Below, piece after piece: positions 1 through 64,000 of a stretch of 64,000 bases of DNA (positions are counted from its first letter, which is position 1; each line of letters opens with the position of its first letter). Made by a program: the position numbers and the translations under genes. Origin of the DNA: Bradyrhizobium sp. WSM1417 (GTDB taxonomy: Bacteria > Pseudomonadota > Alphaproteobacteria > Rhizobiales > Xanthobacteraceae); NCBI RefSeq assembly GCF_000515415.1, contig NZ_KI911783.1:5939831-6003830 (forward strand), written 5' to 3'. The notes under the pieces were generated by a model, which was not told the origin of the DNA, made no database searches, and saw only the letters and a list, made by a program, of their open reading frames with translations.

Positions 1-316
1 GGTGGGTGCGGGTGTATTGTCCTGCGGTGAAGAAATTGACCGGCTTCAGCGCACGCGGATCGGATGCGTCCAGGATCGTCACGCCGTCGCTGAACATGTG
101 CCCGACATAGACGTGCTGCCGGTTGAACATCACTTGCACGCTGTCGGGCCGTCCGCCGATGTCGCTGTAGGAGATGTGCTTGATGCCCTTGCCGATGCCC
201 TCGGGCGGAATGTCTGCCTCTGAAGCCGATGCCGGCCTCGACCACCCGGACAGCGCGGCGGATCCGAACACGGCCGACAATTGCTGAAGGTGGCGGCGGC
301 GAGAGAGTTGTGGCAT
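1..316 (-). CDS. Secreted LVIVD/beta-propeller-like protein, 5' part only
   Basis: Reading the minus strand from an ATG at 316 gives an open frame that runs off the window edge (about 105 residues seen). The N-terminus has a twin-arginine-like stretch (SRRRHLQQLS) followed by a short hydrophobic segment and Ala-rich cleavage region, so export is likely. The mature part contains DSVQVMFNRQHVYVGHMFSD and GVTILDASDPRALKPV, which resemble the repeating blades of LVIVD-type beta-propeller proteins. An AGGGG ribosome-binding site lies just upstream of the ATG. The family call is an inference from about two blades; the C-terminal majority of the gene is outside the window. Confidence 0.6.
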   Translation of the reverse strand, partial: MPQLSRRRHLQQLSAVFGSAALSGWSRPASASEADIPPEGIGKGIKHISYSDIGGRPDSVQVMFNRQHVYVGHMFSDGVTILDASDPRALKPVNFFTAGQYTRTH

Positions 317-448
317 CGGTTTTCCCCTTTTTTGGAGAATGATGCTCGCATGCGGCGAGGCATGCAAGCCTCGTGTCCTCGGCTCTCACCCGAGCATGCA
401 CCACCTCGCGCTGCATCATGAGCGGATCGCAACGATGATGCCGTCGAT

Positions 449-2305
449 CTAATTGCACATCTCGGTGGTAACCATGACCCCGCGGAGGTCCTTCACCGTT
501 CCGAGACGGCACCCCTTTCCGACCGGCCTGCATCCCGCATTGTTGCAGACCATCTGCCCGGTCGCTTGCGACTTTGGCGCTGCGGACTCGGCGTCTTTCC
601 GGTCCTGATCTCGCCTTCTTGAATCTTCGCGCGTCGCCACCGGCTTCTTCTCCGGCACCTTCTCGCATTCGTTGTCGTCGCCGACGTGATAGCCGGCGCG
701 GCAGGTGATCTTCGCGCATTGATCGCCGTCGGCTTTGAAGCCGAAATTGCATACGAGCGGGCAGACACGTCCCGGCTTCGCCTTCAGCGCATCGAGCGCG
801 TCGACACTTGCAAGCTTCGCGTCGAACTGGGTGCCGGCATATTTGTTGAACAGCGTCAGCGAGCGCTGCGACGCGGCGTTCCAATCGCCGTCGGCGGTAG
901 ACGAAAGGCAACCGACACGGCGCAGTTCGCTCTGAACGGATTTCGCGAGATCACCGGGCGGCGGGGAACTTGGCGGCGGCGACAGCGCGGCCACCTTCCT
1001 GCTTTCGGCATCAGCCGCCTGCTTCTCCGCCGCCTGCTTCGCTGCGGCCTCACTCGCCGCCTTCTCAAGCGCCCGCTTCTCCGCCAGCGACTTGGCCGCG
1101 GCAGCTTCCGCCGCCTTTCGATCTCGTTCGGCCGCCTCCGCCTTGGCCTGCTCGATCTGCTTGGCCTTCTCGGCCGCGATCCTCGCCTCTTCCGCGACTT
1201 TGGCAGCGGCGGCGGCTTTCTCCTGCTCGGCCTTCTGGGCTCGTTCGGTCGCGAGCCTCGCCTTCTCCTGTTCGGCCAGACGCGCCTTCTCCGTCGCCAG
1301 CGTGCGATCCTCCTCGGCGGCAATCTTCTTCAGCTGGACACGGGCGAGGTTGGCGTAAAAGCCGTCCGGATAGGTCTGGAGGAATGCTTCCCAAGCCTCG
1401 CGCAGGCCGGCCTGAAGGGCAAGCTCGTAGTCTTTGCGCACACTGTCCTGCGGATTTGCCTGCGGACCGGCTGCCGCGGCCGGCCTTGCCGGCACCAGCG
1501 GCACATCGCTGCCGCCCAGGGAGCCATAGACATACGGCTCCTGCTTGTTGCCGGTCTTCTTCAAGACGTCGTCACGGACGAACCCGAACGCCTTGCGCAA
1601 GTCGAGCCCGGGCTTCGGCAGATGATCGGTCAGCGCGACCGCAAACGGGCTGTTGCGGGAGTCGCCATCCGACGCCGTCGATCCCGCCTTGGCCGCAAAC
1701 GCGATCATCGTGTTCGGACTGGTCGGCTCGACCTTGGCAAGGCCGCCCCCAATCGCGCGCGAGGCCAGAGTGCGCTTCATCGTCTTGGCGAAGGGATTGT
1801 CGCGGCACGCATCGAGGATGACGAGCCGGAGTTGTTTGGCCGGTTCGACCGCATACAGCGCGCGATCCAGCGCGATCGTCTCGTCGAGGACATCGCCGTC
1901 GGTTTCCAGCATGGCATCGGTCGGAACGAGATAGTTGCTGCCGTCCAGCTCGATGCCGTGGCCCGCATAGTAGATCACCGCCATGTCGGCATCGCGCGTC
2001 CTGGCCGCGAACTCGCGTAGCGATCGCCGCATTTCGCTGGCATTGAGGTCCAGCCTGATCTCGACCGTATCGAAGCCCGCATTCCTGAACATGCCGCCGA
2101 CCAGACCGGCGTCGTTCACCGGGTTCGCGAGCCGCGGCGCGTTCTTGTAGGCGGAATTGCCGATGACGAGCGCGACGCGCTTCTCCGCCTGCGCCGGCGC
2201 GCAGGCGCACAAAGCCGTAAATATGAATAGGAAGAGATATCGGGCGATTTTCACGCAATTCATCCGCGGTTTTGGATCGACTGCACGATCAGTTGCAGAC
2301 TTCAT
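449..2305 (-). CDS. Caspase-like (peptidase C14) exported protein, copy 1
   Basis: A 618-residue protein with an N-terminal hydrophobic signal segment (about 20-40) and a caspase p20-like domain (about 43-270). The expected His-Cys dyad is visible as YYAGHG (H116) and LDACRDN (C167). An Ala/Lys/Glu-rich, probably coiled-coil stretch follows (about 310-440), then a conserved block SVQSELRRVGCLS and a Cys-rich tail ending in CN. It is a close paralogue of the upstream gene on the same strand, and its start overlaps that gene's end by 17 bases, so the two are probably co-translated. The ATG at 2305 is preferred because AGGAAG lies 8 bases upstream; an in-frame ATG at 2263 has no clear ribosome-binding site. 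The biological substrate is unknown. Confidence 0.85.
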   Translation of the reverse strand: MKSATDRAVDPKPRMNCVKIARYLFLFIFTALCACAPAQAEKRVALVIGNSAYKNAPRLANPVNDAGLVGGMFRNAGFDTVEIRLDLNASEMRRSLREFAARTRDADMAVIYYAGHGIELDGSNYLVPTDAMLETDGDVLDETIALDRALYAVEPAKQLRLVILDACRDNPFAKTMKRTLASRAIGGGLAKVEPTSPNTMIAFAAKAGSTASDGDSRNSPFAVALTDHLPKPGLDLRKAFGFVRDDVLKKTGNKQEPYVYGSLGGSDVPLVPARPAAAAGPQANPQDSVRKDYELALQAGLREAWEAFLQTYPDGFYANLARVQLKKIAAEEDRTLATEKARLAEQEKARLATERAQKAEQEKAAAAAKVAEEARIAAEKAKQIEQAKAEAAERDRKAAEAAAAKSLAEKRALEKAASEAAAKQAAEKQAADAESRKVAALSPPPSSPPPGDLAKSVQSELRRVGCLSSTADGDWNAASQRSLTLFNKYAGTQFDAKLASVDALDALKAKPGRVCPLVCNFGFKADGDQCAKITCRAGYHVGDDNECEKVPEKKPVATREDSRRRDQDRKDAESAAPKSQATGQMVCNNAGCRPVGKGCRLGTVKDLRGVMVTTEMCN

Positions 2306-4139
2306 AATTGCCGCTTCCTACGGAGGCGTTATATCTTCCGGGCGTGGCCCCGGCCACGAGTCTGCATCCTTTCTGCACCGGACGACAGCCGGACGAACTG
2401 CAAAAAATCTGCCCACTGGCTTCGGGCTTCGAGGGCGCCGATTCCGAGGCCTTCCGGTCCTGGTCGCGCCTCTTCGAATCCTCGCGCGTCGCCACCGGCT
2501 TTTTCTCCTGAATCTTTTCGCACTCGTTGTCGTCACCAACGCGATAGCCGGCGCGGCAGGCGATCTTCACGCATTGATCGCCGTCGGCCTTGGAGCCGAA
2601 ATTGCAAATGAGCGGGCAGACCCGTCCCGGCTTCGCTTTCAGTGCGTCGAGCGCGTCGACGCTTGCGAGCTTGGCGTCGAATTGGGTGCCGGCATATTTG
2701 TTGAACAGGGTCAGCGAACGCTGCGATGCTGCGCTCCAGTCGCCGTCAGCGGTGGCGGACAGGCAGCCGACGCGGCGCAATTCACTCTGCACGGATTTTG
2801 TCAGATCAGCCGCCGACAATGTGGATGCCGGCGCCGGTGAAAGGGCTGCGACTTTTTGCTCGGCCTCAGGCATCTGCCGATCGGCCACAGGCTTTGCCGC
2901 CTGCTCCGCCTTCTCGGCGGCCTGCCTGGCAACAAGCTCGGCCTTGGCCTTCTCCGTCGCCTGCTTCTCGGCCTGTGCTTTTGCCGCGGCGGCTTCGGCC
3001 AGCTTGCGCTGCTGCTCCGCTGCCTCCGTCCTCGCCTGCTCGATCTGCTTCTGTTTCTCCGCTGCGACACGTGCCTCTTCGGCGGCCTTGGCCGCCGCGA
3101 CCGCCTTGTCCTGCTCGGCCTTCTGGGCGCGTTCGGCAATGAGCCTTGCCTTCTGCTGCTCGGCCGCATTCGCTTTTTGCTCGGCCGACACGCGCGTCTC
3201 CTCGGCGCCGATCTTGTTCAACTGGCCCTTGGCGAGATTCGCATAGAACCCCTCGGGATATTGCGCCAGAAACGCTTCCCAACCGTCCCGCGTGGCCAGC
3301 TGCAGCGCGAGCTCGTAATCCCTGCGAATAGAATCCTGCGGGTTGGCCTGCGGCCCGGTCGCGGCCGGCTTGGTCGCAACCAGCGGCACATCGTCGCCGC
3401 CGAGCGAGCCGTAGACATAGGGCTCCTGCTTGTAGCCGGTGCTCTTGAGCACGTCGTCGCGCACGAATCCGAACGCCTTGCGCAAATCGAGGCCCGGCTT
3501 GGGCAAGTGCTCGACCAAAGCAACGGCGAACGGGCTATTCCTGGAGTCACCGTCAGACGCGGTCGAACCGGCCTTTGCCGCAAACGCAATCATGGTGTTG
3601 GGGCTGGTCGGCTCGACCTTGGCAAGCCCGCGTCCGATCGCGCGCGAGGCCAGCGTCCGCTTCATGGTCTTGGAAAACGGATTGTCGCGGCAGGCATCCA
3701 GGATGATCAGGCGCAGCTGCTTGGCCGGCTCGACTGCGAACAGCGCGCGCTCGACCGGGATGGTTTCGTCGAGCACGTCGCCATCCGTCTCCAGCGTCGC
3801 GTCGATCGGAATGAGATAGTTGGTGCCTTCCAGCTCGATGCCGTGGCCGGCGTAATAGATCACCGCCATATCGGCATCGCGGGTCCTGCCGGCGAACTCA
3901 CGCAACATGCGCCGCATCTCGCTGGCGCTGAGATCCAGCCTGACATCGACGGAATCAAAGCCCGCCTTCTTGAACATGCCGCCGACCAGAGTGGCATCGT
4001 TGACGGGATTGCCGAGCTTGGGCGCGCTCTTGTAGGCGGAATTGCCGATGACAAGCGCAACCCGCCGGTCCGCATGGGCCGGTCCGCAGGCGAGGCCCAT
4101 CGCCAAAATCAACAGAGCAAATATCCGAAACGGAATCAC
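2289..4139 (-). CDS. Caspase-like (peptidase C14) exported protein, copy 2
   Basis: A 616-residue paralogue of the downstream gene with the same order: signal peptide (1-23, ending AHA), caspase-like domain with H99 (YYAGHG) and C150 (LDACRDN), a Gln/Ala/Lys/Glu-rich coiled-coil stretch, the SVQSELRRVGCLS block and a Cys-containing tail. The start is GTG at 4139, preceded by a GGGGGGAC ribosome-binding site. The two copies are nearly identical in the catalytic half and diverge in the coiled coil and the last 30 residues, which points to a tandem duplication. Bacterial caspase homologues (metacaspase/orthocaspase class) are often linked to stress or conflict, but nothing here shows the role. 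Confidence 0.85.
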   Translation of the reverse strand: MIPFRIFALLILAMGLACGPAHADRRVALVIGNSAYKSAPKLGNPVNDATLVGGMFKKAGFDSVDVRLDLSASEMRRMLREFAGRTRDADMAVIYYAGHGIELEGTNYLIPIDATLETDGDVLDETIPVERALFAVEPAKQLRLIILDACRDNPFSKTMKRTLASRAIGRGLAKVEPTSPNTMIAFAAKAGSTASDGDSRNSPFAVALVEHLPKPGLDLRKAFGFVRDDVLKSTGYKQEPYVYGSLGGDDVPLVATKPAATGPQANPQDSIRRDYELALQLATRDGWEAFLAQYPEGFYANLAKGQLNKIGAEETRVSAEQKANAAEQQKARLIAERAQKAEQDKAVAAAKAAEEARVAAEKQKQIEQARTEAAEQQRKLAEAAAAKAQAEKQATEKAKAELVARQAAEKAEQAAKPVADRQMPEAEQKVAALSPAPASTLSAADLTKSVQSELRRVGCLSATADGDWSAASQRSLTLFNKYAGTQFDAKLASVDALDALKAKPGRVCPLICNFGSKADGDQCVKIACRAGYRVGDDNECEKIQEKKPVATREDSKRRDQDRKASESAPSKPEASGQIFCSSSGCRPVQKGCRLVAGATPGRYNASVGSGNYEVCN

Positions 4140-4305
4140 TTGCGTCCCCCCGGATGCAATTCCACGAGACTATTCGGACCATGGCTCAATTACCAATTCT
4201 TCCTATGTGATATTTGTCACATAAGGGGCTCTATCGGGGGTATGGATAATGCGGCGAAGCCTCGCCCTGCTTTCGAGCTGACGCCAAAGCCGTCTGTTTG
4301 GTCCG

Positions 4306-6213
4306 TTACGTTTGCACGACCTCGTGGCGCATCACGAACGGTGCAAGCAGTGCGTGCACCTCGCGGGCAACCGCCTCGCGCTGATCCGCCGGCAGGCCCG
4401 CCAGCGTCACGGTGGCGATCGAACCGTGGCTGCCGTGAGCGCCGACCCTGACCTTGCAGTCGATGCCGCGCTCGGTGAGCGGTGTCAGCACCTTCGTGAA
4501 CACGCGCTGGGCTGCGTCCCAGCGCAGCTGCGGCTTGAACACTTTGCCGACGCCCGTCACCGGCATCGGATCGATCGGGATGACCTGCACCGGGACAGCC
4601 GCGCGCTCCGGCGTACGCTCGCGGACCCACGTCTCCAGCTCGCCCGGCTCGACAGTCGCGCCCGGCTTCAGCTGCACATAGCCCACCGGCAGCTCGCCGG
4701 CATAGGCGTCGGGCTGGCCGACCACCGCGGCAAAGCCGACGGCGGGATGGCGGAACATGATCTCCTCGATCGGGGCCGGATCGATGTTGTGGCCGCCGCG
4801 GATCACGAGATCCTTGGCGCGGCCGGTGATCCAGAGATAACCGTCAGCATCGAGCCGGCCAAGATCGCCGGAATTGACCCAGACCTCGTCGACGAAAGCA
4901 CCCTTGTTGTGCTCGTCGTTGAGATAGCCGCCGAACACGCCGGGCCCGGCCATGATGACGACGCCGATCTCGTCCGGCGCGCAGTCGCGGTTCAGCTTGC
5001 CGTCGGCATCGAGCTGGACGATGCGGACCCGCGCGTAGGGCATGGGCAGGCCGACCGAACCGAGCCGGATCGGCCGCGACGGATAGGCCAGCGTGTGCAC
5101 GCTCGAGGTCTCGGTCATGCCATAGACCTCGACGACCGGCAGCTTGAGCTTGTCCTGGATCGCAGACCCCACCGCGACCGGGATCGCCGAGCCGCCACCG
5201 GCTGCATATTTCAGGCTGGAGATATCGGCGTTGCCAGGCGGCACCGCGAGCGTCGCGGCGAGTACCGTCGGGACGCTCGAGAGCGCCTCCGGCTTGAAGC
5301 GCTCGACCAGTTGCCAGATGTTCTTCACCGCATTCGGATTGCGCCATCCGCTCGGCGACAACACGACCAGCGAACCGCCGGCCGACAGCGTCGTCAGCAC
5401 CTGCGTCAACGAGCCTCCGACGTGAAACAGCGGCATGCCGAACAGCATGTTGGCGCCCGGCTTCGACTTCAGCAGCAGATTGAGTGCCCAGGCCTGATAG
5501 ACTTGGTTGGCGTGGGTGTGCCGCACCAGCTTTGGCGTGCCCGTGGTGCCGCCGGTGTGGAAATAGGCGGCGATGTCGCTGCCCAGAATCTTGCGCCCGC
5601 TGTTAAGGTGGTCCGAAGGCTGCTGCTTGATCAGGTCGCTCAAGGCAAAGACTCCCTTCCCCGGATCACCGCCGCCAAACACCTGTACGATCGCCTTGAG
5701 ATGCTTGAGTTGCGGCCTGATCTGCTCGACTTTCTGCCAGATGTCCGTGCCCGGCATCGGCCCGAGCGCCACCAAAATTTTCGTATTCGCAGCCTCGAGG
5801 ATCTCGGCGATCTGGTGCGGCTCCAGCAGCGGATTGACGGGATTGGCGATGCCGGCGGCCTCCGCGCCGAACAGCGTTACGAACGCGTCCGGCACCAGCG
5901 GCAGCATGAAGCTGACGACGTCGCCCTTCTCCACGCCAAGTGCGTGAAACATGTTGGCGGCCTGCGTGACGCGCGCGATGAAGTCGCGGTACGTGACCAC
6001 GACCGGCGTGTCGGCGGGATCGGCATTTTGCAGGAACTGGATCGCTGGCCCGTCGGGATTGCGGTCAGCCCCGAGCCTGATGGCGTCATAGGTGCTGTCG
6101 GCCGCGACCCGCTCGGCGTAAGGGACCTGCTCGAAGGCCCGGACCTCTTTGTCAGTCGCCAATTCCGGATAGTCGTCGCCGATGAACCGATCGAGCGCGT
6201 GGATGCCCGCCAT
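4306..6213 (-). CDS. Acyl-CoA synthetase (AMP-forming, FadD-like)
   Basis: A 635-residue adenylate-forming enzyme, expected to convert a carboxylic acid to its CoA thioester via an acyl-adenylate. The P-loop-like motif HTGGTTGTPK, the motif YGMTE and the hinge region SGDLGRLDADGYLWITGRAKD are all present, followed by the C-terminal lid with RGGHNIDP. The ATG at 6213 is chosen because GGGAGGAC lies directly upstream; the open frame runs on upstream only as an antisense shadow of the divergent gene. The gene is transcribed alone and diverges from the SecD-like gene across about 250 bases. Chain-length preference cannot be read from the sequence. Confidence 0.9.
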   Translation of the reverse strand: MAGIHALDRFIGDDYPELATDKEVRAFEQVPYAERVAADSTYDAIRLGADRNPDGPAIQFLQNADPADTPVVVTYRDFIARVTQAANMFHALGVEKGDVVSFMLPLVPDAFVTLFGAEAAGIANPVNPLLEPHQIAEILEAANTKILVALGPMPGTDIWQKVEQIRPQLKHLKAIVQVFGGGDPGKGVFALSDLIKQQPSDHLNSGRKILGSDIAAYFHTGGTTGTPKLVRHTHANQVYQAWALNLLLKSKPGANMLFGMPLFHVGGSLTQVLTTLSAGGSLVVLSPSGWRNPNAVKNIWQLVERFKPEALSSVPTVLAATLAVPPGNADISSLKYAAGGGSAIPVAVGSAIQDKLKLPVVEVYGMTETSSVHTLAYPSRPIRLGSVGLPMPYARVRIVQLDADGKLNRDCAPDEIGVVIMAGPGVFGGYLNDEHNKGAFVDEVWVNSGDLGRLDADGYLWITGRAKDLVIRGGHNIDPAPIEEIMFRHPAVGFAAVVGQPDAYAGELPVGYVQLKPGATVEPGELETWVRERTPERAAVPVQVIPIDPMPVTGVGKVFKPQLRWDAAQRVFTKVLTPLTERGIDCKVRVGAHGSHGSIATVTLAGLPADQREAVAREVHALLAPFVMRHEVVQT

Positions 6214-6459
6214 GGAATTCCGTCCTCCCTCAGATGCATTTCCCCGCCCCCTGTCTTTTGACATTTTGGTTTGGCGAGACGCCGACCAGTCACCGGTCGC
6301 GCACCGATAGAATGATCGATGATTTGGCGTTCGTCCATGACTTAAGGCTACGGCAGTCGCATTCGGATAAGAGGCTTTGAACCTCCGCGTCCGGTCCGGG
6401 GACCAAGAACATGCATCGGACTCGCCTGCCAGCGCCCTGCCGCAAGACTCGAGGAAATC

Positions 6460-7542
6460 ATGACGACGCCCCTGCGGGACCGCGCCACACGGCTGATCGT
6501 CGCACTCGCCATGATGGCCGTGCTCGCGCCGACCAGCGCGGCGCTTGCCGAGGACAGCCAGATCGACAAGATGCGCGCCAAGATCTCGGCCTTCATCAGC
6601 GACAAGATGGAGAAACTCGGCGGATCGCGCATCGTCTACAAGGTGGACACCGATGGCCTGCGCGCGAGCGTCGTCACGGATTTGCGCGACGACGTCTACA
6701 AGAACCTGCGCGAGGGCAAGATCGCCTTCTCCGGTCTCGCGATCCGCGACGGCGGCGTCGAGTTGAAGATTGCCGACGTCAAGGGCCGCGAGCAACTCGC
6801 ACGCAAGCTCGCCTCGGCCGCGGAGGGATTGCCGTCGCATACACTCGCCGTGACCGACGGCGGCGACGGACTGGTCAGGCTCGCGCCAACCAATGCGGCA
6901 TCCGCCGCGCGGCTGCACGAACTCGTCGAAGATGCCATCGCGATGATCGAGCAGCGTCTGAAGGAGGCCGGCGTCCAGCTCGCCAGCGTCCAGCCCGATG
7001 GCACCGACCGCATCCGCATCTTCCTGCCCGGTGTGATGGAGCCCGAGCGCGTCACCGCGGTCTTCGCCCGAAGGGTCAGGGTCGGCTTCCGCCTGATCGA
7101 CCTCTCGATGCCGCCGGACCAGGCGCAATCCGGCACGCCGCCGGCAGGCACGGAAGTCCTGCCCGGCTTCAAGGATAAGAGCCTTTATCTCGTCGCCAAG
7201 GACAGCGTGCTCGACGGCGACGACATCAGCTATGCGGGCCCCGGGTTTGCGAGCGCCACGAAAGAGCCGATCGCCTCGTTCCGCTTCAACGGGCGCGGCA
7301 CGCGGCGCTTTGCCCACATCACCGAAGAGAATATCGCAAAGCCCTTCGCCATCGTGCTCGACGGCAAGGTGATCTCCGCCCCCGTGATCCGCGAGCCCAT
7401 CACCGGCGGGACGGGCCAGATCTCCGGCAATTTCACCCTGGAGGAAGCAAACAGCGTCGCCATGCTGCTGCGCGCCGGTTCGCTGCCCGGCCACCTCGGC
7501 CTGGTCGAGCAGCAGGTCGTGCCACCCGCCGCCAAGCCCTGA
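6460..7542 (+). CDS. SecD-like periplasmic (P1 domain) protein lacking the membrane channel
   Basis: A 360-residue protein with a signal peptide (1-30, ending ALA) followed by sequence matching the periplasmic head of SecD: RIRIFLPGVMEPERV, FRLIDLS, and near the end FAIVLDGKVISAPVI plus QISGNFTLEEANSVAMLLRAGSLP in two consecutive blocks. In SecD the last block leads straight into the transmembrane export domain; here the protein stops about 20 residues later with no membrane helices. It is therefore not a functional SecD subunit by itself. The sequence looks intact (no internal stop, clean start and end), so it is more likely a dedicated secreted domain than a broken gene. Its partner is unknown. 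Confidence 0.75.
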   Translation: MTTPLRDRATRLIVALAMMAVLAPTSAALAEDSQIDKMRAKISAFISDKMEKLGGSRIVYKVDTDGLRASVVTDLRDDVYKNLREGKIAFSGLAIRDGGVELKIADVKGREQLARKLASAAEGLPSHTLAVTDGGDGLVRLAPTNAASAARLHELVEDAIAMIEQRLKEAGVQLASVQPDGTDRIRIFLPGVMEPERVTAVFARRVRVGFRLIDLSMPPDQAQSGTPPAGTEVLPGFKDKSLYLVAKDSVLDGDDISYAGPGFASATKEPIASFRFNGRGTRRFAHITEENIAKPFAIVLDGKVISAPVIREPITGGTGQISGNFTLEEANSVAMLLRAGSLPGHLGLVEQQVVPPAAKP

Positions 7543-7811
7543 GGCGGGAGATCGCCCTACGCCCACGCCTGGTCCCGCCCGTCGGCCGCCGAGGTCCACC
7601 ACGCCGAGGCTCCCAGCCGCTAGCCCCGAATCGCGGGCGCGCCACGGCCATACGCACCGCCAAACAGGCAATTGCCGAAACGCCCGATCAGGCTAAAATT
7701 TGCCCCTTGCGGCACGGCGGCCGAAAGCTTCATTCAAGCGGTCGTCGTTCGATTTCGGCTATGGTGTCGAGAATACGACCGTGACTGAAGGCCTTACGCG
7801 GGGATAGTACC

Positions 7812-8618
7812 ATGCCGTCCGGCAGCGCAGACATTTCGTCGATCCTCGACCGCATTCTCGAGGCGGCGACGGATAACCTCAGGATCGCGAAGATCCTGGT
7901 CCAGATGGGCCTCGATCCGAACAACGTCACCTATGACTCGATATTCAATCGGATGCTGGAGATCTTCGTCCAGAACATCACGCTGGCCAATATGTTCGCC
8001 GCGGTCGGGGCCGGCTTCTTCGTCGCAACTCTTCTGATGCGGACCATGGTGCCGCTGCGCGTCGCCAACATGGTCGGCTGCGCGTTCTTCGCCGTCTTCG
8101 GCGCGCTCTCCGCCAACGTCTCGACCTTCCTGCTCTATCTCCTGCTGCTACCGATCAACGCCCTGCGCCTGCGGCAGATGCTCAAGCTCGTCAAGAAGGC
8201 GCGCCATGCGGCCGAAGGCGACATGTCCATCGAATGGCTCAAGCCGTTCATGACCGAACGCAAATATCGCCGCGGCGACACGCTGTTCAAGCTGCGCGAT
8301 CCGGCCAACGAGATGTTCCTCACGGTCACCGGCAAGTTCCTGGTCAAAGAGATCAACATCGAGATCCTGCCCGGAACGCTCATGGGCGAGCTCGGGTTCC
8401 TCACGCCGGACAACCGGCGCACCGGAACGGTCGAGTGCATCGAGGACGGCCAGGTGCTGACGATCACCTATGACCGGTTGCTCGAGATCTACTTCCAGGA
8501 TCCGCAGTTCGGCTATTACTTCCTGGTGCTGACCAGCCAGCGGTTGCTGCAGAACATCGAGCGCCTGCAGAAGCAGCTGGCAACCGAAAGGGCCGCCACC
8601 ACGAACAGGATCGCGTGA
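7812..8618 (+). CDS. Membrane-anchored cyclic-nucleotide-binding protein
   Basis: A 268-residue protein with a cytoplasmic N-terminal helix, about three hydrophobic segments (roughly 55-120) and a Crp-type cyclic-nucleotide-binding domain (about 140-235). The phosphate-binding cassette reads MGELGFLTPDNRRTGTV, keeping the Glu (E193) and Arg (R203) normally used to hold the nucleotide. The topology (three short membrane spans then a Crp-like fold) resembles Popeye-domain proteins, but I cannot assign it firmly. There is no DNA-binding domain and no catalytic domain, so it is likely a sensor or scaffold. A GGGGAT ribosome-binding site precedes the ATG. Confidence 0.8.
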   Translation: MPSGSADISSILDRILEAATDNLRIAKILVQMGLDPNNVTYDSIFNRMLEIFVQNITLANMFAAVGAGFFVATLLMRTMVPLRVANMVGCAFFAVFGALSANVSTFLLYLLLLPINALRLRQMLKLVKKARHAAEGDMSIEWLKPFMTERKYRRGDTLFKLRDPANEMFLTVTGKFLVKEINIEILPGTLMGELGFLTPDNRRTGTVECIEDGQVLTITYDRLLEIYFQDPQFGYYFLVLTSQRLLQNIERLQKQLATERAATTNRIA

Positions 8619-8634
8619 TCGATCGCCTCACCAC

Positions 8635-9276
8635 TCAGTTCAACAGCAGCGCCATGCCCGGGTCGCCCTTCTCCATCGCACGCCGATAGCCCGCCCGCGC
8701 GCCGATGCAGCCGAGATATTTGATGACGCTCGGACAGCGCGACAAGTCATAGGGCTGGAAGTAGCGCATCGTCGTGAGCGAGAAAACTGTCATGATGTCG
8801 GCGGTCGTGAAGGCGCTGCCTGCAAGATGTTCGGCCTCGCGAAGCCTCGCGTCGAGAAGGTCGTAGGCTCGATCGAGACGCCCCTTCATCGCGAGCAGGG
8901 TCGGATTGTCCTTGGCGAGATCGAGCCGGCTCAGGATCATCATCCGCCCCATGCCGGGTTGCAGGGTGCCATTGGCGAAATGAAGCCAATACAGAAACTG
9001 CGCGAAGGCGGGATCAGTGGGACCGAGCACGAGTCGGCCGTTGCCATATTTCGCAACGATGTAGTCGACGACCGCGCCGGATTCCGCGAGCACCAGCTCG
9101 CCATCGGTGATCACAGGCGCCGTGCCGGCCGGATGCAGCGCCTTGTACTCGGCCGGAGCCAGCATGGTGACAGGATCGCGCGTATAGCGCTTCAGCTCGT
9201 AGGGGATCTCCAGCTCCTCACACAGCCAGACGATACGCTCGGACTGCGACTTGCCGAGATGATGGACGGTGAGCAT
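8635..9276 (-). CDS. Glutathione S-transferase family protein
   Basis: A 213-residue protein with an N-terminal thioredoxin-like GST domain (LTVHHLGKSQSERIVWLCEE, then the TAPVITDGELVLAESGAVVDYI glutathione-binding region, read in two parts) and an all-helical C-terminal domain. The longer open frame starts at 9318, but the ATG at 9276 has a perfect AGGAGG eight bases upstream and begins exactly where the GST fold begins. The gene ends 16 bases from the convergent upstream gene. The substrate is unknown. Confidence 0.88.
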   Translation of the reverse strand: MLTVHHLGKSQSERIVWLCEELEIPYELKRYTRDPVTMLAPAEYKALHPAGTAPVITDGELVLAESGAVVDYIVAKYGNGRLVLGPTDPAFAQFLYWLHFANGTLQPGMGRMMILSRLDLAKDNPTLLAMKGRLDRAYDLLDARLREAEHLAGSAFTTADIMTVFSLTTMRYFQPYDLSRCPSVIKYLGCIGARAGYRRAMEKGDPGMALLLN

Positions 9277-9342
9277 GAGGCCTCCTGAAGACATGAAGCA
9301 GAACGTGGGATGCGCCACGAGAACGCACAGGTGCGGTTGCGA

Positions 9343-9891
9343 CTACGCCTCGTCCGTCACCATCCGCGCCATGACGCGGTCGCGGCGGATGAAATGGTGC
9401 CACAGGGCGGCGATCACGTGAATGGCGATCAAGGCGAGCAGCACATAGGCAAAGAGGATGTGGCGGTCTTCATAGGCGCCCGCTGCCGCGCGGTCGGGAG
9501 CGGTGAATTGCGGCACGTGAAACAGGCCGAAGAAGTCCGAATAGTCAGGCGCGTGCGCACCGGAATGCGCCCAGCCGAGCATGGTGACGACGATGACGGC
9601 GAGGTAGAGCGCGCCGTGGCTGACATGGGCCGTGACCTTCTGCCAGCGCGAGGTCTCGGCCGGCATGGTCGGCGTCGGGTTGACGAGGCGCCAGACCAGG
9701 CGCAGCACCGTGAGCAGCAGGATCACATAGCCGATATCGGCGTGGATCGAACGGTAGAAAAAGCGTTCGGGACGCGCCGGGATGTGGTTCATCCACCACC
9801 CGAAGCCGATCATGCCGATGATGGTCAGCGCCAGAACCCAGTGCAGCCATCGGGAAATGCTGCCCCAGCCGTGACTGGTATTTCTGATCAT
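9343..9891 (-). CDS. Cytochrome b561 family protein
   Basis: A 182-residue, four-helix membrane protein. Conserved histidines are visible in SRWLHWVLA, RSIHADIG, SHGALYLA and IHVIAALWHH, matching the paired haem b ligands of the bacterial b561 (CybB) family, which moves electrons from the quinol pool. The ATG at 9891 with GGAG upstream is preferred over the 5' extension in the frame, which is not hydrophobic and overlaps the promoter region of murI. It is probably co-transcribed with the GST gene 67 bases downstream. Confidence 0.88.
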   Translation of the reverse strand: MIRNTSHGWGSISRWLHWVLALTIIGMIGFGWWMNHIPARPERFFYRSIHADIGYVILLLTVLRLVWRLVNPTPTMPAETSRWQKVTAHVSHGALYLAVIVVTMLGWAHSGAHAPDYSDFFGLFHVPQFTAPDRAAAGAYEDRHILFAYVLLALIAIHVIAALWHHFIRRDRVMARMVTDEA

Positions 9892-10064
9892 GTCGGCTCT
9901 CCGGAGTTTTGCGGGCCTGTCCCTATCTGCGCCGCAGTCCGGCAGCTGATATCGGGTCCATGCGGCAATCGCGAAATCGAATCGGTCCAAATTAGCCCTA
10001 AGCGCCCCTGCCGCAAAACCGCCCCAAAAACCGAATGGTAACCATGTCGGGCTAGGGTGATCAC

Positions 10065-10862
10065 GTGACCAATTCCCCGACGATTCTGGTGTTCGATTCC
10101 GGCCTTGGCGGGCTCACGGTCCTGCGTGAGGTCGTGGCCGCGCGCTCCGACGCGCATTACGTCTACGTCGCGGACGACGCCTTCTTTCCCTACGGCCACC
10201 ACAGCGAGGACGAGATCATCGCCCGCGTGGTGCCGCTGATGGGGGAATTGGTCGGCACGCACGATCCTGACCTCGTCGTCATCGCCTGCAACACGGCGTC
10301 CACTTTGGTCCTATCGCATCTGCGCGCCGCTTATTCCCTGCCCTTCGTCGGCACCGTGCCGGCGATCAAGCCGGCCTGCGCGCAGTCGAGGAGCCGGCGC
10401 GTGTCGGTGCTCGGCACCAAGGGCACGGTGAAGCGCGAATATACCAAGGCGCTGATCCGCGATTTCGCGCAAGGCTGCGAGGTGACGCTGGTCGGTTCGC
10501 CGGAGCTGGCCGCGCTGGCCGAAGCAGAGCTCAGCGGCTCTCCCGTCAGCGACGACGCCATCCTCGCGGAGCTCGCCCCGTGTTTCGTCGGCGATGCCGG
10601 GGACGCCGGCGCACGCACCGATACCGTGGTGCTCGCCTGCACGCATTATCCGCTGCTGCTCGACCGGCTGAAAAAGCTCGCGCCCTGGCCGGTGGACTGG
10701 ATCGATCCGGCGCCCGCGATCGCCCGCCGCGTCTCGGATCTGCTCGGCCCGCACACCGGCGGCATCGCGCAATCCGGCGCCGAAATGATCTTCACGTCGA
10801 ACCGCGTGCATGGCCTTTCGGCCACGCTGACGCCGTTCTTCGGCGGCCGCATTCCGGCCTGA
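10065..10862 (+). CDS. murI: Glutamate racemase
   Basis: A 265-residue enzyme that interconverts L- and D-glutamate for peptidoglycan synthesis. The FDSGLGGLTVL opening and both catalytic cysteines are present, in ACNTAS (C75) and ACTHYP (C192), with the usual spacing for the family. The start is GTG at 10065 with AGGG upstream; an upstream in-frame ATG is closed by a stop at 10053. It diverges from the b561 gene. Confidence 0.95.
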   Translation: MTNSPTILVFDSGLGGLTVLREVVAARSDAHYVYVADDAFFPYGHHSEDEIIARVVPLMGELVGTHDPDLVVIACNTASTLVLSHLRAAYSLPFVGTVPAIKPACAQSRSRRVSVLGTKGTVKREYTKALIRDFAQGCEVTLVGSPELAALAEAELSGSPVSDDAILAELAPCFVGDAGDAGARTDTVVLACTHYPLLLDRLKKLAPWPVDWIDPAPAIARRVSDLLGPHTGGIAQSGAEMIFTSNRVHGLSATLTPFFGGRIPA

Positions 10863-10923
10863 CCTTGCGCCTCGACGGCGCGCTGCTAGGCTCCGCCGTC
10901 GTCGTTTCCTGCAGGTTCTTCCC

Positions 10924-11697
10924 ATGTCCGTCCCGACCACGCCCCTCAACCGTCTCCGCCAGCTCTGGCGCGAGGGTCGTCCTGCCTTCGGCGCGATCGC
11001 GACGATCCCGAGCGTGCAGACCGTGCAGATCATGGCGCGCTCACTCGACTGGATCATCGTCGATCTCGAGCATGGGCCGATTGGACTGACCGAAGCACAT
11101 GCGATGATCGCAGCCACGACCGGCACACCGTGCACCCCGCTGGTGCGGATCGCGGCGAACGAACCGTGGCTTGCGAAGGCACCGATGGACATCGGTGCCT
11201 TCGGCATCAATTTCCCGATGATCACCAATCGTGCGGAGGCCGAGAAAGCGGTGCGCAGCGTGCGCTATCCGCCACGCGGCGATCGGCTCTGGGGTCCGTT
11301 CCATGCGCCATTCCGCTGGGGCCAGTCGATGCCGGACTACATGGCCAGCGCCGACGACGAGATGATCTGCATGATCACCATCGAGCACGTCGACGCCGTC
11401 AACCGCATCGACGAGATCATGGCCACGCCCGGCATCGACGTTGCTGTGATCGGGCCCGGCGATCTCGCCACCTCCATCAACAAGCGCGGCCAGATGGACG
11501 ATCCGGAATTGCTGGAGCTGGTGGCGCGGGCCGAGGCCGGCATCCTCAGAAGCGGCGTGCCGATCGGCGGTGTGGCGCGTACCGCAGACCAGGCCAATGC
11601 CCTGGTCGACCGCGGCTACCGCGCGATCGCGCTCGGTTTCGACTGGTCGCTATTCCAGCGCGGCATTATGGCAGCGTTCGAGGGGATCAAGCGCTAG
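10924..11697 (+). CDS. HpcH/HpaI-family aldolase (4-hydroxy-2-oxo acid aldolase type)
   Basis: A 257-residue class II aldolase. The family marks are IIVDLEHGP, the glycine-rich GINFPMI region, the RYPPRGDR loop and MICMITIEHVDAVN, which carries the metal-binding Glu. Relatives cleave 4-hydroxy-2-oxo acids to pyruvate or glyoxylate plus an aldehyde. There are no aromatic-degradation genes beside it, so the natural substrate is open. It lies 62 bases after murI on the same strand. Confidence 0.85.
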   Translation: MSVPTTPLNRLRQLWREGRPAFGAIATIPSVQTVQIMARSLDWIIVDLEHGPIGLTEAHAMIAATTGTPCTPLVRIAANEPWLAKAPMDIGAFGINFPMITNRAEAEKAVRSVRYPPRGDRLWGPFHAPFRWGQSMPDYMASADDEMICMITIEHVDAVNRIDEIMATPGIDVAVIGPGDLATSINKRGQMDDPELLELVARAEAGILRSGVPIGGVARTADQANALVDRGYRAIALGFDWSLFQRGIMAAFEGIKR

Positions 11698-11782
11698 CCT
11701 TGAGCCTTGCCGGGAGTTTTGCCGAGAGTCTTGCCGGGAACCACGGCGCTGCTAGGCTCAGTCGTTCCAGGGAGGAAAAACC

Positions 11783-12166
11783 ATGCTCAAAAAGACTTTG
11801 CTCGCTCTCGCCTTCACCGGCCTCGCGGTTGCGGCCTTCGCCCAGCAGCCCGGCATCAAGCGCACCCCGCTCCAGAAGGTCGAATTTCCCGATGGCTACA
11901 ACACCATCACGGCCATCGCGGAGGTCCCGGCGGGCGGCGCGGCCGGTCGCCATACCCATCCGGGCATCGAGACCGGCTACGTGCTCGAAGGCGAGCTCAA
12001 TCTCCTCATCGACGGGCAGCCGGAAAAGACGCTGAAGGCCGGCGATTCCTACCAGATCCCGGCAGGCGTCGTGCATGACGCCAAAGCCCACGGCGATAAG
12101 GCTATGAAGGTGCTTGGGGTTTACGTCGTCGACAAGACCAAGCCGCTGGCCTCGCCGGCGCCCTGA
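11783..12166 (+). CDS. Exported single-domain cupin protein
   Basis: A 127-residue protein with a clear signal peptide (MLKKTLLALAFTGLAVAAFA then QQ) and one cupin barrel. Cupin motif 1 reads GRHTHPGIETGYVLEGEL, giving two His and one Glu as metal ligands, and motif 2 contains PAGVVHDA with the third His. It is thus a predicted periplasmic metal-binding cupin of unknown activity. GGGAGGA precedes the ATG at the normal distance. Confidence 0.85.
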   Translation: MLKKTLLALAFTGLAVAAFAQQPGIKRTPLQKVEFPDGYNTITAIAEVPAGGAAGRHTHPGIETGYVLEGELNLLIDGQPEKTLKAGDSYQIPAGVVHDAKAHGDKAMKVLGVYVVDKTKPLASPAP

Positions 12167-12270
12167 TGCGGCGAACCGACCGGCCCCACGCGGGTTGGTT
12201 CGTGCTAGAGCAGGCGGCGAGCGGGACCCCGCTCGCTGCACAAACTTTAATCAGGGGAAACCAAAGAGCG

Positions 12271-13038
12271 ATGCGCGGGACGCCCAACACCATTTCGCTG
12301 CCGCGTCGCCTGATTATCGACCTCATGCACGCCTCGATGGGCGTGCCCTTCGTGTCTCTGTCCCGATCGCTCGATATCGGCCCTCTGCTGGAGGCCCGCG
12401 CGGGCGCGATGGCGCCAGCCGGCTGGGCGGCCATGTTCGTCAAGGCTTTTGCCCTGGTCGCCAGGGACGAGCCGGTCCTGCGTACCGTCTATGCCAAATG
12501 GCCCTGGCCGTCGCTCTACGAGCTGCCGAAGAGCGTGGCCTCGGTGGCCATCGCTCGGGTCGAGGGCGGCGAGGAATGCGTGATCCCGCAGCGAATCGTG
12601 GCTCCCGAGGCCATGCCCCTGGCTGCGGTCGACGCCGAGATCCGGCGCGCCAAGACCGCCCCGATCGACGAAATTCCCATGTTCCGCAAGATCATGCGGG
12701 TGACCCGTCTGCCGCTGCCGCTGCGGCGGCTGTCCTGGGCGATAGGACTGAGTTTCGGCCGGCAGCGCGGCAACTGGTTCGGCAGCTTCGCGGTGAGCTC
12801 GGTGGCCGCCTATGGTGGCGGCGAGCTTCACCCGATCACGCCCGGCCCCTTCATCGTCAGCTATGGGATGGTCGGGCCTGAGCAGACCATCCATGTCGTG
12901 ATCCGCTGGGATCACCGGATCACCGATGCCGCCCCGATCGCCCGGGTCCTGACCCGGCTGGAACAGGTCCTGAACACTGAAATCGCTGCCGAATTGCGTG
13001 CGGCCGGGTCGAAGCCGATCCGGGCGGTCGGGACGTGA
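12271..13038 (+). CDS. Orphan 2-oxo acid dehydrogenase E2-type acyltransferase domain protein
   Basis: A 255-residue protein matching only the catalytic domain of dihydrolipoamide acyltransferases. The active-site motif WDHRITDA (H215, D219) is intact and close to the E2 consensus DHRxxDGA. There is no lipoyl domain, no E1/E3-binding domain and no E1 or E3 gene nearby, so it is not a normal pyruvate-dehydrogenase component. The ATG at 12271 is chosen because AGGGGA lies upstream and the family similarity begins there; an alternative ATG at 12166 would overlap the cupin stop but adds 35 unremarkable residues. Confidence 0.75.
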   Translation: MRGTPNTISLPRRLIIDLMHASMGVPFVSLSRSLDIGPLLEARAGAMAPAGWAAMFVKAFALVARDEPVLRTVYAKWPWPSLYELPKSVASVAIARVEGGEECVIPQRIVAPEAMPLAAVDAEIRRAKTAPIDEIPMFRKIMRVTRLPLPLRRLSWAIGLSFGRQRGNWFGSFAVSSVAAYGGGELHPITPGPFIVSYGMVGPEQTIHVVIRWDHRITDAAPIARVLTRLEQVLNTEIAAELRAAGSKPIRAVGT

Positions 13039-13092
13039 GTCCGGGCCATTCGCATTGACAGCGAGCCCCAAATCCTCCTAAAAGCCGCTTGC

Positions 13093-13116
13093 TCGCGGGC
13101 CGATTTCGGCCCGCGA
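13093..13116. other. Perfect GC-rich hairpin upstream of rpsD
   Basis: Ten to eleven bases pair perfectly (TCGCGGGCCGA with its complement) across a tiny loop. There is no T-run after it, so it is a weak candidate for a terminator of the upstream gene. It sits about 120 bases before the rpsD start, so it could also be part of an rpsD leader structure. Confidence 0.4.
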
Positions 13117-13234
13117 AGCGTTTCGCGACCCGTGGTCCTGTCCCTTAAGCTTTGGGATTGGACCTGTCAGTGCCGGGCTAGCCCGTCACACAGGAGGGCG
13201 CGTTTCCTCAAACCATGTACCTGAAGAGGACGCG

Positions 13235-13852
13235 ATGACTAAGCGCAGTGAGGCGAAGTACAAACTCGATCGCCGTATGGGCCAGAACATCTGGGGCCGC
13301 CCGAAGAGCCCCGTGAACCGCCGCGAGTACGGCCCCGGCCAGCACGGCCAGCGCCGCAAGGGCAAGCTCTCCGACTTCGGCGTGCAGCTGCGCGCCAAGC
13401 AGAAGCTGAAGGGTTACTACGCCAACATCTCCGAGCGTCAGTTCCACAGCATCTACGTCGAGGCCAGCCGCCTCAAGGGTGATACCGGCGAGAACCTGAT
13501 CGGCCTGCTCGAGCGCCGTCTCGACGCGGTCGTGTACCGCGCCAAGTTCGTCTCGACGATCTTCGCCGCGCGCCAGTTCATCAACCACGGCCACGTCAAG
13601 GTGAACGGCCGCAAGGTCAACATCTCGAGCTATCTGGTCAAGCTCGGCGACGTGATCGAGGTCAAGGAATCCTCGAAACAGCTCGCCCACGTCCTCGAAG
13701 CCAGCCAGCTCTCCGAGCGCGACACCCCCGACTATCTCGAAGTCGACCACGGCAAGATGACCGCGAAATACATTCGCATCCCCCATCTCTCCGACGTGCC
13801 GTTCCCGGTGCAGATGGAGCCGCATCTGGTCGTCGAATTCTATTCGCGCTAA
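13235..13852 (+). CDS. rpsD: 30S ribosomal protein S4
   Basis: A 205-residue primary 16S rRNA-binding protein of the small subunit. Conserved stretches include [17 protein letters not shown], the S4 RNA-binding domain [12 protein letters not shown] and [15 protein letters not shown]. It starts [14 protein letters not shown] and ends EFYSR, as full-length alphaproteobacterial S4 does. It is monocistronic here, followed by a strong terminator. Confidence 0.97.
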
Positions 13853-13866
13853 GATCTGAATATCGA

Positions 13867-13893
13867 AAGGCCCCGGTTCGCCGGGGCCTTTTT
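13867..13893 (+). terminator. Rho-independent terminator of rpsD
   Basis: AAGGCCCCGG pairs with CCGGGGCCTT across a TTCG tetraloop and is followed directly by Ts. It lies 14 bases after the rpsD stop codon. Confidence 0.9.
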
Positions 13894-13941
13894 GCTTAAA
13901 GAGCCACACTTCAGTGGCCGTTTACTTTCAGGAGGCGTCGC

Positions 13942-15009
13942 ATGCTCTACACCCCTCCCCCGATCGATCCCAAAGCGCCGCCGGTGCGCATCAATCTGCT
14001 GTCGGACACACAGACAAAGCCGACACCCGCAATGCGCGAGGCGATGGCGCGGGCGGAGGTCGGCGACGAGCAGGTCGGCGACGATCCGACCGTGAACGCG
14101 CTGTGCGAGCGCGTCGCCGAGCTGCTCGGCAAGGAGGCAGCCGTGTACATGCCGTCAGGCACGATGTGCAACGTCACCGCAACGCTGGTGCATTGCCGTC
14201 CTGGCGACGAGATCCTGGCGCACGAGAGCGCGCACATCATCGCCCGTGAAGGCGGCGCGCATGCCGCGATCGGCGGCTTTCAAGTCACGCAATTGAAGGG
14301 ACCCGACGGCCAGTTCACGCCGGAGACCTTTCGCAGAGCGCTGCATCCGCGCACCCGCTACCAGCCGCCGCAGACGGTGGTCAGCGTCGAGCAGACGGCC
14401 AATATCGGTGGCGGCACGATCTGGAAGAAAGCCGCGCTCGACGAGATCGTGGCTATCGCGAACCACCATGGCCTCGTCACCCACATGGACGGCGCGCGCC
14501 TGCTCAACGCCACTGTCGCGAGCGGCATCTCCCCGCGCGACATGACCGCGGGCTGGGATTCGGCCTGGATCGACTTCTCGAAGGGCTTGGGCGCGCCGAT
14601 CGGCGGCGTGCTGGCGGGCTCGCGCGCCTTCATCGATGCGGTCTGGCAGTGGAAGCAGCGGCTCGGCGGCTCGATGCGACAGGCCGGAATCTGCGCGGCG
14701 GCTTGCATCTACGCGCTCGACCATCACGTCGAGCGGCTTGCCGACGATCACGCCAATGCGCGCGCGCTCGCCCGCGGATTGGCGCAGATCGCAGGCGTCG
14801 AGGTGCAGGAGCCCGAGACCAACCTGGTGTTCTTCAAGCCCGATGGTGCCGGTATTCCCGGCGACAAGGTGGTCGCGGCGCTGCGCCAGCGCGGCGTGAC
14901 GCTTGCGATGATGGACGGCCGCATCCGCGCCTGCACCCATCTCGACGTCAATGCGAGCCAGGTCGAGGAGACGATCGGATATATCCGCGAGATCGTGCGC
15001 GGAGCGTAA
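13942..15009 (+). CDS. ltaE: Low-specificity L-threonine aldolase
   Basis: A 355-residue PLP enzyme that cleaves threonine to glycine and acetaldehyde. The PLP lysine is in WIDFSKGLGAP (K214), the SDTQTKPT opening and MPSGTMCN phosphate-binding loop are as in the family, and HMDGARLLNA supplies the cofactor Asp. A CAGGAGGCG ribosome-binding site precedes the ATG. Glycine made here could feed the glycine cleavage genes further along, but the genes are not linked in an operon. Confidence 0.92.
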   Translation: MLYTPPPIDPKAPPVRINLLSDTQTKPTPAMREAMARAEVGDEQVGDDPTVNALCERVAELLGKEAAVYMPSGTMCNVTATLVHCRPGDEILAHESAHIIAREGGAHAAIGGFQVTQLKGPDGQFTPETFRRALHPRTRYQPPQTVVSVEQTANIGGGTIWKKAALDEIVAIANHHGLVTHMDGARLLNATVASGISPRDMTAGWDSAWIDFSKGLGAPIGGVLAGSRAFIDAVWQWKQRLGGSMRQAGICAAACIYALDHHVERLADDHANARALARGLAQIAGVEVQEPETNLVFFKPDGAGIPGDKVVAALRQRGVTLAMMDGRIRACTHLDVNASQVEETIGYIREIVRGA

Positions 15010-16272
15010 TCACCGCCCCATCGCCTGGTAGATCAGCGTCTTCAGCGCCAGTTGAATCCGGCCGCGCTGCGTCGGGGTCTGCACCATGAAGATCCCGAAC
15101 AGATCGTCCTCGGGATCGATGAAGAAGAACGTGCCGCCGACGCCGTCCCAGCGATATTCGCCGAGCGGCCACGCAGTTCCAGGGGGCACCGAGGTGCGCA
15201 CGGCGAAGCCGAGACCGAAGCCGGAAGACCCGCCCGGATAATAGTTCTGGTCGCGCGCGATCTTCGTCTCCGGCCCGATATGATCCGAGGCCATCAGCGC
15301 GATGGTCTCCGGTTTGAGATAGCGCCGGCCCTCAAAAGTGCCGCCGTTGAGCAGCATCTGGGCGAAGCGGGCGTAGTCGCCGACCGTGCCGACCATGCCG
15401 CCGCCGCCCGATTCCCATGTCGCGGGCCGCCTGATATCGCGGACCTGCGTCGTCGGATTGATGTTGCGATCCTCCGGCATCGGCTCGGCGATGCGCGGGA
15501 ATTTGGCGGGATCGGCAACGAAGAAGGCCGTCTCGATCATGCCGAGCGGATCGAGCAGCCGCTCCTTCTCGAACTGCAGCAGCGTCTTTCCGGCAATGAT
15601 TTCGACGACGCGGCCAAGCACGTCGGTGGAATAGCCATAGTCCCACACCGTGCCGGGCTGCTCGACCAGCGGCAGCGTGGCGATCTTAGCGGCGAATTCG
15701 GCGTTGGTCAGATTGCTGTTGAAGAGATTGGCGTCCGCGTAGACCTCGCGCACCATACCGCCTCCGTAATAGCCGTAAGGCAGCCCCGCGGTGTGACGCA
15801 GCAGATCCTTGATCGTGATGGGTCGCTCCAGCGGCTCCAGCGCCAGCGCGACTTTGCCGTCCTCCGCCTTCTTCTCGATGCCGACCTTCATGCCGGCGAA
15901 GGCCGGAATGTATTTCGAGACGGGATCGTTGAGCGACAGCTTGCCCTCCTCGACCAGCATCATCGCCATCACGGAGGTGACCGGCTTCGACATCGAGTAG
16001 AGGCGGAAGATCGTATCCGCGCTCATCGATAACTCGGTCGCGACGTCGCGGACGCCGAAATTCTGGTAATAGACCGCCTTGCCGTGCTGCTGAAGCAGCA
16101 GGATGGCGCCGGGAATCTTGCCGGTGGCGACCTCGTTGCGGATGTAGTCGGAAACCTTCGCCAGCCCCGCGGGCGAGAGCGTGTGGACCGCACGCCCCTC
16201 GGAACCCGCCTTCGCAACGATGCCGCCGGCGAGAAGAACGAGCGCCGCGATCAATGCGCGGCGCCCGAACAT
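15010..16272 (-). CDS. Exported beta-lactamase-family serine hydrolase, copy 1
   Basis: A 420-residue protein with a signal peptide (1-23) and a class C beta-lactamase/esterase fold. The nucleophile motif is SMSK (S93, K96). The second motif position reads YGYSTD rather than YxN, as in several esterase-type members, so a carboxylesterase or peptidase role is likelier than beta-lactam hydrolysis. The ATG at 16272 has GGAGA upstream and begins two bases after the preceding gene's stop codon; a longer start at 16293 overlaps that gene. It forms an operon with the paralogue upstream. Confidence 0.88.
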   Translation of the reverse strand: MFGRRALIAALVLLAGGIVAKAGSEGRAVHTLSPAGLAKVSDYIRNEVATGKIPGAILLLQQHGKAVYYQNFGVRDVATELSMSADTIFRLYSMSKPVTSVMAMMLVEEGKLSLNDPVSKYIPAFAGMKVGIEKKAEDGKVALALEPLERPITIKDLLRHTAGLPYGYYGGGMVREVYADANLFNSNLTNAEFAAKIATLPLVEQPGTVWDYGYSTDVLGRVVEIIAGKTLLQFEKERLLDPLGMIETAFFVADPAKFPRIAEPMPEDRNINPTTQVRDIRRPATWESGGGGMVGTVGDYARFAQMLLNGGTFEGRRYLKPETIALMASDHIGPETKIARDQNYYPGGSSGFGLGFAVRTSVPPGTAWPLGEYRWDGVGGTFFFIDPEDDLFGIFMVQTPTQRGRIQLALKTLIYQAMGR

Positions 16273-16273
16273 G

Positions 16274-17560
16274 TCAATTCTCCATCGCTTCATAAACCAG
16301 CTGCTTCAATGTCCGCTGCACGCGCTGGCGCTCGGTCGGGGTCTGCTCCAGCAGCACGAAGAACATGTCCTGCTTGGGGTCGATCACGAAATAGCAGCCG
16401 GAGGCGCCGTCCCATTTCAATTCGCCGAGATCGCCGGGAGGCGGCGGTTTTGCGTTGCCGGGATCGGTGCGCACCGCAAGTCCGAGACCGAAGCCGAAAC
16501 CATCGCCGGGGAAGTAGAAATAATCGCGATCGACGCCCGACTTGGGGCCGATCTGATCGGTCACCATCAGCTTGAACGTCTCGGGCTTGAGAATCGTCTT
16601 GCCGTCGAGGCTGCCGCCGTTGAGCAGCATCTGCGTAAAGCGCTCATAATCGGCCATGGTCGTCACCATACCGCCGCTGGCGAACTGGATCTTCTTAACC
16701 ACCGTCGGATCGTTGATCCGCCCGACCCGGAAATCGCTGTCGTTCGGCACCGGCTGCGCCAGCAGCTTCTGCTTCTCGGGATCGGTGACGAAGAAGCCGG
16801 TGTCGACCATTCCGAGCGGGGCGAGCAGCTTCTCCCGCTCGATCTCGATGAGCGGCTTGCCGGCCGCGACCTCCATGACCCGGGCCAGGATGTCGGTGGA
16901 ATGGCCATATTGCCACAGCGCGCCCGGCTGGTTGTGCAGCGGCAGTTTTGCGATGCGCTCGGCGAACTCCGCGAGGTCGAAATCGCCGGCATAGATGTTG
17001 GCGTCGCGATAGGCCTTGCGGACGAGGCTGTCGCCGTAGAAGCCGTAGGTGACGCCCGAAGTGTGCGTCATCAAATCGTGCACCGTCATCGGCCGGTTCG
17101 GCGGCACCAGCTCGAGCGACTTGGTGCCGTCCTCGGCCTTCTTCTCGACGCCGACTTTCACGTTGGCGAAGGACGGAATGTATTTCGAGACGGGATCGTC
17201 GAGCTTGATCGTACCTTCCTCGATCAACTTCACTGCGACGACGGAAGTGATCGCCTTGCTCATCGAGAACAGGCGGAAGATCGTCTTGTCCGTGATCGGC
17301 GCCTTGCTGGCCGCGTCCTGCACGCCGAAGACTTCGTGGTAGACCGGCTTGCCATGTTGCTTGATGAGGACGTTTGCCCCGGCGATCTTGCCGGTCGCGA
17401 CCTCGTTCTTGAAGAACTCGGTGATCCTTGCGAGCTTGTCCTTGTTGAAATGCGCGCCGGCCGGAATCTCGTAGGTGCCCTCCGCCCGCGCAAGCGACAT
17501 CGTACCCAACGACACAAGCGCGGCGCAGACCAGCGCGCGCAGTCCAGATCGTGAAATCAT
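16274..17560 (-). CDS. Exported beta-lactamase-family serine hydrolase, copy 2
   Basis: A 428-residue paralogue of the next gene, with a signal peptide (1-26, ending ARA), nucleophile motif SMSK (S99, K102) and YGHSTD in place of YxN. The open frame extends to 17740, but the ATG at 17560 has a GGGGAGGGG ribosome-binding site and starts the signal peptide. Head-to-tail arrangement and shared length suggest tandem duplication. Confidence 0.88.
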   Translation of the reverse strand: MISRSGLRALVCAALVSLGTMSLARAEGTYEIPAGAHFNKDKLARITEFFKNEVATGKIAGANVLIKQHGKPVYHEVFGVQDAASKAPITDKTIFRLFSMSKAITSVVAVKLIEEGTIKLDDPVSKYIPSFANVKVGVEKKAEDGTKSLELVPPNRPMTVHDLMTHTSGVTYGFYGDSLVRKAYRDANIYAGDFDLAEFAERIAKLPLHNQPGALWQYGHSTDILARVMEVAAGKPLIEIEREKLLAPLGMVDTGFFVTDPEKQKLLAQPVPNDSDFRVGRINDPTVVKKIQFASGGMVTTMADYERFTQMLLNGGSLDGKTILKPETFKLMVTDQIGPKSGVDRDYFYFPGDGFGFGLGLAVRTDPGNAKPPPPGDLGELKWDGASGCYFVIDPKQDMFFVLLEQTPTERQRVQRTLKQLVYEAMEN

Positions 17561-17606
17561 ATCCCCTCCCCGGAACATGGCCGGGCGGAGTGTACCGACC
17601 GCGTCA

Positions 17607-18158
17607 TCAGGCACAAGGGCCGCCGTGCCGCGCCAAAACGTCCGCGTGCAGAGCCGCGCTCTTTTCCGAGAAACAACAAAATATGACGTCGACGACCAGC
17701 GGCGCGGCGGGAAGGGCTTGAATGGTCGCATGGACCGCAATCTTCGCTGCCTGGTCGGCCGGAAAGCCGTAAACTCCGGTCGAAATCGCGGAGAACGCCA
17801 CGGAGGTCAGCTGATTGGCCCCACAGAGCTCAAGCGCACGGCGGTAGCATGAGCCCAGCGCCTGCGCCTCACCGCGAGTGCCGCCGTGCCAGACCGGGCC
17901 GACCGCATGGATCACATGGGGCGCAGGGAGAAGGTAGCCCTTGGTGATCTTGGCATCGCCGGTCGCGCATCCTCCGAGCTTCCGACACTCGGCCAGAAGC
18001 TCGGGCCCGGCCGCCCGATGGATCGCGCCATCGACGCCGCCCCCACCCAGCAGCGACGTGTTGGCCGCGTTGACGATGGCGTCAACGCTCAGCGTGGTGA
18101 TGTCAGCAACGATGACCTTGAGCTCCGCGCCGCCGATCCGGCGCGTCAGCTGGGTCAC
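17607..18158 (-). CDS. Macrodomain protein (probable O-acetyl-ADP-ribose deacetylase)
   Basis: A 183-residue stand-alone macrodomain. The ADP-ribose-binding motifs are clear: [39 protein letters not shown] and [12 protein letters not shown]. This is the MacroD/YmdB type, which removes acetyl from O-acetyl-ADP-ribose or ADP-ribose from acidic residues. It ends 46 bases from the copy 2 hydrolase start and lies four bases after grxD on the same strand, so it is probably the second gene of a grxD operon. Confidence 0.92.
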
Positions 18159-18161
18159 CTA

Positions 18162-18488
18162 TCAGGCCGCGACAGCGACGCCCTTTTCGGTGAACAGCTG
18201 CTGCAATTCACCGGCCTGAAACATCTCGCGGACAATGTCGCAGCCGCCGACGAACTCGCCCTTGACATAGAGCTGCGGGATGGTCGGCCAGTTCGAAAAG
18301 TCCTTGATGCCGTTGCGGAGTTCGGCGGATTCGAGAACGTTGAGGCCCTTATAGCCGACGCCGATGTGGTCGAGAATCTGGACGACCTGGCCGGAGAACC
18401 CGCACTGCGGAAATTGCGGTGTGCCCTTCATGAACAGAACCACGTCGTTCGACTTCACTTCGTTGGCGATGAATTCCTCGATGCTCAT
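18162..18488 (-). CDS. grxD: Monothiol glutaredoxin, Grx4 type
   Basis: A 108-residue CGFS-type glutaredoxin (CGFS at 29-32, preceded by MKGTPQFPQ), which binds a [2Fe-2S] cluster with glutathione and works in iron-sulfur trafficking. [19 protein letters not shown] is the glutathione-binding part. The ATG at 18488 has AAGGA upstream; the frame's longer start at 18521 is not supported. Its usual partner BolA is encoded about 4 kb away on the same strand, with the ergothioneine genes and ltrA between them. Confidence 0.95.
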
Positions 18489-18703
18489 ATCCGTGTCCTT
18501 CTGGGGCGGAGCCCACTCCAATCGCTTCGGGCTGGCTCAGCCGATTTAACCCGATCCTTGCCTATATATGTAGCCCAAACCGTTGTGCATCCAAAGTAAA
18601 ATGGCGGCGAGCGGCCCCTGGGCGGACCGCTCTAGGCAGCACCGGCCCATTGCATGATGGCACGAATATCATCGCCGGGGAGGACTTTCATACCGTCACG
18701 GAG

Positions 18704-18715
18704 CCCCTATCTAGG
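18704..18715 (+). promoter_or_regulatory. Repeated CCCCTATCTAGG motif, possible -10 region for egtB
   Basis: The same 12 bases occur at 32901-32912. Both lie 63-65 bases before the start codon of the following plus-strand gene. TATCTA fits a sigma70-type -10 hexamer, but no strong -35 box was seen here. Confidence 0.35.
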
Positions 18716-18780
18716 ACGAACCCGGCGTTTTGGAACCCGGCAACGCCAACAACGTTCTCTTGTCCTGTCTGGAGAAAAAC

Positions 18781-20028
18781 GTGACGAAACCAGCCTCCGC
18801 TACGGCCAGTCCGCCGCTTTCGTCACCGTCGGTCGACCCGAGCAACCTCGCCCGGCGGCTTGAGGATGCCTTTCTCACCGTCCGCAACGAGACCGAGCGC
18901 CGGGCCGCGCCGCTGTCGCCGGAGGACCAGCAGATCCAGTCCATGCCGGATGCGAGCCCGACGAAATGGCACCGCGCGCACACCACCTGGTTCTGGGAGC
19001 AGTTCGTGCTCGGCGAGCACTGTGCGGACTACCGGCCCTTTCACCCGGACTTCGCCTTCCTGTTCAATTCCTATTACGTCAGCGCCGGCCCGCGCCATTC
19101 CCGCAACCACCGCGGTGATATCACCCGTCCGAGCGCCGATCAGGTCGGCGCCTATCGAAAACATGTCGACGCTGCCGTCGTGACATTCTTCCGCGACGCC
19201 GGTGAGGACAAGCTTCGCGAGATCGCGCCGCTGGTCGAGGTCGGCCTCAACCACGAGCAGCAGCATCAGGAATTGATGTTCACCGACATCCTGCACGCCT
19301 TCGCGCAGAACCCGATCCCGCCGGCCTATGATCCGGACTGGCGCTTCCCGGCCGCAACGCCGGCCGGCGAGGATTGGCTGACGCTGAACGAAGGCATCCA
19401 CACCGTCGGTCATGTCGACGAGAGTTTTCATTTCGACAACGAGAGGCCGGCGCATCGCGCCCTCGTCGGCCCGGTCAAGCTCGCACGCAATCTCGTCACC
19501 AATGGCGAATGGCTCGCCTTCATGCGCGACGGTGGCTACCGGACCGCAACGCTGTGGCTGATGGACGGTTTTGCGGCCGTGAACAACGAGGGCTGGGATG
19601 CCCCCGGCCATTGGCGCGAGATCGACGGCCAGTGGCATGTCATGACGCTGGCCGGCCTCAAGCCGGTCGATCCCGACGCGCCCGTCTGCCACGTCAGCTA
19701 TTATGAGGCCGACGCCTTCGCGCGCTGGGCCGGAAAACATCTGCCGACCGAGATGGAATGGGAGGTCGCGGCCCGCGCGGGCCAGCTCAACGATGCCTTC
19801 GGCATCGTCTGGCAGTGGACGCGATCGTCCTACTCGCCCTACCCCGGCTATCGCGCCATCGAAGGCGCGCTCGGCGAATACAACGGCAAGTTCATGGTCA
19901 ACCAGCTGGTGCTGCGCGGCTCTTCGCTTGCAACCCCGGAGGGGCACAGCCGTATCACCTATCGTAACTTCTTTTATCCGCACCACCGCTGGCAATTCAC
20001 GGGACTGCGGCTCGCCGACTACGAGTAA
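18781..20028 (+). CDS. egtB: Ergothioneine biosynthesis protein EgtB (sulfoxide synthase)
   Basis: A 415-residue non-haem iron enzyme that joins hercynine to a thiol (gamma-glutamylcysteine or cysteine) with oxygen. The N-terminal DinB-like domain carries the iron ligands in WHRAHTTWFWE and NHEQQHQEL, and the C-terminal FGE-sulfatase-like domain includes HLPTEMEWEVAARAG and WQWTRSSYSPYPGY. The start is taken as GTG at 18781, with GGAG eight bases upstream; a TTG at 18730 is a less likely alternative. It pairs with egtD 51 bases downstream. Confidence 0.93.
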   Translation: MTKPASATASPPLSSPSVDPSNLARRLEDAFLTVRNETERRAAPLSPEDQQIQSMPDASPTKWHRAHTTWFWEQFVLGEHCADYRPFHPDFAFLFNSYYVSAGPRHSRNHRGDITRPSADQVGAYRKHVDAAVVTFFRDAGEDKLREIAPLVEVGLNHEQQHQELMFTDILHAFAQNPIPPAYDPDWRFPAATPAGEDWLTLNEGIHTVGHVDESFHFDNERPAHRALVGPVKLARNLVTNGEWLAFMRDGGYRTATLWLMDGFAAVNNEGWDAPGHWREIDGQWHVMTLAGLKPVDPDAPVCHVSYYEADAFARWAGKHLPTEMEWEVAARAGQLNDAFGIVWQWTRSSYSPYPGYRAIEGALGEYNGKFMVNQLVLRGSSLATPEGHSRITYRNFFYPHHRWQFTGLRLADYE

Positions 20029-20079
20029 ATTCTCATCCGACGACAAATGCGCGCCGGACAGCGCGTTCAGGAGAGTATC

Positions 20080-21051
20080 ATGAATGTGCACGCCAGCGCT
20101 TTGGCCGAAGCCCATCTTCCCGACGAGCAGACCACCGCCTTTGCCCGCGAGGCCATCGAGGATCTCTCGCAGCAACCGAAAAAGCTGTCGCCTAAATATT
20201 TCTATGATGCGGCCGGATCGGAATTGTTCGAGGCGATTACCCGCCTGCCGGAATATTACCCGACGCGCACGGAGCTTGCGATCCTGAAGGAGCGCGGCAG
20301 CGAGATCGCAAAGCTCATTCCGGAGCACGCGGCCCTGGTCGAATTCGGCGCAGGCGCGACCACAAAGGTTCGCCTGCTGCTCAGCCACTGCAAGTTTGCG
20401 GCCTATGTGCCCGTCGATATCTCCGGCGACTTCCTGACGGCGCAGGCGAACGGCCTGAAGCGGGATTTTCCGTCACTCGGCATCTACCCGGTGGCGGCCG
20501 ACTTCACCACGCCTTTCGAGCTTCCCAAGGCGGTGGCGACGATGCCCAAGGTCGGGTTCTTCCCGGGCTCGACGATCGGCAATTTCGAGCCGCATGAAGC
20601 GCAGGCCTTCCTGAAGAGCGCACGCGCTATTCTGGGCCAGGGCGCGCAGATGATCATCGGCGCCGATCTCGAGAAGGAGGAGCGCCTGCTCCACGACGCC
20701 TATAACGATGCCGCCGGCGTCACCGCGCGCTTCAACCTCAATGTGCTGGTGCGGATCAACCGCGAGCTCGGCGGCAATTTCGACCTCTCCGCCTTCACCC
20801 ATCGCGCGATCTACAATCGCGAGCGGCACCGCATCGAGATGCACCTGATCAGCAAGAAGAGCCAGACCGTGCGCCTGCTCGGCACCAGCTTTTCGTTCCG
20901 CGCGGGCGAGAGCATCCACACCGAGAACAGCTACAAATACAGCCTCGAACGTTTCGCCGCGCTGGCGCAGGGCGCAGGCTGGCGGGTGCGCGAGAGCTGG
21001 ACGGATGCGGCGAAGATGTTCTCGGTGCACGCACTGGAGGCGGCGGAGTAA
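20080..21051 (+). CDS. egtD: L-histidine N-alpha-methyltransferase EgtD
   Basis: A 323-residue SAM-dependent enzyme that trimethylates histidine to hercynine, the first step of ergothioneine synthesis. Family marks are KYFYDAAGSELFEAITRLPEYY (read in two parts), the SAM site VEFGAGATTKVRLLL, VPVDIS and FFPGSTIGNFEP. CAGGAGAG precedes the ATG at 20080. With egtB it forms the minimal two-gene pathway; no egtA, egtC or egtE is visible here. Confidence 0.95.
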   Translation: MNVHASALAEAHLPDEQTTAFAREAIEDLSQQPKKLSPKYFYDAAGSELFEAITRLPEYYPTRTELAILKERGSEIAKLIPEHAALVEFGAGATTKVRLLLSHCKFAAYVPVDISGDFLTAQANGLKRDFPSLGIYPVAADFTTPFELPKAVATMPKVGFFPGSTIGNFEPHEAQAFLKSARAILGQGAQMIIGADLEKEERLLHDAYNDAAGVTARFNLNVLVRINRELGGNFDLSAFTHRAIYNRERHRIEMHLISKKSQTVRLLGTSFSFRAGESIHTENSYKYSLERFAALAQGAGWRVRESWTDAAKMFSVHALEAAE

Positions 21052-21056
21052 GCGCT

Positions 21057-21075
21057 CCGGCGCCAATGGTGCCGG
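21057..21075. terminator. Possible bidirectional terminator hairpin between egtD and ltrA
   Basis: CCGGCGCC and GGTGCCGG can pair with one mismatch across a three-base loop, in the 25-base gap between two convergent genes. There is no T-run, so the call is tentative. Confidence 0.35.
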
Positions 21076-21076
21076 C

Positions 21077-22276
21077 TCAATGCTCCTCGGCCTCTTCCAC
21101 CTTCGATCCCAGCGAGACCGACTCCCACACCGCAACAACGATCATGATCACCGTCGCAGCGACCGACAGCCATAGCGGGGACAGTTCTGCGGCGAACCAC
21201 CACAGCACCAGAAGCAGGATGATGCCAATCCCGTGCGAGAGCTGGAGGAAGCCGCGGATCGCGTGCTTGAACAGGATGGTGCCGACCAGGAACAGCAAGG
21301 GACCGCCGATCGTGCTGACGATGATCCTGATATCGGAATGCCCGACCGGATGCTTCAGCACCAGCTCGTCGGAGACCGCGGTCAGGATGATACCACCGAC
21401 GATCGGCATGTGCAGATAGGTGTAGGCGAGCCGCGCCAACCGGCCGGATTCGGCGGATTTCGAGATGCGCTCGGCGCCGGCCTCGGCCCCCCTATGGAAA
21501 TAGACCCACCACATCGCAATGCTGCCGACCAGCGCGGAGACGAAGGCCAGCATGTTATCCGCGGTCCAGTCCAGCTCGGCAAAGGTGGCGCCGTTGACGA
21601 CGACGGCCTCGCCGAGCGCGATGATGACGAAGAGCGAGCAGCGCTCGGCCATGTGGCCGCCCTCGACGGCCCAGGCCTCGACCGACGAGAAGCCCAGCTT
21701 CGGCACCCAGAAGCGCACTGCCGGCGAGATGTATTCGATCGTCAGTGCCACGATCCAGAACCACAGCCGCGCCTCGTCATGGGCGAAGCCGCCGAGGATC
21801 CAGAAGATCGCGGAGACCGAGAGCCACGTCAGGATGCGGATCGCATTGTGCCGGACCGCCGTCCGGTGGCGCGGAGTCGCAAACATCCAGAAGGCGGTGC
21901 GCCCGACCTGCATCGTTGCGTAGGCGATCGCGAACCACAGGCCCCTTCCCTCGAAGGCGGTCGGGATCGTCGTCGACAGCACGAGGCCGCCCAGCATCAT
22001 CAGGAAGATCAGGATCCGAACCGGCGTCAGTTCCGGATCGAGCCAGTTGGTAACCCAGGCGGTGTAGACCCACACCCACCATACCGCGAGAAACAGCACC
22101 GCGACGTGCACCGCACCGAGCGGCGTGAAATGGTGCAGCAGTGTGTGCGAGACCTGCGTGATCGCGAAAACGAAGACCAGGTCGAAGAACAGCTCGGCAT
22201 TGGTGACGCGGCTGTGCTGGTTCGGCAGGATGACGCGAAACATCGCGCCGCGCGGATTGTCCGCAGCCATCGTCAT
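21077..22276 (-). CDS. ltrA: Low temperature requirement protein A (LtrA) family membrane protein
   Basis: A 399-residue protein with about ten to twelve hydrophobic helices. It carries the family signatures TNAELFFDLVFVFAITQVSH near the N-terminus and AERCSLFVIIALGEAVVV in the middle. The family was named from a cold-sensitivity phenotype in Listeria, and its biochemical function is not established. It ends close to egtD and starts 18 bases after bolA's stop, so it is probably co-transcribed with bolA. Confidence 0.9.
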   Translation of the reverse strand: MTMAADNPRGAMFRVILPNQHSRVTNAELFFDLVFVFAITQVSHTLLHHFTPLGAVHVAVLFLAVWWVWVYTAWVTNWLDPELTPVRILIFLMMLGGLVLSTTIPTAFEGRGLWFAIAYATMQVGRTAFWMFATPRHRTAVRHNAIRILTWLSVSAIFWILGGFAHDEARLWFWIVALTIEYISPAVRFWVPKLGFSSVEAWAVEGGHMAERCSLFVIIALGEAVVVNGATFAELDWTADNMLAFVSALVGSIAMWWVYFHRGAEAGAERISKSAESGRLARLAYTYLHMPIVGGIILTAVSDELVLKHPVGHSDIRIIVSTIGGPLLFLVGTILFKHAIRGFLQLSHGIGIILLLVLWWFAAELSPLWLSVAATVIMIVVAVWESVSLGSKVEEAEEH

Positions 22277-22294
22277 GCCCCCGTCACGATCGGA

Positions 22295-22531
22295 TCAGGC
22301 GCCCGGCACCCCGGTTTGCAGCGCCAGCGCATGCAACACGCCGCCCATCTGGCCGCGCAGCGATTGATAGACGATCTGGTGCTGCTGGACGCGGGACTTG
22401 CCGCGGAAGGTCTCCGAAATCACGGTCGCGGCATAGTGATCGCCGTCCCCGGCGAGGTCACGGATGGTCACCTCGGCATCGGGGATCGCCGCCTTGATCA
22501 TCGCCTCGATATCGTGGGCGTCCATAGGCAT
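22295..22531 (-). CDS. bolA: BolA family protein
   Basis: A 78-residue protein with the BolA fold. It has the conserved DGDHYAATVISETFRGKSRV region and the RVQQHQIVYQSL helix with the conserved His, and ends in a short helix. BolA binds monothiol glutaredoxins through a shared [2Fe-2S] cluster. GGAG lies upstream of the ATG at 22531; an ATG two codons later is possible. It is separated from its likely partner grxD by ltrA, egtD and egtB. Confidence 0.93.
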   Translation of the reverse strand: MPMDAHDIEAMIKAAIPDAEVTIRDLAGDGDHYAATVISETFRGKSRVQQHQIVYQSLRGQMGGVLHALALQTGVPGA

Positions 22532-22742
22532 TCGGGTCGTGCTCCTGTCTCGGCTGCAATCAGCCTTGTCGTCGAATCGCTGCCGGGGTCCGGATCTGCA
22601 AAGCCAAACTTGCCGGCGGGGCCAAACTTAGCGTGAACGGCCTTCTACGTCACGCCTTGCGGCACTATATCGGTGATCCGATCTGGATAAAGCCACGACA
22701 AAGTGCCGCGCGCGGCAGAGTGATCGAAAAAGGCGTGAAATC

Positions 22743-23102
22743 ATGAAGCTTCCAGGGCCCGACCACCCCATCACCATCACCCCAAATCCCCGGCGCATCC
22801 GCGTCACGGCCGGCGATATCGTGATCGCCGAGACCACCAAGGCGCTGACGCTGAAAGAGGCGAAATATCCGGCGGTGCAATATGTGCCGCGACAGGACGC
22901 CAACATGGCGCTGCTGGAGCGGACCGACCGCGTCACCCACTGCCCCTACAAGGGGGATGCGAGCTATTACAGCGTCAAGGCCGACGGCAAGACGCTGGAT
23001 AACGCGATCTGGACCTATGAGGCGCCATTCCCCGCGATGACCGAGATTTCCGGTCACCTCGCCTTCTATCCGGACAAGGTGAAGATCGAGGAAGTGGGGT
23101 AA
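22743..23102 (+). CDS. DUF427 domain protein
   Basis: A 119-residue protein that is a single DUF427 domain, recognisable from NPRRIRVTAGDIVIAET, ALTLKEAKYPAVQYVP, THCPYKGDASYYSV and the closing AFYPDKVKIE. The family has a small beta-rich fold and no agreed function. It diverges from bolA and stands alone. Confidence 0.88.
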   Translation: MKLPGPDHPITITPNPRRIRVTAGDIVIAETTKALTLKEAKYPAVQYVPRQDANMALLERTDRVTHCPYKGDASYYSVKADGKTLDNAIWTYEAPFPAMTEISGHLAFYPDKVKIEEVG

Positions 23103-23118
23103 GCCCACATAGGGCCTG

Positions 23119-23190
23119 CCGTCATGGCCGGGCTCGTCCCGGCCATCCACGCCCTTGGCTGCCGGCAAGCCCGGGCACGACGACTGGGAA
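23119..23190. repeat. Intergenic palindromic repeat (GTCATGGCCGGGC family)
   Basis: GTCATGGCCGGGCTCGTCCC is followed by GGCCATCCACGCC, so GGCCGGG and CCCGGCC form a hairpin around CTCGT. This short element is of the type scattered between genes in Bradyrhizobium genomes. It lies between convergent genes and may also act as a terminator. Confidence 0.5.
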
Positions 23191-23207
23191 TGCCGACGCG
23201 AGCCCCG

Positions 23208-23381
23208 CTACGCCCTGAATATCGTGAGCCCGAGTATCAGCAGCACCAGGAAGATCACGACGAACACGTAGAACAGGAAGCGGGCGATGTCGGCGGAGGC
23301 GGCCGAGATGCCGGTAAAGCCGAGCACGCCGGCTACGATCGAGACAAGTAAGAAGATCAGCGCCCATTTCAGGATCGTCAT
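23208..23381 (-). CDS. Small DUF1328 membrane protein
   Basis: A 57-residue protein made of two hydrophobic helices ([21 protein letters not shown] and the second from about 33 to 55) joined by a short SAASADIAR loop, as in the YtjA/DUF1328 family. The start at 23381 (MTILKW) matches the family; the frame's earlier start is unsupported. Members are often stress-induced, and a candidate EcfG-type promoter is seen upstream. Confidence 0.88.
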
Positions 23382-23438
23382 CGCCAGCTCCGAAATTGTA
23401 CCGCCTGCCGCGGTTCCCAAGCCCTTTTGGCGAACGCT

Positions 23439-23463
23439 AACTGCGTCGTAGGGAACTGGTTCC
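23439..23463 (-). promoter_or_regulatory. Candidate EcfG-type promoter for the DUF1328 gene
   Basis: On the minus strand GGAAC is followed after 16 bases by AGTT. This is one base off the GGAAC-N16/17-CGTT pattern of the alphaproteobacterial general stress sigma factor. It lies about 58 bases before the start codon. Confidence 0.35.
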
Positions 23464-23566
23464 TAGCGGTCTCGGGAGCCTGCGGACGTCTCAAACGACC
23501 CTTGCTGAATCCGGTTCCCGGCGGCAAAGTCCGGCCGGGACGGAAAGCGCGACCGGGGCGGCCACG

Positions 23567-24751
23567 ATGACGATGTCACATTCAGCGACGATCGGCGCAG
23601 AGGTGCACGCAGCGCCGAAGGCCAAGGCGCGCAATCTGTCGCTCGATCGCGCCCGCACCTTCCTCACGCTGGTGGTGCTGCTGCACCACGCCGTGATTCC
23701 CTACACCTATTTCGGGCACACCGATCCGGCGTCCTGGGCCGGTTTCGACGTGATCGTGCTGGCCACCGACAGCTTCTTCATGGCCATGTTCTTCTTCCTG
23801 TCGGGACTGTTCACCTGGCCTGGCATCGCGCGCAAGGCGCCGTCCGTTTTTCTCCGCGATCGCCTGTTGCGGCTCGGGCTGCCGTTCGCGGTCGCGGCGT
23901 TCACCGTCATCCCGCTCGCCTATTACGCGATCGCGCTGCGGCACGATCCCGGGCTGAGCTTCACGGCATTCTGGTGGAAGACGATCACGGTTGGCCCGTG
24001 GCCGAGCGGCCCGATCTGGTTCGTGTGGGTGCTGCTGGCGTTCGACCTGACCGCGAGCCTGCTGTACCGGGTCTCCGCGCATCTGGTCGACCCGGGCAAC
24101 CGCGTGTCGCTGCGCGGATTCGACCAGCCGGCCGTATTCTGGCTGCTGCTCGTCGTCGTCACGATAATCGCCTACGTGCCGGCGCTGCTCTATTTCGGCG
24201 GCAGCAAATGGTTCGAGCTCGGGCCGTTCTCGGTGCAGGCCAGCCGCATCCCGCTTTACTTCGCCTATTTCTTCATCGGCGTCAGCGTTGGAGCCGCGAA
24301 TTTCGATCGCGGCATCCTCAGCGCCGGCGGCCAGTTGCCGAAACAGCGCTGGCTGTGGCTGATCGCCACGCTGATCCCCTACTGCCTGATGTGGGTCATG
24401 ATCTACATCAAGCGCGAGATACTCGGTAATCCAGACCCGCAGCCGCACTGGTACCAGGCCATCTACGGCACGTTCTTCGTGCTGTTTTCAGGCTCGATCC
24501 TGCTCGCGATTCTCGCCTTCTTCCTGCACCAGAAGTCGCCGGGACCGAACCTGCTCGACCGCATGCAGGCGGATGCCTACGGCATCTTCCTGGTGCACTA
24601 CCCGATCGCGTTGTGGATCCAGTACGCGCTGTTCGATTACAGCTGGCCTGCGATCGCGAAGGCCGCGATCGGCTTCGTGCTCACGGTGATCCTGAGCTGG
24701 GGACTGACGGCGGCGTTGCGGAAGATTCCGGGGGCCTCGCACGTGTTGTGA
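23567..24751 (+). CDS. Membrane acyltransferase (acyltransferase 3 family)
   Basis: A 394-residue protein with about ten membrane helices. The family opening is clear: LSLDRARTFLTLVVLLHHAVIPY, with the conserved Arg and the His in LLHH, and FFFLSGLF follows. A late GIFLVHYPIALWIQY matches the family's last helices. Such proteins acylate or succinylate glycans or other envelope molecules. Nothing nearby points to the acceptor, and it stands alone between two palindromic repeats. Confidence 0.85.
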   Translation: MTMSHSATIGAEVHAAPKAKARNLSLDRARTFLTLVVLLHHAVIPYTYFGHTDPASWAGFDVIVLATDSFFMAMFFFLSGLFTWPGIARKAPSVFLRDRLLRLGLPFAVAAFTVIPLAYYAIALRHDPGLSFTAFWWKTITVGPWPSGPIWFVWVLLAFDLTASLLYRVSAHLVDPGNRVSLRGFDQPAVFWLLLVVVTIIAYVPALLYFGGSKWFELGPFSVQASRIPLYFAYFFIGVSVGAANFDRGILSAGGQLPKQRWLWLIATLIPYCLMWVMIYIKREILGNPDPQPHWYQAIYGTFFVLFSGSILLAILAFFLHQKSPGPNLLDRMQADAYGIFLVHYPIALWIQYALFDYSWPAIAKAAIGFVLTVILSWGLTAALRKIPGASHVL

Positions 24752-24769
24752 GGCCGAGCTCTTTCCATT

Positions 24770-24856
24770 CGTCATTGCGAGGAGCTCTTGCGACGAAGCA
24801 ATCCAGAGTGCCTCAGCGGTGAGGCTCTGGATTGCTTCGCTGCGCTCGCAATGACG
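24770..24856. repeat. Palindromic intergenic repeat (CGTCATTGCGAGGAGC family)
   Basis: CGTCATTGCGAG...GAAGCAATCCAGA is mirrored by TCTGGATTGCTTCGCTGCG...CTCGCAATGACG, giving a long imperfect hairpin. It sits between the convergent acyltransferase and purL genes. The first half of the same element recurs near 37067. Confidence 0.8.
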
Positions 24857-24873
24857 GAGTGTGCGGCAGCCCC

Positions 24874-27084
<2,211 letters not shown>

Positions 27085-27267
27085 GGATTCGAGGCTTTCG
27101 ACGGCGGTGGGCCGTTCTTAGGAACATCGGACGGCTTGGAAAAGCCCTTTATGGCGCATTTTCCCGCTGTCCCACGTTTTGCGGCCGGGGGCTGCGGGAA
27201 CAGGAATTGCACAGCGCGGACAGATCGGATTTAAGGGCAAACGACCCGCAATTGAAGGCCCATTTCC

Positions 27268-27747
27268 TTGCACGAATTGACCAAAGCGCCCCCGCCTCGC
27301 CGCCCCGACCTCCACGTCGCCACCGATGGGGAATTCCAGGGCTGGCGAACCTGGATTCGCGACAGTTTTGAGAGCCATATCGGCCCGTTCTGGCACAAGA
27401 TCGAGGACGACGGCAGCGTCCGCTCGGCGTTCCGGGTCGAGAAAAAGCACCTCAACGGCTCCGGAAACGTCCATGGCGGCTGCTTCATGGCGTTTGCCGA
27501 CTATTGCCTGTTCGCCATCGCCACCCACGAGCTGGATGGGCCGGCGGTGACCACCAATTTCGCCTGCGACTTCCTCGACGCGGCGCGCGAAGGCGAGCTG
27601 ATCGAATGCGTCGGCGAGGTCTCCCGCGCCGGCGGCTCGCTGATCTTCCTGCGCGGCAAGCTGACATCAGGCGGGCGCCCCCTGTTCACCTTCTCCGGCA
27701 CGATCAAGCGGGTGAAGCGGAAGCCGGCACCGCAGCCAAACGCATAG
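27268..27747 (+). CDS. Hotdog-fold thioesterase (PaaI-like)
   Basis: A 159-residue single hotdog domain. HLNGSGNVHGGCFMAFAD matches the NxxGxxHGG-type catalytic loop of PaaI/YbgC-like acyl-CoA thioesterases, and ELIECVGEVSRAGGSLIFLRG is the central strand pair. The start is a TTG at 27268, as no ATG lies between it and the conserved domain. It diverges from purL. Confidence 0.82.
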   Translation: MHELTKAPPPRRPDLHVATDGEFQGWRTWIRDSFESHIGPFWHKIEDDGSVRSAFRVEKKHLNGSGNVHGGCFMAFADYCLFAIATHELDGPAVTTNFACDFLDAAREGELIECVGEVSRAGGSLIFLRGKLTSGGRPLFTFSGTIKRVKRKPAPQPNA

Positions 27748-27876
27748 CTCGCCGCCTTCCCTTTTGGCGCCCCCTCGCCCAGACTTGTGTCCAGCGCTGT
27801 CGCGCCGGGGAGCAATATCAAGGTGCCGCAGAGCACATCGCCGACGGGTCGCGCAACGACCTCGCAATTGCCGTCC

Positions 27877-28779
27877 ATGGCTGCCACAGGCGCGCGCAAC
27901 TGGCGCGACTATGCGCTGCTGGTCGCGCTCGCTTGCTGCTGGAGCTCAACCTATCCGCTGGCCAAGCTCGCGCTGGATACGATCCCGCCTGTGACCTTCA
28001 TCTCGGCGCGGTCGCTGATCGCGGCCGCGTTTCTGTTCGCGATCCTGTGGATGCGCGGCGTCAGGATCCCGACCGACGGGAAGGCCTGGAAGCTGTTCGC
28101 GACCCAGCAATTGATCAACTCGACCTTCCCCTTCCTGATCATCACCTGGTCGCAGCTCTATGTGCCGGCGTCGAACACGGTGGTGCTGGCTTCGACCACG
28201 CCGATCTTCGCCTTCCTGATCACCTCGCTGATCACGCGGCACGAGCCGGCCACGCTGCTGAAGCTCGCGGGCGCGCTCCTCGGCCTTGCCGGCACTATCG
28301 TCATCGTCGGCCTCGATGCGCTGCGCGGCTTCGGTAGCGAGATCGTGGCGGAGATCGCCATCCTGCTCGCCACCATCTCGTTCGCCTGCGCGACCATCTT
28401 CGGCCTGCGGCTGTCCGAATACGACCCGATGGTGGTGGCGGCCGGTTCGCTGCTGTTCGGCGGCCTCGTTCTGCTGCCGCCTTCGCTGATCATCGACCAG
28501 CCCTGGACGCTGCACCCGACGCCGACCGCGATCATAGCCACCATCGTCATGGGCATCGTCTCCAGCGCCCTGGGGCTGATGCTGTTCTACATGTGCCTGG
28601 GACGGCTCGGCACGTTGACGACGAACGCGCAAGGCTATCTGCGCATCCCGATCGGCGTCGGCCTCTCCGTGCTGCTGCTCGGCGAGAGCGTGCCGTCGAA
28701 CCTGGCGCTGGGACTGGTGCTGGTCATGGCGGGCGTCGCCGCGATGACGGTGCCGACGGAGCGGCTGAAACGACGCTAG
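27877..28779 (+). CDS. DMT-superfamily (EamA) transporter
   Basis: About 300 residues with ten predicted helices in two EamA repeats, beginning NWRDYALLVALACCWSSTYP and including ARSLIAAAFLFAILW and GLMLFYMCLGRLGTL. Members export metabolites or amino acids; the substrate cannot be told. The ATG at 27877 begins just before the first helix. A GTG at 27787 would add 30 low-complexity residues and cannot be excluded. Confidence 0.85.
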   Translation: MAATGARNWRDYALLVALACCWSSTYPLAKLALDTIPPVTFISARSLIAAAFLFAILWMRGVRIPTDGKAWKLFATQQLINSTFPFLIITWSQLYVPASNTVVLASTTPIFAFLITSLITRHEPATLLKLAGALLGLAGTIVIVGLDALRGFGSEIVAEIAILLATISFACATIFGLRLSEYDPMVVAAGSLLFGGLVLLPPSLIIDQPWTLHPTPTAIIATIVMGIVSSALGLMLFYMCLGRLGTLTTNAQGYLRIPIGVGLSVLLLGESVPSNLALGLVLVMAGVAAMTVPTERLKRR

Positions 28780-28782
28780 CTA

Positions 28783-29754
28783 TTACTTGGCGTCGTCGGC
28801 CAGCATCTTGCGATACTTCTCGACGTCGCGCGTCACGAGCTTTTGCAGGACCTCGGGCGTGTGTTCGTCGGCGTCGGGTGCCACGGTCGAGAGATCGGCG
28901 AACCGTTTCTTCACCGCGTCGGTTTCGACCGCCGTGCGTGCGGCGGCATTCAGCTTGGCGATGACCGCCGACGGGGTGCCTTTCGGCGCGAACAGGCCGT
29001 TCCAGCCCTGCGCTTCGAATTCGGGCAGGCCGGCTTCGGCCGACGTCGGCAGGTCGGGCACTGTGGCGAGCCGGACGGTCGAGCCGACCACGAGCCCGCG
29101 CGCCAGCTTCTCGTTGATCGACTGCGAGACGGAGGCTGCCGCATCGCAGACGCCGTCGATCTGACCGCCGATCGCATCGGTGAGCGCGGGCGCGGCGCCG
29201 CGATAGCCAACCAGCGTCGCGTCGATCCCCGCGGCCGTGACGAAGCTCTTGCAGATCAGGTAGTTCGAGGAGCCGACGCCGGCATGGCCGAGATTGATCT
29301 TGCCCGGATTGGCCTTGGCGTATGCGATGAACTCTTTCAGGTCCTTCGCCGGAAAATCCTTGCGCACGGCGATGATGCCGAACGTCTTCGCCACCATGGC
29401 GATCGGCACGAAGGAGTCCGGCGTGAACGGCAGCTTTGGATAGATCGTATAGGTCGCGGCGTTGGTGCCGGCATTGCCGATCGCAATGGTGTAGCCGTCG
29501 GGCTCGGCACGGGAGGCACGCGCCAGTGCGGTCGAGCCGCCGGCGCCTGCGACGTTCTCGATCACGATGGTCTGCCCGAGCGCGATGCCCATCTGCTCGG
29601 CAACCGTGCGCGCGATCACGTCGGACGTGCCGCCGGCCGCGAACGGCACGATCATGGTGACCGGACGCTTGGGGAAATCCTGCGCGAACGCGGCCGTCGC
29701 GAACGCAACGACGGCGACAGCGGCCGACAGCCGCTTCAGCACGAACCTAATCAC
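28783..29754 (-). CDS. Tripartite tricarboxylate transporter (Bug family) solute-binding protein
   Basis: A 323-residue periplasmic receptor with a signal peptide (ending AFA then [18 protein letters not shown], a classic Bug-family opening). [12 protein letters not shown] and [14 protein letters not shown] are also typical. The start is GTG at 29754, which overlaps the purQ stop codon in a GTGA arrangement, so it is translationally coupled to purQ. No TctA/TctB membrane subunits are in the window, so it is an orphan receptor here. Confidence 0.88.
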
Positions 29755-30452
29755 GCGGCCTTTTCCAGATGCGCGGTGAGGCCGGCGAACAGGCCGCGGC
29801 CGTCGGTGCAGCCCATGATGTCTTCGACGTGGTTTTCCGGATGCGGCATCATGCCGAGCACGTTGCCCTTGTCGTTGACGATGCCGGCGATGGATTGCGC
29901 GGCGCCATTGATGTTGCTGATATCGTCGATCGCGCCGTCGGCCGAGCAATAGCGGTAAAGCACGCGCCCCTCGCCTTCGAGCCGCTTGATGGTTTCGGCG
30001 TCCGCCGCATAATTGCCCTCGCCATGCGCGATGGGCACGCGGATCACCTGCCCTGCATTGTAGCCGCGCGTGAACGGTGTGTCGGAGCGCTCGACACGGA
30101 GATGCACGTCGTGGCAGATGAATTTCAGCCGTGCATTGCGCATCAGGACGCCGGGCAAGAGGCCGGATTCGCAGAGGATCTGAAAACCGTTGCAGACGCC
30201 GAGCACGAGGCCGCCTTTGGCCGCATAGTCGCGCACCGCGTCCATCACCGGCGCCCGCGCCGCAATCGCGCCGCAGCGCAGATAATCTCCATAGGAGAAC
30301 CCGCCGGGGACCACCACGAGATCGGTCCCCGCAGGTAGCGAGGTCTCGGCGTGCCAGACCATCGCGGGCTCGCTGCCCGAGATCAGCCTCAAGGCACGCG
30401 CCATGTCGCGCTCGCGGTTGATTCCGGGAAAGACGAGGATGGCGGCTTTCAT
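29751..30452 (-). CDS. purQ: Phosphoribosylformylglycinamidine synthase, glutaminase subunit
   Basis: A 233-residue class I glutamine amidotransferase that supplies ammonia to PurL. The nucleophile elbow GVCNGFQIL and the late HPENHVE catalytic His/Glu are intact, and the start [17 protein letters not shown] is typical. The ATG at 30452 is used; the frame's longer start at 30575 adds no family sequence. It diverges from corA. Confidence 0.97.
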
Positions 30453-30616
30453 GGCAGAGGTTCCGAACGACGATTGAATGGGGTTGGCACGGCTGCCAAA
30501 TCGGCAGCAGACATAACCATTTGACGGGGATTTTACCAGTGCTAGCCTTGCCCGCGAGCGTTGTGCACAGGCCATAGCCCGCCATTCGGCCGATCGATTC
30601 GCCCGGGATTAAAGCC

Positions 30617-31633
30617 ATGAATGTCCCCTCGCTGCCCGCATCCCTCTCCGAGCCGGTGTCCACCGAGGGCGTCATCGCCGCCGGCGCCTATGTCGACGGC
30701 CGGCGTGTCGCTAATATCGCCATCAGCGAGGCCTCGAGCTGGCGGGCGAAGCCCGGCCACGTGGTCTGGATCGGGCTGCACGAGCCCGACATGGCGCTGC
30801 TCAGCGCGGTGCAGAAGCAGTTCGACCTGCACGAGCTCGCCATCGAGGACGCCAACCACGCCCATCAGCGACCGAAGATCGAGCAATATGGCGAGGCCCT
30901 GTTCATCGTGGCGCGTACCGCCCAACTGATCGAGGGCCGGATCGCCTTCGGCGAGACGCACATCTTCGTCGGAGAAGGCTATCTGGTCTCGGTGCGCCAC
31001 GGCGCCTCGACGTCGTACACGCCGGTGCGCGAACGCTGCGAAAGCTGCCCGCGCGCGCTCGCGCGCGGCGAGGACTACATCCTCTACGCCATCCTCGATT
31101 TCATCGTCGACAACTACTCGCCCGTGCTGGAGAGCATTCACGAAGAGGTCGAAAGCATCGAGGACGACGTGCTCTCCAAGGCGATCAGCAAGGCGCAGAT
31201 CGAACGGCTCTACATGCTGCGCCGCGACCTGCTGCGGCTCAGGACTGCAATCGGACCGCTGGTGGAGGTCTGCCGCCGGCTCGAGCATGACGAGCTGGCG
31301 ATGGTGCGCGCGACGATGCAGCCGCTGTTCCGCGACGTCACCGACCACGTCAGGAACATCCAGGAGCGGATCGATTCAATGCGCGAGGTGCTGGCCTTTG
31401 CCTTCGAAGCAAGCCTGCTGGTCGGCCAGGCCCAGGAGACGGCGGTCTCCAAGAAACTCGCCTCCTGGCTCGCGATCATCGCGATCCCGACCGCGCTTGC
31501 CGGCATCTACGGCATGAACTTCAAGCACATGCCGGAGCTGGACTGGGAGTACGGCTATTACACGCTGCTCGGCGTGATGCTGACGGCGTGCGGTGCGCTG
31601 TACTGGCGTTTTCGTCGGGTCGGATGGCTGTGA
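30617..31633 (+). CDS. corA: CorA-family magnesium/cobalt transporter
   Basis: A 338-residue protein with a long cytoplasmic N-terminal domain and two C-terminal membrane helices. The family's pore signature GMN is present in IYGMNFKHMPEL after the first helix. It carries divalent cations across the inner membrane. It lies between purS and purQ on the opposite strand, converging on purS with a 10-base gap. Confidence 0.93.
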   Translation: MNVPSLPASLSEPVSTEGVIAAGAYVDGRRVANIAISEASSWRAKPGHVVWIGLHEPDMALLSAVQKQFDLHELAIEDANHAHQRPKIEQYGEALFIVARTAQLIEGRIAFGETHIFVGEGYLVSVRHGASTSYTPVRERCESCPRALARGEDYILYAILDFIVDNYSPVLESIHEEVESIEDDVLSKAISKAQIERLYMLRRDLLRLRTAIGPLVEVCRRLEHDELAMVRATMQPLFRDVTDHVRNIQERIDSMREVLAFAFEASLLVGQAQETAVSKKLASWLAIIAIPTALAGIYGMNFKHMPELDWEYGYYTLLGVMLTACGALYWRFRRVGWL

Positions 31634-31643
31634 GCCATCCCGT

Positions 31644-31886
31644 TCACCCGATCAGCTCGACCCGATAATTCTCGATCACGGTGTTCGCCAGCAGCTTGTC
31701 GGCGGCGTCCTTCAACGCCGCCTCTGCCTTGGCCTTGTCCGCGCCGGCGAGCTCGATGTCGAACACCTTGCCTTGGCGAACGCTGGCGACGCCGTCGACG
31801 CCGAGCGACTTCAACGCACCCTCGATCGCCTTACCCTGCGGATCGAGGATGCCCGTTTTCAACGTAACGGTGACACGTGCCTTCAC
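31644..31886 (-). CDS. purS: Phosphoribosylformylglycinamidine synthase, PurS subunit
   Basis: An 80-residue small subunit that bridges PurL and PurQ. MKARVTVTLKTGILDPQGKA is the standard opening and LLANTVIENYRVEL the standard end. It begins at a GTG (31886) with GAGGG upstream, 12 bases after the purC stop codon, so purC-purS is an operon. Confidence 0.96.
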   Translation of the reverse strand: MKARVTVTLKTGILDPQGKAIEGALKSLGVDGVASVRQGKVFDIELAGADKAKAEAALKDAADKLLANTVIENYRVELIG

Positions 31887-31898
31887 GTCAGATCCCTC

Positions 31899-32666
31899 TT
31901 AGCTCTTCACCAGCACCGGGCCGGAACCGGCCGGACGCTCGTTCTCCATGAGAATGCCGAGACGCTTGGCGACTTCGGTATAGGCCTCGAGCAGCCCACC
32001 GAGATCCCTGCGGAAACGGTCCTTGTCGAGCTTCTCGTTCGACTTGATGTCCCACAGACGGCAGCTATCCGGCGAGATCTCGTCGGCGACGATGATCCGC
32101 ATCATGTCGTTCTCGAACAATCGGCCGCACTCCATCTTGAAGTCGACGAGTCGGATGCCGATGCCGAGGAAGAGACCGGTGAGGAAGTCGTTGACACGGA
32201 TGGCAAGCGCCATGATGTCGTCGATCTCCTGCGGTGTCGCCCACCCGAAAGCGGTGATGTGCTCTTCCGATACCATGGGGTCGTTGAGCTGGTCGTTCTT
32301 GTAATAGAACTCGATGATCGAGCGGGGCAGCTGCGTACCCTCCTCGATGCCGAGGCGCTGCGACAGCGAGCCGGCGGCAACGTTCCGCACCACCACTTCC
32401 AGCGGCACGATCTCGACTTCGCGAATCAACTGCTCGCGCATGTTGAGGCGGCGGATGAAATGGGTCGGCACCCCGATGTCATTGAGGTGCTGAAACAGGT
32501 ACTCCGAGATCCGGTTGTTGAGGACACCCTTGCCCTCGATCACCTGATGCTTTTTCGCATTGAACGCGGTGGCGTCATCCTTGAAGTGCTGGATCAGGGT
32601 ACCGGGCTCCGGGCCTTCGTAAAGAACCTTTGCCTTGCCTTCATAAATGCGACGCCGACGGCTCAT
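31899..32666 (-). CDS. purC: SAICAR synthase
   Basis: A 255-residue enzyme that joins CAIR and aspartate with ATP in purine synthesis. [20 protein letters not shown], the [10 protein letters not shown] loop and [12 protein letters not shown] are diagnostic. The ATG at 32666 matches the start usually given for this family. An in-frame ATG at 32696 adds ten residues, and a GGAG lies 13 bases before it, so that start remains possible. Confidence 0.95.
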
Positions 32667-32975
32667 GGGGATGTACCGTGTTTTGTTGAAATCCATGTAT
32701 CTGGTGTGCTCCGGTTGACGAGACTACGACCCACAGCGGAGCTGCCGTGAACGGCCCGGAACCCCTGGAAACAGAACGGGAACCCAGCCCTAGGCAACCT
32801 ATCCGATTGGCCGTCCCAGCACAATCGATCCGGCCGTCCGGCATCAAACTTATACCGTCTTGCCTGCGGCTTAACGGCTCGTTGTTTTGCCGATTCGTGC
32901 CCCCTATCTAGGCATGCACCGGGGCTCTCGCAACGAGGGCCAGCCGGGTCCATTCAGCAGGGAATTGGAAAAGGC
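32667..32975. other. Divergent promoter region between purC and the DUF1476 gene
   Basis: This 309-base gap has no convincing open frame. It should hold the purC promoter on one strand and the DUF1476 promoter on the other. The second may be marked by CCCCTATCTAGG at 32901-32912 with TTGTTT 17 bases before TATCTA. No PurR-like operator or riboswitch was recognised. Confidence 0.5.
32901..32912 (+). promoter_or_regulatory. Second copy of CCCCTATCTAGG, possible -10 region
   Basis: It is identical to the element before egtB. TATCTA has TTGTTT 17 bases upstream (32882-32887), a fair sigma70-like pair for the DUF1476 gene, whose start is 64 bases downstream. Confidence 0.4.
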
Positions 32976-33299
32976 ATGAGCACGTTGGACAAGCGCGAGG
33001 AAGGCTTCGAGAAGAAGTTTGCCCTCGACGAGGAGCAGAAATTCAAGGCGGAAGCCCGCCGCAACCGGCTGCTCGGTCTGTGGGCGGCCGAAAAGCTCGG
33101 CATCAGCGGCGATGCCGCCACGGCCTATGCCAAGGAGGTGGTCGCGGCCGATTTCGAGGAAGCCGGTGACGCCGACGTCCTGCGCAAGGTCATGGCCGAT
33201 TTCGCCGCCAAGAACGTCGCCGTCACCGAACAGGCGATTCGCGCCAAGATGAACGAGCTGATCGCGGTGGCGGCGGCCGAGGTGAAGGCCGGGAAATAA
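32976..33299 (+). CDS. DUF1476 protein, F1-ATPase inhibitor zeta-subunit type
   Basis: A 107-residue, all-helical protein that is one DUF1476 domain: LDKREEGFEKKFALDEEQKF, then ARRNRLLGLWAAEKLG and VAADFEEAGDADVLRKV. In Paracoccus this family is the zeta subunit that blocks ATP hydrolysis by F1FO-ATPase, and the N-terminal charged helix is the inhibitory part. That role in this organism is inferred from family membership; members in other rhizobia may inhibit weakly. Confidence 0.88.
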   Translation: MSTLDKREEGFEKKFALDEEQKFKAEARRNRLLGLWAAEKLGISGDAATAYAKEVVAADFEEAGDADVLRKVMADFAAKNVAVTEQAIRAKMNELIAVAAAEVKAGK

Positions 33300-33309
33300 G
33301 GCGAAGCAT

Positions 33310-33346
33310 CATTCCGGGGCCACGTCTGCGACGCGCCCCCGGAATG
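33310..33346. terminator. Hairpin between the DUF1476 and cynS genes, possible terminator
   Basis: CATTCCGGGG pairs perfectly with CCCCGGAATG across 17 bases, between two convergent genes. No T-run follows on either side. It may be an intergenic repeat rather than a true terminator. Confidence 0.45.
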
Positions 33347-33354
33347 CCAACTAG

Positions 33355-33837
33355 CTATCCCTCCTTGAACCCGTATTCCGGCACGTTGCCGCTGGCGCCG
33401 TAATATTTGTACGGCAGGAATTTGCCGCTCATGGTGATCTTGACGCGGTCGCCCTTCGGGTTGGGCAGGCGCTCCATCACCATGTCGAAATCGATCGCCG
33501 ACATGATGCCGTCGCCGTACTCCTCCTCGATCAGCGCCTTCCAGGCCGGACCGTTGACCATGACCAGCTCGTAGAAGCGATAGATCAAAGGATCGGTCGG
33601 CGGCATCGGCATGCCGCGCATCGGCGTCTCGTTCAGCATCGCGGTCTCGGCCTTCGTCAGGCCGAAAAGTTCAGCGGCGTTTGCTGCCTGCGGCTTGGTC
33701 AATTTCATCTGGCCGAGGATCGCACCTGTTATCAGCACCTCGGAATAGCCGCCGATCTGCTCGCAGATATATTTCCAGGTCCAGCCCTTCTCGCGCTTGA
33801 TGTCGAGCAGCTTCTCGGTGAGGTCTTCGCGTTTCAT
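33355..33837 (-). CDS. cynS: Cyanase (cyanate hydratase)
   Basis: A 160-residue enzyme that turns cyanate and bicarbonate into ammonia and CO2. The N-terminal helical domain and the C-terminal catalytic domain are both complete, with the catalytic triad in YRFYE (R87, E90) and GIMSAIDF (S113). The ATG at 33837 has GGGAGA upstream. It is downstream of the ABC importer on the same strand, separated by 72 bases that contain a palindromic repeat, so the importer may bring in cyanate. Confidence 0.96.
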   Translation of the reverse strand: MKREDLTEKLLDIKREKGWTWKYICEQIGGYSEVLITGAILGQMKLTKPQAANAAELFGLTKAETAMLNETPMRGMPMPPTDPLIYRFYELVMVNGPAWKALIEEEYGDGIMSAIDFDMVMERLPNPKGDRVKITMSGKFLPYKYYGASGNVPEYGFKEG

Positions 33838-33857
33838 GTCAGGGTCTCCCTTCAAAA

Positions 33858-33900
33858 GCATGATCCGGAAAAGTGTGAAGCGGTTTTCCCTAGATCATGC
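33858..33900. repeat. GCATGATC...GATCATGC palindromic repeat
   Basis: GCATGATCCGGAAAA is mirrored by TTTTCCCTAGATCATGC. This element type is widespread between genes in Bradyrhizobium and relatives. Here it separates cynS from the ABC ATPase gene and might attenuate or process the transcript. Confidence 0.65.
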
Positions 33901-33909
33901 GTCTCCAAA

Positions 33910-34833
33910 TTAGGCAGTCAGCCCGGGACTGGTCCCGGGTATCCAGGTCTGTCGTTGCTCGTCGCCACCGGACGCGACGGTCAGTCCGGGCTTGCCGATA
34001 TGCACCACCGGCACATTGCGCGGATCGTGGCCGGGCGTCTCGGCTGCGAAAGTCTTGCTGCGCGTCACCAGGAAATCGACGATGTGGTTGCGCAGCGCGT
34101 AGTACAGCGGATGGCGGTGCAAATCGGTGCGGCCGCGGTCCCTCGGCAGCGGGTTCTCGACAACTTCCGCCAGCACCGCGCCGGGACCGTTGGTCATCAG
34201 GAAGATCTTGTCGGCGAGATAGATCGCCTCGTCGACGTCATGGGTGATCATGAACGCGGTCTGCCCGGTCTCGAGACAGATGCGCCGCACCTCGTCCTGC
34301 AGCGTGCCGCGCGTCAGCGCGTCGAGTGCCGAGAACGGCTCGTCCATCAGCATCATCTTTGGCGTAATGGAGAGCGCACGCGCGATGCCGACGCGCTGCT
34401 TCATGCCGCCGGAAAGCTCGGAAGGTCGCTTGTGTTCCGAACCCGTCAGGCCGACGAGATCGATGAACGTCTGCGCATGCGCCTTCACCTTGGCGCGATT
34501 CCAGCTCCGCCATTTCGAGCTCACGGCGTAGGCAACGTTGCCGAGCACGGTGCGCCAGGGCAGCAGCGCGTGGCTTTGGAAGATCACGGCGCGATCGAGG
34601 CTCGTCCCTGAAATGGCCTGCCCGTCAACGATCACCGCGCCCTCGCTCGGCGCGTCGAGGCCGGCGAGGATGTTGAGCACCGTGGTCTTGCCGCAGCCGG
34701 AATGGCCGATCACGCAGCAGAACTCACCGCGCGCCATCGACAGCCACAGATTCTCGAAGATCGTCGTTGTCGCGCCGCCCGCGCCCGGGTAGCGCTTTGC
34801 GATGGCTTCGATGGAGATGAATTTTTCGGTCAC
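33910..34833 (-). CDS. ABC importer ATPase, nitrate/cyanate/sulfonate class
   Basis: A 307-residue ATPase with Walker A GHSGCGKTT, signature LSGGMKQR, Walker B MLMDEPFSALD and switch His in MITHDVDEA. The sequence is of the NrtD/SsuB/TauB group. About 50 residues after the core have no recognised domain. It starts four bases after the permease stop, so the two are co-translated. Confidence 0.92.
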   Translation of the reverse strand: MTEKFISIEAIAKRYPGAGGATTTIFENLWLSMARGEFCCVIGHSGCGKTTVLNILAGLDAPSEGAVIVDGQAISGTSLDRAVIFQSHALLPWRTVLGNVAYAVSSKWRSWNRAKVKAHAQTFIDLVGLTGSEHKRPSELSGGMKQRVGIARALSITPKMMLMDEPFSALDALTRGTLQDEVRRICLETGQTAFMITHDVDEAIYLADKIFLMTNGPGAVLAEVVENPLPRDRGRTDLHRHPLYYALRNHIVDFLVTRSKTFAAETPGHDPRNVPVVHIGKPGLTVASGGDEQRQTWIPGTSPGLTA

Positions 34834-34837
34834 GGCC

Positions 34838-35677
34838 CTACTCCGGAAACGTGACCATGCGCGTGAAACGCGCGAGGATCTGGTCGAGCAGCATGCCGAC
34901 CACCCCGATCAGGAGGATCGCGATGATCACATTGGTGATCGACAAATTGTTCCACTCGTTCCAGACGAAATAGCCGATGCCGGTGCCGCCGACGAGCATT
35001 TCGGCGGCGACGATCACGAGCCAGGCGATGCCGATCGAGATGCGCATGCCGGTCAAAATCGTCGGCGCCGCTGCCGGCAGGATCACGGTGAAGGCGCGCC
35101 TGATGGTTCCGACCTCGAGCGTTCGCGCGACGTTGATCCATTCCTTGCGTACGCTCGCGACCCCGAACACGGTGTTGAGCAGCATCGGCCAGATCGAGCA
35201 GATGAAGATGACGAAGATCGCGGAGATCGAGGAATCCTTGATGGTGTAGAGCGCGAGCGGCATCCACGCCAGCGGCGAGATCGGCTTCAGCACCTGGATG
35301 AAGGGATCGAGCGCCTTACTCAGCAGCGGCGACATGCCGATCAGGAAACCGAGCGGGATGGCGACCAGCACGGCGAGCAGATAGCCGGCGCCGACGCGCG
35401 CGATCGAGTAGCCGAGCTGGATGCCGAGCCCCTTGTCGTTAGGTCCGTTATCGTAGAACGGCCTCCTCACATGCTCCCAGAGTTTTGCGCCGACGTCGAG
35501 CGGCCCGGGCATGGCGGATTTGCCCTGGGTCGCGGTCAGGCCCATCAGCTTGGCGTATTCCGGGCTCATCGTAGCCACCGGTGCGGTCGAGCGCACGGCG
35601 AGATGCCAGACGCCAAGGAACGCGACGAGCAGCACGATCGAGACCAGGCCGGCGCGGACGCGAAGCGACGAGGTCAC
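34838..35677 (-). CDS. ABC importer permease, nitrate/cyanate/sulfonate class
   Basis: A 279-residue membrane protein with a first helix near residue 10-25 and about five more from 95 onwards. The cytoplasmic loop with RTLEVGTIRRAFTVILPAAAP is the EAA-type contact with the ATPase, and GIAWLVIVAAEML is typical of NrtB/SsuC permeases. It starts at GTG 35677, overlapping the binding-protein stop in a GTGA arrangement, with AGGAAGG upstream. Confidence 0.92.
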   Translation of the reverse strand: MTSSLRVRAGLVSIVLLVAFLGVWHLAVRSTAPVATMSPEYAKLMGLTATQGKSAMPGPLDVGAKLWEHVRRPFYDNGPNDKGLGIQLGYSIARVGAGYLLAVLVAIPLGFLIGMSPLLSKALDPFIQVLKPISPLAWMPLALYTIKDSSISAIFVIFICSIWPMLLNTVFGVASVRKEWINVARTLEVGTIRRAFTVILPAAAPTILTGMRISIGIAWLVIVAAEMLVGGTGIGYFVWNEWNNLSITNVIIAILLIGVVGMLLDQILARFTRMVTFPE

Positions 35678-37053
35678 GACGCCTTCCTGATCTTGAAGCC
35701 CGCCAAGTAATCCTCCGGCTTGGCAGGATCGAAAGTCTTGCCCATCACCGCGAACGATTTGTAGCTGCCGGCTGGCGGCGCCAGGCCCATCTCGGTCATC
35801 AGCTTCCTGGTGTCGGTGGCGAGATACACCTGCTCGGCAACCGCCTTGTAGTCGACGTCGCCCTTGATCTGGCCCCAGCGCTTCATCTGCGTCAGCATCC
35901 ACACCGCGAAGGACTGCCAGGGGAACGGGTCGAAATCGACGCGCTTTTCATCCGTCTTCACGCCGCCGAGGCCATCGGCATAGGTGCCGGTCAGGACCTG
36001 TTCCAGCACCGTGACCGGCGCGTTGATGTAGTTCGCCGGCGCGATCGCCTCGGCGATCTGCTTGCGATTCTCCGCCTTCGACGCATAGGCGGTGGCATCG
36101 ACGATCGCGCGCGTCAGCGCGGCAAAGCTGTTCGGCGCCGTCGTGATGAACTCGCGGCTGGCGGCGAAGCTGCAGCAGGGATGTCCGTCCCAGATTTCCT
36201 TGGACAAGAGATGCATGAAGCCGACGCCGTCATAGATCGCGCGCTGGCAGATGTTGTCGGGCGCGAGGAAGCCGTCGATGTTGTCGGCGCGCAGGTTTGC
36301 CACCATTTCCGGCGGCGGTACCGAACGCAGCTGCACGTCGGCGTCGGGGTCGATCCCGTGTTCGGCGAGATAGTAGCGCAGCAGATAATTGTGCATGGAA
36401 TAGTCGAAGGGGATGGCGAACTTCATGCCCTTCCAGTCCTTCGGGTCGCGCTTGTCCTTGTGCTTGCTCGCCAGCACGATGCCCTGGCCGTTGATGTTCT
36501 CGATCGCGGGCACCGCGAACGGAATGGCGTTGGCACCCAAGCCAAGCGAAATCGCGAGCGGCATCGGCGCCAGCATGTGCGCGGCGTCGTATTCCTTGTT
36601 GATGGTCTTGTCGCGGATCACGGCCCAGCCCGCCGTCTTGACCACGTCGACGTTGAGGCCGTGCTTGGCATAGAAGCCCAGCGGCGCCGCCATGATGATC
36701 GGCGTGGCGCAGGTGATCGGGATGAAGCCGACCTTGAGGTCCTTCTTTTCCGGCGCGCCGGCTTGCGCAAAGACTTCGGTGGCGGTCTGAAGCGGGAAGA
36801 ACTGCGACAGCGCGGCCAGCGCGGTTGAGGCACCGACCGACTTCAGGAATGCGCGCCGCGCAACGTCCTGCGGAAACATCGCGCGCATCACGGCAGAGGC
36901 GACCACGCCCTCGTAGCGCTTCTCCTCGCTCTCGACGGGATCACAGCGCAATGCGGTGGCCTGCTCGTGCTCAGCCGCGGATTGATGCTGACCACAGGCA
37001 CAGCCGGCTCGCAGGTTGCGATCGGGATCAAACGGATTGTCGAAAGTGGACAT
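35674..37053 (-). CDS. CmpA/NrtA-type ABC substrate-binding protein with Cys-rich N-terminal extension
   Basis: A 459-residue protein. A canonical twin-arginine signal (RRAFLKSVGAS at about 66-76) lies unusually far in, after a 60-residue extension containing AGCACGQHQSAAEH and an RCDP, which could bind metal or a cluster. The mature part (KVGFIPITCATPIIMAAPLGF onward) matches the NrtA/CmpA family that binds nitrate, bicarbonate, cyanate or related small solutes. It is the first gene of the importer-cyanase group and has a sigma54 promoter 35 bases upstream of its ATG. The ligand is not known. Confidence 0.88.
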   Translation of the reverse strand: MSTFDNPFDPDRNLRAGCACGQHQSAAEHEQATALRCDPVESEEKRYEGVVASAVMRAMFPQDVARRAFLKSVGASTALAALSQFFPLQTATEVFAQAGAPEKKDLKVGFIPITCATPIIMAAPLGFYAKHGLNVDVVKTAGWAVIRDKTINKEYDAAHMLAPMPLAISLGLGANAIPFAVPAIENINGQGIVLASKHKDKRDPKDWKGMKFAIPFDYSMHNYLLRYYLAEHGIDPDADVQLRSVPPPEMVANLRADNIDGFLAPDNICQRAIYDGVGFMHLLSKEIWDGHPCCSFAASREFITTAPNSFAALTRAIVDATAYASKAENRKQIAEAIAPANYINAPVTVLEQVLTGTYADGLGGVKTDEKRVDFDPFPWQSFAVWMLTQMKRWGQIKGDVDYKAVAEQVYLATDTRKLMTEMGLAPPAGSYKSFAVMGKTFDPAKPEDYLAGFKIRKAS

Positions 37054-37087
37054 CGGACCTCCTGCGCGTCATTGCGAGGAGAATTAC

Positions 37088-37102
37088 GCAAGGAGCATGC
37101 CA
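37088..37102 (-). promoter_or_regulatory. Sigma54 (-24/-12) promoter of the ABC importer operon
   Basis: On the minus strand the bases read TGGCATGCTCCTTGC. GG and GC are exactly 12 bases apart, as sigma54 RNA polymerase needs, and only one base departs from TGGCACG-N4-TTGC. The predicted start of transcription is near 37076, 23 bases before the ATG, with AGGAGG between. Confidence 0.8.
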
Positions 37103-37161
37103 TCACCTTCAGGCCGGCCAGTGCCTTGATGACGCAGCACTTTCACTCGCACTTGGTCATT

Positions 37162-37211
37162 ACGAAAATTCGTGATAAACGATATTTCGTAGTTGAATAA
37201 CGAGATTTCGT
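37162..37211. promoter_or_regulatory. Three copies of an ACGA-N4-TCGT palindrome (likely activator-binding sites)
   Basis: The copies are ACGAAAATTCGT (37162-37173), ACGATATTTCGT (37179-37190) and ACGAGATTTCGT (37200-37211), spaced 17 and 21 bases apart. They lie about 86-135 bases upstream of the predicted sigma54 start of the importer operon, the normal distance for enhancer sites. The last copy ends one base before the ATG of the divergent activator gene, so binding there could also repress that gene. Confidence 0.75.
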
Positions 37212-37212
37212 A

Positions 37213-39141
37213 ATGGCAACGACGCCAATACTTGCCCACGACGATGTGGCCCCGAGCATCGATCCGCGCGTCGCGGCTTTCGAATCCTCGGTCGAAGCGA
37301 CGCTGCTGATCGACCCCTTCGGCGACCAGATCGTCGATGCCAATCCCGCCGCATGCGCCCTGCTCGGCTACGACCGCGCGCTGCTGCGCCAGACCAGGGC
37401 GAGCACGCTGCATGCCGGTGAGCTTCCGGCGCTGACCGTGTTCACCCAGGCCGTGCTGCACAAGGGCGCCTACTGGACCACGGCGCTCAACCCGCGCCAT
37501 GCCACCGGGCAAAATCTCCGGCTCGAATATGCGGGAAGCGTCCTGCCCCATGACGGGCGCACGCTGGTCCAGCTCACCCTCACCGATCTCGAAGCGCGCC
37601 GCCGCCGCAATGTCGATGCCGCAGCTGAAGACCACATGCGCAGCGGCATCTCGACCTGGCAGCGGGTCGAGCGCGTATTCCAGGACATCGAGCGCGAGAA
37701 CCAGCTGATCCTGCGCGCCGCCGGCGAAGGCATTTACGGCGTCAACGCGGAAGGAAAGACCACCTTCGTGAACCCCGCCGCCGAGCGGATGCTGGGCTGG
37801 ACGGCCGAGGAGCTGGTCGGCAAGGAAATCCATCCCATCATGCACCACACCCACCATGACGGGCGGCACTATCACAACCATGATTGCCCGATCTACGCGG
37901 CGTTCCGCGACGGCGCCGTGCACCAGGTCGACGGTGAGGTGTTCTGGCGCAAGGACGGCTCGCCGGCCTGGGTCGAATACACCTCCACGCCGATCCGCGA
38001 TCGCGGCGTGGTGGTCGGCGCCGTCGTGGTGTTTCGCGACGTCAGCCAGCGCCGCGAGGCCGACGAGAAGCTGCACGCCGCGCTGGCCGAGGTCGATCGC
38101 CTCCGCGAGCGGCTCGAGCTCGAAAACGCCTACCTCCAGGAAGAAATCCGCATCGAGACCAATCCGCGCGGCATCATCGGTGGCAGCGAGGCGATCCAGA
38201 CGACGCTGCGCCAGGTCAAGCTGGTGGCGCCGACCAGCGCGGCGGTGATGATCACCGGGGAATCCGGCACCGGCAAGGAGCTGATCGCGCGCGCCATACA
38301 CGAGGATTCTACCCGCAGAGACCGGCCGCTGATCCGCGTCAACTGCGCCGCGATCCCGCGCGAACTGTTCGAAAGCGAATTCTTCGGCCATGTCCGCGGC
38401 GCCTTCACCGGCGCGACGCGCGACCGCATCGGCCGCTTCGAGCTTGCCGATGGCGGCACGCTGTTCCTCGACGAGGTCGGCGAGATCCCGCTCGAATTGC
38501 AAGGCAAGCTGCTGCGCGTGTTGCAGGAGGGCAATTTCGAGCGCGTCGGCCAAGAGCGCACCCGCGCGGTCGACGTCCGCGTCATCGCCGCCACCAATCG
38601 CGACCTCAAGCAGGAGGTGCAGCGCGGCCGTTTTCGCGAGGACCTCTACTTCCGCCTCAACGTGTTTCCGATCGAGACGGTGCCCCTGCGCGAACGGCGC
38701 GAGGACATTCCTCTGCTCGCCCAGCATTTTCTCACGCGCGAGAGCAAGGCGCTGAAATCGAATCTGCGGCTGTCGGAAGGCGATGCGCGGCGGCTCGCTC
38801 GCTACGACTGGCCCGGCAATGTCCGCGAACTCCAGAACGTGATCGAGCGCGCCGCGATCCTGTCGCAGAACGGCCGTTTGCGGATTGATCTGCCCGACTC
38901 CTCTGGCACGCAGACCCCAGCTGGCGCCACGCGGCAGAAGGCTGACGCGCGGCCCGCTGTGATGACGTCATCCGAAATGCGCGACCACGAGCGCGCCAAC
39001 ATCCTGGCCGCGCTCGAGAGCTGCGCCGGAAAAGTGTTCGGCCCCGGTGGTGCGGCCGAGATGCTCGACATCAAGCCGACCACGCTGGCCTCGCGAATCA
39101 AGGCGCTGGGAATCGCGCCCCGTCCGCGGGCCGGCGGCTAG
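37213..39141 (+). CDS. Sigma54-dependent activator with PAS sensors (PAS-AAA-Fis)
   Basis: A 642-residue enhancer-binding protein. Two PAS regions (about 18-130 and 165-285, the second with the His-rich [16 protein letters not shown]) are followed by an AAA+ domain with Walker A GESGTGKE and the sigma54-contact loop GAFTGA (396-401), then a C-terminal Fis-type helix-turn-helix ([20 protein letters not shown]). There is no receiver domain, so it probably senses a ligand or redox state through PAS. It lies between two outward-facing operons that both carry sigma54 promoters, and three palindromes sit just before its own start codon. Confidence 0.95.
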
Positions 39142-39147
39142 CGGCGA

Positions 39148-40026
39148 TCACGCCGCCTTGGTCGTCACCTCCGATGCGATCGGCAATCCCTGCTCGATCG
39201 GCAGCGACGGATCGCGCGACCATTCGTTCCAGGAGCCGAAATACATCCGCACGTCCTTCACGCCGGCGTTCTTGAGCGCCAGGAACGTGTTCGAGGCGCG
39301 AGCCCCCTTGAAGCAGTAGAGATAGACCGGCGTGGAGGGCGAGATGCCGACCGTGGCGCATTCCGCCAGGATCTCGTCCTTGGATTTGAAGCGCGGTCCC
39401 TCGGCGGTCGGCTTCATCATGCGATACCATTCCAGCCACACCGCACCGGGAATGCGGCCCTTGCGCGGGCAGAAATCCTTCCCATAAGGCGACGAGCTGT
39501 CGCCGATCCACTCGTCGACGTCGCGCACGTCGAGGATGGCGACACCCGGCTTGCCGACGGCCGCCAGCATGGTCTTGGCGTCGATCAGGATCTCACCCGC
39601 TTCAGGCACGAGTCCGAACGACGCCTTCACCGGCGCCGGGACATCCTTCGTCACCGGAAGACCTGCGGCCACCCAGGCATCGAAGCCACCATGCAGCACC
39701 TTGATCTTGGGATAGCCGAGCATGGTGAGCAGGTAGTAGCCGCGGCAGGACTGGCCGAAGCCGGAGTTCATCGACTGCTCGTAGATCACGGCTGTTTCCT
39801 TGCCGGACAGGCCCGCGCCGCCAAAGGCGTCGGCGAATTTGGTCTTCAGCTCGGCCATTCCCTCCGGAGTCGAGGTCGCAAGAAACGTGAATATCTCATG
39901 CACGTTCACGGCATTGGGAAGGTGCCCGGCGCCATAGGTGTCGGGGTTGCGGGTGTCGATTACGACACAGGGCTCGGTCTTCAAGAGATCGGCAAGTTCG
40001 CTGGCAGAGATCAGAACGTCCGTCAT
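39148..40026 (-). CDS. Two-domain sulfurtransferase (rhodanese family)
   Basis: A 292-residue protein with two rhodanese domains. The first (about 1-130) is likely inactive; the second has the active-site loop YCFKGARAS with the persulfide Cys. Relatives move sulfur from thiosulfate or mercaptopyruvate to a thiophilic acceptor such as cyanide. GGAGAG precedes the ATG at 40026. It is the last gene of an OsmC / flavoprotein / sulfurtransferase group and converges on the sigma54 activator gene with six bases between. Confidence 0.9.
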   Translation of the reverse strand: MTDVLISASELADLLKTEPCVVIDTRNPDTYGAGHLPNAVNVHEIFTFLATSTPEGMAELKTKFADAFGGAGLSGKETAVIYEQSMNSGFGQSCRGYYLLTMLGYPKIKVLHGGFDAWVAAGLPVTKDVPAPVKASFGLVPEAGEILIDAKTMLAAVGKPGVAILDVRDVDEWIGDSSSPYGKDFCPRKGRIPGAVWLEWYRMMKPTAEGPRFKSKDEILAECATVGISPSTPVYLYCFKGARASNTFLALKNAGVKDVRMYFGSWNEWSRDPSLPIEQGLPIASEVTTKAA

Positions 40027-40072
40027 TGGCAGCCTCTCCGTTGAGGTTAGATGGTGGGTGGGCTCGTAGAAC

Positions 40073-41185
40073 TCAGGAATCGGCGAGCATCTTGCGCAGC
40101 TGCTTGGTGGCAGGCGTGACGATCGCGACGAAATAGGCCTCGCGCAGGCGGCGCTGCGCGCGGTGGGACTTGAGGTAGCCGCGCGCGCCACAATGCAGCA
40201 TCGCCGCATGCGCCGCGGCGACGCTGGCCTCGCCGGCGCGAAGTCGCAGCGCGATCACCTTGCGCCAGTAGGTCTCCTCTTCATTGTAGGGATCGCGCGC
40301 CAGCGCCATGGTCTCGGTCTCGAGCTCGGCGGCGAGTTCGCGGAAGTGCACCGGCTGTTGCGGCAAATAGCGGTTGATGTGACCGAGGGGATTGTCGACC
40401 TCGTCCATGATGTTGATGCAGTCCTTGATGAGCCCGAGCGCCATGCCGGCCTGCAGCAGGATGAATCCGGCGCGGATCTTCTTCACGAAGGGGCCGGCGG
40501 GATCGGCCAGGATCAGCTCGTCAGGCACAAAGGCGTCGCGGAACTGCACGCCGTAAGTGCCGGTACCGTCCATGGCGAGAAACGGCTTGCATGGCGTCAG
40601 CGTGATTGCGGGGTCGGAGCAGTCCGCGAGGAACATGACAGTGCCAGGCTCGTCCTCGCGTTCGAAGATGGTGCCGAAATAATGGCCCGGGCCGAGATTG
40701 GAGACCCAGGGCAGCGCGCCGCGCACGATGTAGCCGCCCTCGACCTTGCGCCCCTTCAGCTTGAGCTTTTCGATGCCGAAAAAGCTCTTCATCGGATTGG
40801 AAAGCCCGGTGCCGCCGAGCACGCGACCGGTCGAGAACGCATCGCCGAAACGCTTTGCCAGCTTCATGTTGGTGGAGTTGGCGGCGTACCAGACCAGTGT
40901 GTTCTGGCACCACGCCATGAAGGCGGTGCTGCCGCAGACCTCGCCGATCGCCGACATGGCCTGGATCGCACAGCGCAAGTCTGCGGGCCCTTCGTGCGGC
41001 ACGTGACTGCCCCAGGCGCCGACCTCGCCGAATTGGCGCAGCACCTCGGCGGGATAGATGGTGCCGTCATCGATGCCGGCGGCGAGCGGCGCGAGCTGCT
41101 CCCGCGCAATCCGCGCCACCTCGCCTGCAATGGACGGTGCGGGCTGATCCAAAACTTCGGCCCGTGATAAAGCCAGTGAACCCAT
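40073..41185 (-). CDS. Acyl-CoA dehydrogenase-like flavoprotein
   Basis: A 370-residue protein with the full acyl-CoA dehydrogenase fold: an N-terminal helical domain, a middle beta domain (GGTGLSNPMKSF, PWVSNLGPGHYF) and a C-terminal helical domain. The usual catalytic Glu of the true dehydrogenases is not evident around HCGARGYLKSHRAQ, so it may be one of the flavin monooxygenase or sulfur-scavenging relatives (DszC/SfnB type). The ATG at 41185 has GGGAG upstream. It lies between the OsmC and sulfurtransferase genes with short gaps. Confidence 0.82.
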   Translation of the reverse strand: MGSLALSRAEVLDQPAPSIAGEVARIAREQLAPLAAGIDDGTIYPAEVLRQFGEVGAWGSHVPHEGPADLRCAIQAMSAIGEVCGSTAFMAWCQNTLVWYAANSTNMKLAKRFGDAFSTGRVLGGTGLSNPMKSFFGIEKLKLKGRKVEGGYIVRGALPWVSNLGPGHYFGTIFEREDEPGTVMFLADCSDPAITLTPCKPFLAMDGTGTYGVQFRDAFVPDELILADPAGPFVKKIRAGFILLQAGMALGLIKDCINIMDEVDNPLGHINRYLPQQPVHFRELAAELETETMALARDPYNEEETYWRKVIALRLRAGEASVAAAHAAMLHCGARGYLKSHRAQRRLREAYFVAIVTPATKQLRKMLADS

Positions 41186-41216
41186 GGTCGTCTCCCGCAC
41201 CTTGTCCTGTTGCCGT

Positions 41217-41765
41217 CTACGAGATGCCGACCTCGAGATTGACCGGGCGGGTGAAGGTGTTGGCGACCGGCGACCATTGCTTCACATGGGCGACCAGCGC
41301 ATTGATCTCGTCCGGCGAGATCCCCTCACATTCCATGTCGACCTTGACGCGCACATCCGTAAATCCAACGGGCTTGTCCGAGATGTCACCGGTGCCCCAC
41401 ACCGCAGTGATGTTGAGGTCGCCCTCGAGCTCGAGCTCGAGCTTGTTGACGATCCAGCCGCGATGCACGGCGTTGGCGTGCAGGCCGACGGCGAGGCAGG
41501 AGCCGAGCGCGGCGAGCGAGGCTTCGGACGGATTGGGCGCGGTGTCGTCGCCCAGAAGCCCCGGCGGCTCGTCGACGATGTAGGGCGGCAGACTGCGGAT
41601 ATAGTTGGCGTGGCGGAATTTTCCTTCCGCGACCGTCTTGCACTTCAAGGTCTTGATGACCTTCGGATTGGCCTTGCCGTTGGCGATCAGTTGCTCGAGG
41701 CCATTCTTGTCGATGGGCGCGAGGCAACCCGTCAGCACTGTCTTTTGAACGACGGCAGTCATCAT
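41217..41765 (-). CDS. OsmC-family thiol peroxidase-like protein
   Basis: A 182-residue OsmC/Ohr-fold protein. Family marks are GDDTAPNPSEASLAALGSCLAVG with one reactive Cys, and VDMECEGISPDEINALV. A second Cys lies in LKCKTVAEG, near the N-terminal strand. The family reduces peroxides or handles reactive thiols. The ATG at 41765 has GGGAGAAG upstream and a near-consensus sigma54 promoter about 55 bases before that. It is the first gene of its operon. Confidence 0.88.
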   Translation of the reverse strand: MMTAVVQKTVLTGCLAPIDKNGLEQLIANGKANPKVIKTLKCKTVAEGKFRHANYIRSLPPYIVDEPPGLLGDDTAPNPSEASLAALGSCLAVGLHANAVHRGWIVNKLELELEGDLNITAVWGTGDISDKPVGFTDVRVKVDMECEGISPDEINALVAHVKQWSPVANTFTRPVNLEVGIS

Positions 41766-41817
41766 CTTCTCCCTGGCAGAAGTGGAAATCGGCAGGATAC
41801 CGAACGGTCTGTTTCCT

Positions 41818-41833
41818 TGCACGGAGCGTGCCA
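41818..41833 (-). promoter_or_regulatory. Sigma54 (-24/-12) promoter of the OsmC operon
   Basis: On the minus strand the bases read TGGCACGCTCCGTGCA. It matches the TGGCACG-N4-TTGCA consensus at all but one position, and GG and GC are 12 bases apart. The predicted transcript starts near 41807, about 43 bases before the OsmC ATG. No ACGA-N4-TCGT palindrome was found within 180 bases upstream. Confidence 0.85.
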
Positions 41834-42007
41834 GATGAGGCCAAAATCAAAAGGCGAAGTATTGGAGCCTCTTAGCGAACACTGCCTGCGGATTGATCAG
41901 CCGCCGTTTGCCCAAAGGCGATGCAGACGGGCTTTCCCGTGCGAATCTTTTCAGCGCGAACAGATGCGGCTTGCTGATGCGGCGCGGCTGCGGGTAAGTT
42001 TGGACTC

Positions 42008-42688
42008 ATGGCCAAGCTTTCACTGAACAAGCCCTCCCCGAACAAGACGTCAAAGAAGAAGTCTCATTCGCCGCACGGCGGCGCCAGTGACGACGAGTCC
42101 GCGCGCGGACGCCTGCTCAACGCGGCGACGCATCTGTTCTGCAAGAACGGCATCAACGCCACCGGCATCGACGCGATCATCGCGGAAGCCGGCACCGCGA
42201 AGACCACGCTCTATAAATTGTTCGGCTCCAAGACCAATCTCATCAACGCGGTGCTGGAGAGCGAAGGCAAGCAGTGGCGCGAATGGTTCATCGGCGCCAT
42301 GGAAGAAGGCGGCGGCGACGCCCAGGCCAAGCTCACGCGCATCTTCCCGGCCCTGAAGAGCTGGTTCGCGGAGGAGCGCTTCTACGGCTGCCCCTTCATC
42401 AACGCGGTCGGCGAGCACGACAAGGACGCCAAGCAGTTCCGCAACATCGCGCTGAAGCACAAGAAGATCGTGCTCGGCCACATCGAGAAGCTCGCCGGCG
42501 AGCTCGGATCGAACGAGCCCGTCGTGCTCGCGCACCAGCTCGGGCTGTTGATAGACGGCGCCATCGTCGCCGCGATGGTGTCGCGCGATCCGGGCGTGGC
42601 GGATACGGCAGCGCTGACGGCGGGTCCCCTGCTCAGCCAGCCCAAGGCAAAGAAGAAGCGCGCGGCGGATCAGTTAGAGGCGGTGTAG
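42008..42688 (+). CDS. TetR/AcrR-family regulator
   Basis: A 226-residue protein with a Lys/Ser-rich N-terminal tail (1-30), a TetR helix-turn-helix (LLNAATHLFCKNGINATGID, then AGTAKTTLYKLFGSKTNLI) and an all-helical ligand domain. It diverges from the OsmC operon, sharing a 240-base intergenic region, and so may regulate it or itself. The ligand is unknown. Confidence 0.92.
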   Translation: MAKLSLNKPSPNKTSKKKSHSPHGGASDDESARGRLLNAATHLFCKNGINATGIDAIIAEAGTAKTTLYKLFGSKTNLINAVLESEGKQWREWFIGAMEEGGGDAQAKLTRIFPALKSWFAEERFYGCPFINAVGEHDKDAKQFRNIALKHKKIVLGHIEKLAGELGSNEPVVLAHQLGLLIDGAIVAAMVSRDPGVADTAALTAGPLLSQPKAKKKRAADQLEAV

Positions 42689-42700
42689 GTCGCCGGCCTC

Positions 42701-42770
42701 GTAGCCCGCATGGAGCGCAGCGGAATGCGGGGACACTGTCCCGGATTGCGCTCCGCTCCATCCGGGCTAC
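42701..42770. repeat. Palindromic intergenic repeat (GTAGCCCGCATGGAGCG family)
   Basis: GTAGCCCGCATGGAGCGCAG is mirrored by CTCCGCTCCATCCGGGCTAC, with GGAATGCGGG and CCCGGATTGC between. It lies between the convergent TetR and BTAD-hydrolase genes and could double as a terminator. Confidence 0.75.
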
Positions 42771-44335
42771 AGCACTTTACGGCCCGCTCTCGCCTCGCGC
42801 GGCAACATATCTATGAATCTTTTGATCGCCTCCAGCACCGGTCCTTGATCGCCCGCAAAGAACCAATGATCATTGCCGTCGAGCTCGACGAATTGCGCAC
42901 CTTTGATCCGGCTCGCCACATCGCGGCCGGCCGCGATCCGTACCGCCTTGTCGTCCCGACGGTGCAGCACCAGAGTCGGCATGGCAATCTGCGGCAAAAG
43001 CTGCCGCACGTCGGCGTCGCGAAACGCCTCAAGCACCGCCGAGATGCCGCCGGGACTTGAGGCCGCGCGCAATAGCCCGGCCCACCAGGCGCGGGCCTGG
43101 GGATCGCTCGCAAGGCTGGGCGCAAAGGTTTCAATCTCCACCGGACCTCCCCATTGCGCGATGAGGTGCTTGCTCCAGGCGTCGTACTGGCTTGCGCGCA
43201 ACGCGTGCGGATAATCCTGCGACCAGCAGCCCTTGGCCAAGGCACCGAACAGGATGAGTCCGGCCACGAGACGCGGCTCGTCGACCGCAAATTTGATGCA
43301 GGCCGGCCCGCACTCGGATGCGCCGAACAGCACGACGCGGCGCGCATCCACTACCTGCAGCACGGTGCCGATGTCCTCCGCGGTGACGTCGATACCGGGG
43401 GCCGATCCAACCCGGTCGGACAACCCGATGCCGCGGCGATCGAACACGATCAGGCGCCCAAGCTTCATCAGCGAGGCCAGAAACGCCCGGCTTGCGGGGT
43501 GCTCCCAGGCGCGTTCCACATGCGACACGAAGCCAGGCATGACCAGGATATCGAGCGGACCGCTGCCATAGGCCTGATACGCCAGATGCACGCCGGCGCC
43601 CTTCACGTAGCGCGTCGCTGGAACGGCGTGTGCCGCCGCGGGACTCATTAACGCCTCGGTCTCGGCTTCGGGCCTAACACCAAGCTCGTCACGCAGCCGC
43701 TGCGTCAGTGCCGCGTGGTGCCGCTCTGCCGCGCTGCGGTCGCCCGCCACCAGCAGGCTGCGGATCAGATGCCGGCCGTAGACCTCGCTCAAAGGATCGA
43801 GCTCGACCAGGCGGGTCGCATGCGCGGCCGCGGCAAAGTAGTCGCCGCCGGCAGTCTTGTCCTGCACCAGACGCTCCAGCGCATGCATCAGCCGTCCCCG
43901 CAGCGCCTCGCGGCGGAAGAACGCCCAATCGTCGAATTCCGGACAATCCTCCGGCGAGAAGCCTGCGAGGAAATCTCCCCCGTAGACCTGGCAGGCCTCG
44001 TCAAAGTCACCGCGATCGCAGGCGCTCTCGAACAGATGTGCATCGACCGTCAAAGCCATTGCCGGAGACCATTGCAGACTGGTCCGGTCGGTCTCGAACA
44101 CCTGCTGACCGAGCGTCAGCTCGACCCGGTGAAGCAGGCGCCGCAATCGCGCAAGCCCGGTCTCGCGGTCAGTTTCAGGCCACAGCAGCGTCGCCATGAT
44201 TTCGCGGGCCACAGCGCCCTTGGCCTCCGCGAGATAGACCAGCAGCGCGAGGCCCTTGCGCAAGGCCAGCTTGATCGGGCGGCCGTCGGCGTGGACCTCC
44301 GGGAACCCGAACGTCCCCAGCGAGAAAGCCGTCAT
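42767..44335 (-). CDS. BTAD-type DNA-binding activator fused to an alpha/beta hydrolase
   Basis: A 522-residue fusion. Residues 1-95 form a winged-helix (OmpR/SARP-like) domain (ALRKGLALLVYLAEAKGAV, LRRLLHRVELTLG), 100-235 a helical bacterial transcriptional activation domain (TPR-like), and 240-520 an alpha/beta hydrolase related to those fused to adenylate cyclases. The nucleophile elbow reads GASECG (S340), with Cys where Gly is expected in GxSxG, and the likely catalytic His is in GNDHWFF. The ATG at 44335 has GGAGGAC upstream. It may sense a small hydrolysable ligand, and it diverges from mddA. Confidence 0.85.
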   Translation of the reverse strand: MTAFSLGTFGFPEVHADGRPIKLALRKGLALLVYLAEAKGAVAREIMATLLWPETDRETGLARLRRLLHRVELTLGQQVFETDRTSLQWSPAMALTVDAHLFESACDRGDFDEACQVYGGDFLAGFSPEDCPEFDDWAFFRREALRGRLMHALERLVQDKTAGGDYFAAAAHATRLVELDPLSEVYGRHLIRSLLVAGDRSAAERHHAALTQRLRDELGVRPEAETEALMSPAAAHAVPATRYVKGAGVHLAYQAYGSGPLDILVMPGFVSHVERAWEHPASRAFLASLMKLGRLIVFDRRGIGLSDRVGSAPGIDVTAEDIGTVLQVVDARRVVLFGASECGPACIKFAVDEPRLVAGLILFGALAKGCWSQDYPHALRASQYDAWSKHLIAQWGGPVEIETFAPSLASDPQARAWWAGLLRAASSPGGISAVLEAFRDADVRQLLPQIAMPTLVLHRRDDKAVRIAAGRDVASRIKGAQFVELDGNDHWFFAGDQGPVLEAIKRFIDMLPREARAGRKVL

Positions 44336-44482
44336 GAAAGTCCTCCCTCCCCTCGCGGCGCCCCCGGGGACGTACAGGGGACGGTCCAGCAGTAGCAATC
44401 GGGGCAGATCGAGCCTGCTCGCCGGCGAGCAATTCAGGCTCCTGCATGCGGCACGGCTGCATTAGGCACAATAGGAAAAAAC

Positions 44483-45232
44483 ATGATCTCGCGCCTCCTG
44501 ATCCTGCTCTACGCCATCGTGAGCTACGTCATCTTCACGGTCTCATTTCTCTATGCGCTCGGTTTCGTCGGCAATTATGTCGTGCCCAAGTCGATAGATA
44601 TGTCGATCGACGTCGGCAACTCGACGGACCTGAGCGTGGCCGTCGTCGTCAACCTGCTGCTGATGAGCCTGTTTGCAATCCAGCACAGCGTCATGGCGCG
44701 CCCGGCCTTCAAGCGATGGTCGGCAAAATTCCTTTCCCCCGCCTGCCAGCGCAGCACCTATGTGCTGCTCTCCAGCCTGATCCTGCTGCTCCTGTTCTGG
44801 CAGTGGCGCCCGATTCCGGCGCCGGTCTGGCAAACGAGCGGAACGGTGGCCTGGTTGCTGATCGGCGTGCATTGGCTTGGCTGGCTGATCGCGTTCGCCT
44901 CGACCCACATGATCGATCATTTCGATCTGTTCGGCCTCCGCCAGGCCTTCGTCGCGTTCCGCGGGAGCGAGATACCAGGTCAATCGTTCAGGACGCCGCT
45001 GCTCTACAAGATCGTGCGGCATCCCATCATGCTCGGCTTTCTGCTCGCGTTCTGGGCCACGCCCGAGATGACCGTCGGCCACTTTCTGTTTGCGCTCGCA
45101 AACACCGCCTACATCCTGGCCGCGCTTCAGTTCGAGGAGCGCGACCTGATCGCCGAGTTCGGCGCGACTTACCAGGACTATCGCCGGCGTGTTCCCATGC
45201 TGCTGCCGCGTCTCTTCGGAGCGCCCCGATGA
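44483..45232 (+). CDS. mddA: Methanethiol S-methyltransferase (MddA-like)
   Basis: A 249-residue membrane protein with about six helices. The family pattern is close throughout: IQHSVMARPAFKRW, RSTYVLLSSLILLLLFWQWRP (read in two parts), HFDLFGLRQAF and FEERDLIAEFG. MddA methylates methanethiol with SAM to dimethyl sulfide, and homologues are reported in Bradyrhizobium. The more general NnrU/ICMT-like family is the fallback call. It overlaps the next gene by four bases (ATGA). Confidence 0.8.
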   Translation: MISRLLILLYAIVSYVIFTVSFLYALGFVGNYVVPKSIDMSIDVGNSTDLSVAVVVNLLLMSLFAIQHSVMARPAFKRWSAKFLSPACQRSTYVLLSSLILLLLFWQWRPIPAPVWQTSGTVAWLLIGVHWLGWLIAFASTHMIDHFDLFGLRQAFVAFRGSEIPGQSFRTPLLYKIVRHPIMLGFLLAFWATPEMTVGHFLFALANTAYILAALQFEERDLIAEFGATYQDYRRRVPMLLPRLFGAPR

Positions 45233-46206
45233 AAGCGATTCTGTGCACAGCGTTCACCGGACCCGGCGATTTACGCCTCGGCGAGATCGACGAGCCGAAG
45301 CCCTCCGGCGACGAGATCCTGATCGAGGTCCATGCGGCCTCCGTCAGTTTCATGGACCAGTTGATGGTCTCGGGGCTCTACCAGATGCGGCCGCCGACGC
45401 CCTTCGTGCCCGGCACGGAAGCATCCGGTGTCGTCATCGCGGTGGGCGGCGCGGTCACGGCATTCGCTCCCGGCGACCGCGTGGCATGCAGCGCCTGGAC
45501 CGGCGGCTACGCCGAACGGATGATAGCGAAGGACTCAAAGTGCGTGCTTCTGCCGGAAGGCGTCGCGTTCGAGGCCGCGGCGACGGTCCTGCACAATTAC
45601 GGCACGGCCTATTATGCGCTGGTCGAGCGGGCCAGGGCGCAGCGCGGCGAAACGCTGTTCGTCACGGGCGCTGCCGGCGGAGTTGGCCTCGCCGCCGTCG
45701 ATCTCGGCCGCCATTTGGGCTTGCGCGTCGTCGCCGGTATCGGCTCCGATGACAAGGCCGCCCTGGTTCGCAATTATGGAGCCAGCGACATCGTCAATTA
45801 TCGTAGCGAGGATCTGCGCGACCGGATCAAGGCGATCACCGGCGGCGAAGGGATCGATGTCGGCTTCGACAATGTCGGCGGCGCGATATTCCAGCAGATG
45901 GCCCGGTCGATGAAGTGGGGCGGCCGGCTGATGCCGATCGGCTTCACCAGCGGCGAGATTCCTCAGCTCCCGATGAACCTTCCGCTGCTGAAGAACTATT
46001 CCATCCTCGGGGTCTTCCTCGGCGCCTGGGCGGAGAAATTCTCGCTCGAAGCGGCGCGCATGAACGCCACACTGATGCAACTGCTGGCCGGCGGGAAAAT
46101 CCGTCCGCACGTCGACCGCGTCCTCCCTTTGGAGGAGGCCGGCGAAGCCATGCGTGCCGTGGCCAACCGAACGGTTCAGGGGCGAATTGTCCTCAAGATC
46201 AGGTAA
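45229..46206 (+). CDS. NADPH:quinone oxidoreductase family protein (zinc-free MDR)
   Basis: A 325-residue medium-chain reductase. It has the substrate-binding N-terminal domain (VPGTEASGVVIAVGG) and a Rossmann domain with FVTGAAGGVGLAAVDLGRHLG. No Zn-ligand cysteines are seen, so it is of the quinone-reductase or enoyl-reductase type. The ATG overlaps the mddA stop codon, so the two are translationally coupled. The substrate is unknown. Confidence 0.88.
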   Translation: MKAILCTAFTGPGDLRLGEIDEPKPSGDEILIEVHAASVSFMDQLMVSGLYQMRPPTPFVPGTEASGVVIAVGGAVTAFAPGDRVACSAWTGGYAERMIAKDSKCVLLPEGVAFEAAATVLHNYGTAYYALVERARAQRGETLFVTGAAGGVGLAAVDLGRHLGLRVVAGIGSDDKAALVRNYGASDIVNYRSEDLRDRIKAITGGEGIDVGFDNVGGAIFQQMARSMKWGGRLMPIGFTSGEIPQLPMNLPLLKNYSILGVFLGAWAEKFSLEAARMNATLMQLLAGGKIRPHVDRVLPLEEAGEAMRAVANRTVQGRIVLKIR

Positions 46207-46234
46207 AGTGCACGGGGAAGAGAGAACAAAACCG

Positions 46235-46990
46235 ATGACACAGATCATCATCGACAAACGCTTTTGCGGTCCTCCGAACTCCGGCAACGGCGGCTATGTC
46301 TGCGGCCGGCTGGCCTGCCACATTCCCGGCGCCGCGGAGATCACGCTGCGCGCACCGCCGCCGCTGGACACGCCGCTCGATGCGGTCGCAACGGACGACG
46401 GCACATGGGAGCTTCGCGACGGCGACAAGATCGTCGCGACCGGGCGGCCGGCAAGCGTCGAGCTTGCGCGCGTGGAAACAGCCAGCTTCGAGGAGGCGTG
46501 CGCGGCCGAATTGTTGACCCCGGTGAAGCCGCACGAGCATCCGCTGCCGACATGTTTCGTGTGCGGGCCCGCTAGGGCAAAAGGCGACGGCCTGCGCATT
46601 TTTGCCGGCTCGTTCGCAGGTCATGCGCAGAAGGCCGTTCTCGCGGCGAGCTGGATCCCGGATCAGAATCTGGCCGCCGAGGACGGCCTGGTCGCCTCTG
46701 AATTTCTCTGGTCGGCACTCGATTGCCCCACCGGCTTTGCCTGCAATTGCGATCAGCAGAGCGGCAGCTTCGACAAGGCACCGTTGCTGCTGGGCCGGAT
46801 GTCGGCGCGGATCGAGGCCCGCCCGCACCCCGGCGAGCCATGCATCATCACCGCCTGGCCGACGGGCCGCGACGGCCGCAAACGCACGGCCGAGGCGGCG
46901 CTTCACGATGAAGCGGGGAGATTGCTGGCGGTGGCGAAGGCAACGTGGATCGCGGTCGATCGCCAAGTGCAGCTCGGGCGTCCTTCGTAG
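46235..46990 (+). CDS. Thioesterase-like (hotdog) protein with CxxC motif
   Basis: A 251-residue protein I recognise only in outline. Its C-terminal half (ASEFLWSALDCPTGFA and AEAALHDEAGRLLAVAKATW) resembles hotdog-fold acyl-CoA thioesterases, and the middle carries PTCFVCGPAR, a possible metal or disulfide site. It follows the mddA-reductase pair by 28 bases, probably in the same operon. The ATG at 46235 is preferred over a frame start at 46154 that lies inside the previous gene. Confidence 0.6.
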   Translation: MTQIIIDKRFCGPPNSGNGGYVCGRLACHIPGAAEITLRAPPPLDTPLDAVATDDGTWELRDGDKIVATGRPASVELARVETASFEEACAAELLTPVKPHEHPLPTCFVCGPARAKGDGLRIFAGSFAGHAQKAVLAASWIPDQNLAAEDGLVASEFLWSALDCPTGFACNCDQQSGSFDKAPLLLGRMSARIEARPHPGEPCIITAWPTGRDGRKRTAEAALHDEAGRLLAVAKATWIAVDRQVQLGRPS

Positions 46991-47089
46991 GGTGACCACA
47001 GGCGCGCAGCGCCATGCCCACCGCTTCCGTCTAGCTACGTGAGATGGCGGCACGCTTCGCTTTGCCCGCCTTAGGAAGCCTGATCGAGG

Positions 47090-48772
47090 TCAGCGGCTCG
47101 CTCGCAGCGAAATGAGCTCAACGTCGGCTGCCTGCTTCTCGATGAAGGTCTTCGGGCAATCGGCCGCCGCCTGATCCAAGAGCCTAAGCGCCTCTTCCTT
47201 GGAGCCGTCTTGCAATGCGCGCTCGGCAATATAGAAATTTGCCTCGCAAAACTGCCACTTTCTCTTCATCGGGTCGGCGTCGTCCGCCGCGCTGAGCACT
47301 TGCTCCGGCGTCATCGTGCCAAGAAAGAGATTGACGATCGGCGTGGGCCATTTCGTCGCGTCCAGCTGCTTCGCAGCCTCGCTCAGCCGGCTCTGTTGGT
47401 CACTGCGCCTTGCAACGATTTCGCGCCACAAAACCGGATAGGCATCCTTTGGATTGAGCTGGATTGATTGATCGAGGTCAGCCAGCGATTTCGCGAAAGA
47501 GGCATTCTGCCAATAGACCCTTGCACGATGAAAGTACGCGCGCGCATCCTTGGCATCGAGTTGCACGAGTTGATCGTAGTCCGCAAGCGACCGGCCGAAG
47601 TCTCCTTTGGCCCTGTACGCGTTGCCGCGAGACGATATTGCATCCTTGTCCCTGGGATTGAGGCGAATCGCCTCATCGTAATCTGCGATGGCGCGGTCAA
47701 GATCGCCTTTCGCATAGTAGGCTACCCCCCGAGCGCGGAGCACGGGCCCGTCCCCTGAAGCGAGTGCAATTGATTCACCCGCGACGGACGTGGAAATGGG
47801 GTCACTTTCCTGACCTTGAATCCGCGTCTGCCGACCGCCCGAGATTCCTTGATCCTGATGTAGCAGCTGGATCACCCGGTCGTAATCGGCGATGGCGCGA
47901 TCATAGTCGCCTTTTTGAGCATAGACGACGCCGCGGCAGCCGTAGGCAGTCCGGCTTTGTGGATTCAGCTCGATGACCCGGTCATAGTCGGCGATAGCGC
48001 GGTCGAGTTCGCCCAGCTGAGAAAAGGACTCGGCTCGGAAGTAGTAAAAATTCTCCTTCGTGGGCCTGATCGGCATGGTTTGAGCGAGTTCGGCCAATGC
48101 ACGTTCTCTATTGCCCTTGGCGAAATAAACCCGACCACGGCACAGTTGGCCGCCGCCGGTTTGGGGGCTGATCTCGACCGCTCGATCACAGTCGGCCATG
48201 GCCCGATCCGGATCTCCCTTGCGAACGTAAGCAAGGCCTCGCTCGACATACGCTATGACATTGTCGGGATGGATCAGGAGAGCCTGATCATAGTCGGCGA
48301 TGGCGCGAACGAAGTCGCGTCTCGCCGAATAGACGTGAGCACGTCCGATATATGCGTAGGTACTCTTCGGATCGAGCTCGATTGCCTTGGCGTAATCTGA
48401 CAGCGCGGCCTCGGGCTGTCGCTTTTGAATAAACGCAGAGGCCCTCGCGATACGGGCGTTCAGATTGCCCGGATCGCGCTCGATGATCTGATTGTAGTCC
48501 GCGATCGCAAAGTCGATTTCGCCCTTCTGGCGGTAGAACACGGCGCGGCGGAAACGCGCCATGATCACAGCTGGCTGCATACCGGTCGCTGCCTCGATCA
48601 TGGCAGTGCAGCCCGCAATGCGGTCATCGACACTGAAATTGCCGGCCGCGTTGCACTTCGCGCTCAAGAGCATTTCCGCACGAGCGCCCGATATTTCGAG
48701 CAAGGTCGCCGACGCCAATGCGCTTACGCCTGCTGCCGCACAGACGAGCGCGCGGCCTATCATTCCGAACAT
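47090..48772 (-). CDS. Exported TPR-repeat protein
   Basis: A 560-residue protein with a signal peptide (1-32, ending ARA) followed by about ten tetratricopeptide repeats. The recurrent unit is DxAIADYDxAIxLxPxxxxAYxxRGxxYxxKGD. An insert of about 40 residues (around 305-345) breaks the array. It is likely a periplasmic protein-protein interaction scaffold; no partner is suggested by the neighbours. Confidence 0.88.
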   Translation of the reverse strand: MFGMIGRALVCAAAGVSALASATLLEISGARAEMLLSAKCNAAGNFSVDDRIAGCTAMIEAATGMQPAVIMARFRRAVFYRQKGEIDFAIADYNQIIERDPGNLNARIARASAFIQKRQPEAALSDYAKAIELDPKSTYAYIGRAHVYSARRDFVRAIADYDQALLIHPDNVIAYVERGLAYVRKGDPDRAMADCDRAVEISPQTGGGQLCRGRVYFAKGNRERALAELAQTMPIRPTKENFYYFRAESFSQLGELDRAIADYDRVIELNPQSRTAYGCRGVVYAQKGDYDRAIADYDRVIQLLHQDQGISGGRQTRIQGQESDPISTSVAGESIALASGDGPVLRARGVAYYAKGDLDRAIADYDEAIRLNPRDKDAISSRGNAYRAKGDFGRSLADYDQLVQLDAKDARAYFHRARVYWQNASFAKSLADLDQSIQLNPKDAYPVLWREIVARRSDQQSRLSEAAKQLDATKWPTPIVNLFLGTMTPEQVLSAADDADPMKRKWQFCEANFYIAERALQDGSKEEALRLLDQAAADCPKTFIEKQAADVELISLRASR

Positions 48773-48870
48773 GCAGTCCCCAACTCAATTCCCGGGGACG
48801 ATATTAGCAACCGATTATGCTGTTGCACAGCCCTCGGTTGCAGCGCTCGCAAACCGCGGCGTGCCCAAAG

Positions 48871-50070
48871 TCATGTTGTTTCCGCCATCATCCCCTGCAG
48901 CCGCACCAGCTCCGCCTCCAGATCCCGCTCCACGTCCGCGGCCCGCATCTCGATCACCCGATAGTCCCGCGCCTCCAGCCACGCCCGCCTCGCCGCACGA
49001 TCCGCGACGATCGCCTCGTTCTCACCCGCGTTCACCAGCTCGATCGCGATCCGGTGCGGGAACGAGACGAAGTCCGGGATGTGCCGCCCCACAGGGGTCT
49101 GGCGCTTGAACCCGCCTGCAAAACGGCGATCGCGGGTCAGGGCTTGCCAGAGCAGACGCTCGGCATCGGTCGGGTTGCGGCGGAGCAGGCGGGCGAGTCC
49201 GCGCACGGTGGAGCCGCTGTCGGGCACCCCGCCGCCCTGCCCGTGCTCGGCCAAAAGCGCGCGCAGCCGCGTGGCCTGCTCGCCGTCGAGCACGCCGCCC
49301 TTGGCGGGGCCCTTGCGCCCTTCTGCGATCGCCATCACCACCCCGTGCAGGGTGTGCATGTCCTGCTTGGTCGGCTCCATCCGGCTGAAGATGTTGCGCA
49401 GATTGACGAGCATGGTGTCGCGCTTCTCGGCCGGGCGCAGAAATTCCACCCGGTCGAGCTCGCGGATCAGATTGTCGAAGAAGGCCTGCATCTGGTGCTG
49501 CGAGGCACGCTCGGAGCGCTCCGGCATGGCGTGCGGCAGCTCACCGGAGGTTGCCCGCTTGAACCATTCGTAGCCGACCAGCAGCACGGCCTGGGCGAGG
49601 TTGAGCGAGGCAAAGCCCGGATTGACCGGGAAGGTGATGATGCGGTTGGCGAGCCCGACCTCCTCGTTGGTGAGGCCCCAGCGCTCCCGGCCGAACAGGA
49701 TACCGGCCTTGCCGCCGGCCGCGACGTGCCCGGAAATCTCGCTAGCAGCGGCTTCCGGCCCCACCACCGGCTTGGCTTGGTCGTGGGGGCGCGCGGTGGT
49801 GGCGAACAGCAGGTCGAGGTCGGCGACCGCCTCACCGACCGTGTCGAACAATTCGACCTTATCCAGAATATGGTCGGCCCCGGCTGCGGCGCGCTGGGCA
49901 GCGATATTCGGCCAGCCGTCGCGCGGGTTGACGATGCGCAAGGCGCCAAGCGCGAAGTTGCCCATGGCGCGCGCGGCCATGCCGATGTTTTCGCCAAGCT
50001 GCGGCTCGACCAGGATCACGATGGGACCGTCGAGGGAAAGGCCCGCCTTGCTCTTGTCAGTCCCGGACAT
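48871..50070 (-). CDS. TrmJ-like tRNA 2'-O-methyltransferase fused to a DUF559 domain
   Basis: A 399-residue protein. Residues 15-260 form a SPOUT methyltransferase of the TrmJ type (ILVEPQLGENIGMAARAMGN, GRERWGLTNEEV, SLNLAQAVLLVGYEW), which modifies position 32 of tRNAs. Residues about 285-390 match DUF559, a PD-(D/E)xK-like nuclease domain related to Vsr (RRNPTDAERLLWQAL, HIPDFVSF, RIAIELVNAGEN). The usual ELDGxxH motif of DUF559 is altered to ELVNAGEN, so cleavage activity is doubtful. The fusion is one uninterrupted frame. Confidence 0.88.
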   Translation of the reverse strand: MSGTDKSKAGLSLDGPIVILVEPQLGENIGMAARAMGNFALGALRIVNPRDGWPNIAAQRAAAGADHILDKVELFDTVGEAVADLDLLFATTARPHDQAKPVVGPEAAASEISGHVAAGGKAGILFGRERWGLTNEEVGLANRIITFPVNPGFASLNLAQAVLLVGYEWFKRATSGELPHAMPERSERASQHQMQAFFDNLIRELDRVEFLRPAEKRDTMLVNLRNIFSRMEPTKQDMHTLHGVVMAIAEGRKGPAKGGVLDGEQATRLRALLAEHGQGGGVPDSGSTVRGLARLLRRNPTDAERLLWQALTRDRRFAGGFKRQTPVGRHIPDFVSFPHRIAIELVNAGENEAIVADRAARRAWLEARDYRVIEMRAADVERDLEAELVRLQGMMAETT

Positions 50071-50427
50071 CTCGCTTCGCTTTCACACTGGTTCTCAAGG
50101 TCTTGGACAGGCGCTCTTGATGCATTGATTCAAGGCCGGTCTTGACCCGGTCCTGACCTAGTCTCGACCCGGCTGCCCGTTCGCCTGTCGTTTGCCTGTC
50201 CTGACGAAATTCTCAAGGGAAATAACGGGTTGGATTCGACTTTTGAATCTCGCCGGAAACCTCAGCCCGGTCCCCGCGGCAGGGCTGCTCCCGCCCCCCA
50301 TCTAGGGAGGCTGGATGAGCTAAAAGTGCATAATCCCTTGGCTTTCGCCGGGCGCGTCCCGGTGCTAAGAGGCGGCGGATATTCCCGTGGCGCGCCAAAG
50401 CGCCGTTCCCAAGAGGCTTCCCCGATC
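50071..50427. other. Divergent intergenic region between trmJ-like and icd genes
   Basis: This 357-base gap has no convincing gene. It holds several loose repeats of a CTTGACCCGGTC-like unit near 50142-50172 and a CCCCATCTAGG element (50296-50306) similar to the one before egtB, which may be part of the icd promoter. No riboswitch or attachment site was recognised. Confidence 0.4.
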
Positions 50428-51642
50428 ATGGCAAAAATCAAGGTGTCCAACCCCGTCGTCGAACTCGATGGCGACGAGATGACCCGGATCATCTGGCAGT
50501 ACATCAAGGACAAGCTGATCAACCCGTTCCTGGATGTCGAGCTGCTCTATTTCGACCTGGGCATGGAGTACCGTGACGAGACCAACGATCAGGTGACGAT
50601 CGACGCTGCCGAGGCCATCAAGAAGGTCGGCGTCGGCGTCAAGTGCGCCACCATCACTCCGGACGAGGCCCGGGTGAAGGAGTTCAACCTCAAGCAGATG
50701 TGGAAGTCGCCGAACGGCACCATCCGCAACATCCTCGGCGGCGTGATCTTCCGCGAGCCGATCATCTGCAAGAACGTGCCGCGCCTGGTTCCCGGCTGGA
50801 CCAAGCCGATCATCATCGGCCGCCACGCCTATGGCGACCAGTATCGCGCCACCGACATCAAGTTCCCGGGCAAGGGCACGCTGACGATGAAGTTCGTCGG
50901 CGAGGACGGCACCGTCATCGAGAAGGAAGTGTTCAAGACCCCGGGCGCCGGCGTCGCGATGCAGATGTACAATCTCGACGATTCCATCATCGACTTCGCC
51001 CGCGCGTCGTTGAACTACGGCCTGTTGCGCAACTACCCGGTCTATCTCTCGACCAAGAACACGATCATGAAGATCTATGATGGTCGGTTCAAGGACATCT
51101 TCCAGGACATCTACGAGCGCGAGTTCAAGAAGGAATTCGACGCCAAGGGCCTGACCTACGAGCACCGCCTGATCGACGACATGGTCGCTTCGGCGCTGAA
51201 ATGGTCCGGCGGCTATGTCTGGGCCTGCAAGAACTACGACGGCGACGTGCAGTCCGACACGGTCGCACAGGGTTACGGCTCGCTCGGCCTGATGACCTCG
51301 GTCCTCCTCACTCCCGACGGCAAGACGGTGGAAGCCGAAGCCGCCCACGGCACGGTGACCCGCCACTACCGCGAGCACCAGAAGGGCAAGGAGACCTCGA
51401 CCAACTCGATCGCGTCGATCTTCGCCTGGACCCGCGGCCTGTCGCACCGCGCCAAGCTCGACAACAATGCCGAGCTCGCCAAGTTCGCGAACACCCTGGA
51501 GAAGGTCTGCGTCGACACCGTCGAGGAAGGCTACATGACCAAGGACCTCGCGCTCCTGGTCGGCGCCGACCAGCGCTGGCTCTCGACCACCGGCTTCCTC
51601 GACAAGGTCGCCGAGAACCTGGGGAAGGCGCTGGCGGCGTAA
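50428..51642 (+). CDS. icd: NADP-dependent isocitrate dehydrogenase
   Basis: A 404-residue TCA-cycle enzyme that oxidises isocitrate to 2-oxoglutarate. It is of the eukaryotic-like subfamily: [20 protein letters not shown] at the start, then [20 protein letters not shown] and [18 protein letters not shown]. The ATG at 50428 begins the family sequence and has AGAGG upstream; the longer frame start at 50230 is not supported. It is monocistronic, with a terminator after it. Confidence 0.97.
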
Positions 51643-51680
51643 GCCGTCCGCAATTTCGCCCGACTGGGCCGGACATCATC

Positions 51681-51717
51681 ACGGGCCGCGTCGCAAGCGC
51701 GGCCCGTTCGCTTATTT
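51681..51717 (+). terminator. Terminator of icd
   Basis: ACGGGCCGCG pairs with CGCGGCCCGT across a seven-base loop and is followed by a T-rich run (TCGCTTATTT), 38 bases after the icd stop codon. Confidence 0.75.
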
Positions 51718-51741
51718 GGACCTTTGCGCGGAGATGCGACC

Positions 51742-52236
51742 ATGTCGATCAAGCTTGCCGTCCCCTGCCTGTTGCTGCTCGCTGGACCGGCGCTGGCCGC
51801 CGACCCGCTCCCCGACGCCATCGCCGCGCCCGGCGAGACTGTCGTGCTCAGTGTCCACGCCGAGGGCGCGCAGGTCTATGAGTGCAAGGCCGGCGCCGAC
51901 GGCAAGCTCGCCTGGGCCTTCCGCGAGCCGATCGCGACGCTGCTGTCCGAGGGCAAGACGGTCGGGCGGCACTATGCCGGACCTAATTGGGAGCATGCCG
52001 ACGGCAGCGCCGTGGCAGCGAAGGCGGCCGGCAATGCGCCTGGCGCGACCGCAGCCGACATTCCCTGGCTGAAACTGGAAGTGACGACCCACCGCGGCAG
52101 CGGCGTCCTCACGCCGGTTACGACGGTTCAGCGCATCAACACCCATGGCGGCAAGCTCGAGGGTTCTTGCGACAAGGCCGGCGATTTCAAGAGCGCGCCC
52201 TATTCGGCCGAGTACGTCTTCCTGAAGAAAGGCTGA
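51742..52236 (+). CDS. Exported DUF3455 protein
   Basis: A 164-residue protein with a signal peptide (ending ALA then ADPLPDAIAAPG). The DUF3455 family sequence follows: VLSVHAEGAQVYECKAG, LAWAFREPIATL and VGRHYAGPNWEHADGS. The function of the family is unknown. The ATG at 51742 has GGAG upstream. It converges on the potassium channel gene with four bases between. Confidence 0.85.
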   Translation: MSIKLAVPCLLLLAGPALAADPLPDAIAAPGETVVLSVHAEGAQVYECKAGADGKLAWAFREPIATLLSEGKTVGRHYAGPNWEHADGSAVAAKAAGNAPGATAADIPWLKLEVTTHRGSGVLTPVTTVQRINTHGGKLEGSCDKAGDFKSAPYSAEYVFLKKG

Positions 52237-52240
52237 GCCC

Positions 52241-53467
52241 TCAGCGGTCGTTGGCCTCCTTCTCCGCCTGCGCCAGCTCCGCCACCGCAAGGTCGCCGCT
52301 GCCCTCCAACCGCGCCTTTGCCGTCCTGTGGACGTGCGCGGCGAGCGTCGGCATGCGTTCGATCAGGGCGTGAAAATCCTGGGCATCGAGCACCAGCAGG
52401 CGGGTCTTGCGCGTCGCCGTCACCGTGCCGCTGCGTTTTGTCTTATGCAGCAGCGCGATCTCGCCGAAGAAGGTGCCGTCCGCGAGCCGCACCTGCTGGT
52501 TCGGCAGCGCGATCTCGACCTCGCCGGCGGTGATGAAATACATCGACGAAGCCGCATCGCCCCGCCGCACCAGGATCTCGCCCTGCTCGATCGTGCGCGC
52601 CCGCAGCAGCCGCATGATGTCAGCGATCTCGGATGCGCTGAGATGCGAGAACAGCGGCACCCGCGCCAGCATGCCCCAGGTGACCACGAAGTCGCGCCGC
52701 TTCACCTCTTCCGCAAAGGCCGTCGAGATGATCGCGACCGGCAGCGCGATCATGGCAAAGCCGCTGATGATGGTGAAGACGGAGATGAACTTTCCGAGCG
52801 CCGTCACCGGCACGACGTCGCCATAGCCGACGGTGCCGAGCGTCACGATCGCCCACCACATCGCCTGCGGAATGGTGCCGAGCTTGTCCGGCTGCACGTC
52901 GCGCTCGATGGCGTAGAGTAGCGAGGCAAACGTCAGCACCGCGCCGATCAGGATGACGATGCAGCCGATCAGCGCCCGCCGCTCCGCATGCACGGCCGCG
53001 AGCAGCGAACGCATCGCTGGCGAATAGCGCACCAGCTTGAAGAACGGCAGCACGCCGAGGGCAGCCAGCGTCGCGTGCCGGCCCGTCGCCAGCACGATCG
53101 CGGCCGGCACGAACGCGAGCAGATCGATGATGCCGAGTGCGGAGAAGACATAGCCGATCCGGTCCGACAGCGCGGACGCCGGGCGCTGGGTATGGCCCGC
53201 CACGGTCCACAGCCGCGCCGCATATTCCAGCGCGAACACGATCACGGACAGGATGGTGATCGCCGAAAACAGCGCGCCGAATTGCGCGTCCAGCTCCGGC
53301 ACCGAGGCAAGGATCATGGCGGCGACGTCGAGCACGATGACGCCAATGATCAGCTGGATGAAGCGCGACCCGACCGAGTAGGCCAGCGGATCGTGCTCCA
53401 GCAATTCGTAGAGGCGATCCCTCAGATTGGGATCGGTTGAGCCACGTCCTCGCGGAACGGGGCGCAC
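52241..53467 (-). CDS. Cyclic-nucleotide-gated potassium channel (MloK1-like)
   Basis: A 408-residue channel with six predicted helices. S1-S4 span about 35-160, with few positive residues in S4, and the pore carries the K+ selectivity motif TVGYGD (212-217). A C-linker leads into a cyclic-nucleotide-binding domain (about 270-390) whose cassette FGEIALLHKTKRSGTV keeps E336 and R345. It resembles the Mesorhizobium channel MloK1. The start is GTG at 53467, directly after the alaS stop, so it may be expressed from alaS read-through. Confidence 0.92.
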   Translation of the reverse strand: MRPVPRGRGSTDPNLRDRLYELLEHDPLAYSVGSRFIQLIIGVIVLDVAAMILASVPELDAQFGALFSAITILSVIVFALEYAARLWTVAGHTQRPASALSDRIGYVFSALGIIDLLAFVPAAIVLATGRHATLAALGVLPFFKLVRYSPAMRSLLAAVHAERRALIGCIVILIGAVLTFASLLYAIERDVQPDKLGTIPQAMWWAIVTLGTVGYGDVVPVTALGKFISVFTIISGFAMIALPVAIISTAFAEEVKRRDFVVTWGMLARVPLFSHLSASEIADIMRLLRARTIEQGEILVRRGDAASSMYFITAGEVEIALPNQQVRLADGTFFGEIALLHKTKRSGTVTATRKTRLLVLDAQDFHALIERMPTLAAHVHRTAKARLEGSGDLAVAELAQAEKEANDR

Positions 53468-53471
53468 CTGC

Positions 53472-56165
<2,694 letters not shown>

Positions 56166-56389
56166 GTTCATCCAATCGGGTGTGCTTGGACCCGCTGACT
56201 TGCCATCCAAACCGGTGATCTGGGCTGATATCTGCGGGTCAAAGCGCTTTTAGACAAGGCCAGCTTCGCTGTCCAGAAACTGTGCAGCCAGATCAAGGCG
56301 TTGCCGCAGTCGCGCAATCCCGTTGGAAAGCCGCCGATGCCGCGTTGACAGGCTTGGCCGGCCTGTGGTCTTTACCCATCTGTATCGTA

Positions 56390-56572
56390 CGGCCACGTCG
56401 GGAGAGACCGGCACTGGTAGCCGGCGCCGAAGGAGCAACCGCCCCGGAAACTCTCAGGCAAAAGGACCGCGTGGCTTTGACAGCATCTGGAAAGAGGCGC
56501 CGACGGGTTTAGGTCCGGACAGCGTCCGCCGACGGGATAATACTCTCAGGCACAGCGACAGATGGGGCTTCG
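56390..56572 (+). ncRNA. Tandem glycine riboswitch upstream of gcvT
   Basis: Two aptamers lie in a row. The first (about 56392-56470) has the conserved pattern CGGGAGAGACCGG, GCGCCGAAGGAGCAACC and AACTCTCAGGCAAAAGGACCG. The second (about 56484-56572) has GGAAAGAGGCGCCGACGGG and ATACTCTCAGGCACAGCGACAG. CTCTCAGGCA-type cores occur in both. Such tandem RNAs bind glycine and usually turn on glycine cleavage. The gcvT start is about 50 bases further on, so control may be by ribosome access rather than termination. Confidence 0.93.
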
Positions 56573-56621
56573 ACTGGTGTCCACGGGAAATCGTTCCCGG
56601 GGAACCGCCGAGGGCCCCCCG

Positions 56622-57770
56622 ATGCTTGCGCGTGACGACAAAGACTCCCTGAAACGTACCCCCCTTTACGATCTTCATGTTTCGCTCGGCGGCAAGATGG
56701 TGCCGTTCGCCGGCTATGACATGCCGGTGCAATATCCGGCCGGAGTCCTGAAGGAGCACCTTCATACCCGCAACGCAGCCGGCCTGTTCGACGTCTCCCA
56801 CATGGGCCAGATCGCGCTCAGGCCGAAATCGGGCAAGGTCGAGGACGCCGCCCGCGCGCTGGAACGGCTGGTGCCGCAGGATATGTTGGCGATCGCGCCG
56901 GGCCGGCAGCGCTACGCCCAGTTCACCAATGCCGAGGGCGGGATTCTGGACGATCTGATGGTCGCCAATTTCGGCGATCACCTCTTCCTGGTCGTCAACG
57001 CCGCCTGCAAGGCCGAGGACGAGGCGCATCTCCGCGCGAATCTCTCGGACGACTGCGTCATCGAGCAGCTTGCCGACCGCGCGCTGATCGCGCTGCAGGG
57101 GCCGAAGGCGGAATCGGCGCTGACGAAATTATGTGCAGAAGCGCCCGCCATGAAATTCATGGATTCCGGCCCGCACAAGGTCGCCGGCCTCGACTGCTTC
57201 GTCTCGCGCTCCGGCTATACCGGCGAGGACGGCTTCGAGATTTCGGTTCCTGCCGGCGATGCCGAGCGCCTCGCCAAAACGCTGCTGGAAAACCCTGACG
57301 TGATGCCGATCGGCCTCGGCGCCCGCGACAGCCTGCGGCTGGAAGGCGGTCTCTGCCTCTATGGCCACGACATCGACACCGAAACCACGCCGGTCGAGGC
57401 CGCACTGGAATGGTCAGTGCAGAAGAGCCGCCGCACCGGCGGCGCGCGTGCCGGCGGCTTTCCCGGCGCGGCAAAGATTCTCGCCCATTTCGACCACGGC
57501 GCATCCCGCCGCCGCGTCGGCTTGCGCACCGAGGGCCGCGCGCCGGTGCGCGAGGGCGCGCTGCTGTTTGCGGATGCGACCTCCGCCGAGCCGATCGGAA
57601 AGGTCACCTCGGGCGGTTTCGGCCCGAGCCTGAATGTGCCCGTCGCGATGGGCTATGTGCCGACCGCCTCGAGCGCGATCGACACAAAACTCTTCGCCGA
57701 GGTGCGCGGCCAGCGCCTGCCGCTCACCGTCGCCGCCATGCCCTTCGTGAAAAACACCTACAAACGCTGA
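56622..57770 (+). CDS. gcvT: Glycine cleavage system T protein (aminomethyltransferase)
   Basis: A 382-residue folate enzyme that releases ammonia from the aminomethyl-lipoyl intermediate. Marks are [42 protein letters not shown] and [19 protein letters not shown]. The ATG at 56622 is used because the frame's earlier start at 56562 lies in the riboswitch. It is the first gene of the gcvT-gcvH-gcvP operon. Confidence 0.96.
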
Positions 57771-57781
57771 GGACTGAGAAA

Positions 57782-58150
57782 ATGACCACGACGCTCTACA
57801 CCTCCGACCACGAATGGCTCGCGATCGACGGCGATGTCGCCACCGTCGGGATCACCGACTACGCGCAGTCGCAGCTCGGCGATGTCGTATTCGTCGAATT
57901 GCCCAAGCTCGGCCGCACGCTGAAGAAGGCCGAAGCCGCCGCCGTCGTGGAATCGGTCAAGGCCGCCTCGGACGTCTACGCGCCCGTGACGGGCGAGGTG
58001 CTCGAGACCAACGCCGCGCTCGCCGCCGAGCCCGCGCTGGTGAACTCGGATGCGCAAGGCGCGGCCTGGTTCTTCAAGATCAAGATGGCCGACAAGAGCG
58101 AGCTCGGCGGTCTGATGGACGAAGCGGCGTACAAGGCCCACACGGCGTGA
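57782..58150 (+). CDS. gcvH: Glycine cleavage system H protein
   Basis: A 122-residue lipoyl carrier that shuttles the aminomethyl group between the P, T and L proteins. The lipoylated lysine is in [15 protein letters not shown] (K60). It begins [18 protein letters not shown] at an ATG with GAGGA upstream, 11 bases after gcvT. Confidence 0.97.
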
Positions 58151-58171
58151 GATGATGCAGACCCAACCGAT

Positions 58172-58273
58172 CGTCATGCCCCGCGAAGGCGGGGCATCCA
58201 GTAGCCACCGGCAGCACGGATTGAACCGAGAAGCCGCGGCGTACTGGATCGTCCGCCTTCGCGGACGATGACG
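58172..58273. repeat. Palindromic repeat inside the gcvH-gcvP gap
   Basis: CGTCATGCCCCGCGAAGGCGGGGC...ATCCAGTA is mirrored by TACTGGATCGTCCGCCTTCGCGGACGATGACG, in segments. The long palindrome fills most of the 153 bases between two co-directional genes of one pathway, where it might slow or process the transcript. Confidence 0.75.
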
Positions 58274-58303
58274 ACGACGACAGATGATCTAAAGCGAGGA
58301 CCC

Positions 58304-61171
58304 ATGATGACCGCGCACCGCAAATCCAACGGCGACACCACCGGCTTCGTTCGCCGCCACATCGGCCCCTCGGCGCGCGACGTCACCGCGATGCTCGAGG
58401 CCGTCGGCGCAAACAGCGTCGATGCGCTGATGGCGCAGACGCTGCCCGCTTCGATCCGGCAGACGACTCCACTCGATCTCGGCAGGCCGTTCAGCGAGAC
58501 CGAGGCCATCGCGCATATGGGCGAGCTTGCCGCCCAGAACCAGGTCTTCACCTCGCTGATCGGCCGAGGCTATTCCGGCACGATCTTGCCCGCGGTGATC
58601 CAGCGCAACATCTTGGAGAACCCGGCCTGGTACACGGCGTACACGCCCTACCAGCCCGAGATCAGCCAGGGCCGGCTCGAGGCGCTGCTCAACTTCCAGA
58701 CCATGATCTGCGACCTCACCGGGCTCGACGTCGCCAACGCCTCGCTGCTCGACGAGGCGACCGCGGCAGCCGAAGCGATGGCGCTCGCGGAGCGGCACTC
58801 ACGGGTCGAAGCAAAGGCCTTCTTCGTCGACAAGGACGTGCATCCGCAGACGCTCGCCGTGATGCGCACCCGCGCGGAGCCGTTGGGCTGGACCCTGGTC
58901 GTCGGCGATCCCCTCACCGATCTCGACAAGACCGACGTGCTCGGCGCGCTGCTGCAATATCCGGGCAGTTCAGGCGCCGTGCGCGACCTCAGGCCCGCGA
59001 TCGCCAGCCTCAAGGCCAGGGGCGCGCTCGCGATCATCGCCGCCGATCTGCTGGCCCTGACACTGCTCGCCTCGCCCGGCGAGCTCGGCGCGGACATCGC
59101 CATCGGCTCGGCGCAACGTTTTGGCGTGCCGATGGGTTATGGCGGGCCGCACGCGGCCTATATGGCGGTGCGCGATGCGCTCAAGCGTTCACTGCCCGGC
59201 CGCATTGTCGGCCTCTCCGTGGATTCGCGCGGGATGCCGGCCTACCGTCTCGCGCTGCAGACCCGCGAGCAGCATATCCGCCGCGAGAAGGCGACCTCCA
59301 ACATCTGCACCGCGCAGGTGCTGCTCGCCGTGATCGCCTCGATGTATGCGGTCTATCACGGCCCCGAAGGCCTTTCGCAGATCGCACGCAACGTGCATCG
59401 CCGCGCGGCCGTGCTCGCCGCGGGCCTGCGCAAGATCGGCTTTGCGCTGCAGTCCGACAGTTTCTTCGACACGCTCAGCGTGGATGCAGGTAGCAAACGC
59501 GCCGAAATCGTCGCGCGCGCCGCTGCCGAAAAGATCAACCTTGGCGTCGGCGAAACTGCATTGCGGATCGCGCTCGACGAGACCACCACGCCCGCGACGG
59601 TCGAAGCGGTCTGGCGCGCCTTCGGCGGCCAGCTTGCCTATGCCGAGATCGACGCGACCACGCGCGAGGCGCTGCCGGAGGCGCTGAAGCGCGCGACCGC
59701 CTTCCTCACCCACCCTGTCTTCCATGCGCATCGCTCGGAGACCGAGATGCTGCGCTACATGCGCAAGCTCAGCGACCGCGACCTCGCGCTCGACCGCGCG
59801 ATGATTCCGCTCGGCTCGTGCACCATGAAGCTGAACGCGACCACCGAGATGATGCCGCTGACCTGGCCCGAATTCGGCTCGCTGCATCCTTTCGCCCCGC
59901 GTGAGCAGGCCCGCGGCTATCACGCGCTGTTCGCGCGCCTGGAGACATGGCTGTGCGACATCACCGGCTATGACGCGATCTCGCTGCAGCCGAATTCGGG
60001 CGCGCAGGGCGAATATGCCGGGCTTCTGGCCATCCGCGGCTATCACGCGGCGCGTGGCGAGACGCATCGCAAGATCTGCCTGATCCCCTCCTCCGCCCAC
60101 GGCACCAACCCGGCCTCGGCCGCGATGGTCGGCATGGACGTGGTGGTGGTCGCCTGCGAGAAGAACGGCGACGTCGACGTCAGCGATCTCCGCGCCAAGG
60201 CCGAGAAGCACTCGAACGACCTCGCCGCTGTCATGATCACCTATCCCTCGACCCACGGCGTGTTCGAGGAGCATATCCGCGAGATCTGCGACGTCGTGCA
60301 TGGCCATGGCGGCCAGGTCTATCTCGACGGCGCCAACCTCAACGCGCAGGTCGGCCTTAGCAGGCCCGGCGATTACGGCGCCGACGTCAGCCATCTCAAT
60401 CTGCACAAGACCTTCTGCATCCCGCATGGCGGCGGTGGCCCGGGCATGGGTCCGATCGGCGTCAAGGCGCATCTCGCGCCGTTCCTGCCGGGTCATCCCG
60501 CGACAGATGGGAACGCGCCGGTCGGCCCGGTCTCGGCCGCGCCGTTCGGCTCAGCCTCGATCCTGACCATCTCCTACATCTACATCCTGATGATGGGCGG
60601 CGAAGGCCTCAAGCGCGCCACAGAGATCGCGATCCTCAACGCCAACTACGTCGCAGCAAGGCTCGATGCGCACTTCCCGGTTCTCTACAAGAACGAAAAG
60701 GGCCGCGTCGCGCATGAATGCATCGTCGACCCCCGCGCGCTGAAGACGACGTCCGGCGTCACCGTCGACGACATCGCAAAACGCCTGATCGACTACGGTT
60801 TCCATGCGCCGACCATGAGTTTTCCGGTGCCGGGCACGCTGATGATCGAGCCGACCGAATCGGAATCCAAGGCGGAGCTCGATCGTTTCTGCGATGCCAT
60901 GATCGCGATCCGCAAGGAAATCGCCGAGGTCGAGGCTGGCCGCTTCAAGATCGAGGCGTCGCCGCTCCGCCACGCCCCCCACACCGTGCACGACATCGCG
61001 GACGATGATTGGAAGCGTGCCTACACCCGCGCCGAAGGCTGCTTCCCCGCAGGCACCTCGCGCACCGACAAATACTGGAGCCCGGTCGGACGCGTCGACA
61101 ACGTCTATGGCGACCGTAATCTGGTGTGCTCCTGCCCGCCTGTGAGCGATTACGCGGAGGCGGCGGAGTAA
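58304..61171 (+). CDS. gcvP: Glycine dehydrogenase (decarboxylating), P protein
   Basis: A 955-residue PLP enzyme that decarboxylates glycine and passes the aminomethyl group to GcvH. It is the fused single-chain form, with the PLP lysine K702 in [20 protein letters not shown] and [15 protein letters not shown] near the N-terminus. Two adjacent ATGs at 58304 and 58307 are possible, with GAGGA six bases before the first. Confidence 0.96.
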
Positions 61172-61179
61172 GATGCTGC

Positions 61180-61271
61180 GTAGGATGGGTAGAGCGTAGC
61201 GAAACCCATCTCTGCATTCCGTTCTAAGGATGGAAAGTGCGATGGGGTTCGCTTCGCTCTACCCATCCTAC
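61180..61271. repeat. Palindromic intergenic repeat (GTAGGATGGGTAGAGCG family)
   Basis: GTAGGATGGGTAGAGCGTAG, then CGAAACCCATC, is mirrored by GATGGGGTTCGCTTCGC, then TCTACCCATCCTAC. It lies between gcvP and the convergent DUF1835-like gene and could act as a terminator for both. Confidence 0.8.
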
Positions 61272-61296
61272 AGCCTACGGCACACGATTTATTTAT

Positions 61297-62271
61297 CTAA
61301 GGCGCAACCAGCAATCGGCTTTCGCGATCCCATCGCCAAAGCCGTTCGTTGGTCAGTTCCGTGCCACCCCACCAGCGATAGATCCGGTTGTGGCGCCACA
61401 TGTCGTCTTCGCGGGCAAAAAGTGAACGCCCGAGTTCAGTCAGCGTGACCTTCCACTCGCTCTTGCCGAAGTAGCGGGCCTCATTGTCGAACGCCGGATC
61501 GCCCAAGAGGACCGCCGGCGTCGAATGTGCCCCCAATTCGAGCAAAGCATCGCGCGCGTCGTTTTCGTCGAACACATCGCGCATCCACCACGCTTCGGTG
61601 ACACGCCTCGGGTCCGTGTGCCCGTCGTTCACAAAGTCCAGAATATCCATTTCGCTGGCACCTAGGCCCGTCACGCTGTCCGGAAGCTCTTCGAGCAACG
61701 CAATGAGCGCCGGTCGAAGTCTCGGCAGCATCGTCAGATCCGTCATCAGAAGATCGAAACAGGGCTTTGGCGTTTCAGCCCGATAGGCCTGCCAGGCGCG
61801 GCTGGCCGTCACCAAATGGTTGTCGGTCACCTTGAAGCCCGGCAGCTTCCATTTTGCGACAGACTCTGCAGCATAGCTCGCGGCATGATCGTCTGTATGC
61901 ACCAGGCTCAGCTTCGTTGTGATCTCCTTGTAGGGGCGAAGTAGGTCCAGCAGCCAGACCAGCACGAGCTGATCGTTTGGTCGAGGATCAACCCACAATT
62001 CGATCGAGTCAAACTTCGTGCAGAGTTCGAAGAAACCGATATCGCGCGTGCCGAAACCTTCCAGCCAGTCTCGACAAACGTCGTCGAGCCAATGATCGCC
62101 TGGATTGCAGTGCTTTGCCGACCGCCGCTCCAGCCCCATCAAAAGCTGCTCTGCGGAAGGCAATTTCCTCCAGACGAAGCGCGTGCAGAAGCCGAGCGCG
62201 ATATTCGCCAGTTTGGACTGGCGCAGCGTGTCTGCCGCAAGATGGTTCGTGGTCAAAATCAAATGTGACAA
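61297..62271 (-). CDS. DUF1835-like protein, tandem copy 1
   Basis: A 324-residue protein of the DUF1835/DUF3658-like family. The N-terminal part begins SHLILTTNHLAADTLRQ and has SIELWVDPRPNDQLVLVWLLD, and a middle region has RAWQAYRAETPKPCFDLL, with GLGASEMDILDFVNDG after it. The tail has LTELGRSLFAREDD and YRWWGGTELTNERLWRWD. The start is a TTG at 62271, which aligns with the ATG of copy 2. The function of the family is unknown. It lies 61 bases after copy 2 on the same strand. Confidence 0.75.
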   Translation of the reverse strand: MSHLILTTNHLAADTLRQSKLANIALGFCTRFVWRKLPSAEQLLMGLERRSAKHCNPGDHWLDDVCRDWLEGFGTRDIGFFELCTKFDSIELWVDPRPNDQLVLVWLLDLLRPYKEITTKLSLVHTDDHAASYAAESVAKWKLPGFKVTDNHLVTASRAWQAYRAETPKPCFDLLMTDLTMLPRLRPALIALLEELPDSVTGLGASEMDILDFVNDGHTDPRRVTEAWWMRDVFDENDARDALLELGAHSTPAVLLGDPAFDNEARYFGKSEWKVTLTELGRSLFAREDDMWRHNRIYRWWGGTELTNERLWRWDRESRLLVAP

Positions 62272-62332
62272 GGTGATTTCTCAATCAAAAGACAACATGA
62301 CAATCAGGGATGCCATCAGCAGCGCCCTCACA

Positions 62333-63328
62333 TCACGTCGGCGCGATCAACGAGCGGGTCTCGGGGTCCCACCGCCAGAGTCGCTCGTTGGTCAGGTGAG
62401 TGCCGCCCCACCAGCGATCAATCCGGTTGTACCGGCGGAAATTCTGGTCGCCTCCCAGCACCGCCTTACCGAACTCGGTCAGCGTCAATTGCGACCGCTT
62501 GTACCGATCGAACTGACTGGAATCGTCGTGCATCTCTAGCGAAAACGGACCTTGATCCAGTCCGGACACCGCCGGCCTCTCGCACCGCGCAAGGCCGTCA
62601 AGCAGCGCTCCAACTTCCCAATAACCATACACATCCAGCTCGTTGCACTTCTGGTGGCCCGGAAAGACATCGAAAGGCTGCATGCCGCCTCGCCCGATGA
62701 GTTGGAGTATCCGCGCTTCCGTGGCTCCAAGGCCTGAGGCAGGACGCGGAAGTTCGTTGAGGAGAGCCCTCACGTGAGGGGCGAGTTGTGGCAACCAGCT
62801 CAAATTGGTCTTGAAGAGATCCCTCCAACCTTGCGGGGTCGGCGCGCGATAGGCCCGCCATGCACGCCTGGCCGATTTGAGTTGACGAGGTGTGATCGCA
62901 ACAGCCGGCGGGTAGAGTTCGCTTCGCGGTGGGTCGACATCCCTGACACCCAAGAACAGGGAGCGCACGACAAAGTCGGGATTTGCATCGTGTCGGCGGG
63001 CCCAATGATCGAGCAGCCAGAGCAGGATCAATTGCGCATTTGGCTCCGGCCCTCGCCAAAACTCGACCGAGCCATATTCCGCGAGCAGTTCGATCAGTCC
63101 TCGATCCTTCGCGCCTGATTCCTCGAGACGCCAGGACGGCGTATCGTCGAGCCAATGAAGCCCGCGGGGCTGTGTCGTACGCGGCGCAAAGAATGCGTCC
63201 AGCTCTGCATCGGCCGGCAACGGTCCCCAGACCAGCCGGCGCTCGATGGCAATCACGAGGTCGGCAAGGCCCGCTTGTTGAATGGCGCCGGCGATGGACG
63301 AGTCTGTCGTGACAATGAGCCGCGTCAT
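62333..63328 (-). CDS. DUF1835-like protein, tandem copy 2
   Basis: A 331-residue paralogue with the same landmarks: TRLIVTTDSSIAGAIQQ at the start, SVEFWRGPEPNAQLILLWLLD, RRAWRAYRAPTPQGWRDL, GLGATEARILQLIGRGG, and IDRWWGGTHLTNERLWRWD at the end. It has an ATG start with GAGG upstream and lies nine bases after copy 3, so the genes form an operon. Function unknown. Confidence 0.78.
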   Translation of the reverse strand: MTRLIVTTDSSIAGAIQQAGLADLVIAIERRLVWGPLPADAELDAFFAPRTTQPRGLHWLDDTPSWRLEESGAKDRGLIELLAEYGSVEFWRGPEPNAQLILLWLLDHWARRHDANPDFVVRSLFLGVRDVDPPRSELYPPAVAITPRQLKSARRAWRAYRAPTPQGWRDLFKTNLSWLPQLAPHVRALLNELPRPASGLGATEARILQLIGRGGMQPFDVFPGHQKCNELDVYGYWEVGALLDGLARCERPAVSGLDQGPFSLEMHDDSSQFDRYKRSQLTLTEFGKAVLGGDQNFRRYNRIDRWWGGTHLTNERLWRWDPETRSLIAPT

Positions 63329-63337
63329 ACCGTGGCC

Positions 63338-64000
63338 TCAAGGCTTCATCAAAACATGGCCGTAACGCCACAGCCGGTCGTTGGTCAGGTGCGTGCCGCC
63401 CCACCAGCGGTCGATCGGATTGTGGCGACTGAAATCTTCCTGATGGGCCAGGACAGCCTTGCCGAACTCGGTCAATGACAACCGGCTGCGGAGATAGACC
63501 TCGTGCCGAGCTCTTAAATTTTCGCGATCGATTGTGCGCAGTTCGTCGCCCAGCCCGGCCACTACGGGCCTGGGGCCGAGCGCGAGCCCCTCGAGCAACG
63601 AACCCAACTCAAATTCTCCGAACACATATGTTCGCCGTTGCGAGCGCAGGTGAAACAACGCATTCGTGTTCGCAAACCCTCTGGCAAGCATCTCCAAGAA
63701 CCGCATCTCGGTCGCACCGAGTCCCGTCGAAGGCGACGGCAGTTCTGCCATGAGATCGAGCAAGGCCGGGCGCAGCATCAGCAATGCACTGAGATCCTGG
63801 TGAAGGAGATCGACGCACGCCTCAGGGGTCATTGCGCGGTAGGCCGACCACGCCAACCGGGCAGTCTCGAACTCTTGGGCCCTAACAGGCACGACATGAA
63901 TGTGCGGCTCGGATGCAGCGAGATCCTCACCGTGTGCTGTCGTCAGCTCGGATGAGACAAGTCGAAGTCGAAGCTTTGGCACCAGCGAGGAGCAGGAGCT
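63338..64000 (-). CDS. DUF1835-like protein, tandem copy 3, 5' end outside window
   Basis: The frame is open to the window edge, with no stop between the GTG at 63982 and base 64000. The visible 220 residues align with the C-terminal two thirds of copies 1 and 2 (RLAWSAYRAMTPEACVDLL, GLGATEMRFLEMLARGF, IDRWWGGTHLTNDRLWRYG), so the start lies beyond the window. It is the first gene seen of the three-gene operon. Confidence 0.75.
   Translation of the reverse strand, partial: SSCSSLVPKLRLRLVSSELTTAHGEDLAASEPHIHVVPVRAQEFETARLAWSAYRAMTPEACVDLLHQDLSALLMLRPALLDLMAELPSPSTGLGATEMRFLEMLARGFANTNALFHLRSQRRTYVFGEFELGSLLEGLALGPRPVVAGLGDELRTIDRENLRARHEVYLRSRLSLTEFGKAVLAHQEDFSRHNPIDRWWGGTHLTNDRLWRYGHVLMKP

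Follow-up and report, generated by a model that had tools for sequence, protein, structure and literature searches.

In the window (the whole stretch of 64,000 nucleotides from Bradyrhizobium sp. WSM1417 that was analysed), the cyanate-uptake genes cynABDS and an adjoining osmC-flavoprotein-rhodanese operon are probably under different activators and not in one regulon, because their two promoters carry different control sites. The tempting picture of one regulon under the activator encoded between them, as predicted by the first-pass annotation, is replaced by two promoters whose control sites are distinguishable by sequence. The arrangement that we consider reasonably probable is that of two adjoining sigma-54 promoters with different enhancers, in which CynF would act on cynABDS and NtrC together with a TetR-family regulator would act on osmC (Table 1).

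Table 1. Features of the two operons and of their upstream regions (positions in the window)
Feature	Position	Strand	Basis or remark
cynS, cyanase	33355..33861	-	PF02560/PF21291; PRK02866 and cynS models above cut-off
cynD-like ABC ATPase (nitrate-type)	33910..34833	-	ntrCD model 287.1 bits, just below cut-off of 291.8
cynB-like permease (start approximate)	34838..35680	-	ntrB 226.7 bits, above cut-off of 209.05
cynA-like substrate-binding protein, body of 'osm-operon' type	35674..37053	-	NMT1_2
Probable -24/-12 promoter of cynABDS, TGGCATGCTCCTTGC	37088..37102	-	12 bases from GG to GC
CynF-type palindrome 1, ACGAAAATTCGT	37162..37173		ACGA-N4-TCGT
CynF-type palindrome 2, ACGATATTTCGT	37179..37190		ACGA-N4-TCGT
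CynF-type palindrome 3, ACGAGATTTCGT	37200..37211		End adjoins the activator's own ATG
cynF, PAS-PAS-AAA(sigma-54)-Fis activator	37213..39141	+	Pfam domains; GAFTGA at 38398
Two-domain rhodanese (sulfurtransferase)	39148..40029	-	PF00581, two stretches
Flavoprotein, acyl-CoA dehydrogenase superfamily	40073..41185	-	PF02771; PDB relatives
OsmC-like protein	41217..41765	-	PF02566; start codon from conservation
Operator-like imperfect palindrome, ACAGACCGTTCGGT	41799..41812	-	Over the expected transcription start
Probable -24/-12 promoter of osmC operon, TGGCACGCTCCGTGCA	41818..41833	-	TGGCACG-N4-RTGCA in 24/24 loci
NtrC-like site, TGCATCGCCTTTGGGCA	41909..41925	-	92 bases upstream of the -24 T
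Second NtrC-like site, less strict, CGCTGAAAAGATTCGCA	41940..41956	-	31 bases further up
TetR-family regulator, divergent from osmC	42008..42688	+	PF00440

Promoters and gene layout

Both -24/-12 sites were present as claimed (TGGCATGCTCCTTGC before cynA and TGGCACGCTCCGTGC(A) before osmC), with the exact spacing of 12 bases from GG to GC. The pattern TGGCACGNNNNTTGC with at most one mismatch matched these two promoters only, a number not above chance for the window alone (2.00 expected, 55/100 shuffles reaching 2), and TGGCAYGN5TGC was found twice against 0.59 expected, with as many in 12/100 shuffles. Trust in the two sites was therefore based on conservation and position and not on window statistics. 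Loss of the -24/-12 bases in orthologous loci had been named as grounds for giving up the promoters, and the outcome of the comparison favoured them. On the cynA side, a sigma-54 site was found in 67/71 scored loci at a score of at least 12.9 of 15.8, a threshold that was chosen after a first look at the cynA upstreams and lies below the 13.5 used for osmC; the failing loci were L051, L070, L075 and L077, 8/80 loci lacking a cynA match and L028 were omitted, and L023 was scored on its second copy. On the osmC side, for which 90 of the 143 matches were used as the locus set, a site scoring at least 13.5 was found in 80/81 loci with OsmC identity of at least 70%, the 81st being cut by a contig end, and the 7/90 failing loci were L128, L143-L147 and L149. 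Both sites are probably sigma-54 promoters, conserved at orthologous loci.

Apparent counterparts of the two promoters are given in the available part of a study published in 2026 on RpoN in Bradyrhizobium sp. DOA9 (PMC13207237): TGGCATGCTCCTTGC upstream of BRADOA9_v1_50923, annotated as a nitrate-type binding protein, and TGGCACGCTCCATGC upstream of 50927, which is OsmC-like. Expression of 50927, of the next gene 50926 and of cynS is down in rpoN mutants; these genes were taken as probable orthologues of those in the window by site, annotation and gene numbering. That part of the account names neither an activator nor an enhancer for them, and mentions no TetR operator or evolutionary switch.

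The operons had been described as two outward ones, which holds for cynABDS, directed away from the activator, but not for the osmC operon, which is directed towards it; both lie on the - strand, and the last stop codon of the osmC operon (39148) and the activator's own (39141) are 7 bases apart.

Control sites upstream of cynA and osmC

The PAS and AAA parts of the earlier PAS-AAA-Fis label were borne out by Pfam (two PAS stretches and a sigma-54 interaction domain), but the Fis-type HTH (HTH_8) fell slightly below its cut-off (19.4 of 22 bits). As had been noted, it is the sole activator in the window with a GAFTGA loop, since G[AES]FTGA occurred in the six frames only at 38398. It is divergent from cynABDS, with the -24/-12 site ahead of cynA, and is of the CynF type of cynFABDS. 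According to the available part of the report on Pseudomonas pseudoalcaligenes CECT5344 (PMC6627978), CynF is essential there for the expression of cynABDS, which is induced by cyanate and repressed by ammonium, and that locus shares with the window the divergent sigma-54 activator, the ABC importer, the cyanase gene in last place and a putative -24/-12 site before cynA. The assignment of the importer to this type of activator agrees with cynFABDS, and the cyanase gene, previously included as a possible member, is part of the importer operon as in Pseudomonas. Relatives were found as far away as P. mendocina (L078, 58% identity), and the top PDB relatives of the cynA-like protein were NrtA and CmpA-like chains. 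Unlike in Pseudomonas, cynF is followed in the window by an osmC operon that has a probable sigma-54 promoter of its own, and congeners without cynF have both gene sets joined.

The palindrome ACGA-N4-TCGT was found in 66/67 cynA upstreams from alpha- and gammaproteobacteria against a mean of 0.2 in shuffles, which, as for the other motif counts, palindrome arms and site pairs, kept base composition only; in the similarity-thinned set it was found in 45/46 against 0.3 in shuffles that kept dinucleotides, all shuffle controls ignoring shared descent. By number in the window it was not above chance (3 found, 1.11 expected, 10/100 shuffles), and TTACGAAATTTCGTAA with at most three mismatches was above it (2 found against 0.06 expected). 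Bound to two or three of these TTACGAAATTTCGTAA-like palindromes ahead of the cynA promoter, CynF would drive cynABDS in response to its signal, which for the Pseudomonas relative is cyanate; the gene products would import cyanate and hydrolyse it to ammonium.

The same palindrome occurred in 0/83 osmC promoters. These carried TGC-N11-GCA instead (68/83, against 4.9 in shuffles), which was found in 3/67 cynA promoters, so that the two upstream motifs exclude each other. After thinning, it was found in 24/36 osmC promoters against 5.0 in dinucleotide shuffles (largest 12), and pairs 29-31 bases apart were found in 46/80 against 0.08. By number in the window the motif was not above chance (21 found, 31.7 expected). 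It stood exactly at -92 in 46/51 loci with OsmC identity above 90% and was patchy in other genera: in 12/80 osmC promoters (OsmC at least 70%), all from other genera, it was absent (L112-L115, L117, L119, L129, L131, L133, L136, L139 and L142), and in further promoters from outside the genus it was at other positions. The osmC promoter also carries an operator-like palindrome beside a TetR gene, which was divergent from osmC within 500 bases in 80/81 loci. The palindrome was found at the same place in relatives, and six or more of its 8 arms were paired in 44/80 osmC promoters against 6.7 shuffled (largest 13); that of the window is imperfect, with 5 of 8 paired. The ACAGACCGTTCGGT pattern, which was derived from relatives and the window, occurred in the window as a single copy and in 0/100 shuffles.

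In the available part of a study of Sinorhizobium meliloti (PMC10746234), an NtrC footprint is described at TGC-N11-GCA, 95-121 bases upstream of the start, and glnII promoters activated by NtrC are stated to contain the motif. The half-sites and spacing are identical to those of the osmC site; in S. meliloti NtrC represses a sigma-70 promoter, whereas in the window the motif lies above a sigma-54 promoter. NtrC is encoded in the genome (744.8 bits; cut-off 558.6). The activator of the osmC operon would be one other than CynF; the likeliest is NtrC, which would act when nitrogen is limiting from the TGC-N11-GCA sites some 110 bases before the start. The divergent TetR protein on the start-covering palindrome would hold the promoter off until its ligand arrives. 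The two gene sets would serve linked metabolism.

It is possible, though clearly less probable, that osmC answers to a sigma-54 activator other than CynF and NtrC, for which TGC-N11-GCA would be the binding site. This would account for the variation of motif position and inner bases between genera and for the absence of TGC-N11-GCA upstream of the genome's own glnB promoter; apart from NtrC and CynF, the genome has six places that match the central part of the NtrC model, one with a weak match. The control within the genome was weak: one of six further sigma-54-like sites had the motif upstream (before a gene judged by eye to encode a urea-binding protein), 2 of 3 P-II loci had no clear sigma-54 site, and two scans of the genome with NtrC-site patterns found 6 matches (2 in the control) and 3 matches (1 in the control). 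NtrC is favoured over such an activator by the site pairs, as those of the glnA enhancer are about 32 bases apart, and by the identity of the motif with that described for rhizobial NtrC (PMC10746234, available part). The DOA9 cynS and osmC genes were seen, as far as the available part of that study goes, under microaerobic nitrogen-fixing growth, which fits NtrC control and does not show it (PMC13207237).

CynF presence and joined loci in relatives

CynF was absent from 29/75 congeneric osmC-bearing genomes, as called by no match at E 1e-200, a threshold that fragments in draft genomes could escape. All three osmC promoter elements were kept in 18/18 re-read loci from CynF-less genomes, as in two CynF-bearing loci read alongside. 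Of these 29 genomes, 25 have cynS downstream of osmC, on the same strand and 5.9-6.3 kb away, with the cyn genes (cynABDS, or cynS alone) directly behind osmC-flavoprotein-rhodanese. The CynF palindrome ahead of cynA was absent in 25/25 of these joined loci, and a hairpin lies between the rhodanese and cynA genes. Since these congeners lack cynF and its promoter and carry the cyn genes directly behind the rhodanese gene, their cyanase would probably be transcribed from the osmC promoter. The highest-scoring sigma-54-like match ahead of cynA was CGGCAYARAANNTGCA in 25/25 joined loci (score 12.7; 13.4 in L187); it straddles the rhodanese stop codon and may be a weak promoter that serves cynA.

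On an operon tree of 65 rows of about 2,050 bases each, the presence or absence of CynF switches at least 8 times, a number that recombination in the operon would inflate and that comes from a quick tree with SH-aLRT support only; a smaller tree, without the 25/65 rows for loci that stop within the rhodanese gene, gave 3 changes. The best reading is that cyanase has repeatedly changed owner.

These loci also bear on a single regulon, in which CynF at 37160-37211 would activate both promoters and reach that of osmC, 4.6 kb away, by long looping. Such control appears unlikely: it would fit the sigma-54-like look of both promoters with CynF between them, the fall of members of both gene sets in DOA9 rpoN mutants (PMC13207237, available part) and the joining of the gene sets in relatives, but the osmC upstreams lack the CynF palindrome and retain a different motif, and the osmC promoter elements are intact in congeners without CynF and in genera such as G066 and G180, where CynF lies far away in the genome. 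A chance -24/-12 match before osmC, with the operon transcribed from a sigma-70 promoter and controlled by TetR alone, is very improbable, since the site, for all its chance-level count in the window, is kept in 80/81 orthologous loci and the OsmC-like gene falls in the DOA9 rpoN mutants (PMC13207237, available part).

The osmC operon and cyanate metabolism

A further reading of these results has a low probability: cyanase in Bradyrhizobium may have been passed between CynF and a nitrogen- and TetR-controlled osmC operon by recombination of the two cynA copies flanking cynF, and the osmC operon may be an undescribed cyanate-yielding route. Its substrate, for instance thiocyanate or another small C-N-S anion, would enter via its own binding protein, and its sulfur would be released by the flavoprotein and carried by rhodanese and OsmC. 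Separate, duplicated and joined loci would form a natural series of a catabolic gene set changing its activator. An uncharacterised OsmC-flavoprotein-rhodanese operon is here tied to cyanate metabolism, and its substrate is therefore testable in rhizobia. No description of this operon with cyanase or a TetR operator was found among the open-licence papers searched.

OsmC/Ohr peroxidases have two catalytic cysteines. GSC was found in 88/90 OsmC-like translations, but at the place of the second Cys 81/90 had WSPVAN. Acyl-CoA dehydrogenases have a catalytic Glu, which in short-chain enzymes lies in an EGT stretch. This stretch was not seen in the flavoprotein aligned to 7y0a, where VTPAT stood at its place in the less certain end of the alignment, and the structure predicted from an 8-sequence alignment had a mean pLDDT of 46.3. 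The PDB relatives of the rhodanese were YnjE and thiosulfate sulfurtransferases. For osmC, the start GTG 41822 of the mechanical ORF list was rejected as lying inside the promoter, and ATG 41765 fits. The more distant loci L144-L150 (OsmC 55-61%) and L151 (40%) had different gene settings.

Gene layout and the activator CynF

The window was taken from a genome of 8.05 Mb in one contig, and the nearest relatives of its activator are those of Bradyrhizobium, a B. canariense record matching it at 98% identity. The activator is CynF of cynFABDS and is known in kind. The cluster as described from P. pseudoalcaligenes (PMC6627978) has the same divergent layout, with importer and cyanase as in the window. 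In that species CynF is reported as essential for expression of cynABDS, which is induced by cyanate and repressed by ammonium. The paper gives 97-98% identity between its cluster and that of P. mendocina; the P. mendocina locus fetched here (L078) shows 58% identity to the activator of the window.

Genes of the window considered here and their positions
Feature	Position	Strand	Remark
cynABDS, nitrate/cyanate-type importer and cyanase	37053-33355	-	
Activator (cynF)	37213-39141	+	between cynABDS and the osmC operon
osmC-flavoprotein-rhodanese operon	41765-39148	-	
TetR gene	42008-42688		divergent from osmC

The first-pass annotation had both operons pointing outward from the activator, which was not borne out, the osmC operon being read towards it. 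The cynF and rhodanese genes end almost stop to stop (39141-39148), and transcripts of the osmC operon may therefore run antisense into cynF. The aligned ends of these two genes were 13-243 bases apart in 19 relatives, and one weak terminator-like site was found by pattern scan in 38800-39500 (0.4 expected).

Conserved promoters with separable control elements

The sigma-54 sites that had been placed before cynA (37102-37088) and osmC (41833-41818) are both present. Since the base composition of the window would by itself produce about as many (2.00 expected), the sigma-54 case rests on conservation. The osmC matches numbered 143, in 142 of the 391 genomes of the family, and 90 of these were fetched as loci. 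The osmC site reads TGGCACG-N4-RTGCA in 24/24 loci (the window and 23 others) and is present in 80/81 loci whose OsmC is at least 70% identical, the remaining one being cut by a contig end. A site also stands before cynA in 67/71 scored loci and before cynS in all seven loci where cynS alone adjoins the activator. One RpoN is encoded in the own genome. In work on Bradyrhizobium sp. DOA9 published in 2026, near-identical sites are listed in the table of predicted RpoNc sites (Table 1) before BRADOA9_v1_50923 (a nitrate-type binding protein) and 50927 (OsmC-like), and 50927, 50926 and cynS are given in the text as lowered in rpoN mutants (PMC13207237). The DOA9 genes were taken as probable orthologues of those of the window on the basis of site, annotation and numbering. 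By this listing and the mutant results, it is therefore already in print that both gene sets depend on RpoN; the promoters are conserved and partly already published, and the new part is the separable control elements of the two promoters.

A single regulon under the activator, as proposed in the first-pass annotation, was not supported: the CynF-type palindrome ACGA-N4-TCGT (consensus TTACGAAATTTCGTAA) was found upstream of cynA in 66/67 loci, with two or three copies in 57, versus 0/83 osmC promoters. After thinning of the cynA upstreams by similarity it remained in 45/46 (0.3 in shuffles). All copies in the window stand here (three, at 37162, 37179 and 37200), and 10/100 shuffles also reach that number. 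At 37200-37213 the third copy ends directly before the start codon of cynF, so CynF may also control itself.

Upstream of osmC, TGC-N11-GCA was found instead, in 68/83 promoters versus 4.9 in shuffles (thinned by similarity, 24/36 versus 5.0, largest 12), whereas it occurs upstream of cynA in only 3/67, the chance level. Where OsmC is above 90%, its distance from the -24 T is exactly 92 bases in 46/51 loci. A second, looser NtrC-like site is 29-31 bases off in 46/80 osmC loci; at glnA, site pairs are about 32 bases apart. In S. meliloti, footprinting has identified TGC-N11-GCA as the NtrC site (PMC10746234), and NtrC is encoded in the own genome. Against the NtrC reading count the absence of the exact pattern from 12 osmC loci, all of other genera, and the weak controls for NtrC sites within the own genome.

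Directly behind the -12 element of the osmC promoter, over the expected start, lies ACAGAMCGKTCKGT, a pattern with one copy in the window and 0/100 in shuffles, the pattern itself having been drawn from these loci. Only 5/8 arm positions are paired in the copy of the window; at least 6 of 8 are paired in 44/80 loci (6.7 in shuffles) and all 8 in 11/80, for example TACAGAACGTTCTGTA and GACAGACCGGTCTGTC. A TetR gene is divergent from osmC and within 500 bases of it in 80/81 loci, and its protein probably binds at this palindrome. In a locus of another family (L210), with osmC, flavoprotein, rhodanese, binding protein and TetR genes in the same order as elsewhere, two palindrome copies were seen by eye to flank the -24/-12 element.

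Loci without CynF as a natural experiment

Among the 75 osmC-bearing genomes of the genus, CynF was found in 46 and was absent from 29. In 25 of the latter, cynS shares the strand of osmC and lies 5.9-6.3 kb downstream of it; in the remaining four it is 2.7-2.8 kb downstream, also on that strand (two), on another contig (one) or missing (one). The rhodanese-cynA gap (85-130 bases) of all 25 joined loci, in which the cyn genes directly follow the osmC operon, is devoid of the CynF palindrome. All three osmC promoter elements were kept in 20/20 re-read loci, 18 of them CynF-less. On the osmC-operon tree, built from 65 loci, 10 changes are needed to explain where cynF is present, and well-supported branches require at least 8 of these (mean of shuffles, 21). 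That the cyanase genes have changed owner repeatedly is likewise new.

The sigma-54-like sequence ranking best before cynA in 25/25 joined loci is CGGCAYARAANNTGCA (score 12.7; 13.4 in L187), which straddles the rhodanese stop codon, its TGCA part lying past it; in the aligned junctions a hairpin comes next. The cynA gene of the joined loci may therefore have a separate weak promoter. In L184, L187 and other joined loci, the gap contains a hairpin rich in GC and, where the rhodanese gene stops, a weak sigma-54-like CGGCATAGAACCTGCA.

Both states, cynA behind the rhodanese gene and cynA behind cynF, occur together in some loci (L023, L171, L203 and L161), the two copies of L203 agreeing at 61-85% in 80-column blocks, and we infer that such paired copies drive the switch. 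The body of cynA in the window is of the osm-operon type (columns 140-469, 94.5% to joined copies versus 74.7% to the other type), and its first codons have two residues in common with the CynF-adjacent type. The start MS-F-NPFDP was found in 31/32 CynF-adjacent copies; by the pattern used, 24/32 osm-operon copies have D at position 6 together with A or S at position 10, and one osm-operon copy (L196) has the N. Since columns 1-60 as a whole are nearer the joined copies (73.0% versus 59.4%), a recombination joint near the cynA start is only thinly suggested.

Possible role and distribution of the osmC operon

The flavoprotein belongs to the acyl-CoA dehydrogenase superfamily, and the EGT stretch of dehydrogenases was apparently absent from it in the alignment. 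The OsmC protein has serine at what we take to be the position of the second cysteine, and the rhodanese is two-domain. A ferredoxin-reductase-like gene follows the rhodanese gene in loci of two other genera (L124 and L130). In L130 an importer comes after it, with a binding protein that scores below the cut-off for the SsuA family. These features would fit a small anion containing nitrogen and sulfur as substrate. Of 385 genomes of the class, 3 have the flavoprotein, two of them in the genus of the window, and the operon is therefore narrow in distribution. Within the family, osmC and cynS go together: cynS is present in 132/142 genomes with osmC versus 151/249 without, counts that are uncorrected for shared descent and include distant OsmC homologues.

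A second osmC-flavoprotein pair (OsmC 55-61%) adjoins another importer in L144-L150, where no TetR match was found and the sigma-54 site was absent in 5/7. L151 (7216-10261) holds a distant OsmC homologue (40%) and a sigma-54-like site, with a GAF-type sigma-54 activator gene nearby. In two CynF-bearing genomes (G368 and G390), the cynS match crosses one in-frame stop codon.
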